Positions 1 through 64,000 of a stretch of DNA of 64,000 nucleotides are shown piece after piece. Source of the stretch: Pontibacillus halophilus JSM 076056 = DSM 19796 (GTDB taxonomy: Bacteria; Bacillota; Bacilli; Bacillales; BH030062). The stretch covers positions 1 through 64,000 of the forward strand of contig NZ_AULI01000015.1 in the NCBI RefSeq assembly GCF_000425205.1. The letters run 5' to 3'. The translations under genes were made by a program, and so were the position numbers. The first letter of the stretch is position 1, and each line of letters opens with the position of its first letter. The notes beneath the pieces are model-generated. The model searched no databases. It was not told the origin of the DNA and was given only the letters and a program-made list of their open reading frames with translations.

Positions 1-417
1 AACTATCACTAATTTTACGTCAGTACCACTCTTTATCGCTTAACTATCACTAATTTTACGTCAGTACCAACCTTTATTACTTGAGTTTGTATAGTCAATA
101 TCGCTTCTTTAGATCGAACTATCACTAATCTTACATCAATATCACACTTTTTTGGCTAACTATCACTAATTTTACGCCAGTATAACCCTCTGCCACCCAA
201 GTATCACTAATTCTACGCTTTGAACGGTTTGCGGTGAGACAACGCTATTTTCTTAGGTTTCCCCCCTTATTTAAGATGAATTATCACTAATTTTACGTTC
301 GCATCTGGAAATATTGGTCAACTATCACTGATTATACGGGTTATCAACATAAGACTGCGCTTAACTATCACTAATTTTACGTCAGTAATCACCCAATTTT
401 ATTTCTATCACTACTTT
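1..417. repeat. Iteron array of the plasmid replication origin
   Basis: Eight copies of a 19-bp direct repeat (consensus AACTATCACTAATTTTACG) lie at about 1-19, 42-60, 117-135, 158-176, 199-217, 279-297, 320-338 and 363-381, with a partial ninth at 403-417. Several are followed by GTCAGTA. Directly upstream of a Rep_3 initiator gene such repeats are the expected binding sites of the initiator, serving origin function and copy-number control. Spacing is irregular (21-62 bp between repeats). The array starts at base 1, so more copies may lie outside the window. Confidence 0.9.
341..349 (+). promoter_or_regulatory. Candidate DnaA box in the iteron region
   Basis: TTATCAACA differs from the DnaA consensus TTATCCACA at one base and sits between two iterons just upstream of rep. 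Iteron plasmids often need host DnaA. A single match of this length can occur by chance. Confidence 0.4.
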
Positions 418-419
418 GT

Positions 420-425
420 TATAAT
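420..425 (+). promoter_or_regulatory. Probable -10 box of the rep promoter
   Basis: TATAAT lies 27 bases upstream of the TTG start of rep and overlaps the end of the last, partial iteron. This is the usual layout for autorepression by an iteron-binding initiator. No convincing -35 box is visible at 17 bp. Confidence 0.5.
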
Positions 426-452
426 GGTGATAATAGATTGGTGGTGTAGACT

Positions 453-1628
453 TTGTTAAACAAACCTAAAGTTACAAATAAGGTCACGAAATCTAATGAA
501 TTAATTGAATCTACATATAAATTAACCTTACAAGAACATCGCATCATCTCTTCACTAATAAGCTTGGTGCAACCTTCAGATCAGCACTTCCAACTGTATA
601 GGTTTAAAGTTAAAGATTTTGCTGAAATGATAGGTGTAAAAGGCGATATGTACACCTATATAAAGAAGATTGTTACTGATTTACAAGAGAAAACCGTCTC
701 TATTCCCACCGAAAAGTCAACGTTAGTAGTCAATTGGTTAGCGAGTGCGGAATACTTCGACAAAGAGGGCGAGGTTGAGTTAGAAATATCGAATAAGTTG
801 AAACCTTACCTCCTAGAGTTGAAGGAGCGTTTTACTACTTATCATCTCCAACATATTCTGCATTTAAGTTCTGCTCACTCAGTACGTATTTACGAGCTAT
901 TAAAGCAATATCAATACATACGTACCAAGCAAAGAGAAATTAGTTTACAGACCTTGAGGGAATGGTTGGGTTTTGTTGATGAGAATGCAGGCAAGTATAA
1001 ACAGTATGGCCACTTTAAGAATAAGATCCTCAAAGTAGCACAAAAGGAACTTAGTGAACACACGGATATTTCCTTTGAATTTGAAGAGATAAAAGAAGGT
1101 AGAAAGGTAGTAGGGATTCGGTTCTTTATAAAAAGCAACAAATCATCACAGAAAGATGACAACATAGAGTCACAAGAACTAATACCAAAACAAGGTGTCC
1201 CTCAGAATATACATACAACAGATGATACCTTCTTCAACCATATTAATTCGATTACTTCAAAGAGAGGGTACAGCTTTGACCGACAAGCTTTCAATCGTTG
1301 TATAGAAATGGCAACACAAATATATGCAGACCAGGCATATAAAGAGCTCGAGAAGGCTGTGGTTTATGTCAATGCCAACAATAAGACCGAAAATCCAGTT
1401 GGTCTAGTCATACATCTCTTACAAACCAAATACGAATTAGCGTTTAAAGAAGGAGTGGTTGAAAGTATGCCTGTTCCTTCCAGTCACTCTCGCAACATAA
1501 TACCAGGTTGGTACAATCAACAATTGGACTTATTTGGAGATAAGACAGCTGAGTCTCCTAAAGAAGATAAAGATTATCCATCCTCTGAGGAAGCAGCGGA
1601 GTTATTGAAAGACCTACAAAACTTATAA
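453..1628 (+). CDS. rep: Rep_3 family plasmid replication initiator
   Basis: 391-residue protein of the RepA/RepB (Rep_3) superfamily, which binds iterons and opens the plasmid origin. The N-terminal half has the family pattern: a NELIES element followed by LTLQEHRII near residue 30, and the winged-helix segment with SVRIYELLKQY near residue 145. The second winged helix follows, to about residue 230. The C-terminal 160 residues are less conserved and include an acidic tail. The start is TTG, with a GGTGGTG-like ribosome site. It lies just downstream of the iteron array, so it is almost certainly the cognate initiator. A strong terminator follows. Family assignment is confident; the role of the C-terminal extension is unknown. 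Confidence 0.92.
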   Translation: MLNKPKVTNKVTKSNELIESTYKLTLQEHRIISSLISLVQPSDQHFQLYRFKVKDFAEMIGVKGDMYTYIKKIVTDLQEKTVSIPTEKSTLVVNWLASAEYFDKEGEVELEISNKLKPYLLELKERFTTYHLQHILHLSSAHSVRIYELLKQYQYIRTKQREISLQTLREWLGFVDENAGKYKQYGHFKNKILKVAQKELSEHTDISFEFEEIKEGRKVVGIRFFIKSNKSSQKDDNIESQELIPKQGVPQNIHTTDDTFFNHINSITSKRGYSFDRQAFNRCIEMATQIYADQAYKELEKAVVYVNANNKTENPVGLVIHLLQTKYELAFKEGVVESMPVPSSHSRNIIPGWYNQQLDLFGDKTAESPKEDKDYPSSEEAAELLKDLQNL

Positions 1629-1653
1629 CATGAGCAGTACTACGTCAGTATAC

Positions 1654-1695
1654 AAAAAGTGCGAGTTATCTAATTTCAGATAGCTCGCACTTTTT
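1654..1695. terminator. Bidirectional terminator between rep and the M50 protease gene
   Basis: An 18-base inverted repeat (arms AAAAAGTGCGAGTTATCT and its near complement, six-base loop) has A-run and T-run on opposite sides. It can end both rep (plus) and the convergent gene ending at 1699 (minus). Confidence 0.9.
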
Positions 1696-1698
1696 ATT

Positions 1699-2424
1699 CT
1701 ATAGATTTACCAATTGTATGGATTGATAAGCAAAGTAAAGCGCTTGGATACTAAATAGCACTCCCCAAAACGGGGCCGGTATTTTAGTATAAGACGCCAG
1801 TGAGGATGTATCACCTGCTTCTTTAGGTGTTCGCAAACTCATACGTAGGATACCTAGGGCAGTCGTGATTGACTCCAAGAACAGAAAAGTAACTAACGCT
1901 GTTATTACAGTATTGATCCATAAGTGGTCTTGATAGTAAATTAAAGCGGAGAACATGGCGATAAATGATAGCGACCAAAAAGCCCCGTAAATGTTCCTAA
2001 TCCAAACAAGCAAACTTAACAGCACTATGATCAAGTAGCTAAATAAGAGGATTACGACGTGACCGGATGATACTAGATAGATAGAAATGAAAGCGATGAA
2101 TGAACTGAATGGATAACCAGCCAATGAAACGATTATCCGAGGGATCCATCCTCTTATGCCACTCATCGTGTGTGAAATTGCTACACCTTCGGAATTAGAA
2201 TACAATTCAATCCGGCTTGTCCGATTTCCAAGCAATAGAGCTACCAATGCATGGCCCAGCTCATGGAACAGGGTATTAAAATTAGACAAGTACTGAAGCA
2301 ACTTTGTTCCAATGGTTATATTCGTGTATCTTTCAATATAATGAACAACTATCTTAGCGATTATTGTTACGACTAAAACGTTTATAAAGGTTATGTTAGA
2401 CAATTCATCACTTCCTACATGCAT
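1699..2424 (-). CDS. M50B-like membrane metalloprotease family protein
   Basis: 241 residues and strongly hydrophobic, with about five or six membrane segments. The zinc-protease motif HELGHAL sits near residue 54, after the first membrane helix, as in the peptidase M50B-like family. The C-terminal segment DTSSLASYTKIPAPFWG also fits that family, in which an Asp near the C-terminal end is typical. Bacterial members are poorly characterised; the predicted role is cleavage of a membrane protein or simply a membrane function. It is the last gene of a minus-strand group beginning near 6.8 kb. The ATG at 2424 is used, but a TTG eight codons later follows AGGAAGTGA and could be the real start. Substrate unknown. 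Confidence 0.7.
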   Translation of the reverse strand: MHVGSDELSNITFINVLVVTIIAKIVVHYIERYTNITIGTKLLQYLSNFNTLFHELGHALVALLLGNRTSRIELYSNSEGVAISHTMSGIRGWIPRIIVSLAGYPFSSFIAFISIYLVSSGHVVILLFSYLIIVLLSLLVWIRNIYGAFWSLSFIAMFSALIYYQDHLWINTVITALVTFLFLESITTALGILRMSLRTPKEAGDTSSLASYTKIPAPFWGVLFSIQALYFAYQSIQLVNL

Positions 2425-2453
2425 TTATGTACCTTTTGTGAGATTATTCATCA

Positions 2454-3023
2454 TCACTTTTTAGCTTCAATCTTTTTTAGGTCTACAATCATATTTATCA
2501 ATTCTTCACGCTCGATTAGTCGTATCGTGTTGGGGACCGCCAAATTCATGGCAGGCTTTGTATATCTGCTGTTTGTAACGACCCACCCGGCCTTTGCGCT
2601 GTAATATGCTTTAGCTGCAGCCAATTCCTGTACAGCTGATATTCCTACAGGTTTTGAATAACGTTTGGCTTGAATAGCTATAATGCCTTCTTCTCCTTTA
2701 AGCAATAAATCAGCACCATAATCACCGCTACCTGGTGTTACCTTTACATTATATCCTTGAGCCTTAAATAATTCGGCTAAGTACCTTTCAAACTCGTTCC
2801 CATCCATTTTGTCTATATCCCCTATGCCCGATAAACGAAGCTTCTTCTGATACCGCTTTTTCTTTGCTGACAATATGAACATGAAGATTATCCATGCGAT
2901 AACCAACCCAATTAAAGCCATGGTAATTGAGCCGAAAACCATCGTTAGGGATATGAATACGAACAAAGCGAGAGCGGACCAAGGATCCATGGTGTCTTTT
3001 TTAGACTTAGCCATTTGTTTCAT
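2454..3023 (-). CDS. Membrane-anchored Mrr-type restriction endonuclease-like protein
   Basis: 189 residues. Residues 15-50 form two hydrophobic helices; residues 75-185 match the Mrr_cat (restriction endonuclease type IV) fold. Visible catalytic features are GADLLLKG followed by IAIQAKRY, the D-x(n)-QxK signature of the PD-(D/E)xK superfamily, and the N-terminal DGNEFERYLAELF helix. Membrane-tethered Mrr-like proteins are common in Firmicutes; proposed roles include cleavage of modified or foreign DNA, but few are tested. The gene is 10 bases downstream of the next one and probably co-transcribed with topoisomerase III. The start is either ATG 3023 or ATG 3014; spacing to AAAGGTAG does not decide. 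Confidence 0.8.
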   Translation of the reverse strand: MKQMAKSKKDTMDPWSALALFVFISLTMVFGSITMALIGLVIAWIIFMFILSAKKKRYQKKLRLSGIGDIDKMDGNEFERYLAELFKAQGYNVKVTPGSGDYGADLLLKGEEGIIAIQAKRYSKPVGISAVQELAAAKAYYSAKAGWVVTNSRYTKPAMNLAVPNTIRLIEREELINMIVDLKKIEAKK

Positions 3024-3032
3024 CTACCTTTC

Positions 3033-3425
3033 TTAATCCTGGAATAAGGATAGTTGGTTAAACGTTTCTTCTGTTTTCTCTGTTTCATTGTGAACTCCAG
3101 TGGTTGGCGGTGCTTCCTTTGGTGCTTTAACATGCACTTCTTTCTCTTCTGTTAGACAATAACTGAGGTTGTTCTCTTTTAAGACGGTTGTGTAATGTTC
3201 AAGAGCCTCCTCAAAAGGCTTCTGCCCCCCTCTACGCAATGCTCGGAGGGTATCTAGTGATATGATAATCTCTCCATCTTTTAATTTGCCTGTATAGGCT
3301 AATTGGCCTTTCTCTTTAATGGTTTCCTCAATCACTTCTACTTCACATTCAATGTCTGCAGACTTCTGTTCAAGAATGTAATTATACCAATCTAAAATAT
3401 AGCTTCTTTTCATCTTGTACTCCAT
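3033..3425 (-). CDS. Hypothetical protein, 130 aa
   Basis: No family recognised. Soluble, charged protein with a Thr/Glu-rich tail after residue 100. The middle (residues 40-85) looks like an alpha/beta segment, including GEIIISLDTLRALRRGG. The start ATG follows AGAGGG at good spacing. It lies between topoisomerase III and the Mrr-like nuclease on the same strand, so it is probably part of the same transcript. It contains no cysteines of note and no signal peptide. Confidence 0.6.
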   Translation of the reverse strand: MEYKMKRSYILDWYNYILEQKSADIECEVEVIEETIKEKGQLAYTGKLKDGEIIISLDTLRALRRGGQKPFEEALEHYTTVLKENNLSYCLTEEKEVHVKAPKEAPPTTGVHNETEKTEETFNQLSLFQD

Positions 3426-3483
3426 CAGATCCCTCTTTTATCTGTTCATTGACAATACATACAAGTGCTTAAATGAAGCGGTT

Positions 3484-5646
3484 CTACTTCACTTTCGAGT
3501 TATTAAACTCAAGTTTGATTTTGTTTTCTTTCTTATCGTATAACAAGTAAGCATCGAATGGTCGTTTTCCTTTAAAACCTTTAATGAGGTTGGTTTTACC
3601 CGCAGAGAGTAACTTCTTGATGTTCGGTTTGGTAATCGTCTTACCACAGAATTTTTTCGGTAAGGAGAAACGACACCCGGAAGAACTATATCCATCGCAT
3701 CCATAAAACTCTTTGCGCTCGATAACGTTTTCACCGCACAGAGGGCATTTTCCAACAGTAAGAGAGTCTTCTACCTCATTAACGTCAAACGTCCATTGTA
3801 ATGAGCGTGTCTTAGCGTGATTAACGATGTTTGAAGCGGCTTTCATCGAGGACTCTAAGAATGGCTTCTTGTGCTTTTTACCGCTACCTATCCCCTCTAA
3901 GTAACTTTCCCATTTCCCTGTCATAATTGGAGACGTTATTAGATGGTCCCCTATGGCATCGATTAGAGTTAGACCGATACTTGTGACAAATACCTTGTTC
4001 TTCTTGACCTCAATATATTGTTTCGTCCTTAACTTTTCTATAATACCAGCTCGAGTAGCTGATGTGCCCAAGGATAAATCCTTGTTAGAGTAGCCTTCCT
4101 TGTCTTCTATGTAGCTACCAATATTACTTAGCACATTAATTAAATTCCCCAGGGTGAAGCGTTTTGGAGGTTGCGTCTTCTTTTCTAGTGTTTCCACGTC
4201 TTCTACCGTACCAGTTGCCCCTTCCTTAAGCGGAGGAATCTTCTGTTTAATATCGTCATTATCACCATCTGAGTCTTCGTCTTCTAATGAGCTGTATACA
4301 ACCTTCCATCCTTCGTGAATAACCTCGGTTCCTTTTGTCTTATAGAAGAGCCTGTCAGCCACTGAGGTGATGATTTCAGTATTACTTATTACAGCGTCAT
4401 CATAATGTGCAGCTATAAAGGAACGAGCGATTATATCGTAAATCCGCTTCTCATTTAACGTAAGGTTTTCTAGGTCTGGAATGGTATCCGTAGGGATAAT
4501 TGCGTAATGATCATCGACCTTCGAAGCATCAACAAATCGTTTATCACTCGAAATGTCTTGTATAGGACTAGGAAGAAAACCTCCATATTCGTTTAATGAA
4601 GACAATTTATTCAGCACAGAAGGGAACTCACTGGCTTCTTCTGATGTAACATGCTTGCTGTTGCTTCGGGGATAGGAGATAAAGGATTTTAAATAAAGAG
4701 ACTCAGCTATATCCAAAGCTTCATTTGGCGAGAACTGATACTTTCTATTAGCAATTGTGAGTAAGCTATCTAAATTCAAAAGATAAGGCGGTCTGACGTT
4801 TTTCGATTCTTGTTTAACTGATTTGACTGTAGAAGGCTTTCCTTTGGAGAAAGACGCCACCTTATCAGCATCCTCTCTTTTATCTAAGCGGTCCGCTTTA
4901 GAGTTAAAGCATTTCCCTTTGTACACCTGGCCATCGGAATTAAACGTAGCCCACACTTCATAATAAGGTGTGCTTTTGAAGTCCTTAATTGCAAGCTCCC
5001 TTTCTACTAAAACCTTGAGTAAGGGGGTTTGCACCCGACCAATGGAAAACACGTTCCTTTTAAAACCATGCTTCTGGAGAAGCGTTGTAAAAGCTCTCGA
5101 ACCATTTAATCCGATTAGCCAGTCGGAAACTGACCGAGCGTGCGCTTCATGATAATAATTAATACTGAAAGCATCTTCTTTTAAGTCCATGAACCCTTTG
5201 CTAACTGCTGATTTCGTGAGAGAAGTTATCCATAGTCTCTTCAAAGGCTTTTTGTTACCAGCCATGAGAACTACGTTCCTTACCAAGTACTCCCCTTCGC
5301 GTCCAGCATCTGCGGCCAAGATAATCTCTGAAACACTGTCATCATGGACAAACTTTTTAATCGTATCAAATGCCCGCTTCTTGTGCTTTTCATCACTTAA
5401 TTTGAATTGAAACTTCTCAGGAAGAATAGGCAAACTATCAAACGTCCACTTTCCCCACTCTTCTTTGTATTCAGCGGGTGATTTCAATTCAAATAGATGA
5501 CCGATACAGTGTACAAAAATAGCTCCATTCGGAAAAGTGGAGCTAGGTGCTGCTTCTATATATGGACCTTTTCTTTCATGTTTATAAGGTGAAGCTAGTT
5601 TAAGCATTTGTTTTTCCTTTTCAGCAATGATTAGAGACTTCCCCAA
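3484..5646 (-). CDS. topB: DNA topoisomerase III (type IA)
   Basis: About 720 residues, normal for plasmid/T4SS-linked TopB. The Toprim domain opens with SLIIAEKEKQ and has DAGREGEYL; the active-site tyrosine is in FISYPRSNS; DUF-like acidic insert near residues 455-480; a C-terminal four-cysteine zinc motif (CPLC...CDGYSSSGC) binds single-stranded DNA. It decatenates plasmid DNA and is often found with Gram-positive transfer genes. I choose the TTG at 5646, because AAGGAAGTGG precedes it by about eight bases and the Toprim domain starts right after; the ATG at 5688 has no visible ribosome site. It follows the DUF2325 gene closely. Confidence 0.93.
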   Translation of the reverse strand: MGKSLIIAEKEKQMLKLASPYKHERKGPYIEAAPSSTFPNGAIFVHCIGHLFELKSPAEYKEEWGKWTFDSLPILPEKFQFKLSDEKHKKRAFDTIKKFVHDDSVSEIILAADAGREGEYLVRNVVLMAGNKKPLKRLWITSLTKSAVSKGFMDLKEDAFSINYYHEAHARSVSDWLIGLNGSRAFTTLLQKHGFKRNVFSIGRVQTPLLKVLVERELAIKDFKSTPYYEVWATFNSDGQVYKGKCFNSKADRLDKREDADKVASFSKGKPSTVKSVKQESKNVRPPYLLNLDSLLTIANRKYQFSPNEALDIAESLYLKSFISYPRSNSKHVTSEEASEFPSVLNKLSSLNEYGGFLPSPIQDISSDKRFVDASKVDDHYAIIPTDTIPDLENLTLNEKRIYDIIARSFIAAHYDDAVISNTEIITSVADRLFYKTKGTEVIHEGWKVVYSSLEDEDSDGDNDDIKQKIPPLKEGATGTVEDVETLEKKTQPPKRFTLGNLINVLSNIGSYIEDKEGYSNKDLSLGTSATRAGIIEKLRTKQYIEVKKNKVFVTSIGLTLIDAIGDHLITSPIMTGKWESYLEGIGSGKKHKKPFLESSMKAASNIVNHAKTRSLQWTFDVNEVEDSLTVGKCPLCGENVIERKEFYGCDGYSSSGCRFSLPKKFCGKTITKPNIKKLLSAGKTNLIKGFKGKRPFDAYLLYDKKENKIKLEFNNSKVK

Positions 5647-5691
5647 TAGTAATGCCACTTCCTTGTCTTTTATAGATTCATTCCTCATTAG

Positions 5692-6003
5692 CTAAGCGGA
5701 TAATAAAGTAACTGCTTTGCTAAATGCACCTGTAATGCCACGTCCTTCTTGATAATCAATGGGCTTACTGTAAACATTACATAGATCCTTCATTGCATAC
5801 ATGGATTCATGACAACATGCACCTTGAAGGATGATTACTACATCCGCTTTTCTTACGTACTTTTTATATAGGGTTCTATTCCCTCCACCTTTTACGTGCC
5901 CATCATGGTGTAGTACGTTTACTCCCTCTCTCTTAGCGAGCTTTTCAATAGTTCTTTTATTGTCTCCGCCGATGATTGCAATTGTCTTTTTAGTATTGTT
6001 CAT
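5692..6003 (-). CDS. DUF2325 family protein (copy 1)
   Basis: 103 residues. Matches the DUF2325 pattern: N-terminal beta strand with IGG, then a central ADVVIILQGACCHESM and a C-terminal KPIDYQEGRG. The conserved Cys-x-His is present. The family has no established function; its fold resembles a small Rossmann-like domain. Start ATG follows TTGGAGGAA. A second member of the same family lies at 51740-52048 at the edge of the restriction locus. This copy is just upstream of topoisomerase III. Confidence 0.8.
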   Translation of the reverse strand: MNNTKKTIAIIGGDNKRTIEKLAKREGVNVLHHDGHVKGGGNRTLYKKYVRKADVVIILQGACCHESMYAMKDLCNVYSKPIDYQEGRGITGAFSKAVTLLSA

Positions 6004-6091
6004 TTCTATTCCTCCAATTATGTAATAACTTTAACCAATTGTTTAATTGAGTTGTATTCTAATGCTGTAATTGGAGGATGTCAAACATAAT

Positions 6092-6802
6092 TTAACTTTC
6101 GTTCATTCTTTTTCTTAGTACATTAAAGTCTATAATCCCTTGAGTTATGCCTTTTGTTACTGCGGCTGTACGTGTTTGAGCACCTAACTTACTTTTTATA
6201 CTGTGCACATGGTTTTTTACTGTTAAATGACTTAAATAGAGAGAGTCTCCAATTTCTTGGTCCTTACAGCCATATGCCAACAAATACAGGATTTCTACCT
6301 CTCTCACGGACAATAGGTCTGACTGATATAAAGTTTCCTCAGTATGTGTAACTGTTGTTTCGTGTTTGTTCCTCTTAATCTTTAAATATTCTTCCACTAA
6401 AGAGTTCGTGGCATCGTGATGAAGGTAAACTCCTCCATCTTCCATTACGGAGATCGCTTCTAGAAATATCGGTATACTCAAGTTACTCGGAAGGAAAGCT
6501 TGCACACCGTGCATAAGCAAGTTTGGTATGATATTGAGATTCTCTTCCTTAGATAAAATCATAATTTTAGTACGCAATAGTTTTGAGTGAATTTCTTCAA
6601 TTAATCGTTGGCTGTTTGGCTGCATATTAGACAGGACCATTAATATTAAGTCTGGATTCTCTTCTGTTATGTCACTCATGAATGTGGGTGTATTTATCTC
6701 CGGATATATTGTTATCGTTTTACCCTCTATCTCTAGGATGCGCTTTAATCCTTCTGCCAATATTACATCTTTTTCTAAAATCGCGACGTTGCGGATTGCC
6801 AT
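6092..6802 (-). CDS. LuxR-type response-regulator-like transcription factor
   Basis: 236 residues. The C-terminal 65 residues form a NarL/LuxR helix-turn-helix (LSVREVEILYLLAYG, then HLTVKNHVHSIKSKLG). Residues 1-125 look like a receiver domain, but the usual phospho-acceptor site (LMDxxMP) reads ILMVLSNMQP, with Val in place of Asp. It may therefore work without phosphorylation. The ATG at 6802 follows AAAGGTGG. A terminator-like leader precedes the gene. It is divergent from the genes at 7.0-8.8 kb. A role in controlling plasmid genes is inference; targets are unknown. Confidence 0.8.
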   Translation of the reverse strand: MAIRNVAILEKDVILAEGLKRILEIEGKTITIYPEINTPTFMSDITEENPDLILMVLSNMQPNSQRLIEEIHSKLLRTKIMILSKEENLNIIPNLLMHGVQAFLPSNLSIPIFLEAISVMEDGGVYLHHDATNSLVEEYLKIKRNKHETTVTHTEETLYQSDLLSVREVEILYLLAYGCKDQEIGDSLYLSHLTVKNHVHSIKSKLGAQTRTAAVTKGITQGIIDFNVLRKRMNES

Positions 6803-6821
6803 AGGAACCACCTTTTTCCAT

Positions 6822-6882
6822 AAAAAAATCCCCCTACTCGAGTACCATAGAAGGAAGTTCTATGGAACAAAAATAGAGGGAC
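6822..6882 (-). promoter_or_regulatory. Leader attenuator-type hairpin before the LuxR-type gene
   Basis: Read on the minus strand, a two-tier hairpin (outer arms TCCCTCTA/TAGGGGGA, inner arms CCATAGAA/TTCTATGG) runs directly into seven T residues, then the ribosome site and ATG about 20 bases on. It is an intrinsic terminator pointing into the gene it precedes, so it fits attenuation or antitermination. Confidence 0.7.
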
Positions 6883-7061
6883 TCTCTTAATCTATTGAAT
6901 TTTGTTGTTCTTTACTTTTTATATCACCAATTAATTATATTATTTATGTTGCCTGATATCAATATGAAGCGGGAATAAGCGGTGAATACAAGAATTGACT
7001 TTTTATTTACTTTCGGTTAAGTTTATTACAAGAATGACACTACAAAAGATGAGGTGAAAAC

Positions 7062-8033
7062 ATGTTAAATGATGTACTGCACTTATTTCATGCAAGGCAA
7101 ATGTATAAACAAGGATATAGAAGTGGATTACCAGGGCTTATAGCTTTGCTGCTTGTAGCTGGTTTCATCTTTTTCTTTGAAGAAGTTGTGTCAGTCTTAA
7201 ACTTTATTCAAGTCATCCCTTTGTTAGAGCAAATTGGGCTTATAACTAATAGTCCAGATCAAACTTTTGAAAACATCCTTGTTACTTTAATAATTGGGAC
7301 CATTGTTATGTTTGCGTTAGGTTTACTGGCTATTATACTTATACCTATCATTCCTTTCTTTGGTTATCTGTACTTGGCTGTAATGACTATAATATTATCT
7401 CCATTCATCCTCCTACACTTTGTATTAAGCGGGATTAGAGGAACAAAACGTTGGAAAAAGAAAACACTTTGTAAGAAAACAGCTGAAGTAAATAAAGATG
7501 TGGTTGTAAAAGAAATGAACCGCATGCCGACTAAAGAGAATTCTCCATTTTACATAGGTGTAACGAAAGATGACCGCGATTTCATTATCGTTCCTCATCT
7601 TGCTGAACCAGGAGAAGAAGAGTTCATAAAAGGGCAAAGAGTGGATGTTTATAGATATAGAAATGACTATAAGTATAGATTTGCACCTTTTCAAATGAAA
7701 GAACCGTTACAATTATTAGATGTAAATGACTTTGACTATATTATTGAGCCTAAATTTAGTCATTTGATAGAGTATGTAACCGACTATGCCAAATCTAATT
7801 CCCTTACTGAATATCGCGATCCCTGGAACAGAAAAAACCCATTACTCATTAGCTTCAAAGAATATGTAGACCAAGAATGGGAGAAGCATACGGACGAATA
7901 TAATAACAAATTAGAGGAACTATTAGATAAACTACATCAAGCAAACGACCCTAATAGAACGGATTATCCGAAACAAGTGGAACAAATCAAGTTAGAATTG
8001 AAAGAACTACAAACTAAATATCAGACTATATAA
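7062..8033 (+). CDS. Membrane protein of unknown function
   Basis: 323 residues. Three or so hydrophobic segments lie between residues 25 and 125, including GLIALLLVAGFIFFF. A soluble domain follows (residues 130-270), and the last 50 residues are a predicted coiled coil. No known family recognised. ATG follows GAGGTG. A plausible promoter (TTGACT, 17 bp, TAAGTT) lies at about 6995-7025. It is the first gene of a two-gene plus-strand unit that diverges from the LuxR-type regulator and faces the transfer operon. Partner of the transfer apparatus is possible but not shown. Confidence 0.65.
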   Translation: MLNDVLHLFHARQMYKQGYRSGLPGLIALLLVAGFIFFFEEVVSVLNFIQVIPLLEQIGLITNSPDQTFENILVTLIIGTIVMFALGLLAIILIPIIPFFGYLYLAVMTIILSPFILLHFVLSGIRGTKRWKKKTLCKKTAEVNKDVVVKEMNRMPTKENSPFYIGVTKDDRDFIIVPHLAEPGEEEFIKGQRVDVYRYRNDYKYRFAPFQMKEPLQLLDVNDFDYIIEPKFSHLIEYVTDYAKSNSLTEYRDPWNRKNPLLISFKEYVDQEWEKHTDEYNNKLEELLDKLHQANDPNRTDYPKQVEQIKLELKELQTKYQTI

Positions 8034-8061
8034 AGACCTAAGAAGTTAAAGGCGGGATTGA

Positions 8062-8784
8062 ATGACGGGTAAACGTAAGAATAGCCGTTCACCGGATATG
8101 CTGTTAAGGATTACTAAACCGCACATCCAACACGTTACTACCGTTAAGGAATGGGATGAATATGCGAGGGCAAACGACTTACCTACTTCACGCATCCTCG
8201 GCCATACTTTCGGTAGTTGGAATGAATTTAAGGAAAGCTTAGGTATACCTGCTAAATCCAGAGAAGGAAGTCCAAATAAGGTATATGACCAAAAGAAGTT
8301 GATTAACATTATTAAGGAACATAGCGATTTCTTTACCTCTAAGAGTGTCTGGAATGAGTATGCGCGCAAGAACCAACTTCCAGTATATGAAGTGTTCTAC
8401 TACCACAAGTTTAAGTGGAAAGACATTCAAGAGATCGCTGGCGTTCCTTACAGTGCTTACACAGATGAAGAGTTACTACAATTGGCGAATGAGTACAAGG
8501 AATACTTAACTTCAAGGGAAGAGTGGGACGAGTTTGCCAAAGAGAACGGTTATCCAAAGTCGGTAACGTTTCACAGGCGTTTTGGTGGTTGGTTTAAATT
8601 TAAGAAGCGCTTATTCGGACGAACCAAGGAGGACCTTCTAAAAATAGCTCGAGAGCATGAACATGCCTTTACTACGAAAAAAGAATGGGATGAGTATTCG
8701 CAAGCCCATCATTTGCCTAAATCCCAAGAATATTACCGCACGTTTGGTAACTGGAATAAAGTTAAATCACTAATTCACACTTAA
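8062..8784 (+). CDS. Protein of four homing-endonuclease-associated (HNH-repeat type) repeats
   Basis: 240 residues made almost entirely of four repeats of about 55 residues, beginning near residues 15, 75, 128 and 185. Each has the pattern of a basic helix, W(D/N)EY/F, LP or YP, then F(G/K)xWxxxK. This matches the homing-endonuclease-associated repeat, a small helical domain thought to bind DNA. No HNH or other nuclease motif is visible, so this is a repeat-only protein. It follows the membrane-protein gene by 28 bases. A DNA-binding role is inferred from the repeat family. Confidence 0.75.
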   Translation: MTGKRKNSRSPDMLLRITKPHIQHVTTVKEWDEYARANDLPTSRILGHTFGSWNEFKESLGIPAKSREGSPNKVYDQKKLINIIKEHSDFFTSKSVWNEYARKNQLPVYEVFYYHKFKWKDIQEIAGVPYSAYTDEELLQLANEYKEYLTSREEWDEFAKENGYPKSVTFHRRFGGWFKFKKRLFGRTKEDLLKIAREHEHAFTTKKEWDEYSQAHHLPKSQEYYRTFGNWNKVKSLIHT

Positions 8785-8812
8785 AAGTTGACTTTTCTAT
8801 AAGTCGAGATTA

Positions 8813-8860
8813 TAAAAGAAGAGAGGATATACCAATTTTTGATATATCCCCTCTTCTTTT
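8813..8860. terminator. Bidirectional terminator between convergent operons
   Basis: AAAAGAAGAG...CTCTTCTTTT inverted repeat with a second inner pairing (GATATA/TATATC) ends the plus-strand gene at 8784 and, on the other strand, the transfer operon that ends at 8859. Confidence 0.85.
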
Positions 8861-9476
8861 AGTTTATCTGATTAGCTATGTCCCAAAGGCTATCGGTTAT
8901 CATCAAGACTCTTACTTCTTTATCATCTTCTCCACTGTAATTCATGTGTAAGTCAACTCTCCTATGAATACCATCACTGTATAAGAAAGATACTTTAGTT
9001 CGATATGAATCTTTCGTATAACCTTCATCAACCAAAGCTATGTCTTCAAGGGAACCATCCCTGGAGATTGCCTGCATAAGTTCTTCTAGTACTTCTATTT
9101 TATTCGCATTATCAGACTCTAAAAGGTCGCTAGACAGTTGTCCTGCTTCAAAAACTTTTGAAAAGAGCTCAACGTCTTCCTCAAATAATGAGTTAGCCAT
9201 CAGTGCCAATACATTTTCAGGTTCTCTTAATTCTTGCGCAACCTGTTTTTGACTAGTAGTTGCTTCATCATGACCAATATCATCTTTATCTATCCAAGAT
9301 GCAGCTTGTTCTTGAGTGCGGTGCAAATCTTTTACATCATTAACAACTTCTGTCTTTTCTTTTAAGTTTAATGCTTCACCTATTCTATGGTTTTCATAAT
9401 ATACATAGACGCCCATTATAGCTAAAGCTATTAAACTCACAGATATTATAGTTAGAATTGCAACCTTTAACCTCAT
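8859..9476 (-). CDS. Membrane-anchored T4SS accessory protein, VirB8/TcpC-like candidate
   Basis: 205 residues: one N-terminal membrane helix (residues 5-26), a polar linker, then a soluble extracytoplasmic domain (residues 85-205). That domain has the helix-then-beta-sheet layout of an NTF2-like fold, with SDGIHRRVDLHMNYSG and VLMITDSLWDI in the sheet. VirB8/TcpC proteins have this topology and help assemble the channel. It is the last gene of the transfer operon, 50 bases after the hydrolase gene. Assignment rests on topology and position, not on clear sequence identity. Start ATG follows GGGGGGAT. Confidence 0.5.
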   Translation of the reverse strand: MRLKVAILTIISVSLIALAIMGVYVYYENHRIGEALNLKEKTEVVNDVKDLHRTQEQAASWIDKDDIGHDEATTSQKQVAQELREPENVLALMANSLFEEDVELFSKVFEAGQLSSDLLESDNANKIEVLEELMQAISRDGSLEDIALVDEGYTKDSYRTKVSFLYSDGIHRRVDLHMNYSGEDDKEVRVLMITDSLWDIANQIN

Positions 9477-9525
9477 TAAATCCCCCCTGACATTATCGCT
9501 TCGTTTTTAAAGGTTTTATTGTAAT

Positions 9526-11382
9526 TTAGGGAAGTGGTACCCCAGCTAATGCGGGATCTATTGCATTACTTTTACTTGTATTCCATGAACCTACGTGTAG
9601 CTCAAAGTGAAGATGAATCCCTTGAGAACGTCCTGTATTCCCCATATGCCCCAGTAACTGTCCTTTACTAACCGTGTTCCCCGTAAAGACATTCCGACCA
9701 GTCATATGAGCATACAAAGATTGATAGGTTTTCCCATCAATGTTGTGAGTAATAATTACGGTGTGTCCATAACTTGATGAGAGATAGGAACGTGCTACGA
9801 TTCCATCCGCTACTGCTACAATTGGAACATTTTTTTGTCCTGCCCCAATGTCAACGCCGTGATGATCAGGACGGCTAGCGCTTCTAAAAGTAGATGTTAC
9901 ATAACCAGTAGTAGGACTAGTGAAAGTCCCTTCGGAAAGTTCGGGCATCTCTCCTGCATTTATGCTATCAGTCATTTCTTCACAGTGCATGATGAGTCCG
10001 CCTAATTGATTAGCCATAGCGGTGATACCGGGCACCCAGTTTGCATTCAGCCCCGTAGGATCATTTGTTGCATTTATAGGCGCGTACACTGCTCCGATAT
10101 CTTCTATTGTAAAGATACCTCTATCGTAATATCTATTTTTTAGGTTCTTCGCCATTGCATCTATACCTTCAGAAAGCGAAGAATATTTATAAAAATCTCC
10201 TTTCGACGAATTATAAACTCCCCCAGGATTGTTGTAATTCACAACCTTGTCACTAGTACCTCTGGTGGTTTCAAAAAGAGCTATTGCTGCAAACAAGACA
10301 GGGTCTATATTGTATTTCTCAGCAGCATCAATAAGGTCTTGCTCTCTATTAGTAAATACTCCTTCATCGTCAAATTCTGAACTAAAGACAGCCATATCGA
10401 CTTCTCCGTCCTTTGTACAGACCGCATGAGAAAAGGATCCAGGTGAGTTGGTTCCTAGCCATTCCGTATACCCCATATTCTCTTGTGAGGTGCTCTCGTA
10501 TAGAGCTTCAATCATTGCCTTATCTTGTTGTTTAAATCCTATGGAATTTAAGTAATCGTCCAATTCCTTAAAGTCAGTTGAAACTTCTGATTCTATAACT
10601 TCATGAACATAGTAACGACGTTTATAATATCCACCATGCTCAGTGTTGTCGGTATTCCAGGCTCCCCAGCTAGGTTCAAGAGAATAACTAATGTGTCTAT
10701 TCCAAGTCTTACCCTCAATCATAAATTCAGTTGGGTCCAGGTCTTCACTGCCGCTATTGGTTTCGCACTCTATGGTATAAGTAGGCTCCTCATCAGGTTC
10801 ATGTTCCTCTTCGACACGTTCACATGTTTTTTCTTCCCATTCGTACTTATTTGTGTAGCTTTCATACTCTAGGTCAGGTGTAAGTTCTGCAACAACATCT
10901 TCTATAACTTGATTAATACTCTTTCCGTTCTCCTGTTGTTCTTCTCGATATATTTGAATTATTGCACTTACCAAGGCTGGAGGCACTCGGTAGTATTCAG
11001 CACTTCCGACCCCTTCATCATATGAACTTTCAATTTCTTCAACAATCTTCTCATGTACTGCAACTTGATCCTCATCACCTAATACATCCTCCTCCGTATT
11101 ATCAAAAAAGCCAAAGGTGAAAACTGAGGTAAGTAAAAGCCAAACAACCACCGCAAGGAGTATACTACCTAAAACGAACGCTATTGTAGGAAGTCCTAAA
11201 GTCGAAAGAAAGCTAACCACAGCTTTAAATAGTACGCTTATGGCTCTAGCAGCTGCTTTCGCAACTGCTTTAGCCCCTTTTTTCATTACCTTATTTCTTT
11301 TCTTTCTCAATGCTTTCTTTGCTCTATCCTTTGCAACTTGCGAGAGGGTACTTTCCTCTTTTTGAGGAGGGGTATTCATCAT
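9526..11382 (-). CDS. VirB1-like bifunctional cell-wall hydrolase (glucosaminidase-like plus M23)
   Basis: 618 residues. A basic cytoplasmic N-terminus (to 45) precedes one or two membrane helices (about 50-95). A middle region of unclear fold contains two Cys near 205 and 225. A glucosaminidase-like domain occupies about 335-455, with AAIALFETTRGTS holding the likely catalytic Glu and NYNNPGGV. A C-terminal M23 peptidase (about 485-610) shows HHGVDIGAG and GIHLHFEL, the zinc ligands. Such proteins open the peptidoglycan for the conjugation channel. It overlaps or abuts the VirB6-like gene and is clearly in the same operon. Confidence 0.88.
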   Translation of the reverse strand: MMNTPPQKEESTLSQVAKDRAKKALRKKRNKVMKKGAKAVAKAAARAISVLFKAVVSFLSTLGLPTIAFVLGSILLAVVVWLLLTSVFTFGFFDNTEEDVLGDEDQVAVHEKIVEEIESSYDEGVGSAEYYRVPPALVSAIIQIYREEQQENGKSINQVIEDVVAELTPDLEYESYTNKYEWEEKTCERVEEEHEPDEEPTYTIECETNSGSEDLDPTEFMIEGKTWNRHISYSLEPSWGAWNTDNTEHGGYYKRRYYVHEVIESEVSTDFKELDDYLNSIGFKQQDKAMIEALYESTSQENMGYTEWLGTNSPGSFSHAVCTKDGEVDMAVFSSEFDDEGVFTNREQDLIDAAEKYNIDPVLFAAIALFETTRGTSDKVVNYNNPGGVYNSSKGDFYKYSSLSEGIDAMAKNLKNRYYDRGIFTIEDIGAVYAPINATNDPTGLNANWVPGITAMANQLGGLIMHCEEMTDSINAGEMPELSEGTFTSPTTGYVTSTFRSASRPDHHGVDIGAGQKNVPIVAVADGIVARSYLSSSYGHTVIITHNIDGKTYQSLYAHMTGRNVFTGNTVSKGQLLGHMGNTGRSQGIHLHFELHVGSWNTSKSNAIDPALAGVPLP

Positions 11383-14300
11383 CTACACCCCCACATTAGT
11401 AAAACGCTCTTCTTCTAATTGCTGACGTCGAATGAACCTTTTGTTAGGGCGTTCTGGTATTAATTCATTAGGGTCATGGTTCGGTGTATACGTAGTTTCA
11501 GCTACCTTGCCTTCACCATCATCAAAAACAGTGTTTTGTTCACCTGTAGATAATACAAATTGGTTATTCTTAATCTCCATTCTTGTTGTATTTCTTTGGT
11601 TGTTATTAAAGGAGTTATCTCCTTTTCCATATGGGCTTACACGAACTTGTTCACCATTCTTATTTTCCATAACTACATAGCTTCTATCTTTTTCAACAAC
11701 ATACTGATAATTGTCGCTACCGCTGTTATCTTTAATGTCTGACATAGTATATTGGCGATTATCAACTGATGGACTCATAGGGATATGTTCTTGTTGCTGT
11801 TTGTACTGTTTTTGCGGAAGTGTTTTATTCCCTACAAGTTTGTTCACGTTCACATTTGGCTGGCTCTCGACTAACACTTTTCCTCCACTCGAATCCGAAT
11901 TGTAGTATGGAGTGCTTGGAGTTAGTTGATTATCGACAATCTCAATATCTTGATAGACCTTTTCACCTTTCTTAAGGGAGGGATCACCTGCACCTATTTG
12001 AGAAACAATCTTCGTTTCACCTTGATTGTTAACCATTTGAACATATGATTTCTCTCTAGTAACAACCGTCTTCAACGCACCATCTGCCATTGATGTTTCC
12101 GGTTGTTGAGTTTTAGGGTTGAATGTGGTTTCCGTTTTGACTTGGTTCGCAATCTCTCCAATTTCCAGCGCTTCCTGTTCAGCAGCCTTTTTAAATCTAC
12201 CCTTTTGTTCACTACGTTGGTAGGACTTTTGATATCCGCTTTGACCGCCAAACGTACCACGAACGTACGCCCTTCTATTTCTCGAATTCGTGTGTCTTTC
12301 AATAGCGCTTTCTGGTTCATGATTCTTAAAAGTATTGAATCCTTCTTTGACAGCTGCAACTGTTCCAGAAGAGACTCCTGCTATTTGAGAGGTAATGACT
12401 CCACCACCATGTTCTCCTGTTTGATGTGAAGCATGGACAGCATTGGTTTTAAAGGCTTCAGTAGCGCTTTTGGTTGCTGCAACAACCTTACTATCCTCCA
12501 CAACTCCTTTAGCACCGGAGTGTTCATATAGCCCACTAGCAAACCCTTTTGTAGCACCTTTTGTGACACGAGCTGCCCCCTGTAATTTAACCGCGCCTGT
12601 TTGGAGGATTTTGTTCGAGTAATTAGGATTCGACTTGGCTTGTTCAGGCATTACAGCTTTAGCATGACTCAAGTTCTTTTGATATTCCTGACCTTCAATA
12701 GCTTCCCAATCTTGATGTGAATTTCCAGCATCTATGAATTCTTGCTTTTGACGGTTTGTCATTTCACTAGCCATGTGGCGAGAAGCGGCTTCAACGTTAA
12801 CTTTTCCACCTGTTGCAATACCTTTTCCACCCTCAACCCTTTTCGATGAATTATTAACACCTGTTGCAATTTCATCTTGAGAAGTGAGGTAATTGCTATC
12901 CTTAAATCGAGCACTTTCAGCTTCTTGCTGAATGTTAGGATCAGAACGGTCTACAGAACGACCATTCTTTTCTAATTGAGCAAAATATGCGTTATCTATC
13001 TCTTGGTTCTCTAGGTTTTGGAGTCCTTTTGTAGCGGTATCAACAAACTGTTTTCTATCTATTTGTTGACCTTCTTTAAGCGCTTCTCCACCATTTACTT
13101 CTTGTGCAGCGTCTTGAGTAACAGAGAGAATATCATTACGTTTAAATCGTAGCTTATCTTCCCATTGTTGTTGGATTTCGTCGTCCGACATTTGAGGATG
13201 ATTGTTTTTTAAATCAGATTTGAATTGACTTTCATTCCTATTGGCCCAACTGTCTGTCTGTTCATTTGCTACGTTTTGAACAAGGGAATTGCCATCTGCA
13301 TAATCTGTGCTACTGTTGAAGCTTTCTAAGTCGGATAGAGCCTGTTTCTTAAACTCTTTTCTCTTATTCCGTTTTTCTGCATTCCAGGCACTTTCAAGTT
13401 TGTCTCCGGTAAACCCACGTTCTTTTAGCTCATTGAACTTCTCCATGCCACCATTTTCATCAGCGGCCCACTGGCTTACTTGGTTATCAGCAATTTCATC
13501 CGCTAATAATCCGTCATTCATCTCTTTCTTAGCCCCTTCAATCCCGTCTTTAGCACTTCTAGACAGGGTTGAACCGACGCTATAAGCAACTCTTCCGGTG
13601 GCTCCACCTACTGCACCGCCAACGGCACTACCTGCTGTTGCTCCTGCAATAGAGCCAGCAGGTCCTAACGCAGAACCAGCAACTGACCCAGCTGCCCCAG
13701 CCACTGCTTTTCCGCCTTTAGAAAAAATCTCCCCAGCGCTAAGCATTCGATTGGCTCGAGTGTCTGCAATATCACCTTCACCGCTAGAATTAGCGTTCAT
13801 ACTATTTGCATCTTTAGCTTGATTCTTGGCTTTAGAACCTGCAGATTTCAGTGATTCGTATACACCTTTACCATCCATTGCACCTTTAATTGATCCATAA
13901 GCCCCTGATAGTGCGCTCATTCCAAACATTGCACCCGTTTTGCTCATCGTTCCGTGAAGTGAACCACCCATACCTAGTAAACCTTTTATCGATTCACCTG
14001 TAGGAATAAAGATAATCATCATAATTAGTTGCTGAAACTCCAAGTTTGACCCCGAATCGGTCATTGAAGATGCGGTGATAATGAAGAAGAGCACTGCATG
14101 TACAGATTGTACAAAAGTTGTCCCGATAATTTCCTTAATCCAAGTCGTCACTATCGATTTTGTTTGAGGGAATAACCAAAACGCAATAATAGCAGGTAGT
14201 GTAATAGTAAGTATCATTAAAGATAGAGATCTCATGCCGTAATAGACCGTTGCCCATAAAGATAGTCCAATTTCAACAAGTTTTATTAATAACCACCATA

Positions 14301-14748
14301 AAATATCATCTTCAGGGACTAAGTTTGTGTCACTATCTTCAACGTCCTCTACTGCTTTTCCGAAGAAATCTACAAACGCAGTGTTCGTAGTGAAAACTAT
14401 ATCTAATAACGTACCTAAGTTAACGATAACAAACGCTACTAAAACCCAATCAGTAATTGATTGTATTAAAGATGTTCTATTACCAGGATTTATTCCCGCC
14501 TTGGATATCTGAAAGCCCGTATACAATATCCCAAATAAGACAAAGATTGTAGAAATGACGGTAAACATGTTCATACCCGGACCAATTACGTTCTCTAAAT
14601 CTGATTCCGCAAAGGTACTATAAACAAGGTCTTCTTTATCTCCGAAGATAAGAGAACGAAATCCAAATAGAGCTTCTCCAATCTTTTCAAAAAAGGGTTT
14701 AAAGAAGTCAACTAAGATATCTACTAGAATCTCAAATAACGCCGACAT
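11383..14748 (-). CDS. VirB6/TrbL-like polytopic membrane protein with long soluble tail
   Basis: 1121 residues. Six or more membrane segments lie in residues 30-290, as in VirB6/TrbL-type channel proteins. A Gly/Ala-rich stretch (about 375-430: repeats of AGSAVGGAVGGATG type) and a long hydrophilic, Gln/Asn/Lys-rich tail of about 650 residues follow. The ATG at 14748 is chosen because AAAGGGGGA precedes it by nine bases; an upstream in-frame start would overlap virB4. It starts 13 bases after virB4. The tail probably reaches the cytoplasm or wall and is likely variable between plasmids. Channel role is inferred from family topology and gene order. Confidence 0.8.
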   Translation of the reverse strand: MSALFEILVDILVDFFKPFFEKIGEALFGFRSLIFGDKEDLVYSTFAESDLENVIGPGMNMFTVISTIFVLFGILYTGFQISKAGINPGNRTSLIQSITDWVLVAFVIVNLGTLLDIVFTTNTAFVDFFGKAVEDVEDSDTNLVPEDDILWWLLIKLVEIGLSLWATVYYGMRSLSLMILTITLPAIIAFWLFPQTKSIVTTWIKEIIGTTFVQSVHAVLFFIITASSMTDSGSNLEFQQLIMMIIFIPTGESIKGLLGMGGSLHGTMSKTGAMFGMSALSGAYGSIKGAMDGKGVYESLKSAGSKAKNQAKDANSMNANSSGEGDIADTRANRMLSAGEIFSKGGKAVAGAAGSVAGSALGPAGSIAGATAGSAVGGAVGGATGRVAYSVGSTLSRSAKDGIEGAKKEMNDGLLADEIADNQVSQWAADENGGMEKFNELKERGFTGDKLESAWNAEKRNKRKEFKKQALSDLESFNSSTDYADGNSLVQNVANEQTDSWANRNESQFKSDLKNNHPQMSDDEIQQQWEDKLRFKRNDILSVTQDAAQEVNGGEALKEGQQIDRKQFVDTATKGLQNLENQEIDNAYFAQLEKNGRSVDRSDPNIQQEAESARFKDSNYLTSQDEIATGVNNSSKRVEGGKGIATGGKVNVEAASRHMASEMTNRQKQEFIDAGNSHQDWEAIEGQEYQKNLSHAKAVMPEQAKSNPNYSNKILQTGAVKLQGAARVTKGATKGFASGLYEHSGAKGVVEDSKVVAATKSATEAFKTNAVHASHQTGEHGGGVITSQIAGVSSGTVAAVKEGFNTFKNHEPESAIERHTNSRNRRAYVRGTFGGQSGYQKSYQRSEQKGRFKKAAEQEALEIGEIANQVKTETTFNPKTQQPETSMADGALKTVVTREKSYVQMVNNQGETKIVSQIGAGDPSLKKGEKVYQDIEIVDNQLTPSTPYYNSDSSGGKVLVESQPNVNVNKLVGNKTLPQKQYKQQQEHIPMSPSVDNRQYTMSDIKDNSGSDNYQYVVEKDRSYVVMENKNGEQVRVSPYGKGDNSFNNNQRNTTRMEIKNNQFVLSTGEQNTVFDDGEGKVAETTYTPNHDPNELIPERPNKRFIRRQQLEEERFTNVGV

Positions 14749-14761
14749 AGATTTTCCCCCT

Positions 14762-16846
14762 TTAACCTTGTCTAGATAACAGTTTCTTACGTTTTTCTCG
14801 CTCTTGTAAAACAGCTTCATTACTCTCGATAAAGGTAAGTTCATCTTCACTAGGGTTTGTTCTTAACCATATTCGGTTATCACCATAGCGGAGAATCCCT
14901 TCCCCTTTAGCTGGGTTACCAAATAAGATGTCTATTTCACCATCTGTTAAATCGAAATTCTCTTTAATCTTAGCTAGGTCAATGGTGTTTTGTTGCATGA
15001 ATAAAGTCGTAAATGTGGAAGTCACAATACCGCGAGCCTTCTTATTCTCTAACAATCTAACAAAGTCCTGACTAGCAAAGACCAAACCACAGTTACGTTT
15101 TCTTGACCTACGAGCTAGGCGTTCATAGAAGGATACGGTTTGTTCATTATCAACGAATTGCCAGATTTCATCGCTGTAAATAAACTTCTTTTTTGTCGCA
15201 TTGTCACTGTTTTTAGCGAAGTATTCCCAGCTATAATTTAAGAGCACATGGAATGCAACGGGACGAAGAAAACCCTCTTCCATATCTGAAATATTAAAGT
15301 TAACAAGTCTAGAAGATTCTAAGGATTGGTTGACGCCTCTCCCAAGGTTGGTTTGGCCGTCAAAAATCGGTTTGGATCCTGTACGTAGAAATGGACGCAT
15401 TGCTGCAAGTAGTCGCTGTGATCTCGGTTCTTCACCGTATTGTTTCTCTAATATATTGTAAATTTCCATAAGTTCTGGTTCCGGCTTTCTGACTTGTGAT
15501 TGAATAAGCTGACCATCTACCTCACGAATACCTTCTTGGAAAAGTGAATCTGGGTGTGTAGTAATTTTGTGAAGCTCATAATATACGTAGCTGATGGCTT
15601 TCTCTAAATAGTCACGTTCAAAAACATCAAGCCCTCTATCATCCTTACCTCGAACAATAATATCGAAGAAGTCTAACAGCTCATTGAGCTTTTCTCTTAC
15701 AGGAACAAAACGAAGATATTGTCGGCCTTCCCGCTCAATTACTTCTCGTTCATCGTCTTCATACAAAAGTTCAAGTTCATCAGAATCTTTATCATCAAGA
15801 GGAACATCTGAAAAGTTAATGGAACATGGGTTAATTACAACGTCGGATTCTTCTGAAATGTCGAGGTTAATTCCACCCATCCTTCGCGTCAATTTCCTAA
15901 ATTCGCCTTCGGGATCTATCACAACTGCCCACACGTTTCCGCCAGCCATTTCCCTTGCAATCTTGAGTTTCATTGCTAGAGATTTACCGCTTCCTGGTAT
16001 GCCGAATATGCCCATATTGTAATTTTGTGGCTTGTATTCTTCATTACCGAACGAATTGATAAATTCAAGATGACCTTCAATCATATTAATCCCAATGGGT
16101 ACACCGCCTATGTAACGACCACTTCCGCTCGTAAAGAACCCAAATGTAGATAAAGCTCGACGATCAATATTACGATAAGTATCTTTGAGATAATTTTTAC
16201 CGATTGGCAATGTGCTTCTAAAAGCGTCTTTGACTCTTGAGAAGGCGGTGGCCAAGGTGAAGAACTTACCGTTGAACTCATCATCAAGAGCTTCACTGTA
16301 GCGGTTTAAGGCCTTCTCATCCTCAGCGTAGAGTGTAGCCATGACACTAGTCATAAACATATCATTCTCACTGAATTGAATCTCTTCCATTAGAATTTCA
16401 GTATCTTGTATCTTCGTCCGATACTCCTGGATTGAATCAATGTTTCCGCGCTTCTGTTGCCAACTTAAGTTTGATTGCAACATCGTCATTTGCTTTTGTA
16501 GTGAACGCATTGCATTGGACTTATTTACTTTATGAATATCGACTAGAACATCTACTTCACCAGAAGAAAACATAGAATTAAGCCAATTAGTTTGAAGCTT
16601 TCTTGGATACCCTTCTCTTGGAATATAGAGAGGACGAAAGTGAGTTTTACTTCCTAGCGATTGTTTGATAACCCCTCTATCTTCTTCTTTAATTGAAATG
16701 CCTTCAGGGGCAATTAAGTCCCAAAACGTAGGTTGACTATCAAGTTGATAGTCAATAACCTCTTCCTCTTCTTCGTTCTGTTGCTGCTTCTTCTTTGACT
16801 TACGTTTATTAACTTGCTGTTTCTTCGTCTTCTTCGTGGGAGCCAT
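14762..16846 (-). CDS. virB4: VirB4-type conjugation ATPase
   Basis: 694 residues. Walker A GIPGSGKS lies at 282-289 and Walker B FIYSDEIWQFV near 565, followed by RLARRSRKRNCGLVFASQ, typical of the VirB4/TraC C-terminal RecA-like domain. The first 35 residues are very basic then acidic. VirB4 powers pilus/channel assembly and substrate passage. The ATG at 16846 follows AAGGAGAT; the start overlaps the end of the preceding gene by 38 bases, so translation is probably coupled. Family assignment is secure. Confidence 0.93.
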   Translation of the reverse strand: MAPTKKTKKQQVNKRKSKKKQQQNEEEEEVIDYQLDSQPTFWDLIAPEGISIKEEDRGVIKQSLGSKTHFRPLYIPREGYPRKLQTNWLNSMFSSGEVDVLVDIHKVNKSNAMRSLQKQMTMLQSNLSWQQKRGNIDSIQEYRTKIQDTEILMEEIQFSENDMFMTSVMATLYAEDEKALNRYSEALDDEFNGKFFTLATAFSRVKDAFRSTLPIGKNYLKDTYRNIDRRALSTFGFFTSGSGRYIGGVPIGINMIEGHLEFINSFGNEEYKPQNYNMGIFGIPGSGKSLAMKLKIAREMAGGNVWAVVIDPEGEFRKLTRRMGGINLDISEESDVVINPCSINFSDVPLDDKDSDELELLYEDDEREVIEREGRQYLRFVPVREKLNELLDFFDIIVRGKDDRGLDVFERDYLEKAISYVYYELHKITTHPDSLFQEGIREVDGQLIQSQVRKPEPELMEIYNILEKQYGEEPRSQRLLAAMRPFLRTGSKPIFDGQTNLGRGVNQSLESSRLVNFNISDMEEGFLRPVAFHVLLNYSWEYFAKNSDNATKKKFIYSDEIWQFVDNEQTVSFYERLARRSRKRNCGLVFASQDFVRLLENKKARGIVTSTFTTLFMQQNTIDLAKIKENFDLTDGEIDILFGNPAKGEGILRYGDNRIWLRTNPSEDELTFIESNEAVLQEREKRKKLLSRQG

Positions 16847-17732
16847 TCTCAATCATCTCCTTAACTAACTCGATTTTTCGTTGCTCTTGTACAGCCGTTG
16901 GATAAAGGGCAAGCTTTTCTCTTTCAACAATATCTTTGAAACGGTGTTTGACCGCTTTTTTCCGGTTAAACGTGTAGTACAGCAACCCAACTATTCCGTC
17001 ACTTGTAAGAAGTTCTAAGCCAATCTTTCCTTTGCCGAGACTAGATTTAGCGGTGTTGTAACGCCTGTATAGTTCTTGGAAAGCTTTGTCTAAGATTCTC
17101 TCCTCCAACTCTTCGTCGGAATCCGCTTCAATCTCACTAACAGGAACTTGATAATTAAAGATAATGTAGCGTTTTGTTTCGTATCTTGGAGTACGCGCTT
17201 GGAATTCTGCTAGATCCTCCATCATGGAGATTCCATATCTATAAGCTGCTTCGGGGATATCGTCTTGGGAATTTAAGTTGTTTTTTATTTCTTCAATTGG
17301 TTCAGTTAAATCGATATATCGGTTTTGGAAATATGGCTTTGTAGGATAGTCCAATTTGGACAACCATCGTTCCACTTCGTTATCAATTGATTCTTGCTCA
17401 TGTTGACTCAACAGATGGTAGTTCACAGGGATAGCTTCTGCGATTAAGACAAATTCGTTATTCACTAAACGAATCATATGGTCTGTAATCCCCTCCATGT
17501 CTTCCAGGAAGTGTTGAAACAAGTTTGGTTCCACTTCTTCATAGTCGTCAGGGGAATTCTTTTTCTTTGAACGTTTATGGTTTTTAGAAGGGGGAGCGCC
17601 ACTTTTGCTTACATCCTTCTTACTTTGGGATTTCTTGTTGGACCATGGGAGGATTGGCTCTTTAGACATATACCGCCAAAACACCCAACCGCCAAGTCCA
17701 AACACAATAGAATAAATGAGTAAACCCATCAT
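16809..17732 (-). CDS. Conserved conjugation membrane protein of unknown function
   Basis: 307 residues. One N-terminal membrane helix (about 2-20), a Lys/Ser-rich linker (30-60), then a soluble domain (70-290) with alpha/beta character. The segment LVNNEFVLIAEAIPVNYHLLS followed by a helix and SKLDYPTKPYFQNRYIDL recalls the N-terminal domain of VirB4 proteins, but VirB4 next door already has its own complete N-terminus. It is placed between the PrgI-like and VirB4 genes. ATG 17732 follows GGAG. Probable inner-face partner of VirB4; not proven. Confidence 0.6.
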   Translation of the reverse strand: MMGLLIYSIVFGLGGWVFWRYMSKEPILPWSNKKSQSKKDVSKSGAPPSKNHKRSKKKNSPDDYEEVEPNLFQHFLEDMEGITDHMIRLVNNEFVLIAEAIPVNYHLLSQHEQESIDNEVERWLSKLDYPTKPYFQNRYIDLTEPIEEIKNNLNSQDDIPEAAYRYGISMMEDLAEFQARTPRYETKRYIIFNYQVPVSEIEADSDEELEERILDKAFQELYRRYNTAKSSLGKGKIGLELLTSDGIVGLLYYTFNRKKAVKHRFKDIVEREKLALYPTAVQEQRKIELVKEMIENGSHEEDEETAS

Positions 17733-17757
17733 TATCACTCCATTCGTTAGTTAGGTA

Positions 17758-18111
17758 CTACTTTAGCTTTTCATCCATCCACGTCTTAGAGTATTCTCCT
17801 TTGCGCCAAACACCTGTCTGAGACCGTTTATAAAGCTTGAGTAAAAGGTATTTATCGTAATACATGTGGTATTTACGCTTCTTTAACAAGGCAAGTGGGA
17901 GGATAATCACTAAGACTGGTACTGCACTTACCACTGAACCTATCAATGCTATGACGATGTTTTGCTTGGCTAAAAAAGAGAAGACTCCAGGAACGTAAGA
18001 ACCTATAAGAAATAATCCCATTGCTAGGTAAATCAACTGTCTGAAAGATAGAATCCCTAAAATTACTTTTTGTTCACTAGACATATCTTCGGGTACTGTA
18101 ACTGTTCGCAC
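17758..18111 (-). CDS. PrgI/VirB3-like T4SS membrane protein
   Basis: 117 residues. Two closely spaced membrane helices (about 25-75) and a C-terminal amphipathic, basic tail containing YYDKYLLLKLYKRSQ. The N-terminus TVPEDMSSEQKVILG followed by LSFRQLIYLA matches the PrgI family, the Gram-positive counterpart of VirB3. Start is GTG with a weak GGTG site. It stands upstream of the VirB4 partner in the usual order. A hairpin terminator at 18156-18187 separates it from the pilin-like gene. Confidence 0.82.
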   Translation of the reverse strand: MRTVTVPEDMSSEQKVILGILSFRQLIYLAMGLFLIGSYVPGVFSFLAKQNIVIALIGSVVSAVPVLVIILPLALLKKRKYHMYYDKYLLLKLYKRSQTGVWRKGEYSKTWMDEKLK

Positions 18112-18155
18112 ATGTTCACCAACTTTTAATTTGATTAGTTAGCCCTTGTTTAAAA

Positions 18156-18187
18156 CACAACCCCCCCTCTGCTAAGAGGAGGGGTTC
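18156..18187 (-). terminator. Intra-operon terminator-like hairpin
   Basis: Minus-strand AACCCCTCCTC/GAGGGGGGTT hairpin with a four-base loop stands right after the pilin-like gene. The following sequence is only moderately T-rich, so it could reduce, rather than stop, transcription into the rest of the channel genes, or stabilise the pilin-like mRNA. Confidence 0.6.
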
Positions 18188-18200
18188 CTTTTAATTAAGT

Positions 18201-18584
18201 TTATCCTTGTCCAGACATAGCCCAGATCCAAGATGCTATATCGTAACATTTAACTATTATGATTCCCCCACCAAAGGCACATGCGAAACCAATTAGGGCT
18301 TGAGTTCGAGCTTGAGGGTTTCCTCCTTGTGCTGCAGAAAGTTTAAATCCGGAGAATACTAGACACGCAATAACCCAAATAGCACCCGCACCGATAATTA
18401 CGTACACAATGGAGTTCATAGTAGAGAATAACCCTGTTGCGTCAAGCGACCCGTCTGCTTGTACGTTTTGAGCGTCTTGGAAAGCATTAACGTTACTCGC
18501 TGCTACTTCAAATGGTGAAGCCATTACTGCAAAAGTTAGAATGAAAGCTGACATGAGCAGCATTCCTAATGCTTTTTTCTTCAT
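18201..18584 (-). CDS. VirB2/TrbC-like pilin or channel subunit
   Basis: 127 residues. A signal peptide (basic start, hydrophobic core, cleavage near ASPFEVAAS) is followed by two hydrophobic segments (about 48-75 and 95-120) separated by a short basic loop with QARTQALIGFACAFGGG. This is the VirB2/TrbC-like topology (also seen in Gram-positive transfer operons). It is the first gene of the operon, as expected for a highly expressed subunit. ATG 18584 is chosen because GGGAGGTG precedes it; an upstream in-frame ATG would start within the leader hairpin region. Confidence 0.8.
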   Translation of the reverse strand: MKKKALGMLLMSAFILTFAVMASPFEVAASNVNAFQDAQNVQADGSLDATGLFSTMNSIVYVIIGAGAIWVIACLVFSGFKLSAAQGGNPQARTQALIGFACAFGGGIIIVKCYDIASWIWAMSGQG

Positions 18585-18610
18585 ACATCGCACCTCCCTT
18601 CTGAACACAC

Positions 18611-18691
18611 AAAAAAATCCCCTGGATCAAGACATTACCGGAACCTGACGTACCTACGTCGGTTCTAGTAATCTCTTACATCCAGGGGATT
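18611..18691 (-). promoter_or_regulatory. Leader attenuator-type hairpin of the transfer operon
   Basis: On the minus strand, 12-bp outer arms AATCCCCTGGAT/ATCCAGGGGATT enclose a second long stem (GAACCGACGTA/TACGTCAGGTTC) and are followed by seven T residues. It lies between the promoter at 18748-18776 and the pilin-like start at 18584, so transcription of the whole channel operon must pass a terminator. Confidence 0.85.
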
Positions 18692-18747
18692 CCTGATATG
18701 TTAATATATTGAATTCGGTTTTCAGGAGGTTTTAACCTCTGTAAGTA

Positions 18748-18776
18748 AATATAATAGAATCTCATGGTAATTGCAA
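18748..18776 (-). promoter_or_regulatory. Promoter of the transfer operon
   Basis: Read on the minus strand: TTGCAA (18771-18776), a 17-bp spacer, TATATT (18748-18753). It is a good sigma-A-type match ahead of the leader hairpin and the pilin-like gene. Confidence 0.65.
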
Positions 18777-18814
18777 CCTAAAATATAACTTGTTTCCATC
18801 AAGGAAATTATTCA

Positions 18815-18843
18815 TTGATAGAGGAAGTATTTTCATATATAGT
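18815..18843 (+). promoter_or_regulatory. Promoter of the 19.1-kb plus-strand operon
   Basis: TTGATA (18815-18820), 17-bp spacer, TATAGT (18838-18843). It is divergent from the transfer-operon promoter 40 bp away, so the two could share a regulator. Confidence 0.6.
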
Positions 18844-18877
18844 GAGATTATATTTACTTTCTTCGTTTATTTTGTTT

Positions 18878-18897
18878 GCTACTCCTAGCGAGTAAGC
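18878..18897 (+). promoter_or_regulatory. Shared leader hairpin (copy A)
   Basis: GCTACTC-CTAGC-GAGTAAGC forms a stem with one bulged A. It starts 34 bases after the -10 box and ends 25 bases before the leader terminator. An equivalent hairpin with the same stem sequence and the same spacing is present at 26501-26522. It is a candidate binding site for an antitermination factor. Confidence 0.6.
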
Positions 18898-18922
18898 GGG
18901 TTATGTCTAACGAATTCTTAAG

Positions 18923-18999
18923 AAGCTCTATTGGAGTGATTGACTTTCATACTGCACTTGCAGGTGAACCTACCAATCATTACAATAGGGCTTTTTTTT
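18923..18999 (+). promoter_or_regulatory. Leader attenuator-type hairpin before the 19081 gene
   Basis: Outer arms AGCTCTATTG/CAATAGGGCT with further pairing GTGATTG/CAATCAT, and an inner stem around TGCAC/GTGAA-like sequence, then eight T residues. An 84-codon reading frame overlaps it but is not a convincing gene. Confidence 0.7.
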
Positions 19000-19080
19000 A
19001 TGCTCTAAGAAAGGTGATGCACTATGTAACAGTACTAATTGTAAAAAGGGATAATCAATCAATTTTTAGGAGGATGCATT

Positions 19081-19608
19081 ATGCAGGAGAAGAAATTTAC
19101 AATATGGAAAAATGGGAAAGCACTCTATGAAGGAACACCGGTTCAAATTGTAGAGTGGGTTGGAAAAGAATTTAAACACTCTGTCGTCGAAACGGTATTA
19201 CTACTGGATTATACGATTACTCCATTGGGCAATATTAAAATGTTCTTGTTCGGAGATCACGAAGATATGTACATGTATACCTTTGACCAAGTGGACAGGA
19301 TGATAAAGTACGGTATCGAGCCATATAAAAATGAGCAAACTCATACCGCCATTACTCGCTTGTTAGAGATATGTATATGCCCTACTCAAAGTGACGTTGG
19401 GAATTCATTCACATATCACATATATCAAGCTCAATTAGACTATGAAGATGAACAATCTTACGTGGAATTTTGTTTGAGTACTGTAAGGAAACATTCTTTT
19501 ATTGAAGATGTTAAAAAGGGCAAAATCAGTATTCATTTGGGCTCTATGACAGAAATATTCCAAACTAATGACCCCAACCTTGCCCACGCACTGGCGACGG
19601 AATTATAA
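19081..19608 (+). CDS. Hypothetical protein, 175 aa
   Basis: No family recognised. Soluble, mildly acidic alpha/beta protein with aromatic-rich strands in the first 80 residues and a His/Tyr-rich centre. There are only a few cysteines (near 98-100 and 146). ATG follows AGGAGG at seven bases. It is the first gene after the leader hairpin at 18923-18999, and heads a set of three small genes that ends before the DndC-like gene. Nothing in the sequence indicates its function. Confidence 0.6.
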   Translation: MQEKKFTIWKNGKALYEGTPVQIVEWVGKEFKHSVVETVLLLDYTITPLGNIKMFLFGDHEDMYMYTFDQVDRMIKYGIEPYKNEQTHTAITRLLEICICPTQSDVGNSFTYHIYQAQLDYEDEQSYVEFCLSTVRKHSFIEDVKKGKISIHLGSMTEIFQTNDPNLAHALATEL

Positions 19609-19628
19609 AAAATCATACGCAAGAATTG

Positions 19629-19665
19629 GCGATAGTTAAGGTTTCCCCTTAGTTATCGCTTTTTT
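19629..19665 (+). promoter_or_regulatory. Terminator hairpin just before the 19685 gene
   Basis: GCGATAGTTAAGG/CCTTAGTTATCGC with a five-base loop, then six T residues, sits 20 bases ahead of the next start codon. It either ends the 19081 transcript or is an attenuator for the next gene. Confidence 0.75.
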
Positions 19666-19684
19666 GTTAAGGAGAGAAATGTAT

Positions 19685-19909
19685 ATGAGTAAACCAGTAA
19701 TGATTCTAAGAGAAAACGAAAGAGATATATTCTCTTTGATTGGAAGAGCAAGCTCGACATTAAAAGCTGCTGGACTCCACGAAGATTCTTTTGAAATGCG
19801 TCAAAGGATATCAGCCGCTTCAAATCATGAACTAGCTCTATCCATCGTAAAACAATATGTAGTTATTCAATATCATAAATTGTTTTATTCTACTCCTAGA
19901 AACCAGTAA
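19685..19909 (+). CDS. Hypothetical small protein, 74 aa
   Basis: Small, mostly helical protein with basic N-terminal half and no cysteines. Not recognised. The ATG at 19685 is preferred over ATG 19679 and TTG 19664 because AAGGAGAG lies eight bases upstream of it. It stands in a series of small genes of the same strand, each with its own strong ribosome site. Confidence 0.55.
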   Translation: MSKPVMILRENERDIFSLIGRASSTLKAAGLHEDSFEMRQRISAASNHELALSIVKQYVVIQYHKLFYSTPRNQ

Positions 19910-19958
19910 TTACCTAAATGACACAAATAATAATCAATATACGTTGGAGGAATTCACA

Positions 19959-20357
19959 ATGGATAAATTCTTGATCGCAAAAGTAGCAGAATTTGTAGAG
20001 GTAAAGTATAAAGGTGAATTAATTAAAAGAACTGAGAGCGTAACACCAATTATTTTAGGTAGTAGCAGGGGCCATACACCTGATGAAGCTGTTAAGAAGT
20101 TTAGTGACAAGAGTGAAATTCACGAAGACCTTTTGTCAGCTTATCAGCTTGCTAGTGACGGACCAATGCACTATGCCTATAAGGAAGAAATTAAGTTCTT
20201 TTTGCGAAACTATTACTTCAACGAGGAACAACATGACCTCATCTTAGAAAACATTGAAGGAATCGCAGAGACTTTAGTTCATAACGATGAAGATTTTGGT
20301 TCCAAAACGTTGTCATATATGAACGAGTTTGTTGAAGAACATTTAATTAACAATTAA
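19959..20357 (+). CDS. Hypothetical protein, 132 aa
   Basis: Acidic, helical protein with a strand-rich first 45 residues. Not recognised. ATG 19959 follows TTGGAGGA. A hairpin with a U-tract follows the gene at 20379-20435 and separates it from the DndC-like gene, which may belong to the same transcription unit if the terminator is bypassed. Confidence 0.55.
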   Translation: MDKFLIAKVAEFVEVKYKGELIKRTESVTPIILGSSRGHTPDEAVKKFSDKSEIHEDLLSAYQLASDGPMHYAYKEEIKFFLRNYYFNEEQHDLILENIEGIAETLVHNDEDFGSKTLSYMNEFVEEHLINN

Positions 20358-20378
20358 TTAGCAGGATTACTTATCAAT

Positions 20379-20435
20379 AAGGGAGGGAAGCCCACAGTGT
20401 ATAAATTAGGGGCTACCTCCCCTTTTTTATACCCA
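20379..20435 (+). promoter_or_regulatory. Terminator/attenuator hairpin before the DndC-like gene
   Basis: AAGGGAGG...AGCCC pairs with GGGGCT...CCTCCCCTT, followed by six T residues. It ends 12-20 bases before the DndC-like start codon, so it probably acts as a leader attenuator as well as a terminator for upstream genes. Confidence 0.75.
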
Positions 20436-20447
20436 TAGGGCGATAAT

Positions 20448-22358
20448 ATGAATAAAGCACTAATAGAAGAATGGGAAAAACGATTAGCTGCAGTTAACGT
20501 TTTTCAAGAATTCGATGATATAATAGAGAGACTAAAAACGGAATATTTACGAGAAGATTTGAAGCCTTGGCAGATAGGTTTGAGCGGAGGGAAAGATAGC
20601 TCTCTTTTACTTACGCTAGTGTGGAAAATGTTGTTGCAACTAACTAAAGAAGAACGTCAAAGGTATGTTCACGTTGTAATGGCTGACACCATGGTGGAAA
20701 CTCCACTTATGGAAAACTATCAAATTAAAGTTCTCAAACAGGTTGAGAAATCCGCTTATGAACAAGGTTTATCTGATGTATTACGCACACACATGGTGAA
20801 GCCCCCAATGAAGTCCAGATTCCATTATAAATTAATCGGCAGAGGGACGCCTGTTCCTAGTTCAACCTCAAATCGTTTTTGTACGTCGCATCTGAAAATA
20901 AATCCGATGAGGAAGAAGATGGAGGAACTACTCAAAGAGTCATTAGAGAATCAAGATCCACTTAAACCACAGGACCCATATCTAATGATTAACCTACTTG
21001 GGGTAAGAATGGACGAAAGTAAAGCTAGGGCTAATTCCATTAACAACTTTTCTACGGATGATTTATACGCTAAACATGCGACTGACAACAGGATATTAGT
21101 TATGCACCCAATAAGAAACGTTACCCTAGACGAATTATGGGCTTACTTAGAAAGCGAAGGTACTTTGCCATACGGAATAACTGTTGCTGAAATGAAAGAG
21201 CAGTACGGTACTACAGGTATGGAATGTGGTATTAAAGATGGCTCGGAAGGCGAAGGACAATCATGCGGAAAAGCAGGTTCACGTAGCGGTTGTTGGACGT
21301 GCGCAGTGGTGTCGGAAGATGTAATGTTGAATAACCTTATAAGTGAGGGCCGCAGTGAATATAGGTACCTCCTAGAGTGGAAAGAATACATGATTGCGAT
21401 ACGTAATGATGCAAGATTTAGATTACCTACCCAAAGGCAAAAGATGAACCAACATGCAAGGGTAGCGCGAGAATCAACTTTCTCTCTCTTTGATGAAATG
21501 GATTTAAAAAATAAGTATGAGCACTTATATGATTCCTTTGGAAGAGCTCAATATACTTGGGTTCCTGGTGCGATGACCATAGAAGCTAGAAAAAGAATGT
21601 TAGAATACCTTCTTTGGATAGAAGAAATGACCGGTATGAAGCTTATAGAAGACGATGAATTGCAAGCAATCTATAATACCTGGAAAGAAGATGGCTATGA
21701 TATAGGTCCAGCTGATATTAAGCCAGTTCGCCATGTTCATAGAGAAAAATTAATCTTGAAAAAGGACGGCAGCATTAATGATTATATGACTACAGTGACC
21801 TCTTTCCCTATCTTCTACGTAAATATACAAACTAAGATGAATATTAGCGAAATGGTTACTTATATTCACGATAAATCACGCGAAACAGGTATGCACTATC
21901 CCTATTTACAACAAGCATTAGATTATGAAGAACATTCACTGGTATACAACGAATACATCTTTATTGTATGCACCTCACACGCAACTACTCAGGAGGAAGC
22001 AGAACAACTAATCTACTCATGGTTAGATTGGACAAACTCCTATCCTTATTCTCTTAATGAACAACCACATGAAGGTTGGTGTGAAGCGGAAGAAGGTATT
22101 CATATCCCTACTCAGAAAAGGGATCAGGAAGCATTATCTGATTTTGTGAAGGCATTTCATATGTTGGAGCGAATTGATGAAAAAAAACTCTCAACGATGG
22201 AACTATGGGAGTTAGAAGATGTAGCGGAGAATATTAACCTCTTTGACGTCATAAGAAGAAACATAGCTATAAATAACAGCATTAGATTCTCTTCAAAAAA
22301 TACATTGGTTGAAGAAGAGTCAGAGCGCAATGGTACACAATTAACATTAATACTATAA
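20448..22358 (+). CDS. dndC: DndC-like PAPS-reductase family protein (orphan)
   Basis: 636 residues. Residues 46-51 are SGGKDS, the PP-loop that binds and cleaves ATP, preceded by LKPWQIGL as in DndC. Cysteines fitting an iron-sulfur centre are at 145 (RFCTSHLK), 260, 273, 282 and 285 (CGKAGSRSGCWTC). DndC adenylates or activates the DNA backbone for phosphorothioation together with DndA/IscS, DndD and DndE. No dndB, dndD, dndE or dptFGH gene is in the window. The length is greater than the usual ~500 residues; the last ~200 residues (about 425-636) resemble nothing I recognise. It could serve DNA phosphorothioation with chromosomal partners or another thiolation. Family placement is confident, function is not. 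Confidence 0.85.
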   Translation: MNKALIEEWEKRLAAVNVFQEFDDIIERLKTEYLREDLKPWQIGLSGGKDSSLLLTLVWKMLLQLTKEERQRYVHVVMADTMVETPLMENYQIKVLKQVEKSAYEQGLSDVLRTHMVKPPMKSRFHYKLIGRGTPVPSSTSNRFCTSHLKINPMRKKMEELLKESLENQDPLKPQDPYLMINLLGVRMDESKARANSINNFSTDDLYAKHATDNRILVMHPIRNVTLDELWAYLESEGTLPYGITVAEMKEQYGTTGMECGIKDGSEGEGQSCGKAGSRSGCWTCAVVSEDVMLNNLISEGRSEYRYLLEWKEYMIAIRNDARFRLPTQRQKMNQHARVARESTFSLFDEMDLKNKYEHLYDSFGRAQYTWVPGAMTIEARKRMLEYLLWIEEMTGMKLIEDDELQAIYNTWKEDGYDIGPADIKPVRHVHREKLILKKDGSINDYMTTVTSFPIFYVNIQTKMNISEMVTYIHDKSRETGMHYPYLQQALDYEEHSLVYNEYIFIVCTSHATTQEEAEQLIYSWLDWTNSYPYSLNEQPHEGWCEAEEGIHIPTQKRDQEALSDFVKAFHMLERIDEKKLSTMELWELEDVAENINLFDVIRRNIAINNSIRFSSKNTLVEEESERNGTQLTLIL

Positions 22359-22362
22359 TTCA

Positions 22363-22394
22363 ACCCCCATAACTATTGTGAAGTTATGGGGGTT
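22363..22394 (+). terminator. Terminator after the DndC-like gene
   Basis: AACCCCCATAACT/AGTTATGGGGGTT hairpin with a short loop directly after the stop codon. Confidence 0.85.
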
Positions 22395-22412
22395 ATTAAT
22401 ATTAAGTGACAT

Positions 22413-22547
22413 TTATTGATTTATTAAGATATCTTTGTCACCTTTATAGAAGTCAAATGTTGCATTGCTCGTAGTATATTCTTCTTCAATGTTCCTGATA
22501 AATGGTTTTTTCACCTATACATAATCTGTTTGATAAGGTAGTTTCAT
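22413..22547 (-). pseudogene. Short reading frame broken by an amber codon
   Basis: Minus-strand frame with ATG at 22547: ten codons (MKLPYQTDYV), TAG, then 33 codons beginning with GTG (VKKPFIRNIEEEYT...). The 33-codon part has the composition of a real small protein. The TAG is one change away from CAG. Either this is a nonsense mutation of a 44-residue protein or the GTG after it is used for a 33-residue product. No good ribosome site is visible for either start. Confidence 0.3.
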
Positions 22548-22572
22548 ACCTCACACCCATGTTGAAATAAAT

Positions 22573-22612
22573 ACAAAAACCCGTGGTAACAATTTAATGT
22601 CCACGGGTCTTT
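22573..22612 (-). terminator. Terminator of the 22616 gene
   Basis: ACAAAAACCCGTGG/CCACGGGTCTTTGT hairpin, 14-base loop, immediately after the minus-strand stop at 22616. Confidence 0.8.
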
Positions 22613-22615
22613 GTA

Positions 22616-22894
22616 TTAAGCTAATTTTAGGCCTTTAATGAATGAAAGGTACTCCTCTTTCATTCTCTCTTTCTGTTCATAAATCATCACAATACCATCT
22701 AGGTAAGTATAGTATAATTGGATGTAATCAACAGATTCATAAACGGCTGCGCCACTTCGGTTAACCCTGTCTAACTTATTTAATGCCAAGTCCAACGCGT
22801 TATTTAACGACGGACTGAAGGCTAGTGGTACCATATATGGTTGAAGAAACATCGGCTCTATTTCCTCAAGCCGATAAGCTAAATCCTGGTTCAT
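22616..22894 (-). CDS. Hypothetical protein, 92 aa
   Basis: Small helical protein with no recognised family. The last gene of the minus-strand group containing the DUF3854 protein. AAAGGAGAT lies about 13 bases ahead of the ATG, a little far. The composition (many Leu, Tyr, Glu) and the flanking terminator support a real gene. Confidence 0.5.
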   Translation of the reverse strand: MNQDLAYRLEEIEPMFLQPYMVPLAFSPSLNNALDLALNKLDRVNRSGAAVYESVDYIQLYYTYLDGIVMIYEQKERMKEEYLSFIKGLKLA

Positions 22895-22979
22895 TTTTTA
22901 TTATGATCTCCTTTAATAATATTTATCTTCCATCTTTGATAAACACTTTTATAAGTAAACTTATTAAATATTAAAATTT

Positions 22980-24260
22980 TTAGAAAAGAGATTTTATTTT
23001 AGGGTATTTGCCATGCAGGTACAAATCATCTATCCCCTTACCATGACTCTGGTCCCATAAGATAAGGTTTGCACGCATATTCTCCTTCTTTAATTCAGCG
23101 ATTAGCTGCATTAAATGACCTTTAACGTGAACATTGTCGTTAGCATCCATATCAAAGCAAATATTTACGACCTTTACCCCCATTTCCTTCAAGATGGGAA
23201 TCGCTAACCTCCAAGCTCCTACTCCTGGTACTGATACTATTGTATCACCAATTCCTTTAAGTTCTTCGTAATTATAGCGTTTAACTAAAAGGTCAGATGT
23301 AATATCACCCTTTAAGGGACCTTCGCCAATCCAAGCCACGTCAGTTTTGTATAGAGTTCCTTTTTCCCAATGCTTTAACTTTTCACTAGGGACGGAAATG
23401 TGTATAGGTGCTGGACTTCCAGAAGCCGTTCCTTTTGGTTTATTGGCTGAGCTTAACCAAAAATAGCGTGTCCCCTTTTTAATACGTACCCAACCCAAAA
23501 CTTCACCTTGCTCGTTTTCAATGGTGTGATGTTTTTTGGATACCTCCATGTTCCCTTCAAAAACAACCTTATCCTTGAATGTAACTCTAACTAAGTTAGG
23601 CTGTTCTATAATCGTTGCCTTTAAGCCTTCCTTACGTACTTTTATATGCGCTTCATAATACACCTTGTCTATACGGTATTGGAATCCGACGATTTGGTTG
23701 TATTGATTTCTGAAAGGTATTAATATACCTTTCGCTCCGGCTAAGCTAAAGAGCTTACCGTATTTACCATCCATTTCATAGAAGCCTGGTATGCCCTCAA
23801 AGTCAGTCTTATTTAAGTCCTTTGATATGGCTTTAACAATGTTCCAAGGCTTATCAGGAAAACTTTTATACTGTCTCGTCATAATTTGTTCATCAGATAG
23901 TTGACGATCTTCTGAACGTAAGTGATTAAGATGATCTTGCGTCAATGGAGCGTAGTTAAGTAAAGAACGATAGACTGAATCTAACTCATCGTCCCCTCTT
24001 TTCTCCGCGCCTGCAGCAACCTTGGCTTTATCTATTTTCTTAGGTTTACCCTTTAAGTAATGAAGCCAACCAGGAACTGCACTGTTCTTGCCAAATGGCC
24101 TGTCACTTTCTGTCCGAATACATACAACCTTGTTGCCATCCTTGTGAACCATACATGCCCCGGTGCTATTACATATAGGACAAGCTTCACGATAATACTC
24201 ATAGAACACAACTTCTTGTGTTTCCTTATCTCTTATACTAGTCGGTCTTAATGTGTGCAT
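22980..24260 (-). CDS. DUF3854-type zinc-finger and Toprim-like protein
   Basis: 426 residues. An N-terminal zinc-finger-like group (C27, C30, C36, C47) is followed by a linker. A C-terminal Toprim-like domain (about 305-420) shows WIGEGPLKGDI and VNICFDMDAND, the Glu and Asp-x-Asp of the Toprim fold. This combination is found in DUF3854 proteins of phages and plasmids, thought to be primase-like or nuclease-like replication factors. The middle domain (about 165-300) is not recognised. ATG follows AGGAGGAT. The gene is preceded by an attenuator-type leader. Confidence 0.75.
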   Translation of the reverse strand: MHTLRPTSIRDKETQEVVFYEYYREACPICNSTGACMVHKDGNKVVCIRTESDRPFGKNSAVPGWLHYLKGKPKKIDKAKVAAGAEKRGDDELDSVYRSLLNYAPLTQDHLNHLRSEDRQLSDEQIMTRQYKSFPDKPWNIVKAISKDLNKTDFEGIPGFYEMDGKYGKLFSLAGAKGILIPFRNQYNQIVGFQYRIDKVYYEAHIKVRKEGLKATIIEQPNLVRVTFKDKVVFEGNMEVSKKHHTIENEQGEVLGWVRIKKGTRYFWLSSANKPKGTASGSPAPIHISVPSEKLKHWEKGTLYKTDVAWIGEGPLKGDITSDLLVKRYNYEELKGIGDTIVSVPGVGAWRLAIPILKEMGVKVVNICFDMDANDNVHVKGHLMQLIAELKKENMRANLILWDQSHGKGIDDLYLHGKYPKIKSLF

Positions 24261-24314
24261 TGTAATCCTCCTAAAAAATTAATTGTCTTTATCCTGTCTA
24301 CACCTTAGACAAAT

Positions 24315-24402
24315 AAAAAAGCGGTCTATTAGGTGTGATTCGTCCACAGATAAGTAAAAATACATACTTATAGTGTTAAAACCACAGTCCAATAGACCGC
24401 TT
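24315..24402 (-). promoter_or_regulatory. Leader attenuator-type hairpin before the DUF3854 gene
   Basis: Minus-strand outer arms AAGCGGTCTATT/AATAGACCGCTT enclose inner pairing (GTGGTTTTAACACTATAAGT region) and end in six T residues. The start codon is about 55 bases further on. Confidence 0.8.
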
Positions 24403-24501
24403 CATATATTTGTAGAAAACCTGCTGGTTCATTACCGCGAGACATAAGATAAAAGTATTAATATACACCTAAATCTTAGCATAAATGGCAGATAAAATCA
24501 T

Positions 24502-26034
24502 CTAATTTTCTCGCTGAACACTCTCAATCATTTTCATGTGAAAATGTTTTGATCTTCTCATTGGAAGAAGTCCATTTAAGATTTTATGTTTTATTTTATT
24601 GTTATCAATGATCGTGGTCCACGTTTCTTCTCCTAACACTTCTATTGCTAGGTTGTAGAACGAATCGTGGAACTGATTCAGTGCTTTCTTATGGTAGAGT
24701 AAGGGCTTGTCTCCAATATTGTTATGGAGCACCTCTTCATGGGATAGATAGTGCATTCCTTTACCGATTAAAGGGAGGTTTAATGAATCTGCCAATACTT
24801 CAGGGGTACTATTACTCCCGTATTGGTTAAATAGTAACTTACAGTTAATGTTTTTCTCCTGTATCAGTACTTTATGGATAAAATCCTTGAACTCGAGAGT
24901 GTCATATACGCAATCAGAACCAACAATCCATAGCTCGTCTATATGATTCAAAGAATGTAATGTGTACTCGTTCATATCACCAGATTCTAAATCTACAAAT
25001 AATAAGTCATGTAGCTTTAAAGTGTTCATATAAAACTCTATTTGAGTACTGTCCCATTTCGATATATGGTCCTTCAAACCAAAGGGAAACCATCTAACTC
25101 TCTGGTACTCCAAATTCACACTTTCAGGAGGGATAGAGTGATCGATGAGGAAATTACTGAACGGGTTCCATCTTTCTAAACCATTCGTCTTATACCTCGA
25201 CATAGTTTCCTCAAGCCTTGCTTTACGTGTAATTCCTTCGAGCACCGCAATTGGTATGTGATATCTAGCTAAGAACATTGCGAAGTTTTGAATGAACGTG
25301 GAGACACCATTACGAGCTGGAGACCAGACTCCAATACTTTTAGGTTCTGTAAGCTTGGTTTTATAGAAAGGGATTTCTAGGTAATGTTTCAGCTGTTTTG
25401 CTCTCTCTAGAAAGCGTTCACGCTCTTCATTCTGTTTGTCCTCTTTGTTCCCTCTGCCCTCTTTATCTTCAATATCATCTTTACCCACTTCTGAGTTAGG
25501 AGTCTCAGGCTGAGTCTGCAGTTGGCTGCCCTCTTTAGTTGCTTCCTTCTCCCTCTCTGGGCTTTCGTAAGGAAGCGGTTGTTCATGTGTTTCTGTTATT
25601 TCATCTTCCCCTTCAGGTGGTGCTTCATTATCGCCTGGAGGGACATAAGGTAAATCTACATTGAAATCCAATGGAAGTTCCAAATCTTCATTAACGTCGT
25701 TCTCTTGACTACTACCAGTTAGCCACTCTTTGAAATGTTGATTAGCAGAGTTGAATACTTTGATTTTCTCATGAGTTTCTGTATTTTCATCGGAGAAGTA
25801 GATAAGATGCTCTATAGAAGTAAATTCTTCGACTAGCTCTAAGAGCTTAATATCATTCACTAAACTTTCTTGATCTAAAGCTACTAAAGAGTACTCCGAG
25901 GATTGTAAAGTCAAATCTAAGTCGCTGAAATCAGTTACAGAGACGACTTTAACCTCTTCATATACCGCTCTTAAAGCATGTTGTACTTCTCGCGACATAT
26001 CAGCATTTATTATATTGATAAGCGCATTACTCAT
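24502..26034 (-). CDS. TadZ/CpaE-like ParA-family ATPase
   Basis: 510 residues. Residues 1-105 resemble a receiver-type domain (atypical). A long Glu/Pro/Lys-rich disordered linker (about 130-205) follows. The C-terminal domain (235-480) looks like a ParA/MinD fold, but the P-loop reads SPARNGVSTF instead of KGGVGKST, so the signature lysine is missing. LLFVDLESGD has a Walker B-like Asp, and LLFNQYGSN is where the usual adenine-binding segment would be. TadZ and CpaE (pilus localisation) share this domain order. No pilus or tad genes are nearby. It is co-transcribed with the XRE gene, 7 bases away. Confidence 0.6.
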   Translation of the reverse strand: MSNALINIINADMSREVQHALRAVYEEVKVVSVTDFSDLDLTLQSSEYSLVALDQESLVNDIKLLELVEEFTSIEHLIYFSDENTETHEKIKVFNSANQHFKEWLTGSSQENDVNEDLELPLDFNVDLPYVPPGDNEAPPEGEDEITETHEQPLPYESPEREKEATKEGSQLQTQPETPNSEVGKDDIEDKEGRGNKEDKQNEERERFLERAKQLKHYLEIPFYKTKLTEPKSIGVWSPARNGVSTFIQNFAMFLARYHIPIAVLEGITRKARLEETMSRYKTNGLERWNPFSNFLIDHSIPPESVNLEYQRVRWFPFGLKDHISKWDSTQIEFYMNTLKLHDLLFVDLESGDMNEYTLHSLNHIDELWIVGSDCVYDTLEFKDFIHKVLIQEKNINCKLLFNQYGSNSTPEVLADSLNLPLIGKGMHYLSHEEVLHNNIGDKPLLYHKKALNQFHDSFYNLAIEVLGEETWTTIIDNNKIKHKILNGLLPMRRSKHFHMKMIESVQREN

Positions 26035-26041
26035 TGGTTAG

Positions 26042-26266
26042 TCAATCCTCCACATATAAAGGATACTTATTCTTTAAGAAGACATGTATTTTCTGTCTTG
26101 TCTTATCTGATATTTTTTGTTCGTTGTTTTCGATTAGCCATATTAATCTTTGGGATATTCCTAACGCTTCTGCAAATTGAAATTGATTGAGTTTGCAGCG
26201 TCTACGTATTAGCAACAACGCTTCTTGTTCGCTATCCACTTTGATGCTATCTAGCTTCAAGACCAT
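26042..26266 (-). CDS. XRE-family helix-turn-helix regulator
   Basis: 74 residues: a single five-helix Cro/C1-type domain (ALLLIRRRCKLNQFQFAEAL, then GISQRLIWLIENNEQ). Most likely a DNA-binding repressor of its own operon and perhaps of the divergent Rad52/DnaN/E2 operon, whose promoter is 200 bp away. The N-terminal 12 residues are outside the HTH. ATG follows AAGGAG. Confidence 0.85.
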   Translation of the reverse strand: MVLKLDSIKVDSEQEALLLIRRRCKLNQFQFAEALGISQRLIWLIENNEQKISDKTRQKIHVFLKNKYPLYVED

Positions 26267-26301
26267 TTCAACTCCTTACGACGAAATATATGATTGAATA
26301 C

Positions 26302-26350
26302 AAAAAACGCTCAACAACTGCACCTGTGTCCTACAGATGAGTGTTGAGCG
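26302..26350 (-). promoter_or_regulatory. Leader attenuator-type hairpin before the XRE/TadZ-like operon
   Basis: Minus-strand CGCTCAACA/TGTTGAGCG outer stem with an inner stem (CATCTGT/ACAGGTG), then six T residues, ends about 35 bases ahead of the XRE start. Confidence 0.8.
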
Positions 26351-26388
26351 GGGTACGCTTTTCTACGGATATAGATGATTTGGAACCT

Positions 26389-26394
26389 ATTATA
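26389..26394 (-). promoter_or_regulatory. -10 element of the XRE/TadZ-like operon
   Basis: Minus-strand TATAAT preceded by TGC, an extended -10. The leader hairpin starts 40 bases downstream. Confidence 0.55.
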
Positions 26395-26436
26395 GCATAA
26401 ACGATGGTTTATATGTGTACGATAGGAATAATATTC

Positions 26437-26465
26437 TTGTTAACGGCCTATAGAAAAGCTATAAT
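26437..26465 (+). promoter_or_regulatory. Promoter of the Rad52/DnaN/E2-JAB-E1 operon
   Basis: TTGTTA (26437-26442), 17-bp spacer, TATAAT (26460-26465). It drives a leader of about 220 bases before the first gene. Confidence 0.7.
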
Positions 26466-26500
26466 AGTTTCATAGATTTCTTTGTTTTTCTTTTTGATTC

Positions 26501-26522
26501 GCTACTCTTACTATGAGTAAGC
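26501..26522 (+). promoter_or_regulatory. Shared leader hairpin (copy B)
   Basis: GCTACTC-TTACTAT-GAGTAAGC, the same stem with bulged A as at 18878-18897, 35 bases after the -10 box and 26 bases before the leader terminator, again after a U-rich stretch. Confidence 0.6.
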
Positions 26523-26548
26523 TGGAGTTACTAATAATAAAAATTCGC

Positions 26549-26624
26549 ACCTATGTGGTCGATTGGATATTTAGAGATACCTGTCATTCGTATCTTTAAT
26601 CAATCAGACTACATAGGTTTTTTT
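26549..26624 (+). promoter_or_regulatory. Leader attenuator-type hairpin before the Rad52-like gene
   Basis: Outer arms ACCTATGTGGTCGATTG/CAATCAGACTACATAGGT with inner stem (TAGAGATAC/GTATCTTTA), then seven T residues. It is a complete intrinsic terminator about 70 bases before the first start codon. Confidence 0.85.
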
Positions 26625-26693
26625 ATTTTCTCTGGTGTAGCGGAATGAAGGACGAAGGAGTCTTTTTTTATCAATTTTTTAGGAGGATGATTT

Positions 26694-27662
26694 ATGAGTG
26701 ATTTAAGATGGGACGAAATTATGCGCAAGTTGCAAGAGCCCTTTGAACAAAAGGTTGTGAAGTGGAGGTTGAATCGAGCTGTTAAGACTAATAAGGGTTA
26801 TAAGGTCATTCTTGTACCTTACCTAGATAAAAGCTCAATTCAAGCGAGACTAGACCAAGTAGTTGGACCAGCTAATTGGAAGAACGAATACCAAGAGTGG
26901 AGACAAAACGCTGTATTATGTGGGATTTCTATCCGAGATCCATTCACTAATGAGTGGATAACCAAGTACGATGGTTCGGATGAAACGGAATATCAATCGA
27001 CCAAAGGAGGTTTTACCGGTGCTCTTAAACGTGCAGCAAACGTTTGGGGAATCGGACGCTACCTCAACGACATTGGTGAAGTATGGATGGACGTCAACGA
27101 AAACGGTAAGAATTATTTTAGTACTACTGTTAAAGAAGGCGATAAAAAGGTCCCTATAAAAGGAAAGTATGACACTCCTACTCTGCATGAGCGATTCATG
27201 CCCAAAAAAGGGAACCAACATCCCGATAGTCAGAGCAAGGAAGAAAGTCAAAGAGAAGAAATAACCCGAGCCCAGATTTTAAAAGGTGTTAAATCTAAGC
27301 TAGGAATTATCGGGATAACTACTCAACCAATATGTCTTCAGGTGTTTAAGCAAGCAAATCCTGACACTGAAATTGAAACTTTAAAAGAAATTGGTGAGAG
27401 CGCTACATGGAACGAGCTGAAAAACTTCTATGAAGCTCTCAAACCTGTAGCGGGCATTATTTTTTCTGCTAAGAAGCATAAAGTTAATTTCAAAGAAGTG
27501 GTTGATTTCGTTCAATTGATTAAACCAATAGACACCATTGACTCAATGAATGCGTTGTTCTTTAAATTGTCCAATGATGATGTAGTTAGAGTTAGTGATT
27601 ACATTAAAGATTGTTGGAGAGCTAAAAGAGACAATGGTGAATTTGAAAACCACGCATCATAA
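26694..27662 (+). CDS. Rad52-family single-strand annealing protein
   Basis: 322 residues. The first 160 match the Rad52/Rad22 DNA-binding domain: NKGYKVILVPYLDKSSIQ, a TKYDGSDETEY stretch followed by GGFTGALKRAANVWGIGRYL, typical of this family in phages and plasmids. Residues 165-320 form a helical region that may bind a partner. Such proteins anneal single strands and promote recombination; on conjugative plasmids they are proposed to protect incoming ssDNA. It is the first gene of a seven-gene operon. ATG follows AGGAGGATG. Confidence 0.85.
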   Translation: MSDLRWDEIMRKLQEPFEQKVVKWRLNRAVKTNKGYKVILVPYLDKSSIQARLDQVVGPANWKNEYQEWRQNAVLCGISIRDPFTNEWITKYDGSDETEYQSTKGGFTGALKRAANVWGIGRYLNDIGEVWMDVNENGKNYFSTTVKEGDKKVPIKGKYDTPTLHERFMPKKGNQHPDSQSKEESQREEITRAQILKGVKSKLGIIGITTQPICLQVFKQANPDTEIETLKEIGESATWNELKNFYEALKPVAGIIFSAKKHKVNFKEVVDFVQLIKPIDTIDSMNALFFKLSNDDVVRVSDYIKDCWRAKRDNGEFENHAS

Positions 27663-27686
27663 ACAAATTTAAAACATGGTTAAGTA

Positions 27687-27718
27687 GCACAAATGACAGT
27701 TGTTCATTTGTGCTTTCT
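27687..27718 (+). terminator. Hairpin between the Rad52-like and DnaN genes
   Basis: AGCACAAATGA/TCATTTGTGCT with a seven-base loop, then TTCTTTATT. It lies between stop and next start in the same operon, like other leader hairpins in the window, and could set the relative levels of the two products. Confidence 0.75.
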
Positions 27719-27739
27719 TTATTATTAGGAGGAATTAAG

Positions 27740-28924
27740 ATGGAATTTACAATTAATCAGAGTGTATTAGTAGAAGGTTTAAAAGCAGTAAAAGGACTTG
27801 TGGCCAAACCTGGAAGTAGCAACCCGTTATTAACCGGTATCCTCATTGAAGCGGATAACAAGGAAATTAAATTGACCGCTGGGAACGGTAATAACTTTAT
27901 TACTTACGGGATTGATATTAAAGATCATGAAGATTGCTCTATCACCAAACCAGGAGCAGTCGTTTGGCATAAGACGGTTACAGATATAGTGAACAAGTAT
28001 AAAGACGCTACTCTCTCGTTTAGCAAGAATGAGAAAGACTTCACTACTATTAAATCCGGTGCAGATGAATTTGAAATGGCTGGGTTCAATGCAACAGAGT
28101 ACCCTACTCTGGCTGACTATGACTCTCAGAATGCATACACCCTACCTGGTGATGTATTTCAAAAGCTAATCAAACGAACTGCCTTTGCTGCTTCTGAATC
28201 AGATACGCGCCCTATCTTGAGTGGTGTTCAATTTGAATTCCAAGAAGAAGGCACGTTATGTACTTGCACTGACTCGCATCGAATGGCTCGAGTTAAAGCT
28301 TCGACAACCAACTCTAACGAGCAATCCATTGTGGTGAAAGCTGAAAACGTTAAAGAAATGGCCAAAGTATTTGATGTAACGAAAGAAATCGAGTGCTTCT
28401 TGGAACAAGATAATTTACTAATAGCCAAATCAGACAATGTGGTGTTCTATGTACGGTTACTTGAAGGGAATTATCCTGATGTTTCAAAGTTAATCCCTCA
28501 AGAGTTCCCATCTAGAATCACGTTGAATAGAAATGATCTGCTGCAAGCGGTCGATAAAGTCAATATCTTGTCTAAGACGTCCGGTTCCGCAACGGCTATT
28601 AGGTTTGAGCTTGATGAGAAGAGCGCAGATCTCTTTTCTGTAGGCGATGAGGGAACAAACAACGTGGTTTCTCTTTCGGTAGCTCAACAGGATGTAGGCA
28701 AAGGGAATGCAAACATTAGAGTGTCTGGATTAGAAGGAGATACTGTAGAGACTTTTGCTTTTAATGGACGCTTTCTACAGGACGCTCTACAAGCTATGGA
28801 GAGCACGGAAGTAATGATATGTATTCAGGGTCCGATGAAACCATTTTTAATTATTCCTAAGCACGAGACAGATGAACGAAAAATGGAAGAGATTCAATTA
28901 ATCTTACCAGTCCGCTTATATTAA
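27740..28924 (+). CDS. dnaN: DNA polymerase III beta subunit (sliding clamp)
   Basis: 394 residues, near normal clamp length (about 370-380). Shows the three-domain clamp pattern: KPGSSNPLLTGILIE, FASESDTRPILSGVQFE-like segment around 155-170 (FAASESDTRPILSGVQFE), and the C-terminal MKPFLIIP. It confers processivity on polymerases. A plasmid-borne clamp is uncommon and suggests a dedicated replication or repair need after transfer. ATG 27740 follows AGGAGGA. The chromosomal copy should still exist elsewhere; identity to it cannot be judged here. Confidence 0.92.
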   Translation: MEFTINQSVLVEGLKAVKGLVAKPGSSNPLLTGILIEADNKEIKLTAGNGNNFITYGIDIKDHEDCSITKPGAVVWHKTVTDIVNKYKDATLSFSKNEKDFTTIKSGADEFEMAGFNATEYPTLADYDSQNAYTLPGDVFQKLIKRTAFAASESDTRPILSGVQFEFQEEGTLCTCTDSHRMARVKASTTNSNEQSIVVKAENVKEMAKVFDVTKEIECFLEQDNLLIAKSDNVVFYVRLLEGNYPDVSKLIPQEFPSRITLNRNDLLQAVDKVNILSKTSGSATAIRFELDEKSADLFSVGDEGTNNVVSLSVAQQDVGKGNANIRVSGLEGDTVETFAFNGRFLQDALQAMESTEVMICIQGPMKPFLIIPKHETDERKMEEIQLILPVRLY

Positions 28925-28969
28925 TCTCGAAGAAAGGTGATTTACCTTTCCATTCTGAGGAGGATGTAT

Positions 28970-29299
28970 ATGTCAAAGATATTTTCCCATGACCTTTTCA
29001 AACAAGGGTTGAAAAGATATAAAAATGAGCCGCTCCGTTTCACGGACGGCTTCTTTACTTGTGTAGACATCATTAATCATTCGTTATATGTAAATGAAAT
29101 TGACTTTGATTCATTTACGATGGAGGACTTAGAACTAGCTAATGCACAATTCGAAAGGCTGATACCGTCTGAAGACGAAAGCTATGCTACTGAAAACGCG
29201 GGAAACATCTTCTACGAGAGTATCCGGATGTTACATGTGCATGAAGAAATAAGTCTTAACAAACAGAAACAATATCCTGTATTGGATGATTTCATTTGA
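28970..29299 (+). CDS. Hypothetical protein in the DnaN/E2-JAB-E1 operon, 109 aa
   Basis: Acidic, helical and without cysteines in the second half. No family recognised. It has none of the marks of a ubiquitin-like protein (no C-terminal di-glycine; ends in LDDFI). ATG 28970 follows GAGGAGG at the normal spacing. Its stop overlaps the next start by one base, so translation is coupled to the 29299 gene. Confidence 0.6.
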   Translation: MSKIFSHDLFKQGLKRYKNEPLRFTDGFFTCVDIINHSLYVNEIDFDSFTMEDLELANAQFERLIPSEDESYATENAGNIFYESIRMLHVHEEISLNKQKQYPVLDDFI

Positions 29300-29874
29300 T
29301 GACTTTAGGAGCGTTGGAATTGTATCTATATGACCACGAAACAACTGCTTATAAAAGAGTTGGCATAGAAAATCTAAAAATACTGAAGTACTTACACGAT
29401 GAAGGTATTAGCGTGAAGGCTCCCCACTGGGATTACTTTGTAATGGGATACGATCCTTCCCCAGATATTTTCAAAGAAGCCTTAGAAGCTATGTCGAAAG
29501 GTGAAATCGAGGTAATTGATATTTTTGAGAATGGGGAAAACCAGCCTGATATACAAAACATGATCAAAGTCACTAAGAACTTACCTGAAAACGTATTAAA
29601 GCTTTCTTCACCTATCGTGTCAGAGGCAATGGAATGGTGTACGAATGACCAGCTAATGTATCTTACATCACTGATAAACAATCGGGGGTTGTATGAAACA
29701 GGATGTCTATTTAATCGGGATACGAACACCTTGGATGTAGGCTTTACTTATCCAGAAGTATCGCTCGATATCATTATCGCGTTTCAGACGTTATTAAGAG
29801 CTGTCCAAAAATATACGAATGAGCAATTTAAGAGGAAAGGAACGAATACGAATGACCATTCAAATCACAATTAA
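29299..29874 (+). CDS. Hypothetical protein in the DnaN/E2-JAB-E1 operon, 191 aa
   Basis: Soluble protein with mixed helix/strand prediction and a Gly/Asn-rich turn near residues 140-150; no known family. It is translationally coupled on both sides: the ATG overlaps the previous stop, and the E2-like gene starts 23 bases before its end. By position it corresponds to one of the accessory genes preceding the E2 in PRTRC operons, but no sequence similarity is claimed. Confidence 0.6.
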   Translation: MTLGALELYLYDHETTAYKRVGIENLKILKYLHDEGISVKAPHWDYFVMGYDPSPDIFKEALEAMSKGEIEVIDIFENGENQPDIQNMIKVTKNLPENVLKLSSPIVSEAMEWCTNDQLMYLTSLINNRGLYETGCLFNRDTNTLDVGFTYPEVSLDIIIAFQTLLRAVQKYTNEQFKRKGTNTNDHSNHN

Positions 29875-30544
29875 CGACGATTTAAGTCGGTTTTCTGATT
29901 ATGTAAGTGTAAAAGATATTTCATCGGATGGAAAGGTGGTAAAAGAAGAGTATTTGATGACTGTGGACCAGCTTGTAAGTGTCTTGCAGCGTAGTGAATA
30001 TTCTCCAGCAAACGAACCTAGTATACCTGTCCAGTCCCCCATTCTCCCTGATAACGGGTTCAAGCATGTGTGGAGAGAACAAGGGCAGACACAAGACGTT
30101 TACACCTTCGTACCAGCTCAACAATATGATATTCGGGTTCATGATACGTTCATTGAGAATGTAGGATTTCCAAGTATGATCTTTTGCTATCAATTGGATG
30201 ACAGTAAGATAACAAACCTTCGTGTAGTAGCGGTTAAGGAAAAAGACATGTCTGAAATCAGCGAGAACACTGAGATATACAGATTCCCTTTTTCTAACGT
30301 CCAAAGAAGTGAGGTATGTATGGGAGCGAATCCATTCCCGAAGATAGAAAGTGTAAGGGAATTAAAGACTTTGCACAACTTCTTTATAACAATCCCCTTC
30401 ACTAACGAGTGGTTTGATGCGAATAGTAACAATTCAGATGTATATGACTTACGCGAGCTGTTCAATTCAGTCCAAGGACAGGCTTTCCCAACAGAATGGT
30501 TAAGTAGTGAGGGCATTACTTTCAATCAATTTTTCAGATATTAG
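29852..30544 (+). CDS. E2/UBC-like protein, PRTRC system protein B type
   Basis: 230 residues. Residues 85-220 fit the prokaryotic E2 family D (PRTRC protein B): a strand with FPSMIFCYQLD, then IYRFPFSNVQRSEVCMGANP, where C156 is the expected catalytic cysteine, then helical HNFFITIPFTNEWF. Residues 1-80 are a separate strand-rich region. E2 enzymes carry activated ubiquitin-like modifiers. JAB and ThiF/E1 genes follow directly. ATG 29852 follows AGGAAAGGA. The family call rests on the Cys motif and gene order; activity is unproven. Confidence 0.72.
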   Translation: MTIQITINDDLSRFSDYVSVKDISSDGKVVKEEYLMTVDQLVSVLQRSEYSPANEPSIPVQSPILPDNGFKHVWREQGQTQDVYTFVPAQQYDIRVHDTFIENVGFPSMIFCYQLDDSKITNLRVVAVKEKDMSEISENTEIYRFPFSNVQRSEVCMGANPFPKIESVRELKTLHNFFITIPFTNEWFDANSNNSDVYDLRELFNSVQGQAFPTEWLSSEGITFNQFFRY

Positions 30545-30589
30545 AGTGGATCAATCAATTATAAAACGAACTTTTAGGAGGAATTTAGG

Positions 30590-31576
30590 ATGGAACAATT
30601 TAATTTATTAGGTGATTTTGGTATGGAAGAAGCAACAGAGGTTAGTACTACAGACAAAGCCAAGAACAATAAGAAATCTTCTACAACAAAGCCTAAGGAT
30701 GATTCCAAAAGTGTTGGAGATAAATTTGAGGTTAAATTGGATACAATTATCCGTTATGCAGGTGTTTCTCACCCAATTCGAGCCTATTTTGATGAGCTTG
30801 AGATTAAAGAGGGTATTGAAAAAGATGGGAAGCGGGTAACTATTGCAGCGGAAGATGTACGCGAGAGAATGGAGAAAGAATTAGTAATATTTGATGATAA
30901 TACGACCGTCGGCCCTTATATTGAATTGATTAAAGGGTATACAGACGTAGTTTATAACACCGAGCGAAATATAATAATTCCTTTACCCATCAGCAAGAAA
31001 AAAGGAGCAAAAGACTTATGTATGGAGACGGCAAATGCTGTCTCTTTTTTACGAAAAAGAATTCCATTTGAACTTTTCTTGGACTTCTTACGTGTAGCAT
31101 ATCATTATTCTAACCATTATGGTACAGAGGTGAAGGGCGATATTTTCTATAATCATGAAAGTGATGAGTATGAGCTCCATATTCCACACCAAGCTGTTAG
31201 TTCTGTTTTGGTAACAGACGTACAACATAGTATGGATGTATTCACAGGTCATCATACCCTTTGTATGGAGATTCACTCCCACCATGTACTACCTTGCTAC
31301 CCTTCTGCGACCGACGACGAAGACGAACAACGCCCCAACATCGTGTATGGCATTGTGGGCAATTTTCGTAACCGGTTTGATTCGGAAGTGTATTTGAGAG
31401 TGTATAAAGACAACAGATTCATTAAGATCCCCCTTTCACTAGTCTTTTGTAAACCCACGTCGAAACAAACTGCAAATTATTCAATGCTTATAGGAGCACT
31501 GAAACAAGGTTTAGAAGAGGATCTTGCGCAGGTTTCGATAATGAGAGACAAAACGAATGAAGGGGAGTGGTCCTAA
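30590..31576 (+). CDS. JAB/MPN-domain metalloprotease-like protein, PRTRC system protein A type
   Basis: 328 residues. The C-terminal half carries the JAMM zinc motif H-x-H-x7-S-x2-D exactly: H229, H231, S239, D242 (IHSHHVLPCYPSATD). JAB domains cleave isopeptide bonds of ubiquitin-like modifiers or mature them. Residues 1-45 are a Lys/Thr-rich linker; residues 45-130 are a separate region of possible beta-grasp character (see findings). ATG 30590 follows AGGAGGA. Its stop overlaps the ThiF start by one base. Confidence 0.8.
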   Translation: MEQFNLLGDFGMEEATEVSTTDKAKNNKKSSTTKPKDDSKSVGDKFEVKLDTIIRYAGVSHPIRAYFDELEIKEGIEKDGKRVTIAAEDVRERMEKELVIFDDNTTVGPYIELIKGYTDVVYNTERNIIIPLPISKKKGAKDLCMETANAVSFLRKRIPFELFLDFLRVAYHYSNHYGTEVKGDIFYNHESDEYELHIPHQAVSSVLVTDVQHSMDVFTGHHTLCMEIHSHHVLPCYPSATDDEDEQRPNIVYGIVGNFRNRFDSEVYLRVYKDNRFIKIPLSLVFCKPTSKQTANYSMLIGALKQGLEEDLAQVSIMRDKTNEGEWS

Positions 31577-32451
31577 TGACTATGAAGCCCGTAAAAATAA
31601 ACATCCTCAAAGATTTCTTTAATGAACGCAGACAGAAGCTATTCCTTCAAATCATCCAATGTGGAGCAGGTGGGAATGGTTCTTATGTAGTTCAGCAGCT
31701 GGCTCAAATGCTCAGTATATTTGACGTAGATTGCAGGTATATCATTGCAGATAATGATGTATATGAAGCTAAAAACAAAAGAAATCAATTAATACTAGAT
31801 AAGGATATTGGCGAAAAGAAAGCCAGAGTCCTCTCAGAGCGTTACAGGGGTGCTTTTCAAGTAGATATAGGGTATTACGACCATGAGTTTGTAGAAAGCG
31901 CAGAGACCCTCGAAAAACTATTTAAAGAAACGCCTTATTACTCAAGGGACCTTGATTACGTAATCTTACCGGTTTTATTAGGTTGTGTAGATAATAATTA
32001 TTCCAGACAAATCTTTCATAAATACTTTGAGGAAGCTGAAAACTTGCTTTACATTGATGTTGGAATAGAAAGTGCTGTAGTACCTCCAGGCAAGTCCGTT
32101 TCTAATATGGCAGAATGGACAGAGGAAGAAGTCCATACCTTCAAAAACACTGGATTTACTGGGCAGGTAGTAGCTGGATTGAAGTTGAATGGAGAAACAG
32201 TCGTTGAACCGCTAGCAGAGGTATTCCCGGATGTTCTTAAAGATAACGATACCATTGCGCCTTCAGAAGAAGCGTGCAGTACAGTTGTCATATCCAATCC
32301 GCAACGTGTGTTAACAAATAGACTTGCAGCTCATTGCATGTGTACGTACCTCAATGAATTCTTTGAGTCGGGTACCTTGAGCAATCATGTTACGTTCTTT
32401 CATTCCAAGAAGAATATCGTTCGTACAGAACCAATAAAAATGAACATGTAA
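31576..32451 (+). CDS. ThiF/E1-like protein, PRTRC system type
   Basis: 291 residues. GAGGNGS at 30-36 is the ATP-binding loop of E1/ThiF Rossmann domains, and IIADNDVYEAKNKRNQ fits the following strand and Arg finger region. The C-terminal part has EEACSTVVISNPQRVLTNR, where the Cys may be catalytic, followed by helix MCTYLNEFF typical of PRTRC ThiF. E1-like enzymes adenylate the C-terminus of a ubiquitin-like or sulfur-carrier protein. Start ATG 31576 overlaps the JAB stop. It ends the operon; a terminator follows. Confidence 0.82.
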   Translation: MTMKPVKINILKDFFNERRQKLFLQIIQCGAGGNGSYVVQQLAQMLSIFDVDCRYIIADNDVYEAKNKRNQLILDKDIGEKKARVLSERYRGAFQVDIGYYDHEFVESAETLEKLFKETPYYSRDLDYVILPVLLGCVDNNYSRQIFHKYFEEAENLLYIDVGIESAVVPPGKSVSNMAEWTEEEVHTFKNTGFTGQVVAGLKLNGETVVEPLAEVFPDVLKDNDTIAPSEEACSTVVISNPQRVLTNRLAAHCMCTYLNEFFESGTLSNHVTFFHSKKNIVRTEPIKMNM

Positions 32452-32466
32452 TAAATAGAAACACAA

Positions 32467-32501
32467 AAGGGCTATTGGTGACATACCAATAGCCCTTTTT
32501 C
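32467..32501. terminator. Bidirectional terminator after the E1-like gene
   Basis: AAAAGGGCTATTGGT/ACCAATAGCCCTTTTT hairpin with a five-base loop, between the plus operon and the convergent minus-strand gene ending at 32551. Confidence 0.9.
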
Positions 32502-32550
32502 ACTTTTAATCCTTTAATACCGTTCTCAGAAAGATACTTCTTGTTACAAT

Positions 32551-33477
32551 TTATTTAGGTGGTGTGTATATAAGTGACCCCTCTTGTAGCGGAGCTATGC
32601 GCACTAAAACATTGTCACTATCCTTAATAGTGAAGCGGTTCTTAATTGAATTAACCAATCTATCACATAGGTTAGATAAAGCCCAATCACCAAATATATT
32701 CTCTTCAAGAGTTAGAGTTAGTAAGAATTGATCTTCTTCTGCTGTTAGGCCTTGTTGGTGGTAGCGAGGATAAGATTCAAACATGGACTGGACGGCTTCT
32801 TTTGTAAAACGTTGAACGTTTAGTGTGCCTAAATAATCCTTCCTCGGCTCGTGTGTCGCCCACTCATGCAAAGACCATACCTCGGAATTCCCCTCAGAGT
32901 ATAGGCTTGAAAAGTAATAGTCAGGTAGCACAAAAAAGAAATCATCAGTACGGTGTAATAAACCGCTAATACTGCTCTCTTTCATAGGTGTTTCGCTCAA
33001 GCTTCTGGAATCTCGTTCTTTCTTAAAGCGGTGTAAGGCTCCAAGCATCATACAATCCAATCTCACAATATGTAAGATGGAACCTGCTGCTTCATACTGC
33101 TCCATAATCATACCCTCGAATGACTCTAACATTTCTCCTGAAGCTAATTCATCAAGAGGTTCACCATCGTTTAGAATGTGGTGTAACTGCTCTTTAATAA
33201 TCCCCTCTGGTTGTTGTAAAAAGCCATCCATGGCTTCAATGTTATCTAAACTTAAGTATTCATCGACTAAAAAATACCCCTCTAAAAAAAGTTCTTGATA
33301 ATAACTAAAGAATGCTTCGGTAATCTCTTTACGGTCGGCACCAGGTCTTACAATTTGGAAAAATTTCTCCCGATAGTACTCAAAGTTATTGTTTATTATT
33401 AACTTAAACTCATCACTATTGTTTAGCTCTTCTGTCAATTCATTTAAACACTTTTCGTATCTCGCTTGTTGTTCCAT
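32551..33477 (-). CDS. Hypothetical protein, 308 aa
   Basis: Acidic, largely helical soluble protein with aromatic-rich segments and a basic C-terminus (about 260-308). No family recognised. ATG 33477 follows GGGAGAT; an upstream in-frame ATG at 33501 has no ribosome site. It forms a unit with the lipoprotein and the 34093 gene on the minus strand. Confidence 0.55.
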   Translation of the reverse strand: MEQQARYEKCLNELTEELNNSDEFKLIINNNFEYYREKFFQIVRPGADRKEITEAFFSYYQELFLEGYFLVDEYLSLDNIEAMDGFLQQPEGIIKEQLHHILNDGEPLDELASGEMLESFEGMIMEQYEAAGSILHIVRLDCMMLGALHRFKKERDSRSLSETPMKESSISGLLHRTDDFFFVLPDYYFSSLYSEGNSEVWSLHEWATHEPRKDYLGTLNVQRFTKEAVQSMFESYPRYHQQGLTAEEDQFLLTLTLEENIFGDWALSNLCDRLVNSIKNRFTIKDSDNVLVRIAPLQEGSLIYTPPK

Positions 33478-33490
33478 ATAACCATCTCCC

Positions 33491-34099
33491 TTATTTTTCA
33501 ATTTCCTTTTCTATCTGCTTATAGATTTCGTTGTTTGCCATTATATTGTTTAATTCTTCTTCATCTCTCACTTCGTATAAGTCATTGAGTTTATAATCGT
33601 CTGAGCTGGACACTTCAATCGCATATACATATTCCTCAAGCTCCTTATCTTTAATAAACCAGTAGTAGGTGTAAATGTGATTGCTGATTTTGTTGTATTG
33701 AAGCAGCTTCCAATCATAGATCTCGTATTCATCGCTAGTTAACTCTTGCTGTACATAAGAGAATAAACCCTCATTTTGTTTCCCTAGCTGGTCAGCATAG
33801 ACCTCCGTACTGTTGTCCATTAAGAAACCCTTGTACTCACTAGGAGTTATTTCATTTTGGAAGAAGTGGGCAGTTACATCAGACACGTAGCCAGCATAAA
33901 CTTTGGTGTCTTTGTATTTATCTTCATGCTCTTCGGCTATTGACTCGAGTAGTGCAGCATTAGCGTATTCATCTTCATTAACGACTTTCTCTACTGTCTC
34001 ATTAACTTTGAGGGTATCCTTGGACTTGTCAGCAAACGTTGTACCTGTACAAGCACTTAAAACCACAACTAGAGGGATTACTGCGAAGAGTCTCAACAA
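33491..34099 (-). CDS. Predicted lipoprotein, 202 aa
   Basis: The N-terminus MLRLFAVIPLVVVLSACTG is a type II signal peptide with lipobox LSAC, so Cys17 should be lipidated and the protein anchored on the outer face of the membrane. Residues 20-202 are acidic and Tyr/Glu-rich, of unknown fold. Start is TTG with an AGGAGGGG ribosome site. It overlaps the preceding gene by seven bases. No similarity to known surface exclusion or pheromone lipoproteins was recognised. Confidence 0.7.
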   Translation of the reverse strand: MLRLFAVIPLVVVLSACTGTTFADKSKDTLKVNETVEKVVNEDEYANAALLESIAEEHEDKYKDTKVYAGYVSDVTAHFFQNEITPSEYKGFLMDNSTEVYADQLGKQNEGLFSYVQQELTSDEYEIYDWKLLQYNKISNHIYTYYWFIKDKELEEYVYAIEVSSSDDYKLNDLYEVRDEEELNNIMANNEIYKQIEKEIEK

Positions 34100-34722
34100 T
34101 TCAACACCCCTCCTTTTCTGTTATTCATAATTTCGGCTTGTTCTTTTCTAGAGAGATAATGTATGAATTTAGCAGTATCCGTTATAGTCCCTTTATTGAC
34201 CAATTTCAGATATAACTGCTTAAGATCCCTGACCTTTACTGAACCTTGACTAGCTGTTATTGGACCATCTAGATAGAATTCAACACAATAAATCATTGTA
34301 GGTATGTATTCAGGACTTACAGTAGTTGCGACTGATAAGCCATCCATCACCCTGGTACCAAATATGTTTAGCCACAAATACACCGCTTGAATGGTTACAC
34401 AACTGGGTTGTAACCTGGTAGTTAAAAGTTTTCGTCCATGCAAGTAGTAGTTACTTAGAAATGAATCAACATAATTGTTTTTTAAGAAATATAAATGTTC
34501 GCGGCCCAAGCGGACCCATCTGTTCAATCCATGGTGCTCTATATAATGTTTTAAGTATCCTCTACTCTCAAGCTTTACAGGTGTAACGTAAGAGTACACT
34601 TCCCGCTTATTGTTGAAAGGGTACTCCCCTCCCCCCATGATTGAGGACAACAATAAATCTTTATAATATCGGTTGTTTAATGGACTGAAGCTCTTACCCT
34701 CTCGTTTCTCACTCTCACCCAA
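34093..34722 (-). CDS. Hypothetical protein, 209 aa
   Basis: Basic protein, Tyr/Leu-rich, with possible helix-turn-helix-like basic segments at about 60-75 (HGLNRWVRLGREHLYFLK) but no known family. The start is TTG, about 10 bases from AAGGAT. It overlaps the lipoprotein gene and is preceded by a strong leader hairpin. Confidence 0.55.
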   Translation of the reverse strand: MGESEKREGKSFSPLNNRYYKDLLLSSIMGGGEYPFNNKREVYSYVTPVKLESRGYLKHYIEHHGLNRWVRLGREHLYFLKNNYVDSFLSNYYLHGRKLLTTRLQPSCVTIQAVYLWLNIFGTRVMDGLSVATTVSPEYIPTMIYCVEFYLDGPITASQGSVKVRDLKQLYLKLVNKGTITDTAKFIHYLSRKEQAEIMNNRKGGVLNC

Positions 34723-34742
34723 TCAGAAATCATCCTTCCTAC

Positions 34743-34803
34743 AAAAAAAACCGCGAAAGCTTCCAGACTTGTAGATACACTACAGGTCCAGAGACTTTCG
34801 CGG
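34743..34803 (-). promoter_or_regulatory. Leader attenuator-type hairpin before the 34093 gene
   Basis: Minus-strand CCGCGAAAG/CTTTCGCGG outer stem with an inner stem (GACCTGTAG/CTACAAGTC), then eight T residues; the start codon is about 20 bases on. Confidence 0.85.
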
Positions 34804-34864
34804 ATAATTTCCGTTCGATATTTGTTTATTAGTTATTAGCTATTTAATTGTATACCCTTTTGGT

Positions 34865-35725
34865 TTACGTTTCAATAGCGGTTATGCTCTCTCTAATCCG
34901 TTTCAAACTGCCAGTAACACTCTCAGAACTAACTCCCATGATGCTCGCAATCTCTTTAATGGAAACATGTTCTTTGTAGTATAGGTAGTGACAATAAGCC
35001 AGTCTAATGTCATTTAGAGAGAAGTATTCTAAATCGTGGTCTTCGGAAATAGCCTTTAGATTTATATAAACGGTGACTTTATCAATTGGTGTTAGCTCAT
35101 CAGACTTGGAGCTTCTAGAAGTGAAGACGTATTCGCTAGATTCAAAGAGTTTATTGTTATAAAACTCCATAAATACTTCATACTCTTTACCTATTAGATG
35201 AATTGTTCTCTGTTTGTGTTGGCCAGTAACAATAGTTGCGGAATGATTATATATTTTCACATCATCCTTAGTGAAATGTAAATCATTTATACGTATGCCT
35301 TTAATAGCAAAAATGAATACGCATTTCCTGAGAAGGCTGTAATGGGGGTTGTCGAGTATTGAATCGAAGACTTCTAGTAATCTTTCGTAGTTAAACTCCC
35401 GCTTCACAGGTTCGAGAGGTTTATATTTTAACTTAGCTGCTGGATCGACACCAATAATTCCTTCTCTTTCTAGATAGTCAAAGTAACTCTTTAAGATAGC
35501 CAATATCTTGTTGATTGTTTTACTTTTCAATCCTTTTTCAGATTTCAAGGCTATATAGTCTTTAATGTCTTTTACTGATATCTCATATAATTCTTTTACT
35601 TTTTCATAACGATATTTAGAATCAATGTAGTTTAAGAAGTATTGGATCTGTCTAACGTGCTCATCGATAGTGATTTCACTTCTCTTTTTTTCCTCTCTCA
35701 GATATATAGAATATCCGTTGGGCAT
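34865..35725 (-). CDS. Tyrosine-recombinase-fold protein, catalytic residues lost
   Basis: 286 residues: N-terminal SAM-like core-binding domain (about 1-100) and C-terminal catalytic-fold domain (105-286), as in phage integrase/XerC-type recombinases. Arg I is present in AIKGIRINDL. Box II reads SLNDIRLAYCHYL: Arg kept, but His replaced by Asn and Leu. The His/Trp of box III reads GVSS, and the tyrosine position (TTxxY) reads SVTGSLKRI, without Tyr. It is therefore unlikely to cut DNA and may be a DNA-binding regulator or accessory factor. ATG 35725 follows AGAGGTGAT. Confidence 0.75.
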   Translation of the reverse strand: MPNGYSIYLREEKKRSEITIDEHVRQIQYFLNYIDSKYRYEKVKELYEISVKDIKDYIALKSEKGLKSKTINKILAILKSYFDYLEREGIIGVDPAAKLKYKPLEPVKREFNYERLLEVFDSILDNPHYSLLRKCVFIFAIKGIRINDLHFTKDDVKIYNHSATIVTGQHKQRTIHLIGKEYEVFMEFYNNKLFESSEYVFTSRSSKSDELTPIDKVTVYINLKAISEDHDLEYFSLNDIRLAYCHYLYYKEHVSIKEIASIMGVSSESVTGSLKRIRESITAIET

Positions 35726-36214
35726 GAATATCACCTCTTTCACTTAATATTATACATGCCAAATAGTTTAAATATCCAACATATACAGGGCAATAATTTA
35801 ATTACCTTTAATTCCATAGATAAATCTCAAACCTAAATCAAAACCATAGAGAAATAAATAAAGGTGGCATAGACAATCCTCAACCCCTCGACAACAAAGG
35901 TGGCATGAAGATTGGCAAACTTAATAGCTGTGTGTATTTTCCCTTGCTAACTACGTTTGTCAATTATAAGCTACTTTTTTAGCTGTTTAACTATTTTTTT
36001 CTCACTATAAATTAACAGTGCAGACGCACTTTTAACCCCCTTTCCATTTGAAAGAACAAAGTTCAAAAGAAAAGAGGGCTAATTTAAATGCTACAGATTC
36101 AGTTAGTAAGTGTAATAAAGGGCTTATCTTAAAAAAGAGTATACTTAATAAGCCATCAAGCATTCCTTTTCAAAATGCGATAGCTAAAAGGCTATGACTT
36201 AAATAAACCTAGAC
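35726..36214. other. Intergenic region with short direct repeats
   Basis: No gene is supported. It holds two copies of AAAGGTGGCAT (about 35870 and 35896), one ATTAACAGTGCA element (36011-36022) and a weak hairpin (GGCTTAT/ATAAGCC, about 36120-36155). AT-rich stretches around 35940-36000 (TTTTTTAG, ATTTTTTTC) could be origin-like or regulatory. Confidence 0.4.
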
Positions 36215-37597
36215 CTATTCATCCAGCCAATTATAGTAGATAGACTTCACATTAGATTTCTGCTGCGGCTCAATGTGTGTTCTCCAAAATTCTTTATGTA
36301 GTCTAGCCTGTTCTTGTAAGCGGACCAAATCGTTATCTATTAAACTTTCTTCACGACATGCCTTATAAACAGGTGAGATTAATTCGTACAATAATTGAAA
36401 TGAGGGGTCTAGTCCTTTTAATTCAAAGAGACTGCTCATGTGTCCATGTAGCTCCAAAGCAAAGAGTTTCAATGCAGGGGTATAATCTCCTTTAAAGGAA
36501 TATTGGGTATAGTAACGTGCAAAGGCAGCGTTATATCCGTAACCATTATCTTTCATGCTTTCAAAAAGTGCAGACTTGTCCTGTTGTTTTAAGGAATAGG
36601 AAACCTTTTTAACAAATCCTACTAGCATGTCTTTGATAAGAGGCATGATGTAGTAGCGGTGGATATGGTTTTTGAGGTGCTTACCACCATTTTCACTGCT
36701 TAATATATTTGGTAGTCGATACCCCTCTTCCTTAAAGAAGCTTTTCAACGCTTTTCGATAAACATCAATCCCCTTCTGCTCAAATAGGTTATACATGGTT
36801 TTCTTAACCTGTAGAAGCTCTTTGAACTTAGATGTTGAGAAAAGATTAATGTCGTAGTTGTAAAAATTAGCAATCTGTTGCAAATCACGTATGTACCCAA
36901 TGTTTTGGTACTGGTTCTTGGCATTGTACTCCTTGGGGATACGGAGGTGTATTTTATGTAGCTTATTCTCGCTAACGACACGCTTCTTTCGCTTATGCTT
37001 ACCTTTTTCGCAGTATGTATAAAATTTCTCAACTAAATCTTCACTATTTTTAGTAAGTACTTCTCCCTGATCCCCAAGTTTGACTTGAATTTGCCCCTTT
37101 TGGACCATTTGAAGGAACCACTTTGAAAAATCGGTGAAATTATAAAAACAATCTATACCCTTCTGATTACTTTTCAGTTTGTTCTGGTATAGGTGTTCAA
37201 CGTTGATAGTAAACCAATCCCCTATCGAACCAACAGAGGTCAGGTATTTATACATTAATTTCATCTGCTTGGAAGTAGCATTTAAGAAATCGCCCTTATA
37301 TAAAATGTCGTAATGAGCTAAATATGTACGTTTCTTATCCTGTTCATTGTATGAAGTGTAAAAGTTGGCATACAAACGGTTATCATCAGACCAATATAAG
37401 CGGCCATCCTTGAGTAAACCGTTAATACCATTAACAATAGACTTCTTATCCATAACTTGATATTCCCTTAGATGAGTAGGGTCTACGGTTACCTCTCCGG
37501 TATAATCACAATGTCTTTCGATTAATGGCATGAGAACCAGTGAAGACCAGTTTAGTTTCTTTATTTCGTCATATTGCATTGATTTGATACTTAACAT
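36215..37597 (-). CDS. Winged-helix protein of unknown function, possible second replication or control protein
   Basis: 460 residues. Residues 1-75 look like a winged helix (WSSLVLMPLIERHCDYTG, then MDKKSIVNGINGLLKDGRLYW). Residues 75-460 are helical, with a basic patch near 210-220 (KGKHKRKKR). No known family. The promoter region carries an ATTAACAGTGCA element 27 bases before the start (37624-37635), and a second lies downstream (36011-36022), as would suit an autoregulated initiator. It is far from the iteron origin. Function unknown; replication is one possibility among several. Confidence 0.55.
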   Translation of the reverse strand: MLSIKSMQYDEIKKLNWSSLVLMPLIERHCDYTGEVTVDPTHLREYQVMDKKSIVNGINGLLKDGRLYWSDDNRLYANFYTSYNEQDKKRTYLAHYDILYKGDFLNATSKQMKLMYKYLTSVGSIGDWFTINVEHLYQNKLKSNQKGIDCFYNFTDFSKWFLQMVQKGQIQVKLGDQGEVLTKNSEDLVEKFYTYCEKGKHKRKKRVVSENKLHKIHLRIPKEYNAKNQYQNIGYIRDLQQIANFYNYDINLFSTSKFKELLQVKKTMYNLFEQKGIDVYRKALKSFFKEEGYRLPNILSSENGGKHLKNHIHRYYIMPLIKDMLVGFVKKVSYSLKQQDKSALFESMKDNGYGYNAAFARYYTQYSFKGDYTPALKLFALELHGHMSSLFELKGLDPSFQLLYELISPVYKACREESLIDNDLVRLQEQARLHKEFWRTHIEPQQKSNVKSIYYNWLDE

Positions 37598-38238
37598 AGA
37601 AAATCACCTCTGATTAGGCACATATTAACAGTGCAAAAATGTGTTTGTGATTCCCTATTCGCCTTGAATTAATTAGTATCTATGAAGTATAATAAGAGAC
37701 GTAAACTCAATAAAAAAGGCAATAGGAAATCTCCCTACAAAAACTGCAATTTTTGTAAGGTGTTTAAGGATTTCTTAACTTACTAGATGGAATGAGATGA
37801 TCGCTGCAACGGTCATCTTTTTTTCTGTTCAATTTTAGTGTTAAATAAAAAGCTCCATGTCCGATTAACCAAGTGGTTTAGCATACTAAAATGTACACTT
37901 CTCCCTAAAACGACAAGGATATCCCTTGTAAGGTGGTGTTGTCAGACACTTCACATGCTAGTATTCTAACATAGGAGATTCGAAATAGGAATAGTCTCCC
38001 TGGGAACATTGACATTATTTGTAGAATCATATATTATAAACCTAATAAAATAATATAAGCCAAAACAGCTCTATGTTCATTACCTAGATGGATCTCTGTA
38101 ATGACAAGGTTGCTTGTATTGGTGTTGTCAGGATAAAGGTCACTACAACGTTGTAGTGACCTTTATTTGTGTCTAAAAATAAATAAGCGCGCAATACAAT
38201 TTCTTTTGAAAGAGTTTTGCGCGCTTATTATGTACACC
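37598..38238. other. Intergenic region with structured direct repeats and hairpins
   Basis: Two copies of a structured element with GACAAGG, CTTGT and GTGTTGTCAG (37911-37944 and 38102-38130) lie about 190 bp apart. A plus-strand hairpin with seven T (about 37799-37825) follows a 34-codon frame without a ribosome site. A strong terminator (AAGGTCACTACAAC/GTTGTAGTGACCTT, 38136-38165) and a GCGCGC hairpin (38187-38231) precede the small minus-strand gene. A type I toxin-antitoxin region is possible. Confidence 0.4.
38187..38231 (-). terminator. Terminator of the small membrane-peptide gene
   Basis: AAGCGCGCAATAC.../...TTGCGCGCTT hairpin lies just after the minus-strand stop at 38239 and ends in a T-rich stretch. 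Confidence 0.75.
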
Positions 38239-38337
38239 TTAGCCAACAAGGAATATAACAATCCCTAACCCTATCATCGTTAGCGACATTCCTATAACTG
38301 CTAGATCTAATTTCTTTTTAGTAGACATATTTAACAT
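38239..38337 (-). CDS. Small membrane peptide, 32 aa
   Basis: MLNMSTKKKLDLAVIGMSLT followed by a hydrophobic run ending in FLVG: a short basic N-terminus and one membrane helix of about 18 residues. AAGGAGAG lies seven bases ahead of the ATG, and a strong hairpin terminator follows, so it is likely to be a real short gene. Size, charge and topology resemble type I toxins and small membrane regulators, but no known family was matched. Confidence 0.6.
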   Translation of the reverse strand: MLNMSTKKKLDLAVIGMSLTMIGLGIVIFLVG

Positions 38338-38441
38338 AATTATCTCTCCTTAAGGTAACTATGTCTTTTAGAAAATCATCATCAATCATCATCTCGTAAT
38401 TATTGTAATACTATTAAAACCAAAAGTAAAGAATTGATTAT

Positions 38442-39158
38442 TTATTCTTCAATGCCGAACTCTCTCTTATATTCTTCCTCATAATGTTCTTCCATGTAGG
38501 ATTCTATAAAATGGTCCCTCTTGCTAATATCTTCTTTTTTAAATAAGACTCCAGTAAAACGTTCACCTTCTGGCTTTTTAAGCCATTCTCCCAGAGCTTT
38601 CTTCCGTAGCTTTTGTTCAATTTTCTTTAATGCCAAGGTTTCATTAAGGCGGTTTTGCCTTTCCTCAATTTTATTTGTGGCCTTCTGTTCTTCGCCTGGT
38701 AGTAATGTTGTAAGTCTATCAAGCTTCTCGTCTATCAAAGAAGACATGTCTCTATATAAGTTGCCATTCTCTTTTTGCACTGCTGCTATAGTGTTTGCGA
38801 TGACTTCTTTTTGTAGTTCATTAACATCCACTAACTCGTTGCTTTCTTTATCGTTATCATCGTGTGGAAATGGACGCACATCAAATTTTAGCGGGATCTG
38901 TTCAAATAGTGGTTGTAAAGGTAACTTTCTATCCCTCCCCTGTTTAATGTAAACAGCTATCTCCAAATCCCTTTCATCATATAAACGTTTCCCTTGTGAC
39001 CTTAGTACATAATGAATGCCTTGTTTTTCAAGAGTAACGAACCATCTGTCTACAGAAACGTAATGTATTTCATCACCACACACTTCAGAGACTTTACTGG
39101 CAAAGTCTGTTATACGCCAATAAGAACCTTCTGTCTCGTCAAAACCTTCATAAGTCAA
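38442..39158 (-). CDS. MerR-like winged-helix protein with coiled-coil tail
   Basis: About 238 residues. Residues 12-75 fit a MerR-type helix-turn-helix (YWRITDFASKVSEV, then LYDERDLEIAVYIKQG). Residues 110-190 form a long coiled coil; the C-terminal 45 residues are charged. RacA and some plasmid segregation or copy-control proteins share this HTH-plus-coiled-coil layout. The TTG at 39158 is chosen since AAGGAGG precedes it by nine bases. It is divergent from parM across the presumed centromere, so a role in partition control is possible. Confidence 0.6.
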   Translation of the reverse strand: MTYEGFDETEGSYWRITDFASKVSEVCGDEIHYVSVDRWFVTLEKQGIHYVLRSQGKRLYDERDLEIAVYIKQGRDRKLPLQPLFEQIPLKFDVRPFPHDDNDKESNELVDVNELQKEVIANTIAAVQKENGNLYRDMSSLIDEKLDRLTTLLPGEEQKATNKIEERQNRLNETLALKKIEQKLRKKALGEWLKKPEGERFTGVLFKKEDISKRDHFIESYMEEHYEEEYKREFGIEE

Positions 39159-39329
39159 TGTGCAAGTCCTCCTTCTCCTGAATCTATCTACTTTATTTAT
39201 AAATGATAGAACAACATTAAGCAATCAATATAAGAATGTGAAATAATTGTTAATTAACGGATTCTTACTGGTCGCGCTGCTAGATTATTGTTAAACACAT
39301 AAGTCGAAAGTTGACGTTTTCGGATAACT

Positions 39330-39530
39330 TAGTAATAGGATAACGAATAACAATAAACAAACAAAGTTAATTAACTATTTGTGATATCTTCTTATTAGTA
39401 TAATGATAGGTTATCTTTGCATTTTTAATAATAGATTATCTGCTATTAATAGAATAACAATTGCGAAGCAATCATATAATATATAACTCATATATAACCC
39501 GCATATAACCCATATACAGGTAGTTTGTTG
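39330..39530. repeat. Candidate centromere (parC) with AT-rich repeats
   Basis: Between the MerR-like gene and parM lie AT-rich repeats: three tandem ATATAAC(C/T)C elements (39481-39520) and several ATAATAG/GGTTATC-type motifs (39335-39450). ParR binds clusters of such repeats near the parMR promoter. No single consensus is strong enough to fix borders. Confidence 0.45.
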
Positions 39531-39590
39531 CTAATATATTTATGTTGTGGTAATATAAGGGCAGTTAGTTGGACAGAGGAGGAATTTAGT

Positions 39591-40826
39591 GTGAAAAAAG
39601 AAATTACTTATAAAGTTAGAGCTAGTGAGGATATGGGTAACTCAGAACAGGTGTTGCGTTTAGCTATAGGAGATCATGTAGAGGAAGTGCGACAACCTAA
39701 TGTGTTTGGCATTGAATTTTCTTTCGATACGGTAGGGGATAAACCAGATGATGTGTTGATTAACAATTTGATGGATGACTTGTTTATTAGTTTAAATTCA
39801 CCTGCAGTTCGCATGTCTAAGAATTACTACATAGGAAAAGCAGCGTTAGAACATAGCGAAGTGGTTAATAGTATGAGGGCTGGAAAAGTGCTTAAATCTA
39901 AATCCGACATTCCTGTTGTAAACACGCTGGGGGTTTTGGCTGCAAAAGGAGTCCAAAGAGCCTTTGATCAAAATAAAGAAATACCGACGACAGTTAATCT
40001 TGAAGTAGATTTCGTAACTGCATTGCCCGTTACAGAGTATAAGAAAGATGGGGCAAAAGAGAAATTAAGAGATAAGTTCATGAATGGTCCACACGAAGTA
40101 ATAGTTTATGTAGGTGTTCATAAAGTTACTGTTAACATCAACTTTGAATATGTGTTTGTAAGTCCGGAAGGTACTGCTGCTATCTTCTCGGTCGCGGGCA
40201 ACAAAGATAGAACGAAAGATATCGTAGCTCAATTTACGAAAGAGTACGATATAGATACGAATAAAGCTCTTTCTTTAGTTAAAAAGGGTAAGATATTGCA
40301 TGTTGATATTGGAGAAGGGACAACTGAACTACCAATTACAGAAGGTCATGAATTTGATGACAAGAAAGCTATGGGTATTAACGTTGGTATTGCTATGGCC
40401 ATTAATCAGGCATTAGGTGAATTCAAGGAACAATCAGGTTTCCCAAATATATCTCGTCAAAAGTATAGTGAGTATTTGAAACATCCTAAAAAGTATCCTG
40501 AGTATCATAAAGAAGCTCTAAGTTATATTAGACAGTCCGTTGCAGCTCCAATTCAGTCTGTTTTTGACGCAGTAACAGAGCAATTGGATAGAGTTTATAA
40601 TGAAGTGGATGTTGTAATGGTGTACGGAGGTGGTTCCGTATTGATGAAGGAGTACCTATACGACATGTTAAAAGAGGAATTGGAAGATCGTAAAAATGGA
40701 AGTATTAAACTTCTATGGGTTCCTACAGAATATGCAACTACAATGAATATTGATGGCTTGGACATGTTGTTTAAAAACGGTATCTACGACCAATTGAAGA
40801 AGAGACAAATGCAAGGTTCTAAATAA
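39591..40826 (+). CDS. parM: ParM/Alp7A-like plasmid-segregating actin
   Basis: 411 residues. The actin-fold nucleotide-binding signatures are visible: VDIGEGTTELPI (phosphate-2) around residue 240, and MVYGGGSVLM (adenosine) around 355. Polymer-forming plasmid actins such as ParM, AlfA and Alp7A drive sister plasmids apart by ATP-dependent filaments. Start GTG 39591 follows AGAGGAGG. The preceding AT-rich repeat region and the following ParR-like gene make a complete partition locus. Confidence 0.88.
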   Translation: MKKEITYKVRASEDMGNSEQVLRLAIGDHVEEVRQPNVFGIEFSFDTVGDKPDDVLINNLMDDLFISLNSPAVRMSKNYYIGKAALEHSEVVNSMRAGKVLKSKSDIPVVNTLGVLAAKGVQRAFDQNKEIPTTVNLEVDFVTALPVTEYKKDGAKEKLRDKFMNGPHEVIVYVGVHKVTVNINFEYVFVSPEGTAAIFSVAGNKDRTKDIVAQFTKEYDIDTNKALSLVKKGKILHVDIGEGTTELPITEGHEFDDKKAMGINVGIAMAINQALGEFKEQSGFPNISRQKYSEYLKHPKKYPEYHKEALSYIRQSVAAPIQSVFDAVTEQLDRVYNEVDVVMVYGGGSVLMKEYLYDMLKEELEDRKNGSIKLLWVPTEYATTMNIDGLDMLFKNGIYDQLKKRQMQGSK

Positions 40827-40835
40827 TAACAATTT

Positions 40836-40860
40836 CTAAGAGGGGCCTCTGACCCCTCTT
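40836..40860 (+). terminator. Hairpin between parM and parR
   Basis: AAGAGGGG/CCCCTCTT with a nine-base loop (CCTCTGA), without a long U-run. It may tune parR expression relative to parM. Confidence 0.6.
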
Positions 40861-40899
40861 AATTCAATATAAATTGAAAAGTGAAGGGGTGACTCCTAT

Positions 40900-41556
40900 A
40901 TGGCAAAGAGAAAACCTGAAAAAAAAGCTGGAGATACTCACTTGTTTTATCTTAGTGATAACCCAGTTGTAATCGACTTCATAAATGCACAATCTAATGT
41001 TAACGAAGGTATTAGATTAGCAATAGAGATGTTTGTTGAGCAATTTGGAGAAATTGATGTTCAAAGCTCTGTACCTTCAGGAAGAAATCCCGAAAGACCA
41101 AGTGATGTAATACCTTTTTTAGAAATGGCTAATAAAGTGAAGTCTGCTAAAGCTACCAAGCCTTACAATGCTCCAAGTGCTAATGTACACCGTGAAGAAG
41201 TGATTGATTCAAATGCTAACAAAGTGATAAGCAAGCCGGCTGAAAACAGTGAGGTAACAAACCGGTTAAATTATCAAAAAACCACCTCTAATAATGGTGC
41301 TCAACAACACAGTGGTGAAGACGGTGTTGATAAAGTTGAAAGCGGGGAGCAGAGCGGGGGCATGGAAGAACTTCCACAAGAACTACCGAGTGAATCTATT
41401 GAAAAGAATGGACCTAACGCTTTGGAAGAAGAGTTAGCAGAGCATCATGAAAATACGGATATAAACAATAATGAGCACCAATTTATTAATGATAAATCAG
41501 ATGAAGATGGCGAAGAAGATGGTGAAGGTTTACCTAGCTGGATGTTTAGTAGTTAA
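40900..41556 (+). CDS. parR: ParR-like centromere-binding protein
   Basis: 218 residues. The N-terminal ~50 residues (TGDTHLFYLSDN-like start, then AQSNVNEGIRLAIEMFVEQFG) suit a ribbon-helix-helix domain, as in ParR. The rest is low-complexity and acidic, ending in DEDGEEDGEGLPSWMFSS, a tail that could contact the actin filament. It directly follows parM, as expected for parMR. Start ATG follows AAGGGGTG. Confidence 0.75.
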   Translation: MAKRKPEKKAGDTHLFYLSDNPVVIDFINAQSNVNEGIRLAIEMFVEQFGEIDVQSSVPSGRNPERPSDVIPFLEMANKVKSAKATKPYNAPSANVHREEVIDSNANKVISKPAENSEVTNRLNYQKTTSNNGAQQHSGEDGVDKVESGEQSGGMEELPQELPSESIEKNGPNALEEELAEHHENTDINNNEHQFINDKSDEDGEEDGEGLPSWMFSS

Positions 41557-41595
41557 GACCGGTAGGGGAACTTAATTAATGTTTTTTGAAGTAGA

Positions 41596-41631
41596 AAAGC
41601 CCAGAGCATATTATTTGCTTTGGGCTTTTTG
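41596..41631. terminator. Bidirectional terminator after parR
   Basis: AAAAGCCCAGAGCA/TGCTTTGGGCTTTTT hairpin with a seven-base loop, between parR and the convergent JmjC/cupin gene. Confidence 0.85.
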
Positions 41632-41678
41632 TGTTAAGTTGATATTTGTTATGATACTGCAATGCAAGTCGGATTAAA

Positions 41679-42572
41679 TTAACTATTCAATGAGCGATAT
41701 TTACTCATGTGTTTTATGGCTCTTTGCTGAACTTGGGTATTTAACTCGGCTTTTATGTCGTATAGCTTTTCGTTTAGTAATTTTAAGTAGGTGGTTTCTT
41801 GATTGAAATAAAAAGGAGGTAAGGACATCTTATATTCCTCATCATTATTAATTGTGGATTTGAGTCCAGAGATTATCCAATCTTCCATAGTTACAGGTTC
41901 GAATGTTAGAGTAATATGTATACTGATTGACTCTGTTGTTTTAGCAGCATGAGGTGCGCCTTGAGGTAAGTATAGAATATCACCTGTAGATATATCTTTG
42001 TGCATCAATGGTTCTGGTAAATTTTCTATATTAACTTCCTGACCCTTATTACCGCGTTTGTAAATATCGTAAACATCCCATAATTTAGTCCCTTCACATT
42101 GAATCACTACTTGTTCTGTACGATCTATATGGGGAACAAACCCTCCTTGATTTGGTGGTGTAATCACACCAAACGCAGCACATTTTGTCCCTATCTTATT
42201 TCCTATCTTACTGCACAATTCTCCTAACGGAGGCCAGTATTCCTCTAAAGCTGTAAGTAATAAAGATCCTCCATCCTTTAAAGCTTCTGAAGCTTTATTG
42301 CCATCTAAAACATTACCAATGGTTTTTTGACCAACGTAAATTGGTCTGGAATAGTGGAGGTGAGGTTGAGGGATTCCGTTTTTTATTACCCTAAAGCATT
42401 CTTCGGGAATGCGCGCCTCTACTAATAGCCACTTCAACGCCTCCGTGGAAAAAACGTCTTCAGTCCAATCTAAATCTTCTTCTTTTTTTCGTCGCAAAAA
42501 GGGTTTGTTTGACCAATACCCTTCTTTATTAATTTGTTCTAAAGTATTCAAGATATAATCTAAGCTTCCCAT
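41679..42572 (-). CDS. JmjC/cupin_4-type 2-oxoglutarate oxygenase
   Basis: 297 residues. The iron-binding HxD...H triad of JmjC/cupin_4 proteins (ROXA/YcfD-like) is visible at H148, D150 and H208 (FVPHIDRTEQ and GAPHAAKT). Such enzymes hydroxylate peptide or protein side chains with Fe(II) and 2-oxoglutarate. The gene is the last of an operon (exporter, short peptide, methyltransferase, oxygenase), which points to modification of a small peptide. ATG follows AGAGGT. Substrate unknown. Confidence 0.8.
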   Translation of the reverse strand: MGSLDYILNTLEQINKEGYWSNKPFLRRKKEEDLDWTEDVFSTEALKWLLVEARIPEECFRVIKNGIPQPHLHYSRPIYVGQKTIGNVLDGNKASEALKDGGSLLLTALEEYWPPLGELCSKIGNKIGTKCAAFGVITPPNQGGFVPHIDRTEQVVIQCEGTKLWDVYDIYKRGNKGQEVNIENLPEPLMHKDISTGDILYLPQGAPHAAKTTESISIHITLTFEPVTMEDWIISGLKSTINNDEEYKMSLPPFYFNQETTYLKLLNEKLYDIKAELNTQVQQRAIKHMSKYRSLNS

Positions 42573-42596
42573 TGTATTACCTCTCTTTACAAATCA

Positions 42597-43487
42597 TTAA
42601 AATTCAAAAGCGAGCAAAGTAAAAGGCATACGATCCGCGCCGCCACCTATTACATTACTTGAAAGATTAAACTTAAGTTTCCAACCTAAGTTAGATGTAA
42701 TATCTAATAAATCTTTCTCAGTCCAAATCCGATCAATTGAATAACAAAACTCATGTTGAATACTACTGTTTTCTCCATTTGTAGTTATTAATACTGGTTG
42801 AATTAGTGATTCTCTCTTATCATCATAAAGTAAACTCAGCCAAGCCATTATATTCTCATTATCTAGCTTTCTGTTAAATGGGTGACAAAGTGTCTTTCCA
42901 ACAAAATTCTCTTTAAATATAGGTATGGCTTCATCTGCGAAAACAGGTAATAACAAATAACTACAACCTCTTTTTCCTAATACAAGTTGAGTATTTTTTA
43001 AAAATGTTTCTAGTTCTTCTCTTGTGTGAAAACAATTAACCGAGGCTGATGAAGTTACTGCAGCTGAAACTGGTAAATCGGGTGACTTCTTTAGGAATTC
43101 TTCTTCGTTTAGCAGGTCGGCCGATACCCATTCTATATGGGGGTACTGCATTTGAGCCCTCTGTATTTGTTCTTTGGAATAATCTATCCCGTATGTATTG
43201 TATCCATTCTCATGAAGGTGTTTAGTCAACCTGCCGTCTCCACAACATAAATCAACCACGTTCCCTTGTGGGGAAGTCTGTAAATCAATTTTACCCAATC
43301 CGTGAATGACCAGATTTGAATCCCAGTTAACTCCATAATTTAAGTCGGCAATATAATCGCAAAATGCACCACTATAAAGATTTTCTCTAATTATCAACTC
43401 TTTCCCTATTTCTTGTGTTAGTCTCTTAAAGGGAAAAAACTGATTGTATTTACTCATGTCGTCTATAATTTGATTTAAATTATTCAA
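42597..43487 (-). CDS. SAM-dependent methyltransferase
   Basis: About 296 residues. Motif I is VVDLCCGDGRLTKHL, followed by YGIDYSKEQ and WVSADLL, as in class I Rossmann methyltransferases. Residues 135-290 form a separate region. No known natural-product methyltransferase family was recognised. TTG 43487 follows AACGAGGTG. It lies between the short peptide gene and the JmjC/cupin gene on the same strand; methylation of a peptide or small molecule is inference. Confidence 0.78.
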   Translation of the reverse strand: MNNLNQIIDDMSKYNQFFPFKRLTQEIGKELIIRENLYSGAFCDYIADLNYGVNWDSNLVIHGLGKIDLQTSPQGNVVDLCCGDGRLTKHLHENGYNTYGIDYSKEQIQRAQMQYPHIEWVSADLLNEEEFLKKSPDLPVSAAVTSSASVNCFHTREELETFLKNTQLVLGKRGCSYLLLPVFADEAIPIFKENFVGKTLCHPFNRKLDNENIMAWLSLLYDDKRESLIQPVLITTNGENSSIQHEFCYSIDRIWTEKDLLDITSNLGWKLKFNLSSNVIGGGADRMPFTLLAFEF

Positions 43488-43574
43488 TTGAAACACCTCG
43501 TTTATCAATGCTTGCTGTAGTAATAAATAATAAAAAAAGAAGGGTAATGTGAAATACCCTTCCTTATTGGAACA

Positions 43575-43715
43575 TTAATCTTCTAAAATATCAGTATCTT
43601 GCTTAATTGAGATCACTGGATAAGAAGATTGAGCTCTGACAACTTCATTGGATTCATCTGTCACATGAACGTTGTTCTCTTTGGTAAATTTAACTAATTC
43701 CTCGATTTGATTCAA
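43575..43715 (-). CDS. Short peptide, possible RiPP precursor (46 aa)
   Basis: 46 residues, acidic: NQIEELVKFTKENNVHV at the start, and PVISIKQDTDILED at the end, with a central SSYP. TTG 43715 follows AAAGGGGGTG at eight bases; a GTG start nine bases earlier would overlap this site. It is directly between an exporter and a methyltransferase gene with the same orientation and short gaps. Short length, a leader-like charged part, and adjacent modifying enzymes and exporter suggest a RiPP precursor or a signalling peptide. No cysteine is present, so lanthipeptide-type rings via Cys are excluded. Confidence 0.6.
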   Translation of the reverse strand: MNQIEELVKFTKENNVHVTDESNEVVRAQSSYPVISIKQDTDILED

Positions 43716-43746
43716 TGTATTCACCCCCTTTAAAGAATTAAATGTT

Positions 43747-44967
43747 CTATGCTTCAGCTCCTAAAAGACTTTTGTTATTTTTAAGTCTTATTAGTGGAAG
43801 GGCTGTAATAGATGTACTAGCTATAATTAATCCCGCCCAAAAACCTATAGTCTGTGCAGATACGAAGTTTAATAAAAACCCTGTCAGCATCATTGAAATA
43901 GCGATTGTTACGTTCGAAACTGTTTCACTCAAAGCAAATGCCCTTCCATGTACGTATTCGGGAACTACTAGCATAGTAAGAGAGGTAAATGAAGCGTTAC
44001 CAATACCTGCACCTACGGTAGCTATAAGAATGAAAATTGCTGCCATCCATATGTTTGGAGATTGGCTCACTAAGATGTGTGCTCCGCCTTCAATAACAGT
44101 AGACAAAATTACTGCTAAAACAATCCACCGTTTAAATAGGTGGGCTACCATACCGCTAATCAAAAAGCCGATACCTAAACATGCATATAATATCCCAACA
44201 CCACGGTCTCCCTCTTGAAAAACTTGATACCCGTAAACACTGATAAGTACGTTAATGGCTCCTCCGCCTATAGGCCAAATAAAAGCTTGGATGGCTATAA
44301 CTTTTATGAGCAATGAATCCTTAAACTCACTCCAGAATGTACCATTATTGGGTGGGTGGTGAGTTATATCGTTTGGCCTATGCAAGGAAACGTTAAATTT
44401 AATTCTTAATATTAAAATTCCGGAAATAACGAACGTAAAAGCGTTAAATATAAATGCTACTTGTGTACCCACTAATGCACTCACTAGGCCACCCAAAGAC
44501 GCCCCTAATGTCATATTGATTCCACCCAAGGCTTGATCAATAGAATTTGCAACTGGAATATTTTCTTTATGTACAATTTTGGGAATCAAAGATTGTCTTG
44601 CTGGTAGGGATAGTGCAGAAAAAACCACTAGGAAAATTGATATTAGATAGGCAATCCATATGTCTTCTTTTGTGTTTATCAATAGTAAAGAGAGAGCCAA
44701 AATTGCTCGAGAAAAATCAGAAACAATAAGTATGATCTTTTTATTTATCCGATCAGACAAATAACCAGATATTGGTCCCATTATTAAAAATGGTAATGTG
44801 CGTGCTGCTAGGGTTATTCCAACGGCTAAGCCTGATTCAGTCAATTGTAGAAGTAAACTTAGTATAGCTACGCTACTAAACCAATCTCCGATGCCACTTA
44901 TGAAATTTGCTGAAACTAATTTACGGTATGGTTTTTCTTTAATTAATACGCTCCATAATTCCCTCAT
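43747..44967 (-). CDS. MFS exporter (MFS_3 / EntS-like)
   Basis: 406 residues, about 11-12 membrane helices. The N-terminus (VSANFISGIGDWF) and the loop motif GYLSDRINKK fit MFS_3 (EntS/macrolide efflux-type) transporters. It heads a minus-strand operon with the short peptide, methyltransferase and oxygenase genes, so export of their product, or self-protection, is the likely job. ATG follows GAGGAAT. Confidence 0.82.
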   Translation of the reverse strand: MRELWSVLIKEKPYRKLVSANFISGIGDWFSSVAILSLLLQLTESGLAVGITLAARTLPFLIMGPISGYLSDRINKKIILIVSDFSRAILALSLLLINTKEDIWIAYLISIFLVVFSALSLPARQSLIPKIVHKENIPVANSIDQALGGINMTLGASLGGLVSALVGTQVAFIFNAFTFVISGILILRIKFNVSLHRPNDITHHPPNNGTFWSEFKDSLLIKVIAIQAFIWPIGGGAINVLISVYGYQVFQEGDRGVGILYACLGIGFLISGMVAHLFKRWIVLAVILSTVIEGGAHILVSQSPNIWMAAIFILIATVGAGIGNASFTSLTMLVVPEYVHGRAFALSETVSNVTIAISMMLTGFLLNFVSAQTIGFWAGLIIASTSITALPLIRLKNNKSLLGAEA

Positions 44968-45346
44968 GAAATTCCTCGCTTATTAAATAGAGTGAAATGT
45001 TAAATAATGTATTGTAAGGACCTGGGTGAAAATTTACTAGAAATTCCACTGGCAGTCAACCAGTTTTTTAAATTTTCTGTATATAAAAACAAATTGAAAC
45101 CAACTTGTTCAATAATTGACTGGAGAGAGGAGGAATCTCAAGCGCGATAGATATTTGATATGAAAAGTAGTTATAGGGGATTTAACAGTTTCCACTGTTG
45201 AAAATAGCGATTATTTTAACTCGAATAAATAGAATGGGGGATAATTTATAGTGCAGCCTAGAAGTGCTTAGAAGATAAAAATGTATGAGCACTTTAAAAA
45301 AGTTTTACAGGGAGATAGGCTCTTGTTAGAGGATACGCCACTGTCA
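44968..45346. other. Intergenic region, little recognisable content
   Basis: Apart from a short palindrome (AACAGTTTCCACTGTT, 45187-45202) and an isolated AGGAGG with no following start codon near 45130, I see nothing. It should hold the promoter of the exporter operon. Confidence 0.4.
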
Positions 45347-45451
45347 TCATTTGCTTGTTTTCTTTTTCGTTGGAATATTATATTTCGCCCCGCTTTTCAT
45401 CATCTTTGTAAGTAGCTTCTTCTTGTCTTTTGCTGATAATTTAATAGCCAT
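45347..45451 (-). CDS. Small basic protein, 34 aa
   Basis: MAIKLSAKDKKKLLTKMMKS then a Lys-rich tail ending TKKKTSK. GGAG lies nine bases ahead of the ATG. Very basic and without a membrane helix, so possibly nucleic-acid-binding; function unknown. The short length leaves real doubt. Confidence 0.4.
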   Translation of the reverse strand: MAIKLSAKDKKKLLTKMMKSGAKYNIPTKKKTSK

Positions 45452-45534
45452 TTAATTCAACTCCATGAGGTTTTTACTACTAAAATGACCAAGATACGTA
45501 GAAAATATACATAGCCATCCTCCCTGCTAAATAG

Positions 45535-45577
45535 AATAAGTCTAGGACACTAAGACAGTGTCCTAGACTTATTTTTT
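45535..45577 (+). promoter_or_regulatory. Terminator hairpin just before the RHH-like gene
   Basis: AATAAGTCTAGGACACT/AGTGTCCTAGACTTATT with a five-base loop, then six T residues. The start codon of the next gene is 22 bases further on, so it acts as a leader attenuator or as an insulator. Confidence 0.8.
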
Positions 45578-45598
45578 ATTTGAAGGGGTGATGGACAG

Positions 45599-46234
45599 AT
45601 GGGAGAGACCTATAAAAAGGTTAGGCAAGTTAGATCGGATAAGAAAAGGGATGTAAAGCCTTTTGTTAGTCAAAAATATTATGAGTTTATTAGCACAATG
45701 TCCTATGTCACTCTCAGACCTATAAAAGATATCGCGGAAGAATTAAGTTTGCGGGGATTACGTTCTAAAGTGGTCATAGAACACGTTTCCAAGTCGTTTA
45801 AGCGAGATTACTACATGGGGGACACCATTATATATATAGGTGATGAAACTCTAGAAACTTCACGAACTAGGAGGATTGTGGGGAAGAAATCTAGAGTCAG
45901 TATGCGCTTTAGCCAAAGAGACTATGAGGACTTATCAAGCTTTGCATATGCCTTGGATATGACAATTGGTTCCGCTGCTTCGCTTCTTTTAGAAGAGACA
46001 ATTTCAGAGTCTCAAATTGTGCATTCAATTCTAAAAGACTACATTTCGGGGAGTCTAGAACCACAAAGACTAAAGCACCTCTCTCAACTATATAAGGAAT
46101 TAAGGAAAAGTAATGATTCAGATGAAGTTTTGACCTTTTCGCATTTTGTGTTGGGGTTGTTCGATGAGCTACGAGCAACTCAACATAACTTTATAAATAA
46201 AATCAATAGGTGGATTGATGAACACATAGATTGA
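45599..46234 (+). CDS. Hypothetical protein with two RHH-like segments, 211 aa
   Basis: Two segments have the look of ribbon-helix-helix folds: PFVSQKYYEFISTMSYV at about 22-50 and SMRFSQRDYEDLSSFAYAL at about 100-130. RHH proteins commonly bind oriT or promoter DNA. The following 750 bp hold a candidate oriT and the relaxase-like gene, so a relaxosome accessory role is possible. ATG follows AAGGGGTG. It is preceded by a strong hairpin. Confidence 0.55.
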   Translation: MGETYKKVRQVRSDKKRDVKPFVSQKYYEFISTMSYVTLRPIKDIAEELSLRGLRSKVVIEHVSKSFKRDYYMGDTIIYIGDETLETSRTRRIVGKKSRVSMRFSQRDYEDLSSFAYALDMTIGSAASLLLEETISESQIVHSILKDYISGSLEPQRLKHLSQLYKELRKSNDSDEVLTFSHFVLGLFDELRATQHNFINKINRWIDEHID

Positions 46235-46553
46235 TAGTGCGTAACCCAGTGTCTATAAGAGCGGATGTAACAGCTGAAAGCGCTGGTTATTATAACAATC
46301 TGTCCAAAAGGTTATATACCAATTATATATAAGTTATATATAACATCTTTATAGCTTATATAGATGTTGAAATGAGTTTACATTAGCCGTTCTATCATAG
46401 GGTTACCTCCTTTAAACAAACATTAATTTGTTTATTGTACTAACATCGCATATGCATCTTTAATGCACTACATTAACAAGCTGCTGACATGGTTATTGTT
46501 AAAATGCTCTTTGCATTTACAAACAGTGTTTTAACGTTAATAAGACCATATGC

Positions 46554-46595
46554 GGAGGGCTAACCCAGCCGTGCCCTCCGGGGTAGGGCCTCCAT
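46554..46595. other. Candidate origin of transfer (oriT) hairpin
   Basis: GGAGGGC/GCCCTCC with a 12-base loop, followed by a short GC-rich tail, in an otherwise AT-rich region. It lies about 400 bp upstream of the replication-relaxation family gene. Position and structure suit a nick-region hairpin; the nick site is not determinable from the sequence. Confidence 0.4.
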
Positions 46596-46898
46596 GTGGA
46601 ACCGACTAAACCCTTGATACTCTAGTGTTTTCTTTGAAATCTGAATCCCAACTAAAATATATAATTGCACTAATAAAACACTAATAATAAGAGCCGTTTT
46701 TGCACTGTTAATTGGGTTGTGTTTTTATTATTATTAGTGTCTTAATGAGTGAGTAGATATGGACAAATCTCTCGATTTATAGTAGTTTTTCTATATTGGA
46801 AATCCTCGCAGCTAATACATAAATCCTTATGTTTATTCGTTGTAATATGCAAAGGCATGTTTATTAGGGCGATACTAACTAAATAAGAACATTACCAG

Positions 46899-46969
46899 AA
46901 TCCCTGGAGTGATATGAGTTAAGTTAATGGTTACCGTTAACTTTCTTATATGACTTCAGGGATTTTTTT
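46899..46969 (+). promoter_or_regulatory. Leader attenuator-type hairpin before the relaxase/VirD4 operon
   Basis: AATCCCTGGAGT.../...ACTTCAGGGATT outer stem with inner stem AAGTTAA/TTAACTT, then seven T residues and a ribosome site. Confidence 0.8.
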
Positions 46970-46991
46970 GTTTTAAGGGAGGTCGAACATC

Positions 46992-48359
46992 TTGATTAAT
47001 GAAAACCCTTTGTTCGATGTAACGGGGGAGCATGTTTATGAAGGGGGGATCTATCAAAGGAGATTAGTGGTCGATGAAAGGTATATGCAGCTTTTTGCCT
47101 TCTTGCAAACTAGCAGGCTTCTTAAAACCAAACAATTGGAGAGTCTTTTCGTGGATTACTTCGGTAACAGTATTAACGACAGGACGATGAGGAAACGGTT
47201 AAACAAATTCGTAGAATACGATGTACTAGCTAGTAAACAATTAGACTATGGTGTTGGCGCGCAAAAATACAATGTATACCGCTTAGGAGATAAAGGAGCA
47301 GAGCTTCTCCAAGACTACAAGTTGTTAGAAGCGAACATGGATTCCAACCACCTATATTCTCTATTCTCTAAGACCAACTATGACCATTACTTAGCTACAC
47401 AGGAGATGTTAATCAGAACACTAACGGGGGCTAAGGCTTATCAAGCGCACAATGATGTAGAAGCTGGACAAGTTTTCACCAATCTCCATTCAATAAACCC
47501 ATCTTCTCACCCTTATCTTGATATGGAGAGTAAGAGTGTTCTGTTAACGCCAGATTGGATTATAAAATCCAATAATAAGCTACTCTCCATTGAATGCGAT
47601 AGCGGAACAGAGGTGCAAAGACACATTGTAGATAAGTTAGAGAGGTACATGACGTTAGCGCATTATTACAAAGATGAAGAACACCATGTTCTATTCGGAA
47701 TCATCGACAAAAGCTTTCCGACTCGAATAGCCGCTAACAATAACAGGAGTAGACGTGTCTCTAACATTAAGCAACTAATAATTGAACTCCCGGGCTTTAT
47801 AAATAGTAACTTGAATTTACAAGTTATCAGCATGGAACGAACAAAACAGGTTGGGCCAAGACCCTTAATGCTCCAACCCTTGACTGAAGACAATAGAAAG
47901 ATCCGTATGAAAGTGTTCTATCGCTCATTAGCAAGAAAAGCAGATTATCCTTTCTCATTAACCAAACGTTCAAAGGATATAGAGGAAACGGTTCTCACTG
48001 CCATTAAGGAGCAAGTCGGAATTAAACCAGACTATATTGTTGAGGAAGAGGGGACCGCTTCAAGTCCATCTCTTTCTGTATTCTTCATGTTAAGGGAAGG
48101 GGATGTAAAGAGTTTAGCCAGACTGAAGTCCCTATCTAATGAATCAACCATACGCATACTTAATGCTGCAGGAATTCCGGTGAAAAGAGTATACGGTGTT
48201 TACTACGACCACGATGAACTTATCTATGACAATGTTCCGATTAATTGCGATGAGCACGTTTTCTTCTCTAGTATTAAGAGTCTTGCTCATCCAGGTTGTA
48301 ACACAGGGATATACAAAAGGTTAACAAAGACAAGAGTGCAGGAGGTAGGTTATGAATAA
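46992..48359 (+). CDS. Replication-relaxation family protein, relaxase candidate
   Basis: 455 residues. Residues 25-110 are a winged helix (LQTSRLLKTKQLESLFVDYF, then NDRTMRKRLNKFVEYDVL), typical of the Replic_Relax family. Residues 170-230 hold LLTPDWIIKSNNKLLSIECD, with an Asp and Glu pair of restriction-fold type. Some members in Bacillus plasmids act as mobilisation relaxases. No canonical relaxase motif (HUH triad) is visible in the window, so this is the best candidate. TTG 46992 follows GGGAGGT. The gene overlaps virD4 by eight bases. Confidence 0.65.
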   Translation: MINENPLFDVTGEHVYEGGIYQRRLVVDERYMQLFAFLQTSRLLKTKQLESLFVDYFGNSINDRTMRKRLNKFVEYDVLASKQLDYGVGAQKYNVYRLGDKGAELLQDYKLLEANMDSNHLYSLFSKTNYDHYLATQEMLIRTLTGAKAYQAHNDVEAGQVFTNLHSINPSSHPYLDMESKSVLLTPDWIIKSNNKLLSIECDSGTEVQRHIVDKLERYMTLAHYYKDEEHHVLFGIIDKSFPTRIAANNNRSRRVSNIKQLIIELPGFINSNLNLQVISMERTKQVGPRPLMLQPLTEDNRKIRMKVFYRSLARKADYPFSLTKRSKDIEETVLTAIKEQVGIKPDYIVEEEGTASSPSLSVFFMLREGDVKSLARLKSLSNESTIRILNAAGIPVKRVYGVYYDHDELIYDNVPINCDEHVFFSSIKSLAHPGCNTGIYKRLTKTRVQEVGYE

Positions 48360-51213
48360 GGAGAAAATCCTACGCAATATGCCTTTAATACTGGTTAGTA
48401 CGTTATTAGTGATTGGACTAATATTAACTATTAGAGGGATTGTTAAATATGTTCTATTGTTTACTACTCCCATTTCTTCACCACCCATGGAGAATTGGTG
48501 GTTAGGGAACCCATTTGAACCTTCAATAATTGAACTAGGGTTAACAACCCTTTTCTTGATTGTAGGTTGGGCGCTGGCGACAAGAGTCATAGCATTCCAA
48601 AAGCCGGTGTTCAGATTTGGATTTGGGATTCTAATGGTGATGGGGATATTCTTTCAATACATTTGGACAAGTTCCGCTCCGGTATACACTGAGGTATTCC
48701 CATTCTTTCTAAATCAATTAGAGTTGATTGATCCTAGATACACGACGTTTAAAGAGGTCATGGTAGCGGATATTAATGGGTTACTTTATTTGCTTTTATC
48801 TCTACCGCTTGTAATAAGTGTGTTGGTCATGTTTTGGCTCGGGAACTTGTATACCCAATACCAGCATGAAACCAATGAATTTGTTCGTACATGGAAGATT
48901 AGCTTACCGAAATTCAAAAACTTCTTCGATAGGCAAGAAGTATCTAAGTATCCAGATGTGGAGTTAGGTGCCAATATTAAAACGAAAGAGATGGTTCTTC
49001 AAAAAGGAAAAGACCGCACGTTAAACAACGTCATTATTGGTCCTATTGGGTCAGGTAAGACATCCGCTTTAGTATTGCCTATGATTTCAAACGATTTAAA
49101 GCACATGGCTAGAATGATTAATGGCTTACCTGAAGCATACGAACAAGAGGACTTCCATTCAGAAGATGTTAAAGGGAATTTTCTAAACGGGATAACGGTG
49201 GTAGAGCCTTCTAACGACCTCTGTCAGAAAACCTATAAGCTAGCCTTGGCTCACGACATTCCCGAAGAAGCGATTTATTATATAGACCCGACCAATCCCA
49301 ATACCAAATCTATAAACCCGCTTCATGGTCCAACAGATAAAGTGGCCGAAACGTTTGTACAGGTTATTGAAGGCATTGGAAAGCAGACGGAATTCTTCTT
49401 TGAGCAATCTCAAAGGGTACACCTAAAGCATTATGTGTATTTACTGAAGCTACATGATCCCGAAGCGGTCCCGACTTTCGATGATTTGATTGATATGTAC
49501 AACAATGCGCAGCTGGTCCATCATATGCATGTGAGATTGAAACAGACGATTCCTGAAAATATTAACTATATTGAGGATAGAGATGAACGAAACCATTGGA
49601 AGATAGTGAAGGGGATAGATGAATGGTTTGACGCAAGTCTAGCAATCAAAGAGGAACGCAAAGGTGCAGTTTCCATGAAAGTCCGTATAGAAGATGAGTC
49701 CAGCCCTTACAATAATGAGTACGAATACTTCGATACTAAAGAAACGTTTGTCGTTGGTTTGCGGAACATCTTAAATGATATTAGCGCGAACAAACTTGTT
49801 AGACGGGTGTTGTTTGGACATAGTGACTTCTCCTTTGATACTCACTTAGAAGTAGGTGGGCTCCTTATTGTAAACACCGCTAAAGGTGAGTTGGGTGGCT
49901 TGTCTGATACGATTGGTAGATTCGTAGTGTTAATGATGCAAAATGCCGTATTTAGGAGAGAGCCGAACGTGAGTCCTTTCCACAGCATGATTATAGATGA
50001 ATTCCCTGACTACATTACAGAACCATTCGCTTCGTTCCCTGCACAATCCCGTAAGTACAAGGCGATTATCACCATTGTCGCTCAAACAGTAGCTCAGTTG
50101 TCTCGAGAATACTCCGATGACTTCCTACATACTCTCCTAGCGACCTGTCGGCATAAGTTTTGCTATGGTGATGTGGATGAGAAAACCGCTACGTTGTTCT
50201 CTTCCATATTTGGAGAGAAGGACGAATACAAGGAAAGCGGTTCTGAACAATCCGTATCTTCTATGTTGGATGGTTCGACTATGAGGGAAGGTTTTACCAC
50301 CTCTAAAGAACGCGAAGTCATAATGTCTCCTAGTGACATTATCTTTCAAGATAAGTTTGTGTGTGCTGTGAAATTGGTTGAGGATAACAAACCTATACAG
50401 GTACAGCAAATCCAAGCTAATTTTGTACCGCGGGAAGAGTTTACGAAGGCTTCTATCTTAGCAGATCGTGAAAAGGGTATTTTCTGGTTGCAAAAGCGTA
50501 AGGAGTGGGCCGACACATTTAATGCTCAAGACAATTATGAACGATTGGATGAAGAAGCCGAGGAGATCCTAACTGAAGATGTACCTCCTGAAGAATTGTA
50601 TTTGAATGAAACCCCCATAGTGGAAGATTCAAATGAAGAAGAGGTTGTGGAGGTAGAAGAGCCACCGTTATTAGAGTTAAATCGAGGTTCTTCACGTCCT
50701 CGAACAGTTATCTCTACGGTAGATGAAGTAACACCCTCTAACACTTCCACAGCAGTTCTAGATCCACCCGCTGAATCTAGTACCGCTTCTCATAGAGAAA
50801 CGAACGACAGGATAGTCAATGATACAAGGGATGACGATTCACAGGTGCAACACACTCCAAAGTCTAAGCAGCATGTGGATTCTATGATTATCGACGATTT
50901 AGATGAAGAGGAAGCGGAGAAAGGAAAAGATTCTGTTAGCCAATCGACTAATAGAGTCCTTTCAGTAGAGGAAGCATTGCTACAAGAGAAGGAGAGTAGT
51001 CAAACTAGCTCCACAAGCCCTAAGAGCGGTTCTCATTCTATGATAGACGATGACGAGTTAAGTGCTGATGAACTAAATATGTTCAAGATGTTCCCTGGTG
51101 AGACAGAAAAAACTAATCTACCTATCGAAGCAAATAATAGAGAGATTAGTGAGCCTGACCCGCTTTTTGAGCAAGAGATTGAAAGGCACTTAGATAGTTT
51201 AAATAGAGAATAA
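48352..51213 (+). CDS. virD4: VirD4/TraG-type coupling protein
   Basis: 953 residues. N-terminal membrane helices (about 10-35, 55-85, 135-165) are followed by the NTPase domain: Walker A GPIGSGKTSALVLP near residue 226 and Walker B MIIDEFPDYI near 545. The C-terminal ~200 residues are acidic and low-complexity, repeated Glu/Asp/Ser, probably for relaxosome contact. It links the DNA-relaxase complex to the channel. Start ATG overlaps the relaxase-like gene. Confidence 0.9.
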   Translation: MNKEKILRNMPLILVSTLLVIGLILTIRGIVKYVLLFTTPISSPPMENWWLGNPFEPSIIELGLTTLFLIVGWALATRVIAFQKPVFRFGFGILMVMGIFFQYIWTSSAPVYTEVFPFFLNQLELIDPRYTTFKEVMVADINGLLYLLLSLPLVISVLVMFWLGNLYTQYQHETNEFVRTWKISLPKFKNFFDRQEVSKYPDVELGANIKTKEMVLQKGKDRTLNNVIIGPIGSGKTSALVLPMISNDLKHMARMINGLPEAYEQEDFHSEDVKGNFLNGITVVEPSNDLCQKTYKLALAHDIPEEAIYYIDPTNPNTKSINPLHGPTDKVAETFVQVIEGIGKQTEFFFEQSQRVHLKHYVYLLKLHDPEAVPTFDDLIDMYNNAQLVHHMHVRLKQTIPENINYIEDRDERNHWKIVKGIDEWFDASLAIKEERKGAVSMKVRIEDESSPYNNEYEYFDTKETFVVGLRNILNDISANKLVRRVLFGHSDFSFDTHLEVGGLLIVNTAKGELGGLSDTIGRFVVLMMQNAVFRREPNVSPFHSMIIDEFPDYITEPFASFPAQSRKYKAIITIVAQTVAQLSREYSDDFLHTLLATCRHKFCYGDVDEKTATLFSSIFGEKDEYKESGSEQSVSSMLDGSTMREGFTTSKEREVIMSPSDIIFQDKFVCAVKLVEDNKPIQVQQIQANFVPREEFTKASILADREKGIFWLQKRKEWADTFNAQDNYERLDEEAEEILTEDVPPEELYLNETPIVEDSNEEEVVEVEEPPLLELNRGSSRPRTVISTVDEVTPSNTSTAVLDPPAESSTASHRETNDRIVNDTRDDDSQVQHTPKSKQHVDSMIIDDLDEEEAEKGKDSVSQSTNRVLSVEEALLQEKESSQTSSTSPKSGSHSMIDDDELSADELNMFKMFPGETEKTNLPIEANNREISEPDPLFEQEIERHLDSLNRE

Positions 51214-51359
51214 AGTAACCAAAAGCGATTTTCACCTATTTGTACCTCGATGTTCCTTCTTTATATTATGAATAACTATATATAATATCTATATACATGA
51301 GGCGTTACGCATATAAAGTTTCTTCAAAATAAAGAGGAACCGAGGTACATACCTCAATA

Positions 51360-51464
51360 TCAAGATGTTTTACGAAAGAAGACGTGACTCCTCACACCCA
51401 AGTGTCTCTTTTCCTGTGACTTGATCTCCCACTTTCTTATTTCAGCAAGAATAGTTGAAATCAT
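51360..51464 (-). CDS. Possible small protein, 34 aa
   Basis: MISTILAEIRKWEIKSQEKR then HLGVRSHVFFRKTS. An excellent AGGAGGT site lies six bases ahead of the ATG. Basic, one amphipathic helix. No family. The ribosome site is the only strong evidence. Confidence 0.35.
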   Translation of the reverse strand: MISTILAEIRKWEIKSQEKRHLGVRSHVFFRKTS

Positions 51465-51635
51465 AGTCGGACCTCCTATTCTATATAAAAAGCGGTGCTC
51501 GTGCGCTAACACGATCACCTTAGTAATCCAACCACAGAATGCTGTGGCGCGGTTAAGACGAGTAACCCACCCTACGATTCCGTTAAGAGTATATAAAGAG
51601 CGGGTTATTTTTTATAGTATGCATCCCGTTAATTT

Positions 51636-51658
51636 AAAAAGTAATTTGATTACTTTTT
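51636..51658. promoter_or_regulatory. Palindrome upstream of DUF2325 copy 2
   Basis: The core AAGTAATTTGATTACTT reappears with one base changed at 52068-52086 on the other side of the DUF2325 gene. It may be an operator. Confidence 0.45.
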
Positions 51659-51739
51659 AAATTTTAGTCGATAAAGACTTTACTTTTTCCGATTATTCAA
51701 TTATACTTTGTATAACAAATCACTTCGGAGGTGGCCGAA

Positions 51740-52048
51740 ATGAAAAAGGTGTTGATGGTAGGAGGAAAAAACTATAGATCAATTGCTCAGAAGAGCAAAC
51801 AACTTAACATTCAAGTCATCCATAAAGCTGATTATAAAAAGGAAAGGCGAACACATACTTATTTCGAAAAACACATTAAAGAAGTGGATTGCGTCGTTTT
51901 ATTTATCAATGCATGCTCCCATGATAATATGTGGAGAATACGAGAACTAACTAAAAGATATAACAAACCCATTGTTTACACTCGCGGAACAGGAACGACG
52001 AATGCTTTTACAATAGCGATCCAACGAATGAAGCCCAAAGTAGGTTAA
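51740..52048 (+). CDS. DUF2325 family protein (copy 2)
   Basis: 102 residues, same layout as the copy at 5692-6003: VGG near the start, VVLFINACSHDNMW, KPIVYTRGTG. Conserved Cys-x-His and KPI/V-Y-x-x-G positions are shared. ATG 51740 follows CGGAGGTGG. It stands alone between two palindromes at the head of the type I restriction locus. Confidence 0.8.
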   Translation: MKKVLMVGGKNYRSIAQKSKQLNIQVIHKADYKKERRTHTYFEKHIKEVDCVVLFINACSHDNMWRIRELTKRYNKPIVYTRGTGTTNAFTIAIQRMKPKVG

Positions 52049-52067
52049 TTTTTTTAAGTCACTCAAT

Positions 52068-52086
52068 AAAGTAATTTAATTACTTT
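52068..52086. promoter_or_regulatory. Palindrome upstream of the methyltransferase-TRD gene
   Basis: AAAGTAATTTAATTACTTT, sister of the palindrome at 51636-51658, lies 30 bases ahead of the next gene. Confidence 0.45.
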
Positions 52087-52116
52087 ATAAAATAAAACGA
52101 AAATGGAGGAGTTAAT

Positions 52117-54030
52117 ATGAAAGAAATCAATTACCAAAAGGCAGTATTTGAAGGATTAGAAGTGTTACGAAACGACCCAACCCTAATCAGAGAGCAAATG
52201 AACGATATCCAAGTTGTGTTGAGCTCTTTAGCGCTAATGTATATAGAGGAGTTGGATCAATTTGCAATCCCAGAGGAAATCAAATGGAGTCAAGTGACCC
52301 AACATGGATTTGAAATTGGAGAACGACTACAAAAAGCTGCGAAAGAAGCAGAAGAAACCATTCCTTTCTTGGAAGAAGCCCTTACAGCTGCGGAGTTTTC
52401 TTCTAGAGAGGAGTCTACATTATTTAAATTCGTAATGGTGTTAAATAAATACAAACGCCCTGAACTAGAGGAGTTTGGAAAGATAGTTGAAAATCTCCTA
52501 TACCGTTATATGGAATCACAAGGCTGGAAGGGAGGCGAACATTTATCTCCGTATTCCATCAACGCCCTTCTTCCAAGGCTTTTAGATATACGCGAAGGTA
52601 GCGTGTACGATGGAACTGCTGGGGCCGGACTTTTGCTTTCCGAAGGGTATAGCTACGCGAAACCCAACCATGAAAAGTTATCCTTTTATGCTCAAGATAA
52701 AAACAGAAATGCTTGGAGCATTGGCCGAATCAACCTATTTGTTCACGGCATAACCGAAGTCGACTACCAACTTGAAGACACGTTACTCAATCCTGTCTTC
52801 AAAGAGGGGCATGGCTTGAAGAAATTTGATTACGTAATGATGAATTTTCCTTTCTCTGCTTCTTGGGACCGTAAAGCCGTAGAGGATGAGTTAATGGGGC
52901 GCTTTATGTATGGTCTACCGAGCAAGTCTAATGCAGATATGGCTTTTATCTCACACGCTATCGCTTCCCTAAATACCGAAGGAAAAGCAGCTCTAATTGT
53001 CCCACACGGTGTCTTGTTCCGAGGAGGAGCAGAAGGAAAAATTCGTAAAGAACTGATTCAAAGCGACCTAATTGAAGGGGTGATCGGTCTGCCTTCGAAT
53101 TTATTCTCTAACACTGCTATTCCAGTTGCTATCTTACTCATTAACAAAGACAAACCCGAAGATCGCAAGGAGAAAATATTCTTCATTGATGCTGCCGAAG
53201 AATTCCAGAAAGGCAGAGGTAACAATCAACTACGCTCTGAAGATATCCAAAAAATCGTAGAGACTTTCCATAATGGAAGTGAAATTCAAGCATACAGCCG
53301 ATTTGTAGAATTACCAAAGATTGAAGAAGGTTCTCTTTCTATCCGTAAATATTTCGACGTGGACGATGTAGATTCCCCAATTGGAACGGTGACAGTGAAC
53401 AGTAAATCTTTTATGAATCACAACGTACCCAAGCAGGACCTAGGAGATGCAGCTGAAGTATATCGCGGAATAAATATGCCCTCAAAGTCCCAACAGCAGG
53501 AACCCGGCAACGAGTATAAGGTGATTCAATTGACCGATGTCCAGAATGGAGAAATCCAATTTGATACTCTTCAAACCATGACCATCAAAGATAGCAAAAA
53601 AGCTCAGCAATATGTGGTGAGAAAAGGGGATGTCATCGTCTCAGCTCGAGGAACAACCGTCAAAATTGCCGTAGTCCCAGAGACAGAAGAAGCAGTCATC
53701 TTGTCTCATAATTTCATTGGCTTACGGCCGAATCCAAACTATCATGCGCAGTTTCTAAAATCTTATCTTGAAAGTCCCTTGGGACAATATTATTTGGCTT
53801 CCTCTCAAAAAGGATCTGCTGTTAAAGTCATCAGTTTAAAAGAAATTGTAGAAGTTCCGGTCCCTGAATTGCCTTATGACAAGCAACAACACATCGGAAA
53901 CTCTTATGAAAAAGCTAATAAAGACTATCAACAAGCGATTAAAGAAGCTGAGCAACAACAGAAAGAGTCCTATATGGATTTATACAAAGAGATGGAAATT
54001 ACTGTAGCTTTTGATCAAAAACGACTTTAG
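52117..54030 (+). CDS. N6-adenine methyltransferase fused to a specificity (TRD) domain
   Basis: 637 residues. Residues 1-130 are a helical HsdM-like N-terminal domain; motif I reads VYDGTAGAGLLLSEG, near residue 165, and the catalytic motif IV reads MMNFPFS near 250 (consensus NPPF). Residues 415-600 are an HsdS-like target recognition domain (VISARGTTVKIAVV, then KVISLKEIVEVPVPELP). Fused M-S proteins occur in type IIG-like and some type I-like systems, but here there is no nuclease fused. It precedes a complete second hsdMSR set. ATG follows GGAGGAG. Confidence 0.82.
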   Translation: MKEINYQKAVFEGLEVLRNDPTLIREQMNDIQVVLSSLALMYIEELDQFAIPEEIKWSQVTQHGFEIGERLQKAAKEAEETIPFLEEALTAAEFSSREESTLFKFVMVLNKYKRPELEEFGKIVENLLYRYMESQGWKGGEHLSPYSINALLPRLLDIREGSVYDGTAGAGLLLSEGYSYAKPNHEKLSFYAQDKNRNAWSIGRINLFVHGITEVDYQLEDTLLNPVFKEGHGLKKFDYVMMNFPFSASWDRKAVEDELMGRFMYGLPSKSNADMAFISHAIASLNTEGKAALIVPHGVLFRGGAEGKIRKELIQSDLIEGVIGLPSNLFSNTAIPVAILLINKDKPEDRKEKIFFIDAAEEFQKGRGNNQLRSEDIQKIVETFHNGSEIQAYSRFVELPKIEEGSLSIRKYFDVDDVDSPIGTVTVNSKSFMNHNVPKQDLGDAAEVYRGINMPSKSQQQEPGNEYKVIQLTDVQNGEIQFDTLQTMTIKDSKKAQQYVVRKGDVIVSARGTTVKIAVVPETEEAVILSHNFIGLRPNPNYHAQFLKSYLESPLGQYYLASSQKGSAVKVISLKEIVEVPVPELPYDKQQHIGNSYEKANKDYQQAIKEAEQQQKESYMDLYKEMEITVAFDQKRL

Positions 54031-54085
54031 TAACCCCATAGGGGTTGCAAATTTTAGTACAATATAACTATAAGGGGAGAAGGAT

Positions 54086-54613
54086 ATGACCACGATTCGA
54101 AAAGCTGATTTTTACTACGGATCTCTACTGTCCGTATTTATTAATAACGGCATGGCTCCAGCAATTGTAGAACCTGGAGAAAACCGGCGTATTTATTCGG
54201 TTACAACCGACAACGGAGAGTATGAAATTTATACGAAGTACGTGTCTAGTCCTGGTTCACGTAAGAATAATCATACCAAGACTTGGACGTTTTCCTTTTC
54301 AACTGAAGAAATGGAGAGAATTAAGCAGTATCAAGACAACGGAAAGAAATATACTTTTGCGTTTGTATGTGGACAGCATAATAAAATGCAAGATAGCGAA
54401 ATTGCTATCTTAACATTGGAACAGGCGAAAGATTGCCTGGACATTGGCTTTCAAAGAGAGAGTCACCGAATTACCGTAAAAGCCGTAAAAGGAAAAAACG
54501 GACTCCGAGTCTATGGAACGGGCCGAGCCGACAAGTTAGAAGGCAAAGATAATACCCTACGAATTAAACGAGTCACCTTACCCATGATTGAAGGAGGAGT
54601 TACGATTGGCTAA
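54086..54613 (+). CDS. Hypothetical protein within the restriction locus, 175 aa
   Basis: Soluble, mixed alpha/beta; one Cys near 95. No family recognised. It sits between the two methyltransferase genes and overlaps the hsdM start by eight bases, so it is probably co-expressed. Possible auxiliary factor. ATG follows AAGGGGAGAAGG. Confidence 0.55.
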
Positions 54614-56141
54614 ACAAGAAACAGGTGCAAATATCGGATACGAAGAAAAGCTATGGCAAATGGCCGACAAACTGAGAGGGAGCATGGACGCTGCTGAATA
54701 TAAGCACGTCGTGCTCGGCCTCTTATTCTTGAAATACGTTTCGGATAGCTTTGAAGAATTACATGCCAAATTAAAAGAAGAAGAGTATGCGGACGAAGAA
54801 GACCGCGACGAATACTTAGCCCAAAACATCTTCTGGGTACCGAAAGAAGCTCGTTGGTCTTACCTTAAAGTGAATGCTAAACAGCCAGAGATTGGTCAAA
54901 TGGTCGACGCTGCTATGATTGCAATAGAAAAAGAAAACGAATCCTTAAAAGGGATTCTTCCTAAAATCTATGCACGCCCTGATCTCGACAAACGACGCTT
55001 GGGCGAAACGATCGACTTATTTTCTTCGATTCTAGTAGGAGATCAAAAAAGCAAAGCCAGTGATGTTCTAGGTCGCGTTTATGAGTATTTTCTCGCTCAG
55101 TTTGCAAGTGCTGAAGGGAAGAACGGAGGAGAATTCTATACACCTAGCTCTGTTGTTCAATTACTTGTTGAAATGATTGAACCTTATAAAGGGCGCATTT
55201 ATGACCCTTGCTGTGGTTCAGGTGGGATGTTTATTCAAAGTGAGAAATTCGTGGAGAATCACCAAGGAAAATTAGGAGACATCGCGGTTTACGGGCAAGA
55301 ATCCAACCCAACGACCTGGCGCTTGTGCAAGATGAACTTGGCTATTCGTGGAATTGACAGTAATCTTGGCGGTGAACATGCCGATACCTTCCATAAGGAT
55401 TTGCACAAGAGCCTGAAGGCGGATTACATCTTGGCGAACCCTCCGTTCAACATCAGTGACTGGGGAGGAAATCGTCTATTGGACGACGCTCGTTGGAAGT
55501 TCGGAATTCCTCCAGAAGGAAACGCCAACTATGCCTGGATCCAGCACATGGTTTCGAAACTAGCCCCATCTGGAACTGCTGGTTTCGTCTTAGCTAACGG
55601 CTCGATGTCGACAAGTCAGAAAAGTGAGTTAGAAATCCGAAAAAATCTTGTCGATAACGACCTCGTCGAATGTATTGTGACACTACCGGGGCAACTATTC
55701 TATTCGACATCAATACCAGTTTCACTTTGGTTTGTCACGCGCAATAAGGCAACTAGAGGACAACGAAATCGTAAAGGAGAAACGCTCTTCATCGATGCGC
55801 GGAAACTAGGGTTTATGGCGGACCGTACCCATAAAGAATTTTCGAATGAAGATATCAAAAAAGTCGCCGATACCTTCCATGCTTGGCGCGGAACCAATGA
55901 TTACGAATATGAAGATGTGCTTGGATTCTGTAAAGCAGCCCCATTGGATGAAATTAGAGGACATGAGTATGTCTTAACACCTGGTCGATATGTGGGATTG
56001 GAAGAACTAGAAGAAGATGAAGAACCATTTGAAGACAAAATGGATCGATTAACAGGTGAACTGGCGGAGCAGTTTGCGAAATCGAAAACGCTAGAAGATG
56101 AGATTCGTAAGACACTGAGGGGGATTGGGTTTGAAGTATGA
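54606..56141 (+). CDS. hsdM: Type I restriction methyltransferase HsdM
   Basis: 511 residues, typical length. The N-terminal helical domain ([30 protein letters not shown]), motif [16 protein letters not shown] and catalytic NPPFNIS near residue 280 are all present. It methylates adenine in the recognition site and forms the M2S1 complex. TTG 54606 follows GGAGGAG. It overlaps HsdS by 11 bases. Confidence 0.95.
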
Positions 56142-57447
56142 GACAACTCTTAAAGAAGTGACATCAAAAATTGGAAGTGGAGCAACTCCAAAAGGTGGTA
56201 AACAGTCATACTTGGAGTCAGGTCCATTTTCATTAATCAGAAGTCAAAATGTTTATAACAATGATTTTTCTTATGCGGGGTTAGCATATATCACTCAAGC
56301 ACAAGCAGATAAGCTGAAAAATGTTACCATTAATGAAGGTGATATATTAATAAACATAACTGGAGATTCAGTAGCACGATGTTGTTTGGTACCTAATTCG
56401 TTGCTTCCTGCGAGAGTTAATCAGCATGTAGCAATAATTAGGTGTAACACAGAGGTAATAGATACATATTACCTCTTAGCCATTTTAACGTCATTCAAGA
56501 TGCAAGAATATTTAATTTCTATTGCTCAAGTAGGTGGAACAAGAGCCGCCTTAAATAAAAAAATGCTTGAAAACTTAAAAATTCCGTTGCTTCCAATGGA
56601 TGTTCAAAGACAAATTGGAGCGACATTAAGGACTCTTAATGAAAAAATAGAATTAAATAATAACATCATTTCCAACCTGGAAGAACTAGCTCGAACTTTA
56701 TTCAGACGCTGGTTTATCGACTTTGAATTCCCGAATGAAAACGGGGAGCCATATCGTTCCAGTGGCGGAAAGATGGTGGAAAGTGAGCTCGGATTGATTC
56801 CTGAAGGGTGGGAAGTAACTAAACTAGGAAATATTGTTACTACAGTATCGAAAGGAACAACCCCTACCAGAAAAGATTTAGATAGTGCTGTAGATGACTT
56901 ATCAGTATATTTCATAAAAGTAAGAGATATTTCTGATAATGGAGTCATTAATTATAAAAGTACTCAGAAGATTCCTTTAAGTATCCACCAAAATAAATTA
57001 AAAAGATCTGTACTAAAAGAAAATGATATATTGTTTTCGATTGCAGGAACTATCGGAAGAGTATCTTACGTAAATAAATTAAAAAAAGAACGTAATATTA
57101 ATCAAGCAATTGCCTTTATAAGGTTGGCAAATCCAATGTATTTTAATCTTGTATATCAACTTTTAAAGACTAAAAGTGTTCAAGAGGACGTAAAATCGAA
57201 GGTTGTCCAAGGTGTTCAAGCCAATGTGAGTTTATCGGTTTTAAAAGAGATCAGAGTACCAGTTCCTTCACAACATCTATTAAAGAAATATAATGAAATT
57301 TTTGATAGTAGCTTTAAACAGGCAGAGGAATTAAAAACTCAAATGGATACTCTTAGTGATGTGAGAGATACACTGTTACCTAAGCTACTATCAGGGGAAA
57401 TCAATTTAGATAAAGAAAGTGAGGTGATGGAAGATGCCTTGGTTTAA
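56131..57447 (+). CDS. hsdS: Type I restriction specificity subunit HsdS
   Basis: 438 residues with two target-recognition domains (about 1-150 and 225-380), each followed by a conserved helix ([26 protein letters not shown] and the C-terminal [22 protein letters not shown]). It defines the DNA target of HsdM and HsdR. TTG 56131 is preferred because GAGGGGG lies seven bases upstream. It overlaps HsdR by 14 bases. Confidence 0.93.
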
Positions 57448-60400
57448 CGAAGATGAACTGGAACAAGCTACACTCGAATGGTTTGAGGAACTAGACTATG
57501 AAATTGCTCATGGACCGGATCTTTCCCCTGAGGGGGGAAATCCGGAACGCCATGATTATCAAACAGTAATTTTGGAAGATAGGTTATATGATGCCTTAGG
57601 TACGATAAACCCCCAGGCAAATCCTGATCAATTGGAAGAAGCCCTTCGTCAGTTGAAGACATCGAAACACCCGTCCCTCTTAATGAACAATCGGGACTTC
57701 CATCGCTTTCTTACGGATGGGATTGATGTCACGACAAACCGTGCCGGGGAAGAGGAACGAACGGAAAAGCTATGGGTCTTAGACCCCGAAAACGTAGAGA
57801 ACAATGATTTTCTGGTACTCAATCAATTTACCGTGGTGGAAGGCCGGAACAACAAACGCCCCGATGTCGTAGTGTTTGTGAATGGATTGCCTGTAGTCGT
57901 ATTCGAACTGAAGAGTTCATCCGATGAAAGCGTAGGCATTTCAGAAGCCTATAATCAACTTCAAACCTATAAAGCTACCATTCCAACGCTTTTTCAAACC
58001 AATGCCTTCATGGTCATTAGTGATGGTGTGAATGCCAGGGTAGGCACCCTCACTTCTAATGAAGAATGGTTTACCTTATGGCGGACGATCGACGGTAAAA
58101 CCATTGCGCCAAATACCATTCCTCAAATCGAAGTGCTTATCCGTGGAATGTTTCAGAAAGAAACGTTACTCGATATTATTCAGCATTACATTCTGTTTCA
58201 GGAAGATGATGAAGATTTAATAAAAATCCTCGCAGCGTATCACCAATACTATGCCGTGAATAAAGCCGTAAAAGAAACAGGTCGAGCTATTGCCGAAGAA
58301 GGGGACCGTAAAATCGGCGTCATTTGGCATACCCAAGGGTCCGGGAAAAGCCTTTCGATGGTATTTTATAGCGGAAAGCTTGTGTTAGGAGCAGACAATC
58401 CTACGATCGTGGTGTTAACCGACCGGAATGACTTGGATGAACAACTCTACTCTACCTTCGGAAAGTCTTCTTCGATTCTTAGACAAGAACCAAAGCAAGC
58501 CACTTCCAAAGAGCACTTGAAAGAACTTCTTTCCGTCAATTCAGGAGGGATTGTATTTACCACAATGCATAAGTTCGCTCCCGAAGGAGAAGAGGAATCA
58601 TTAGAAACGTTTACCGACCGAAAAAATGTGATTGTCATTGCGGATGAGGCCCACCGTTCTCAATATGGATTCGAAGCCGAAGTGCGTAAGAGTAAAAAAT
58701 CAGCCAGATTGAAATACGGATTTGCAAAATACTTACGAGATGCCTTACCCCATGCTTCTTTCATTGGCTTTACCGGAACACCTGTAGAGCTAGAAGATAA
58801 AAACACACCAGCTGTCTTTGGGAATTACATTGATGTATATGATATGACCCAAGCCGTGGAAGACGGAGCAACCGTTAAAATCTATTATGAAAGTCGTATT
58901 ATTAAATTAGATATGCCAGAAGATGAAGCGACGGATATTGATACAGAACTCGATGACCTTACCGAAGGCCAGGAGTTTGATGAACGGGAAAAACTAAAAT
59001 CAAAGTGGTCGCGATTGGAAGCGTTAGCAGGGGCAGAGTCACGAGTGAAACGATTAGCAAAGGACATGGTCGATCACTTTGAAAGTCGACAAGAAGCCAT
59101 GTTCGGGAAAGCGATGGCCGTTGTTATGTCCCGTCGTATTGCCATTGATCTTTACAAAGAAATCATCAAACTCCGTCCGGATTGGCATAGCGACGATGAC
59201 GATAAAGGGGCCATCAAAATCGTTATGACCGGAAACTCCAGTGATCCTGAAGATTGGCATAAGTACACAGGGAATAAACGGAGAAGAGAATATATGGCCA
59301 AGCGAATGAAAGACAACAAAGACCCATTAAAATTTGTTATTGTACGAGACATGTGGCTCACCGGCTTTGATGTACCCTCTATGCATACGATGTACATTGA
59401 TAAACCCATGAAGGGGCACAACCTCATGCAAGCTATCGCCCGAGTGAACCGAGTTTTCCGAGATAAACCCGGAGGTTTAGTGGTCGATTATATTGGCTTT
59501 GCCGATAACCTAAAAGAAGCACTAAAACAATACACAGAAAGCGACCAAAAGAATGCGGGTGTCGATACAGATTTAGCAGCAGAGATTATGCAAGAGAAGT
59601 ATGAATTACTGCAGAATATGCTACACGGTCACGATTATCAGAAGTTCTATTCTGAGAAACAAACTGATCGTATGCAAGCCATTATAGAAACCGTCGATTA
59701 TGTGCTCGGCCTTGGAGAAGAACGAAAGAAAGACTTTGTGCGCCTTGTGACTGAATTATCTAAAGCTTATGCGTTGTGTGCCACCACCTCTCAAGCACAG
59801 CAGTTAAATGAAGAGGTTGGCTTCTTTAAAGCGGTAAAGTCCGGAGTGATTAAGCTGTTACCGGAAGGAAAAAAGAAGAAAACAGGCAGCCAAATCGACT
59901 CTCAAATCAACCAGTTAATTTCGAAGTCTATTATTTCAGAAGAAGTAGTAGATATCTATGGCTCCTTAGGTATTGATAATCCGGATATCTCCATTCTTTC
60001 AGACGGGTTCTTACAAGAAGTGCAAGCTATCCCTCAAAAGAATGTGGCTGTGGAATTATTAAACCGATTGCTACAAGGAAAAATCAAAAATATCCAACGA
60101 AAAAACCTGGTTCAGTCCAAGAAATTCTCTGATCTATTAGAAAACGCTCTGAATAAGTACAATAAGAGGACCATTGAAGCTTCAAAAGTCATTGAAGAAC
60201 TCATTGAACTCGCTAAAGAAGTTAACGCGGCCTACAACCGGGGTGAAGAATCCGGTTTATCAGATGATGAAGTTGCTTTCTATGATGCCTTATCGAACAA
60301 TAAATCAGCAGAAGAAGTGATGGGAGATGAAACGCTCAAAGCCATTGCCCATGAGCTGACAAAGTCCATTAAAGCGAACATGAGCATTGACTGGAACTTA

Positions 60401-60541
60401 CGTGAATCAGCAAGAGCTAACATGCGGATAACCGTAAAGCGCCTCTTGAAAAAGTATGGCTATCCACCTGATCTTCAGCAAAAGGCGATTGATACCGTTG
60501 TTCAACAAGCTGAGTTAATGGCGAGTAACGAGAGTTATTAG
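57434..60541 (+). CDS. hsdR: Type I restriction endonuclease HsdR
   Basis: 1035 residues. PD-(D/E)xK nuclease: [10 protein letters not shown] followed by PVVVFELKS near residue 140-160. SF2 helicase motor: Walker [12 protein letters not shown] near 293, DEAH box [12 protein letters not shown] near 400, later FTGTPVE and QAIARVNR. The C-terminal ~250 residues are the HsdR helical region that contacts the methylase. It cuts unmethylated DNA after ATP-driven translocation. A partial copy of its 3' end reappears 440 bp downstream. Confidence 0.95.
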
Positions 60542-60587
60542 ATTCTTGAAAAATCTTTAAATCAGAAATTTTGGGAGGTTGAAAACT

Positions 60588-60851
60588 GTGAGTACAACAA
60601 CCTTTGGACAATACATTAAAGATAAACGAGCAGAAAGAAATTTAAGTCGTTCGGAAATGGCACGCAGAGTAGGAATTACACCACAATATGCTATGGGAAT
60701 CGAAAGAGGCCAGGTTATTCCAACGGAAGATAAAATCGAAAGACTGGTCGAAGTCCTTGAAGCAAACGAAAAGACTGCTTTTAAGTTAGCTGATAAGATA
60801 CCTAATCGAATTTTTGAGGAAGCAAAAGCAAACTATTTTAACAAGGCTTAG
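60588..60851 (+). CDS. XRE-family regulator (restriction-associated)
   Basis: 87 residues: TFGQYIKDKRAERNLSRSEMA, then GITPQYAMGIERGQVIPTED, a standard Cro/C1 helix-turn-helix. It probably represses or times the restriction genes, as controller proteins do. GTG 60588 follows GGGAGGT. Between it and the next gene lie duplicated hsdR-end sequence and IS-like repeats. Confidence 0.85.
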   Translation: MSTTTFGQYIKDKRAERNLSRSEMARRVGITPQYAMGIERGQVIPTEDKIERLVEVLEANEKTAFKLADKIPNRIFEEAKANYFNKA

Positions 60852-61229
60852 CTTATGTGAATTAATATGAATCACAAAAACGCCTTTTGAAAAAGTATGT
60901 ATATCCATCTGATCTTCAGCAAAAGGCGATGGATACTGCCGTTCAACAAGAAGGATTAATGGCTAATTAACAAGAGTTATTAAGTATTTTACCAAAAGAG
61001 CTGTTATTCGTAGCAGCTCTTTTAGTTATATAAAATTATAAGAGGAGAGACAACGCACGATAATATAAAATCATGTTCTGATGACCCCCTTTTTTTTCAT
61101 AAACCGTGTTCTTGTGACCCCCTTTTATTTTGAAAAGGAGCACAGCGTTCCCCTGAATTGCCGCATGAGCTGACAGGAGACTACCTTCAAATATTATGCA
61201 CCCTCATGCAAATAATATGTGATTACAAA

Positions 61230-61258
61230 TTGACAATATGTGATTTATTTATTATTAT
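61230..61258 (+). promoter_or_regulatory. Promoter of the EVE-like gene
   Basis: TTGACA (61230-61235), 17-bp spacer, TATTAT (61253-61258). Three AATATGTGAT repeats (61213, 61234, 61259) overlap it, and the last extends to the palindrome TGTGATCACA. Confidence 0.7.
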
Positions 61259-61263
61259 AAATA

Positions 61264-61273
61264 TGTGATCACA
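61264..61273. promoter_or_regulatory. Candidate operator TGTGATCACA
   Basis: Perfect 10-bp palindrome just downstream of the -10 box, part of a set of three AATATGTGAT repeats. It suits an operator for a dimeric regulator; the XRE protein 400 bp upstream is a natural candidate. Confidence 0.5.
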
Positions 61274-61298
61274 CATTTATATATAAGGGGTGTATGAC

Positions 61299-61889
61299 AT
61301 GGAGACTCGTGTTTGGCTTGTAAGACCATTACCTCACGGAAGTAACCATATGAAAGACTTTCTAAGTGAGAACATTATTGCGGTAGGTTATCCAGTAGGA
61401 GAAAATTTGGAAAAATGTAATTATAACCAGATTCGTTCTTTGTTAAAAGGACATGGATGGGAAGAAGGGATTGGAAATGTTAACACCTTGGTCCATGCGA
61501 TGAATCCAGGAGATATTGTCATTGTCCCTGACGATAATAAGAAGGATGTCTACTTCGGTAAGATCATCAGCGATTATCAGTATGTAGAAGAATTTGATGA
61601 GGACAAACCTGAAAGTGGCTATCCTCACCAAAGGAAAGTGGAGTGGTATTTCAATAAAAAGCCTCTGTTAAGGTCGGATTTACCCGATGAACTAAGAGGA
61701 TCCATGAGATATCCTGGTACTATTGCTGATATAACTAAACACCATGCCCATGTATTCAATACAATAAAAGATCCCAGTTTAAATTCAGATTCCACATTAG
61801 AACAAAAGGCGAAAAGAGTACTTGAGGAAATGTTACACCACAACGATCCAGAGGTTAAGTTGAGAGCTGCTGAGATTATTTTAAAATAA
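61299..61889 (+). CDS. EVE/PUA-like N-terminal restriction-associated protein
   Basis: 196 residues. Residues 1-130 resemble the EVE/PUA-like domain found at the N-terminus of Mrr/McrB-type modification-dependent proteins: VWLVRPLPHG, then NPGDIVIVPD and VYFGKIISDY. These domains bind modified bases. No nuclease domain follows; residues 140-196 are helical. Promoter and operator candidates lie upstream. ATG follows AAGGGG. It could be a stand-alone reader of modified DNA or a regulator. Confidence 0.65.
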   Translation: METRVWLVRPLPHGSNHMKDFLSENIIAVGYPVGENLEKCNYNQIRSLLKGHGWEEGIGNVNTLVHAMNPGDIVIVPDDNKKDVYFGKIISDYQYVEEFDEDKPESGYPHQRKVEWYFNKKPLLRSDLPDELRGSMRYPGTIADITKHHAHVFNTIKDPSLNSDSTLEQKAKRVLEEMLHHNDPEVKLRAAEIILK

Positions 61890-61923
61890 ATATACCTACT
61901 TTGTTTCTCCATTTTGAATGTTA

Positions 61924-61953
61924 AAAAAGCTATCATGCAGGATGATAGCTTTT
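61924..61953 (+). terminator. Terminator after the EVE-like gene
   Basis: AAAAGCTATCAT/ATGATAGCTTTT hairpin with a short loop, T-run on the plus strand. Confidence 0.85.
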
Positions 61954-62105
61954 TAATCTTATCAATAGTTTATGAAAACTAACTGTTTCACAAGCTTATA
62001 AAAAGTAGATTGTTCTTATCAGATTTTTTCTAGCTTCCACCGATTCAATTCCTTCACGATCGAGCTATTCGTGGACCACCCACATCACTGGGATGGATTA
62101 TTGTT

Positions 62106-62756
62106 CTAATCATTATCTAAGTTAAGTTCTAATTGATCCACTAATCCGAAAACCCGGTTAAATTTTTTATTGAATTCTTCCCAATTATCAGATGCTTGCA
62201 TTAATGTAGTTACTTTTAGTAAATGTTTTTCTAGATGAATGTTACCTATATCTTCAGTTAAAAACTGATGATGTCTCCACCTTCTTCTTCCGGGAGCAAC
62301 TACAGGATTATTTTTTTGTAGTTCTTCTTTTACTCCAGGAGGAAGATGATCATAAACATATTTATTAGTATAAATGCCTACTATACCTGGTTTTTTTGAA
62401 GAAGGAGTTGGATAATCCCAACCTCTTAACCTAAATAATTGCTTGTAAAATTCATCCGGAAACCTTTTTGTCCATGGGAGAAGTTCTTTTGATATATATT
62501 TTGATAAAAGCTTTTGTAGTTCGCTCCTATCCCGTTCTTCTTGATAACCAGTTGCTTCATCTACTAATGCTACAATCCCTAACTTTGATAAACTTCGTAC
62601 TAATATTTCACTAGCTTTCGCTAAACTCTCTTGTTGTTTCGTTAATACACCATCTAATCGTGCTGCTAAATAAACATTACATAGAAAGGGGATAATATTT
62701 GCTTTATATCCTTCGACTTCCCGTCCATTCTTAGCTCTGTAATTGACGGGGTTCAT
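62106..62756 (-). pseudogene. P63C-domain protein, N-terminally truncated
   Basis: 216 residues matching the P63C family: VDEATGYQEERDR, WTKRFPDEFYKQ, LPPGVKEELQKNNP and HHQFLTEDIG. Full P63C proteins carry about 80-120 more residues at the N-terminus. Here the frame continues 14 codons past the ATG, with the expected residues (SLTEYINGDLKEIL), and then meets a stop at about 62799-62801, so the true start has been lost. It may be a decayed gene or an unusually short form. No ribosome site supports the ATG at 62756. Confidence 0.7.
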
Positions 62757-63128
62757 TAATATTTCTTTTAGGTCTCCGTTAATGTATTCTGTAAGGCTTT
62801 ATGAGAGTACTAGAGGGAAATTAATATAGCCTTTACAATTAGTCAGATGTATACTGATTTGACTTATTTAAGGAAATAGTATACATTCTAGGTAGTTGCT
62901 CCTAGAGCACTAGCTCTTTATAAGTAAACTAACACTATATATCCAACGGGAAAAACCCGCCTAAGACCAAGTCTTATAGATTACTATAAGTCTGTCTCTA
63001 GGCGGGTTTTTTTGTGTTCAAGAAGAAGTGGGCGCTGGAAACCCGCTTCAGTTTACGACAAAGCGCTAACTTAACTAATTTCACATGGCTAATTTATCAA
63101 TGAACACAAATCAAGGAGGAATTTTATT
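62757..63128. other. Intergenic region with leader of the S1-domain gene
   Basis: 62757-62801 is still part of the eroded P63C frame. A promoter (TTGACT at 62859, TACATT at 62882) is followed by a small hairpin (TGCTC/GAGCA, 62897-62909), then an attenuator hairpin, then a ribosome site (AAGGAGGA). Confidence 0.5.
62955..63014 (+). promoter_or_regulatory. Leader attenuator-type hairpin before the S1-domain gene
   Basis: AAACCCGCCTAAGA/TCTAGGCGGGTTT outer stem with inner stem AGACTTATAG/CTATAAGTCT-like pairing, then seven T residues. It is about 115 bases ahead of the start codon. Confidence 0.85.
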
Positions 63129-64000
63129 ATGGAACAAGCACTGCAACATTTGTCTATGTTACGTCGTAATCGAGAAATCACATCAGGTATCGTCCGTAGT
63201 GTAGGTAAGCGGAAAATGCCTGTTGAAGAGGGCGGAAAAATGGTCACAAGAGAAGTAGAGACCGCTATCTTCAATCTTAAAGGTGGATTCGTTGGTTTTT
63301 GTCCAATCCATGAGTTCGGAGAGCAAAACTTTTCCTCATTAACCGGGTTTGTTGGAACTACACACGAATTTATTATTGAAGAATTGATTTCTGATGAAGA
63401 GTCCGACACACACATCGCCATTGTTAGTGTTAAAAAAGCGGATAAGCAGAAGAAAGAAGCGTTTTGGGACCGCATGAAGCTCGTTGAAGGAGAAGGGGCT
63501 CTCGATAAGGAGAACTTTGAGGGATACATCACAGGTTACAGTATGGAAACACGAAAGATCTACGTAAAGGTTAATGGTCAAGACTGCTTCATGAACATGA
63601 ACGATTGGGACCATGAGCGTTATTCAGATATTCGTGGTGAAGTACAACGTAACATGACAATCCCTGTTAAAGTACTTCGCTTCAAAGAGGATACTGAGCA
63701 GGTACAAGTAAGTCGTAAAGCTGCTATCCCTGATCCATTCCAAGAGCTACTGAAATACGAGCAAGATGACGCAATTGTTGGCCGTGTTTCTGCTATTGAC
63801 CCAAGACATGGTATCTTTGTTCAGTTGGATAATAAATTGGAGCTTAAAGGAACGGTACCTCGTCAGATTCCAGACCCTGTTGTGGGCGAGAAAGTAAGTT
63901 GTAAGATTCGCGACATTAATGTGAAAGAGCGGAAAGGTCGCGTTGTTATTATCGGATACCCAGAAGGTAAGAAAAAAGTAAACGATTTAGATTCTTTCCT
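63129..64000 (+). CDS. S1-domain RNA-binding protein (partial, runs off the right edge)
   Basis: 290 residues visible, no stop before base 64000. Three segments resemble S1 (OB-fold) domains: about 15-90, 135-205 and 215-270 (IVGRVSAIDPRHGIFVQL, then VGEKVSCKIRDINVK). Such multi-S1 proteins bind single-stranded RNA; a plasmid copy could modulate translation or mRNA stability. ATG follows AAGGAGGA. It has its own promoter and leader attenuator. Confidence 0.8.
   Translation, partial: MEQALQHLSMLRRNREITSGIVRSVGKRKMPVEEGGKMVTREVETAIFNLKGGFVGFCPIHEFGEQNFSSLTGFVGTTHEFIIEELISDEESDTHIAIVSVKKADKQKKEAFWDRMKLVEGEGALDKENFEGYITGYSMETRKIYVKVNGQDCFMNMNDWDHERYSDIRGEVQRNMTIPVKVLRFKEDTEQVQVSRKAAIPDPFQELLKYEQDDAIVGRVSAIDPRHGIFVQLDNKLELKGTVPRQIPDPVVGEKVSCKIRDINVKERKGRVVIIGYPEGKKKVNDLDSF

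Follow-up and report, generated by a model that had tools for sequence, protein, structure and literature searches.

A PRTRC-related ubiquitin-like conjugation operon on a plasmid of a Bacillus-like bacterium and its possible link to the sliding clamp

The operon described here, which lies on a plasmid of a Bacillus-like bacterium, probably encodes a PRTRC-related ubiquitin-like (Ub-like) conjugation system, in which a JAB-matured modifier would dock on the sliding clamp and be conjugated to the clamp of the plasmid or to its replication or recombination proteins. Its anatomy is well supported at the level of sequence, namely by the parts themselves, the fusion, a conserved (K)G boundary, intact catalytic motifs, and the recurrence of dnaN or clamp-loader genes nearby. 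Large plasmids commonly carry PRTRC gene sets (one PRTRC ThiF has matches at an E-value of 1e-10 or better in 379 plasmid records, not each of them checked as PRTRC), and we know of no function for this widespread system. Of the 26 papers in the library searched that mention 'PRTRC', none also has 'clamp', and only an unrelated one has 'ubiquitin'. With a clamp-binding-like peptide on the modifier and a second clamp gene next to it, a system of no known function becomes the subject of a sharp, simply testable hypothesis; if it is true, clamp-linked protein modification would extend to bacteria and PRTRC would gain a function.

The operon comprises seven genes, all on the + strand, between positions 26694 and 32451 of the window (the whole stretch of 64,000 nucleotides that was analysed), and ORF calls together with family matches confirm the gene order of the original prediction. 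It begins with a Rad52/Erf-type single-strand annealing protein (26694..27662, 322 aa; Rad52_Rad22 8.8e-14) and a second DnaN, or sliding clamp (27740..28924, 394 aa), which has all three domains and exceeds the cut-off of the NCBIfam DnaN model; contig C1 carries the genome's other dnaN. These are followed by the small all-helical protein unk3 (28970..29299), by unk4 (29299..29874, 191 aa), by an E2-like conjugating enzyme of the Prok-E2_D / PRTRC_B-like type with Cys156 as candidate catalytic residue (29852..30544), by the 'JAB' gene, whose product is made up of a tail, a Ub-like domain and a JAB protease (30590..31576), and by an E1-like, PRTRC_ThiF-like protein (31576..32451) with a GxGGxG nucleotide motif and C234 as candidate thioester cysteine. 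One-base overlaps or coupled starts had been claimed for most junctions, which is overstated: overlaps occur at three of the six (1, 23 and 1 bases) and gaps of 77, 45 and 45 bases at the rest, and the hairpin scan placed a terminator-like hairpin between rad52 and dnaN (27686-27714). The same scan found a strong terminator-like hairpin closing the operon (32465..32499, + strand, scored on both strands). The claim of a promoter for the operon is overstated as well: a promoter-like site, TTGTTA-17-TATAAT, is present upstream of it with 10/12 matches (26437..26465, + strand), but such sites are no commoner in the region than in shuffles (14 versus a shuffle mean of 20.6, i.e. fewer than by chance). 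A structured 5' leader (26485..26640, + strand) consists of a small hairpin and then a terminator-like long hairpin with a T-run; it is kept upstream of rad52 in the nine relatives aligned, in 14 of its 24 consensus pairs both partners are changed in one or more of ten sequences, and the fold of the stretch 26460-26700 has a z of -5.27. An Rfam search of the window, leader included, gave no match.

The E2-like protein matches the Pfam family Prok-E2_D (PF14460) at 1.7e-11 (44.6 bits, cut-off 25), the ThiF protein matches Pfam ThiF (PF00899) at 2.3e-6 with 27.4 bits, just below the cut-off of 28.1, and the JAB protein matches Prok-JAB at 2.4e-5 with 24.6 bits, just below the cut-off of 25. C156 is invariant in 22/22 aligned E2 sequences from four phyla, residues G30, G32, G35, D59, D61, R89, D139 and C234 of ThiF are invariant in 18/18, and the JAMM motif E ... 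H-S/T-H-x7-S-x2-D (E180, H229, S230, H231, S239, D242) is invariant in 13/13 and 25/25; the catalytic residues originally named in the E2-like and JAB proteins (C156; H229, H231, S239 and D242) were thus correct. The best NCBIfam matches are PRTRC_B (TIGR03737) for E2 (1.2e-10), PRTRC_A for JAB (4.6e-9) and PRTRC_ThiF for ThiF (1.4e-13), so the predicted kinship of the three proteins with PRTRC holds by profiles, with all scores far below the curated cut-offs (41.1 bits versus 131.45, 36.1 versus 101.8 and 50.7 versus 144.75, respectively), which indicates a divergent Bacillota branch rather than strict PRTRC. Both systems share the order E2, JAB, E1, both reside on large plasmids, and the Ub-like domain described below appears, to judge by its relatives, to be related to PRTRC_C and mostly has a C-terminal KG. 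On the other hand, the operon has its Ub fused to JAB, whereas that of PRTRC is free, it adds the helical unk3, Rad52 and DnaN, and it has no recognised PRTRC ParB, E or F: NCBIfam gave no match to ParB or E among the ten proteins scanned (22980-33480). The protein unk4 occupies the position of PRTRC_F without detectable similarity to it, and their identity is unsupported (a profile of 20 unk4 sequences versus eight F-position proteins, probability 0.1). Nor is this type of cassette new in Gram-positives: row 6d of Iyer et al. 2006 (PMC1779556) places it in the low-GC Gram-positives 'Bcer and Bthu', and we equate the PRTRC system (NCBIfam TIGR03735-TIGR03738, TIGR03741) with the operon type of that row. 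ThiF-type E1 and JAB proteins serve sulfur carriers too, according to the same source, but a ThiS/MoaD-like sulfur-carrier pathway instead of protein conjugation is very improbable here, because the operon includes an E2 with an invariant cysteine and none of its seven genes is a rhodanese, sulfur or cofactor gene.

The original prediction overlooked the modifier: ahead of its protease domain, the 'JAB' protein has a Ub-like domain together with, towards the N-terminus, a clamp-like motif. The Ub-like domain, probably related to PRTRC_C (30725..31006, + strand; residues 46-139) ends with K137-K138-G139, and the JAB/JAMM metalloprotease domain with E180, H229, H231, S239 and D242 (31007..31576, + strand) is fused directly behind it. 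No Ub model in Pfam or NCBIfam, PRTRC_C included, matched the Ub-JAB protein of the window; relatives match NCBIfam PRTRC_C under its cut-off (4.4e-4 and 0.0017), and in one of them, L134, a single protein matches both PRTRC_C (4.4e-4) and PRTRC_A (2.4e-15). When 9610 ORFs were searched with a PRTRC_C profile that held no Bacillota plasmid sequences (three of its ten rows being repeats of a Bacillus phage protein), the Bacillota Ub proteins ranked directly behind the profile's own members (L129 9.9e-5, L134 2e-4, L133 2.3e-4). When the Ub alignment was compared with PRTRC_C by hhalign, the match extended over 25 columns only, with a probability of 60.5%. In the model, the Ub-like part runs strand-strand-helix-strand-strand, an order consistent with a β-grasp and going no further than that; the JAB domain dominated the matches listed in the fold search with the Ub-JAB model, which masked the Ub-like part. 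The JAB fold is nearest to AMSH, Rpn11 and JAMM1 (Z about 12), with which it shares the JAMM motif and from which it differs by its N-terminal Ub-like fusion and clamp-like motif, and its Foldseek matches include BubCD (9ea4) and a bacterial Ubl-deubiquitinase (8tyx).

G139 is invariant in 25/25 aligned family sequences; in some relatives the Ub-like domain is a free ORF that ends at ..KG or a few residues later; and a relative from Bacillus phage KLEB27-3 consists of four tandem Prok_Ub repeats (PF14454 5e-27; PRTRC_C 61 bits, cut-off 45.95), at whose joints ..GVKG is followed by MAR... On sequence grounds, a likely processing site is marked by the Ub-JAB fusion together with the split genes and the poly-Ub gene of the phage. 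JAB is by definition part of the 56 fused proteins; a separate JAB ORF adjoins all 15 of the 15 free Ub ORFs that overrun the boundary or are broken (a set that includes the broken copies L027, L056, L057 and L132 and three without KG, L061, L063 and L066), but 2 of the 10 that stop at the final G, a count made with a JAB profile built from the fused family, by which divergent copies could be missed. Four Ub proteins of the latter set were identified with a profile (L021 and L119 have a JAB ORF alongside, L007 and L129 do not), and the other six (L008, L014, L058, L069, L135 and L136, the last two of which look like the same element) were assigned by position and C-terminus. Ends without KG read ..EKNN.. 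in L061, L063 and L066, ..KTNG in Pseudoalteromonas and ..GTKA in L100. Eukaryotic polyubiquitin and Ub-fusion precursors release the modifier at a terminal glycine, and the present system resembles them in the apparent release at such a residue and in the tandem repeats of the phage, but its modifier is fused to the protease itself and ends in KG, not GG.

Bacterial sliding-clamp ligands are QL[SD]LF-type pentapeptides in disordered segments. The N-terminus of the Ub-JAB protein contains a clamp-binding-like motif, QFNLL (30596..30610, + strand; residues 3-7), within a tail that is disordered in the model (mean pLDDT 56 for residues 1-10, under 50 for residues 11-43), and the counterparts in relatives are QTDIF, QLSLF, QMDLF and similar. 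The copy in the window, a variant, does not fit the strict pattern Qx[SDN][LIM]F, which occurs in the tail of 27 of the 50 non-redundant family members (shuffle mean 0.08; four partial-Ub ORFs, L027, L036, L058 and L069, were skipped, as were 3 duplicates among 53 tails) and, among 1231 other ORFs, in 1.06%. Once the proteins are clustered at 40% identity, with the phage repeat protein and partial Ub matches excluded, it is found in 7/12 (shuffle mean 0.02). To judge by these sequences, the tail motif likely docks the modifier on the sliding clamp. In eukaryotes, ubiquitination and SUMOylation of PCNA tie Ub-like conjugation to the replication clamp, as the operon would do, with the differences that its modifier itself bears the clamp-binding-like peptide, that the clamp is bacterial and that no E3 was recognised. 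Tentatively, PRTRC-type systems in general might well be the bacterial counterpart of PCNA modification, with a protease-fused, clamp-peptide modifier conjugated at the clamp and controlling how large plasmids and some phages replicate and recombine.

The gene neighbourhood points in the same direction. As the marker for counting we used Prok-E2_D, which has matches in 0/14 control genomes; ThiF (TIGR03736) was discarded, because ThiF relatives occur everywhere and make it useless (316/398 genomes match, none above cut-off). A dnaN gene lies within 6 kb of E2 in 16 of 24 E2 loci, which were picked regardless of dnaN; five of those 16 lie on contigs of 6-44 kb, where closeness is uninformative (chance 0.14 or more), and for the other 11 the chance is 0.001-0.077, estimated from positions read off the locus tables by hand and rounded. 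In Bacillota and Actinomycetota, the stretch examined contains dnaN in 28/41 genome loci and 11/20 plasmid loci. In another lineage, dnaX and holB stand behind ThiF in nine loci and overlap it in L012 and L060, and in PRTRC loci of other groups dnaN adjoins in 3/10 (two of these three scoring below NCBI's DnaN cut-off) and is absent from the stretch examined in 7/10. These counts are not independent, since the plasmids are related and share backbones; L020 and L068 represent a single plasmid, and the E2 and ThiF samples have several genomes in common. An ORF of viral contig L069 (7677-8648), taken for a clamp by eye only, gave a probability of 1.7 in one comparison, a value of 0.085 in another and no DnaN match in a third and, being unconfirmed, was left out of all counts. 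Rad52 occurs in part of the cassette family only. Conjugation might be real and the clamp, clamp-loader and Rad52 genes mere co-residents of a large-plasmid replication module, with another role for the tail motif, as parts of the backbone do recur around the cassette in Bacillaceae plasmids (an HTH gene before Rad52, a DUF3854 gene, an integrase behind) and no dnaN is found within 6 kb of E2 in 8 of the 24 loci. We consider this unlikely, since the link to the clamp recurs in varied arrangements (dnaN upstream, or dnaX and holB downstream; dnaN after ThiF in Vibrio, before ParB in Pseudoalteromonas and near the operon head in a viral contig), and the tail motif persists after protein clustering.

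In the mechanism that we propose, the modifier would be made as a fusion of a flexible tail with the clamp motif, a Ub-like domain ending ..KKKG and the JAB protease, which would cut after Gly139 and free it. ThiF would adenylate Gly139 and then hold the modifier as a thioester, probably on C234, E2 would pass it via C156 to target lysines, and JAB could also take it off again. Since the modifier bears its own clamp motif, conjugation would occur at the sliding clamp or would tether the target to it. The likeliest targets would be replisome proteins, the DnaN of the plasmid and the Rad52-like annealer among them, and the tag would serve to control replication or recombination of the plasmid, by a logic comparable to the PCNA ubiquitin and SUMO marks. 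The suggested modifier pathway acting on replication or repair is supported in this form, chiefly linked to the sliding clamp by neighbourhood and motif and less so to Rad52; nothing specific supports an action on incoming DNA. The tag could also mark clamp-bound proteins for unloading or degradation, in the manner of PCNA-coupled ubiquitination, which the clamp motif of the modifier would serve and the position of dnaX and holB after ThiF would suit as control of loading and unloading, but we find this distinctly unlikely, as no Clp, Lon or proteasome-like gene was noticed in the (incomplete) gene tables of a set of 24 loci. Bub/Bil and CBASS are bacterial conjugation systems of E1/E2/JAB logic, and all bacterial Ub-E1-E2-JAB sets studied to date act, to our knowledge, in defence. 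With that and its mobile context, the operon could be an anti-phage or inter-plasmid defence module like Bub/Bil, which seems quite improbable given that replication genes are among its neighbours and that a phage carries the set itself. It shares the logic of Bub/Bil and of CBASS conjugation (PMC10097602), but has a different family set, and none of its 7 proteins matches PADLOC-DB (2023 library, which may lack such models).

The proteins unk3 and unk4 have no match in Pfam, NCBIfam, PADLOC or PHROGs, and Foldseek with the unk3 model gave none at E <= 0.001. An SSB-like acidic tip was considered for unk3 and rejected, as 21 of 46 tails are acidic and the others basic (KKRRFF), so that conservation is limited to the C-terminal F-[FIL].

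The operon in the original prediction, seven genes on the forward strand, was borne out in its coordinates and gene families by an ORF check and family profile searches. It encodes a Rad52-like protein (26694-27662), DnaN (27740-28924), two unassigned proteins (unk3, 28970-29299; unk4, 29299-29874), an E2-like protein (29852-30544), a 'JAB' protein (30590-31576) and ThiF (31576-32451). None of these genes is a stand-alone ubiquitin-like (Ub-like) gene, because the Ub-like domain is fused into the 'JAB' chain, which comprises a tail, a Ub-like domain (residues 46-139) and a JAB protease. Among the cassettes of related plasmids compared, the same three parts form a single chain in most Bacillota relatives. 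An AlphaFold model of the window protein places a disordered tail ahead of a strand-strand-helix-strand-strand arrangement, which spans residues 53-133 and is for the most part predicted at high confidence. The window, positions 1-64000 of contig C13, also encodes a Rep3-type initiator, an actin-like protein, a TraG-type coupling protein, a topoisomerase and a type I methylase, a gene content that fits a large conjugative plasmid. The genome has a single Prok-E2_D gene and, outside the window, one further dnaN, on contig C1.

The Ub-like part closes with K138-G139, invariant in 13/13 sequences of a first alignment, and its terminal glycine is invariant in 25/25 sequences of a second one. In relatives with split genes the first ORF often terminates at this boundary (GGAKG in Metabacillus, GAKKG in B. 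paralicheniformis) or slightly past it (GTAKGLM, GTSKGAL, GTSKGCF), with the exception of three loci (L061, L063 and L066), where the Ub end reads EKNN and lacks KG. Free members of PRTRC_C, the NCBIfam Ub-like family, end in GTKG (Piscinibacter and Vibrio), GAKG (Polaromonas), KTKG (Methylomonas) or GIKG (Tunicatimonas), the deviating ends being KTNG in Pseudoalteromonas and GTKA in the viral contig L100. Bacillus phage vB_BauM_KLEB27-3 (locus L011, 3712-4419) encodes four near-identical tandem Ub-like repeats, each with a GVKG end, in a protein that matches both Prok_Ub (Pfam) and PRTRC_C above the cut-offs. This poly-ubiquitin-like gene is followed by an ORF with an unk3-like end, EDDFI, and then by further genes, including E2, JAB and ThiF.

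Profile-profile comparison of the Bacillota Ub-like domain with PRTRC_C gave a modest match (60.5%, E 8.4e-5, 25 columns). Homology is nevertheless supported by three kinds of searches. When 9610 ORFs were ranked with a PRTRC_C test profile from which Bacillota plasmid members were excluded, and in which 3 of the 10 rows were phage protein repeats, Bacillota Ub proteins came directly after the sequences that built the profile, the best of them at 9.9e-5. One relative (L134) combines in one chain matches to PRTRC_C (4.4e-4, under the cut-off) and to the JAB family PRTRC_A (2.4e-15), and another (L129) matches PRTRC_C at 0.0017, also under the cut-off. In the reverse search, with a Bacillota Ub profile, the repeats of the phage protein together reached 5.5e-10, and each taken singly only 0.1 to 0.36.

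The E2-like protein matches Prok-E2_D with 44.6 bits (cut-off 25), and its C156 is invariant in 22/22 sequences from Bacillota, Actinomycetota, Pseudomonadota and Cyanobacteriota. The JAB part possesses the full JAMM motif, and the structures nearest to its predicted fold, at a Z of about 12, are AMSH, Rpn11 and archaeal JAMM1; ThiF retains the nucleotide motif and has a C234 that is invariant in 18/18. For each of the three enzymes the best NCBIfam family is a PRTRC one, with every score far under the curated cut-off.

Fifty-six Ub ORFs are JAB fusions, in which the presence of JAB is definitional. Among the free Ub ORFs, those extending beyond the boundary or broken are accompanied by a JAB ORF in the same locus in 15/15 cases, versus 2/10 for those ending at the last glycine (four of these ten called by profile, six assigned by position). 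This is the pattern that a maturation protease would predict, and gene structure thus suggests that JAB matures the modifier. Since in Pseudomonadota JAB (PRTRC_A) co-occurs with free Ub too, a second role in modifier removal is likely.

Of 50 non-redundant proteins, 27 have Q-x-[SDN]-[LIM]-F, the known bacterial sliding-clamp pentapeptide (QL[SD]LF), in the tail upstream of their Ub-like domain. Over 1000 shuffles it turned up 0.08 times on average and never more than 3 times, and it occurs within the first 60 residues of 1.06% of 1231 other ORFs. When a broader set was clustered by Ub-domain identity at 40%, 7/12 had it (shuffle mean 0.02), and the looser Q-x-x-[LIM]-F starts at most 20 residues from the N-terminus in 44 of the 56 proteins that have it. 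The window form, QFNLL (residues 3-7), falls outside the counted pattern and resembles QMSLL of E. coli MutS. Outside Bacillota, proteins preceding the Ub gene terminate in QLSLF (Planktothrix), QVQMF (Vibrio) or SKSLF (Methylomonas), and those of Polaromonas, Tunicatimonas and Pseudoalteromonas fit poorly, so that clamp-type C-termini at this position are only suggestive.

For the gene context, E2 loci were chosen by Prok-E2_D alone, which keeps selection independent of the neighbourhood; such genes were found in 9/299 genomes of the order, 14/398 of the class and 3/398 of the phylum, own genome included each time. A dnaN gene lies within 6 kb of E2 at 16 of 24 loci (own genome excluded), a count inflated, as are all the dnaN counts here, by common plasmid ancestry. 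Five of the 16 are on contigs of 6-44 kb, where nearness says little, and for the other 11 the positional chance on the contig is 0.001-0.077 each; of the eight loci without a near dnaN, three (L119, L120 and L130) are truncated by a contig end near the cassette. In sets chosen by ThiF, dnaN is inside the fetched stretch at 28/41 genome loci and on 11/20 Bacillota/Actinomycetota plasmids, two of them through weak matches. The arrangements vary: Rad52-DnaN upstream of the cassette, as in the window; DnaN without a recognised Rad52, in Brevibacillus; and consecutive Ub-JAB, ThiF, dnaX and holB at nine loci (one plasmid counted twice), seven with a weak dnaN match downstream. Of the PRTRC loci outside the Bacillota/Actinomycetota sets, 3/10 have dnaN: immediately after ThiF in Vibrio (PF00712, 42.1 bits, cut-off 24.4), immediately ahead of ParB in Pseudoalteromonas and close to the operon head in viral contig L100, the last two below the NCBI DnaN cut-off.

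The anatomy of the system is established at the level of sequence, and its most likely mode of action is as follows. JAB would release tail-Ub from the fusion precursor, and ThiF and E2 would activate and then transfer it. On the strength of motif and context, the tail would dock tail-Ub onto a sliding clamp. As to target and effect, we infer that conjugation might occur on the clamp itself or on clamp-working proteins, or that a target might thereby be tethered to the clamp; the plasmid DnaN and the Rad52-like annealer would be the first candidates.

Row 6d of Iyer et al. 2006 (PMC1779556) describes an operon type with Ub-like protein, JAB, E1, E2 and a helical protein, which we equate with PRTRC; its holders include 'Bcer and Bthu', by our reading Bacillus cereus and B. 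thuringiensis. In contrast to the fusion described here, the Ub of that row is a small stand-alone protein; the paper uses the word 'clamp' a single time. The literature searched contained no paper with both 'PRTRC' and 'clamp', and none relevant with 'PRTRC' and 'ubiquitin', the sole co-occurrence being unrelated. What we regard as new is the fusion of Ub with JAB, the modifier's clamp motif and the link to the clamp, although part may already be published.

Several further features accompany these cassettes. A conserved structured leader precedes rad52 (26485-26640, forward strand), with equivalents at L004, L005, L016, L017, L026, L028, L039, L041 and L048; it matches no Rfam family, and at 14/24 consensus pairs one or more of the 10 sequences show two-sided changes. 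Its small covarying hairpin (GC-RACY..RGTY-AGC type) and long terminator-like hairpin with a T-run make it a likely attenuator. The unk3 family ends in F-[FIL], preceded by acidic or basic residues, in 44/46 unique tails versus 37/2809 other ORFs. An IMG/VR viral contig (L069, 5599-11508) encodes a Rad52-like protein, a free Ub-like ORF ending in HKKG, ThiF, E2 and an SSB-like protein, and no JAB was found on it. Two loci from the same phylum (L135 and L136), apparently one element, encode a free Ub-like protein ending in EKMG, with dnaN and an SSB-like gene (DDDEIPF end) downstream and no JAB found in the cassette. Group II intron reverse transcriptases are located inside the cassette or some kilobases from it at L014, L018, L020 and L025, at L018 between E2 and JAB.
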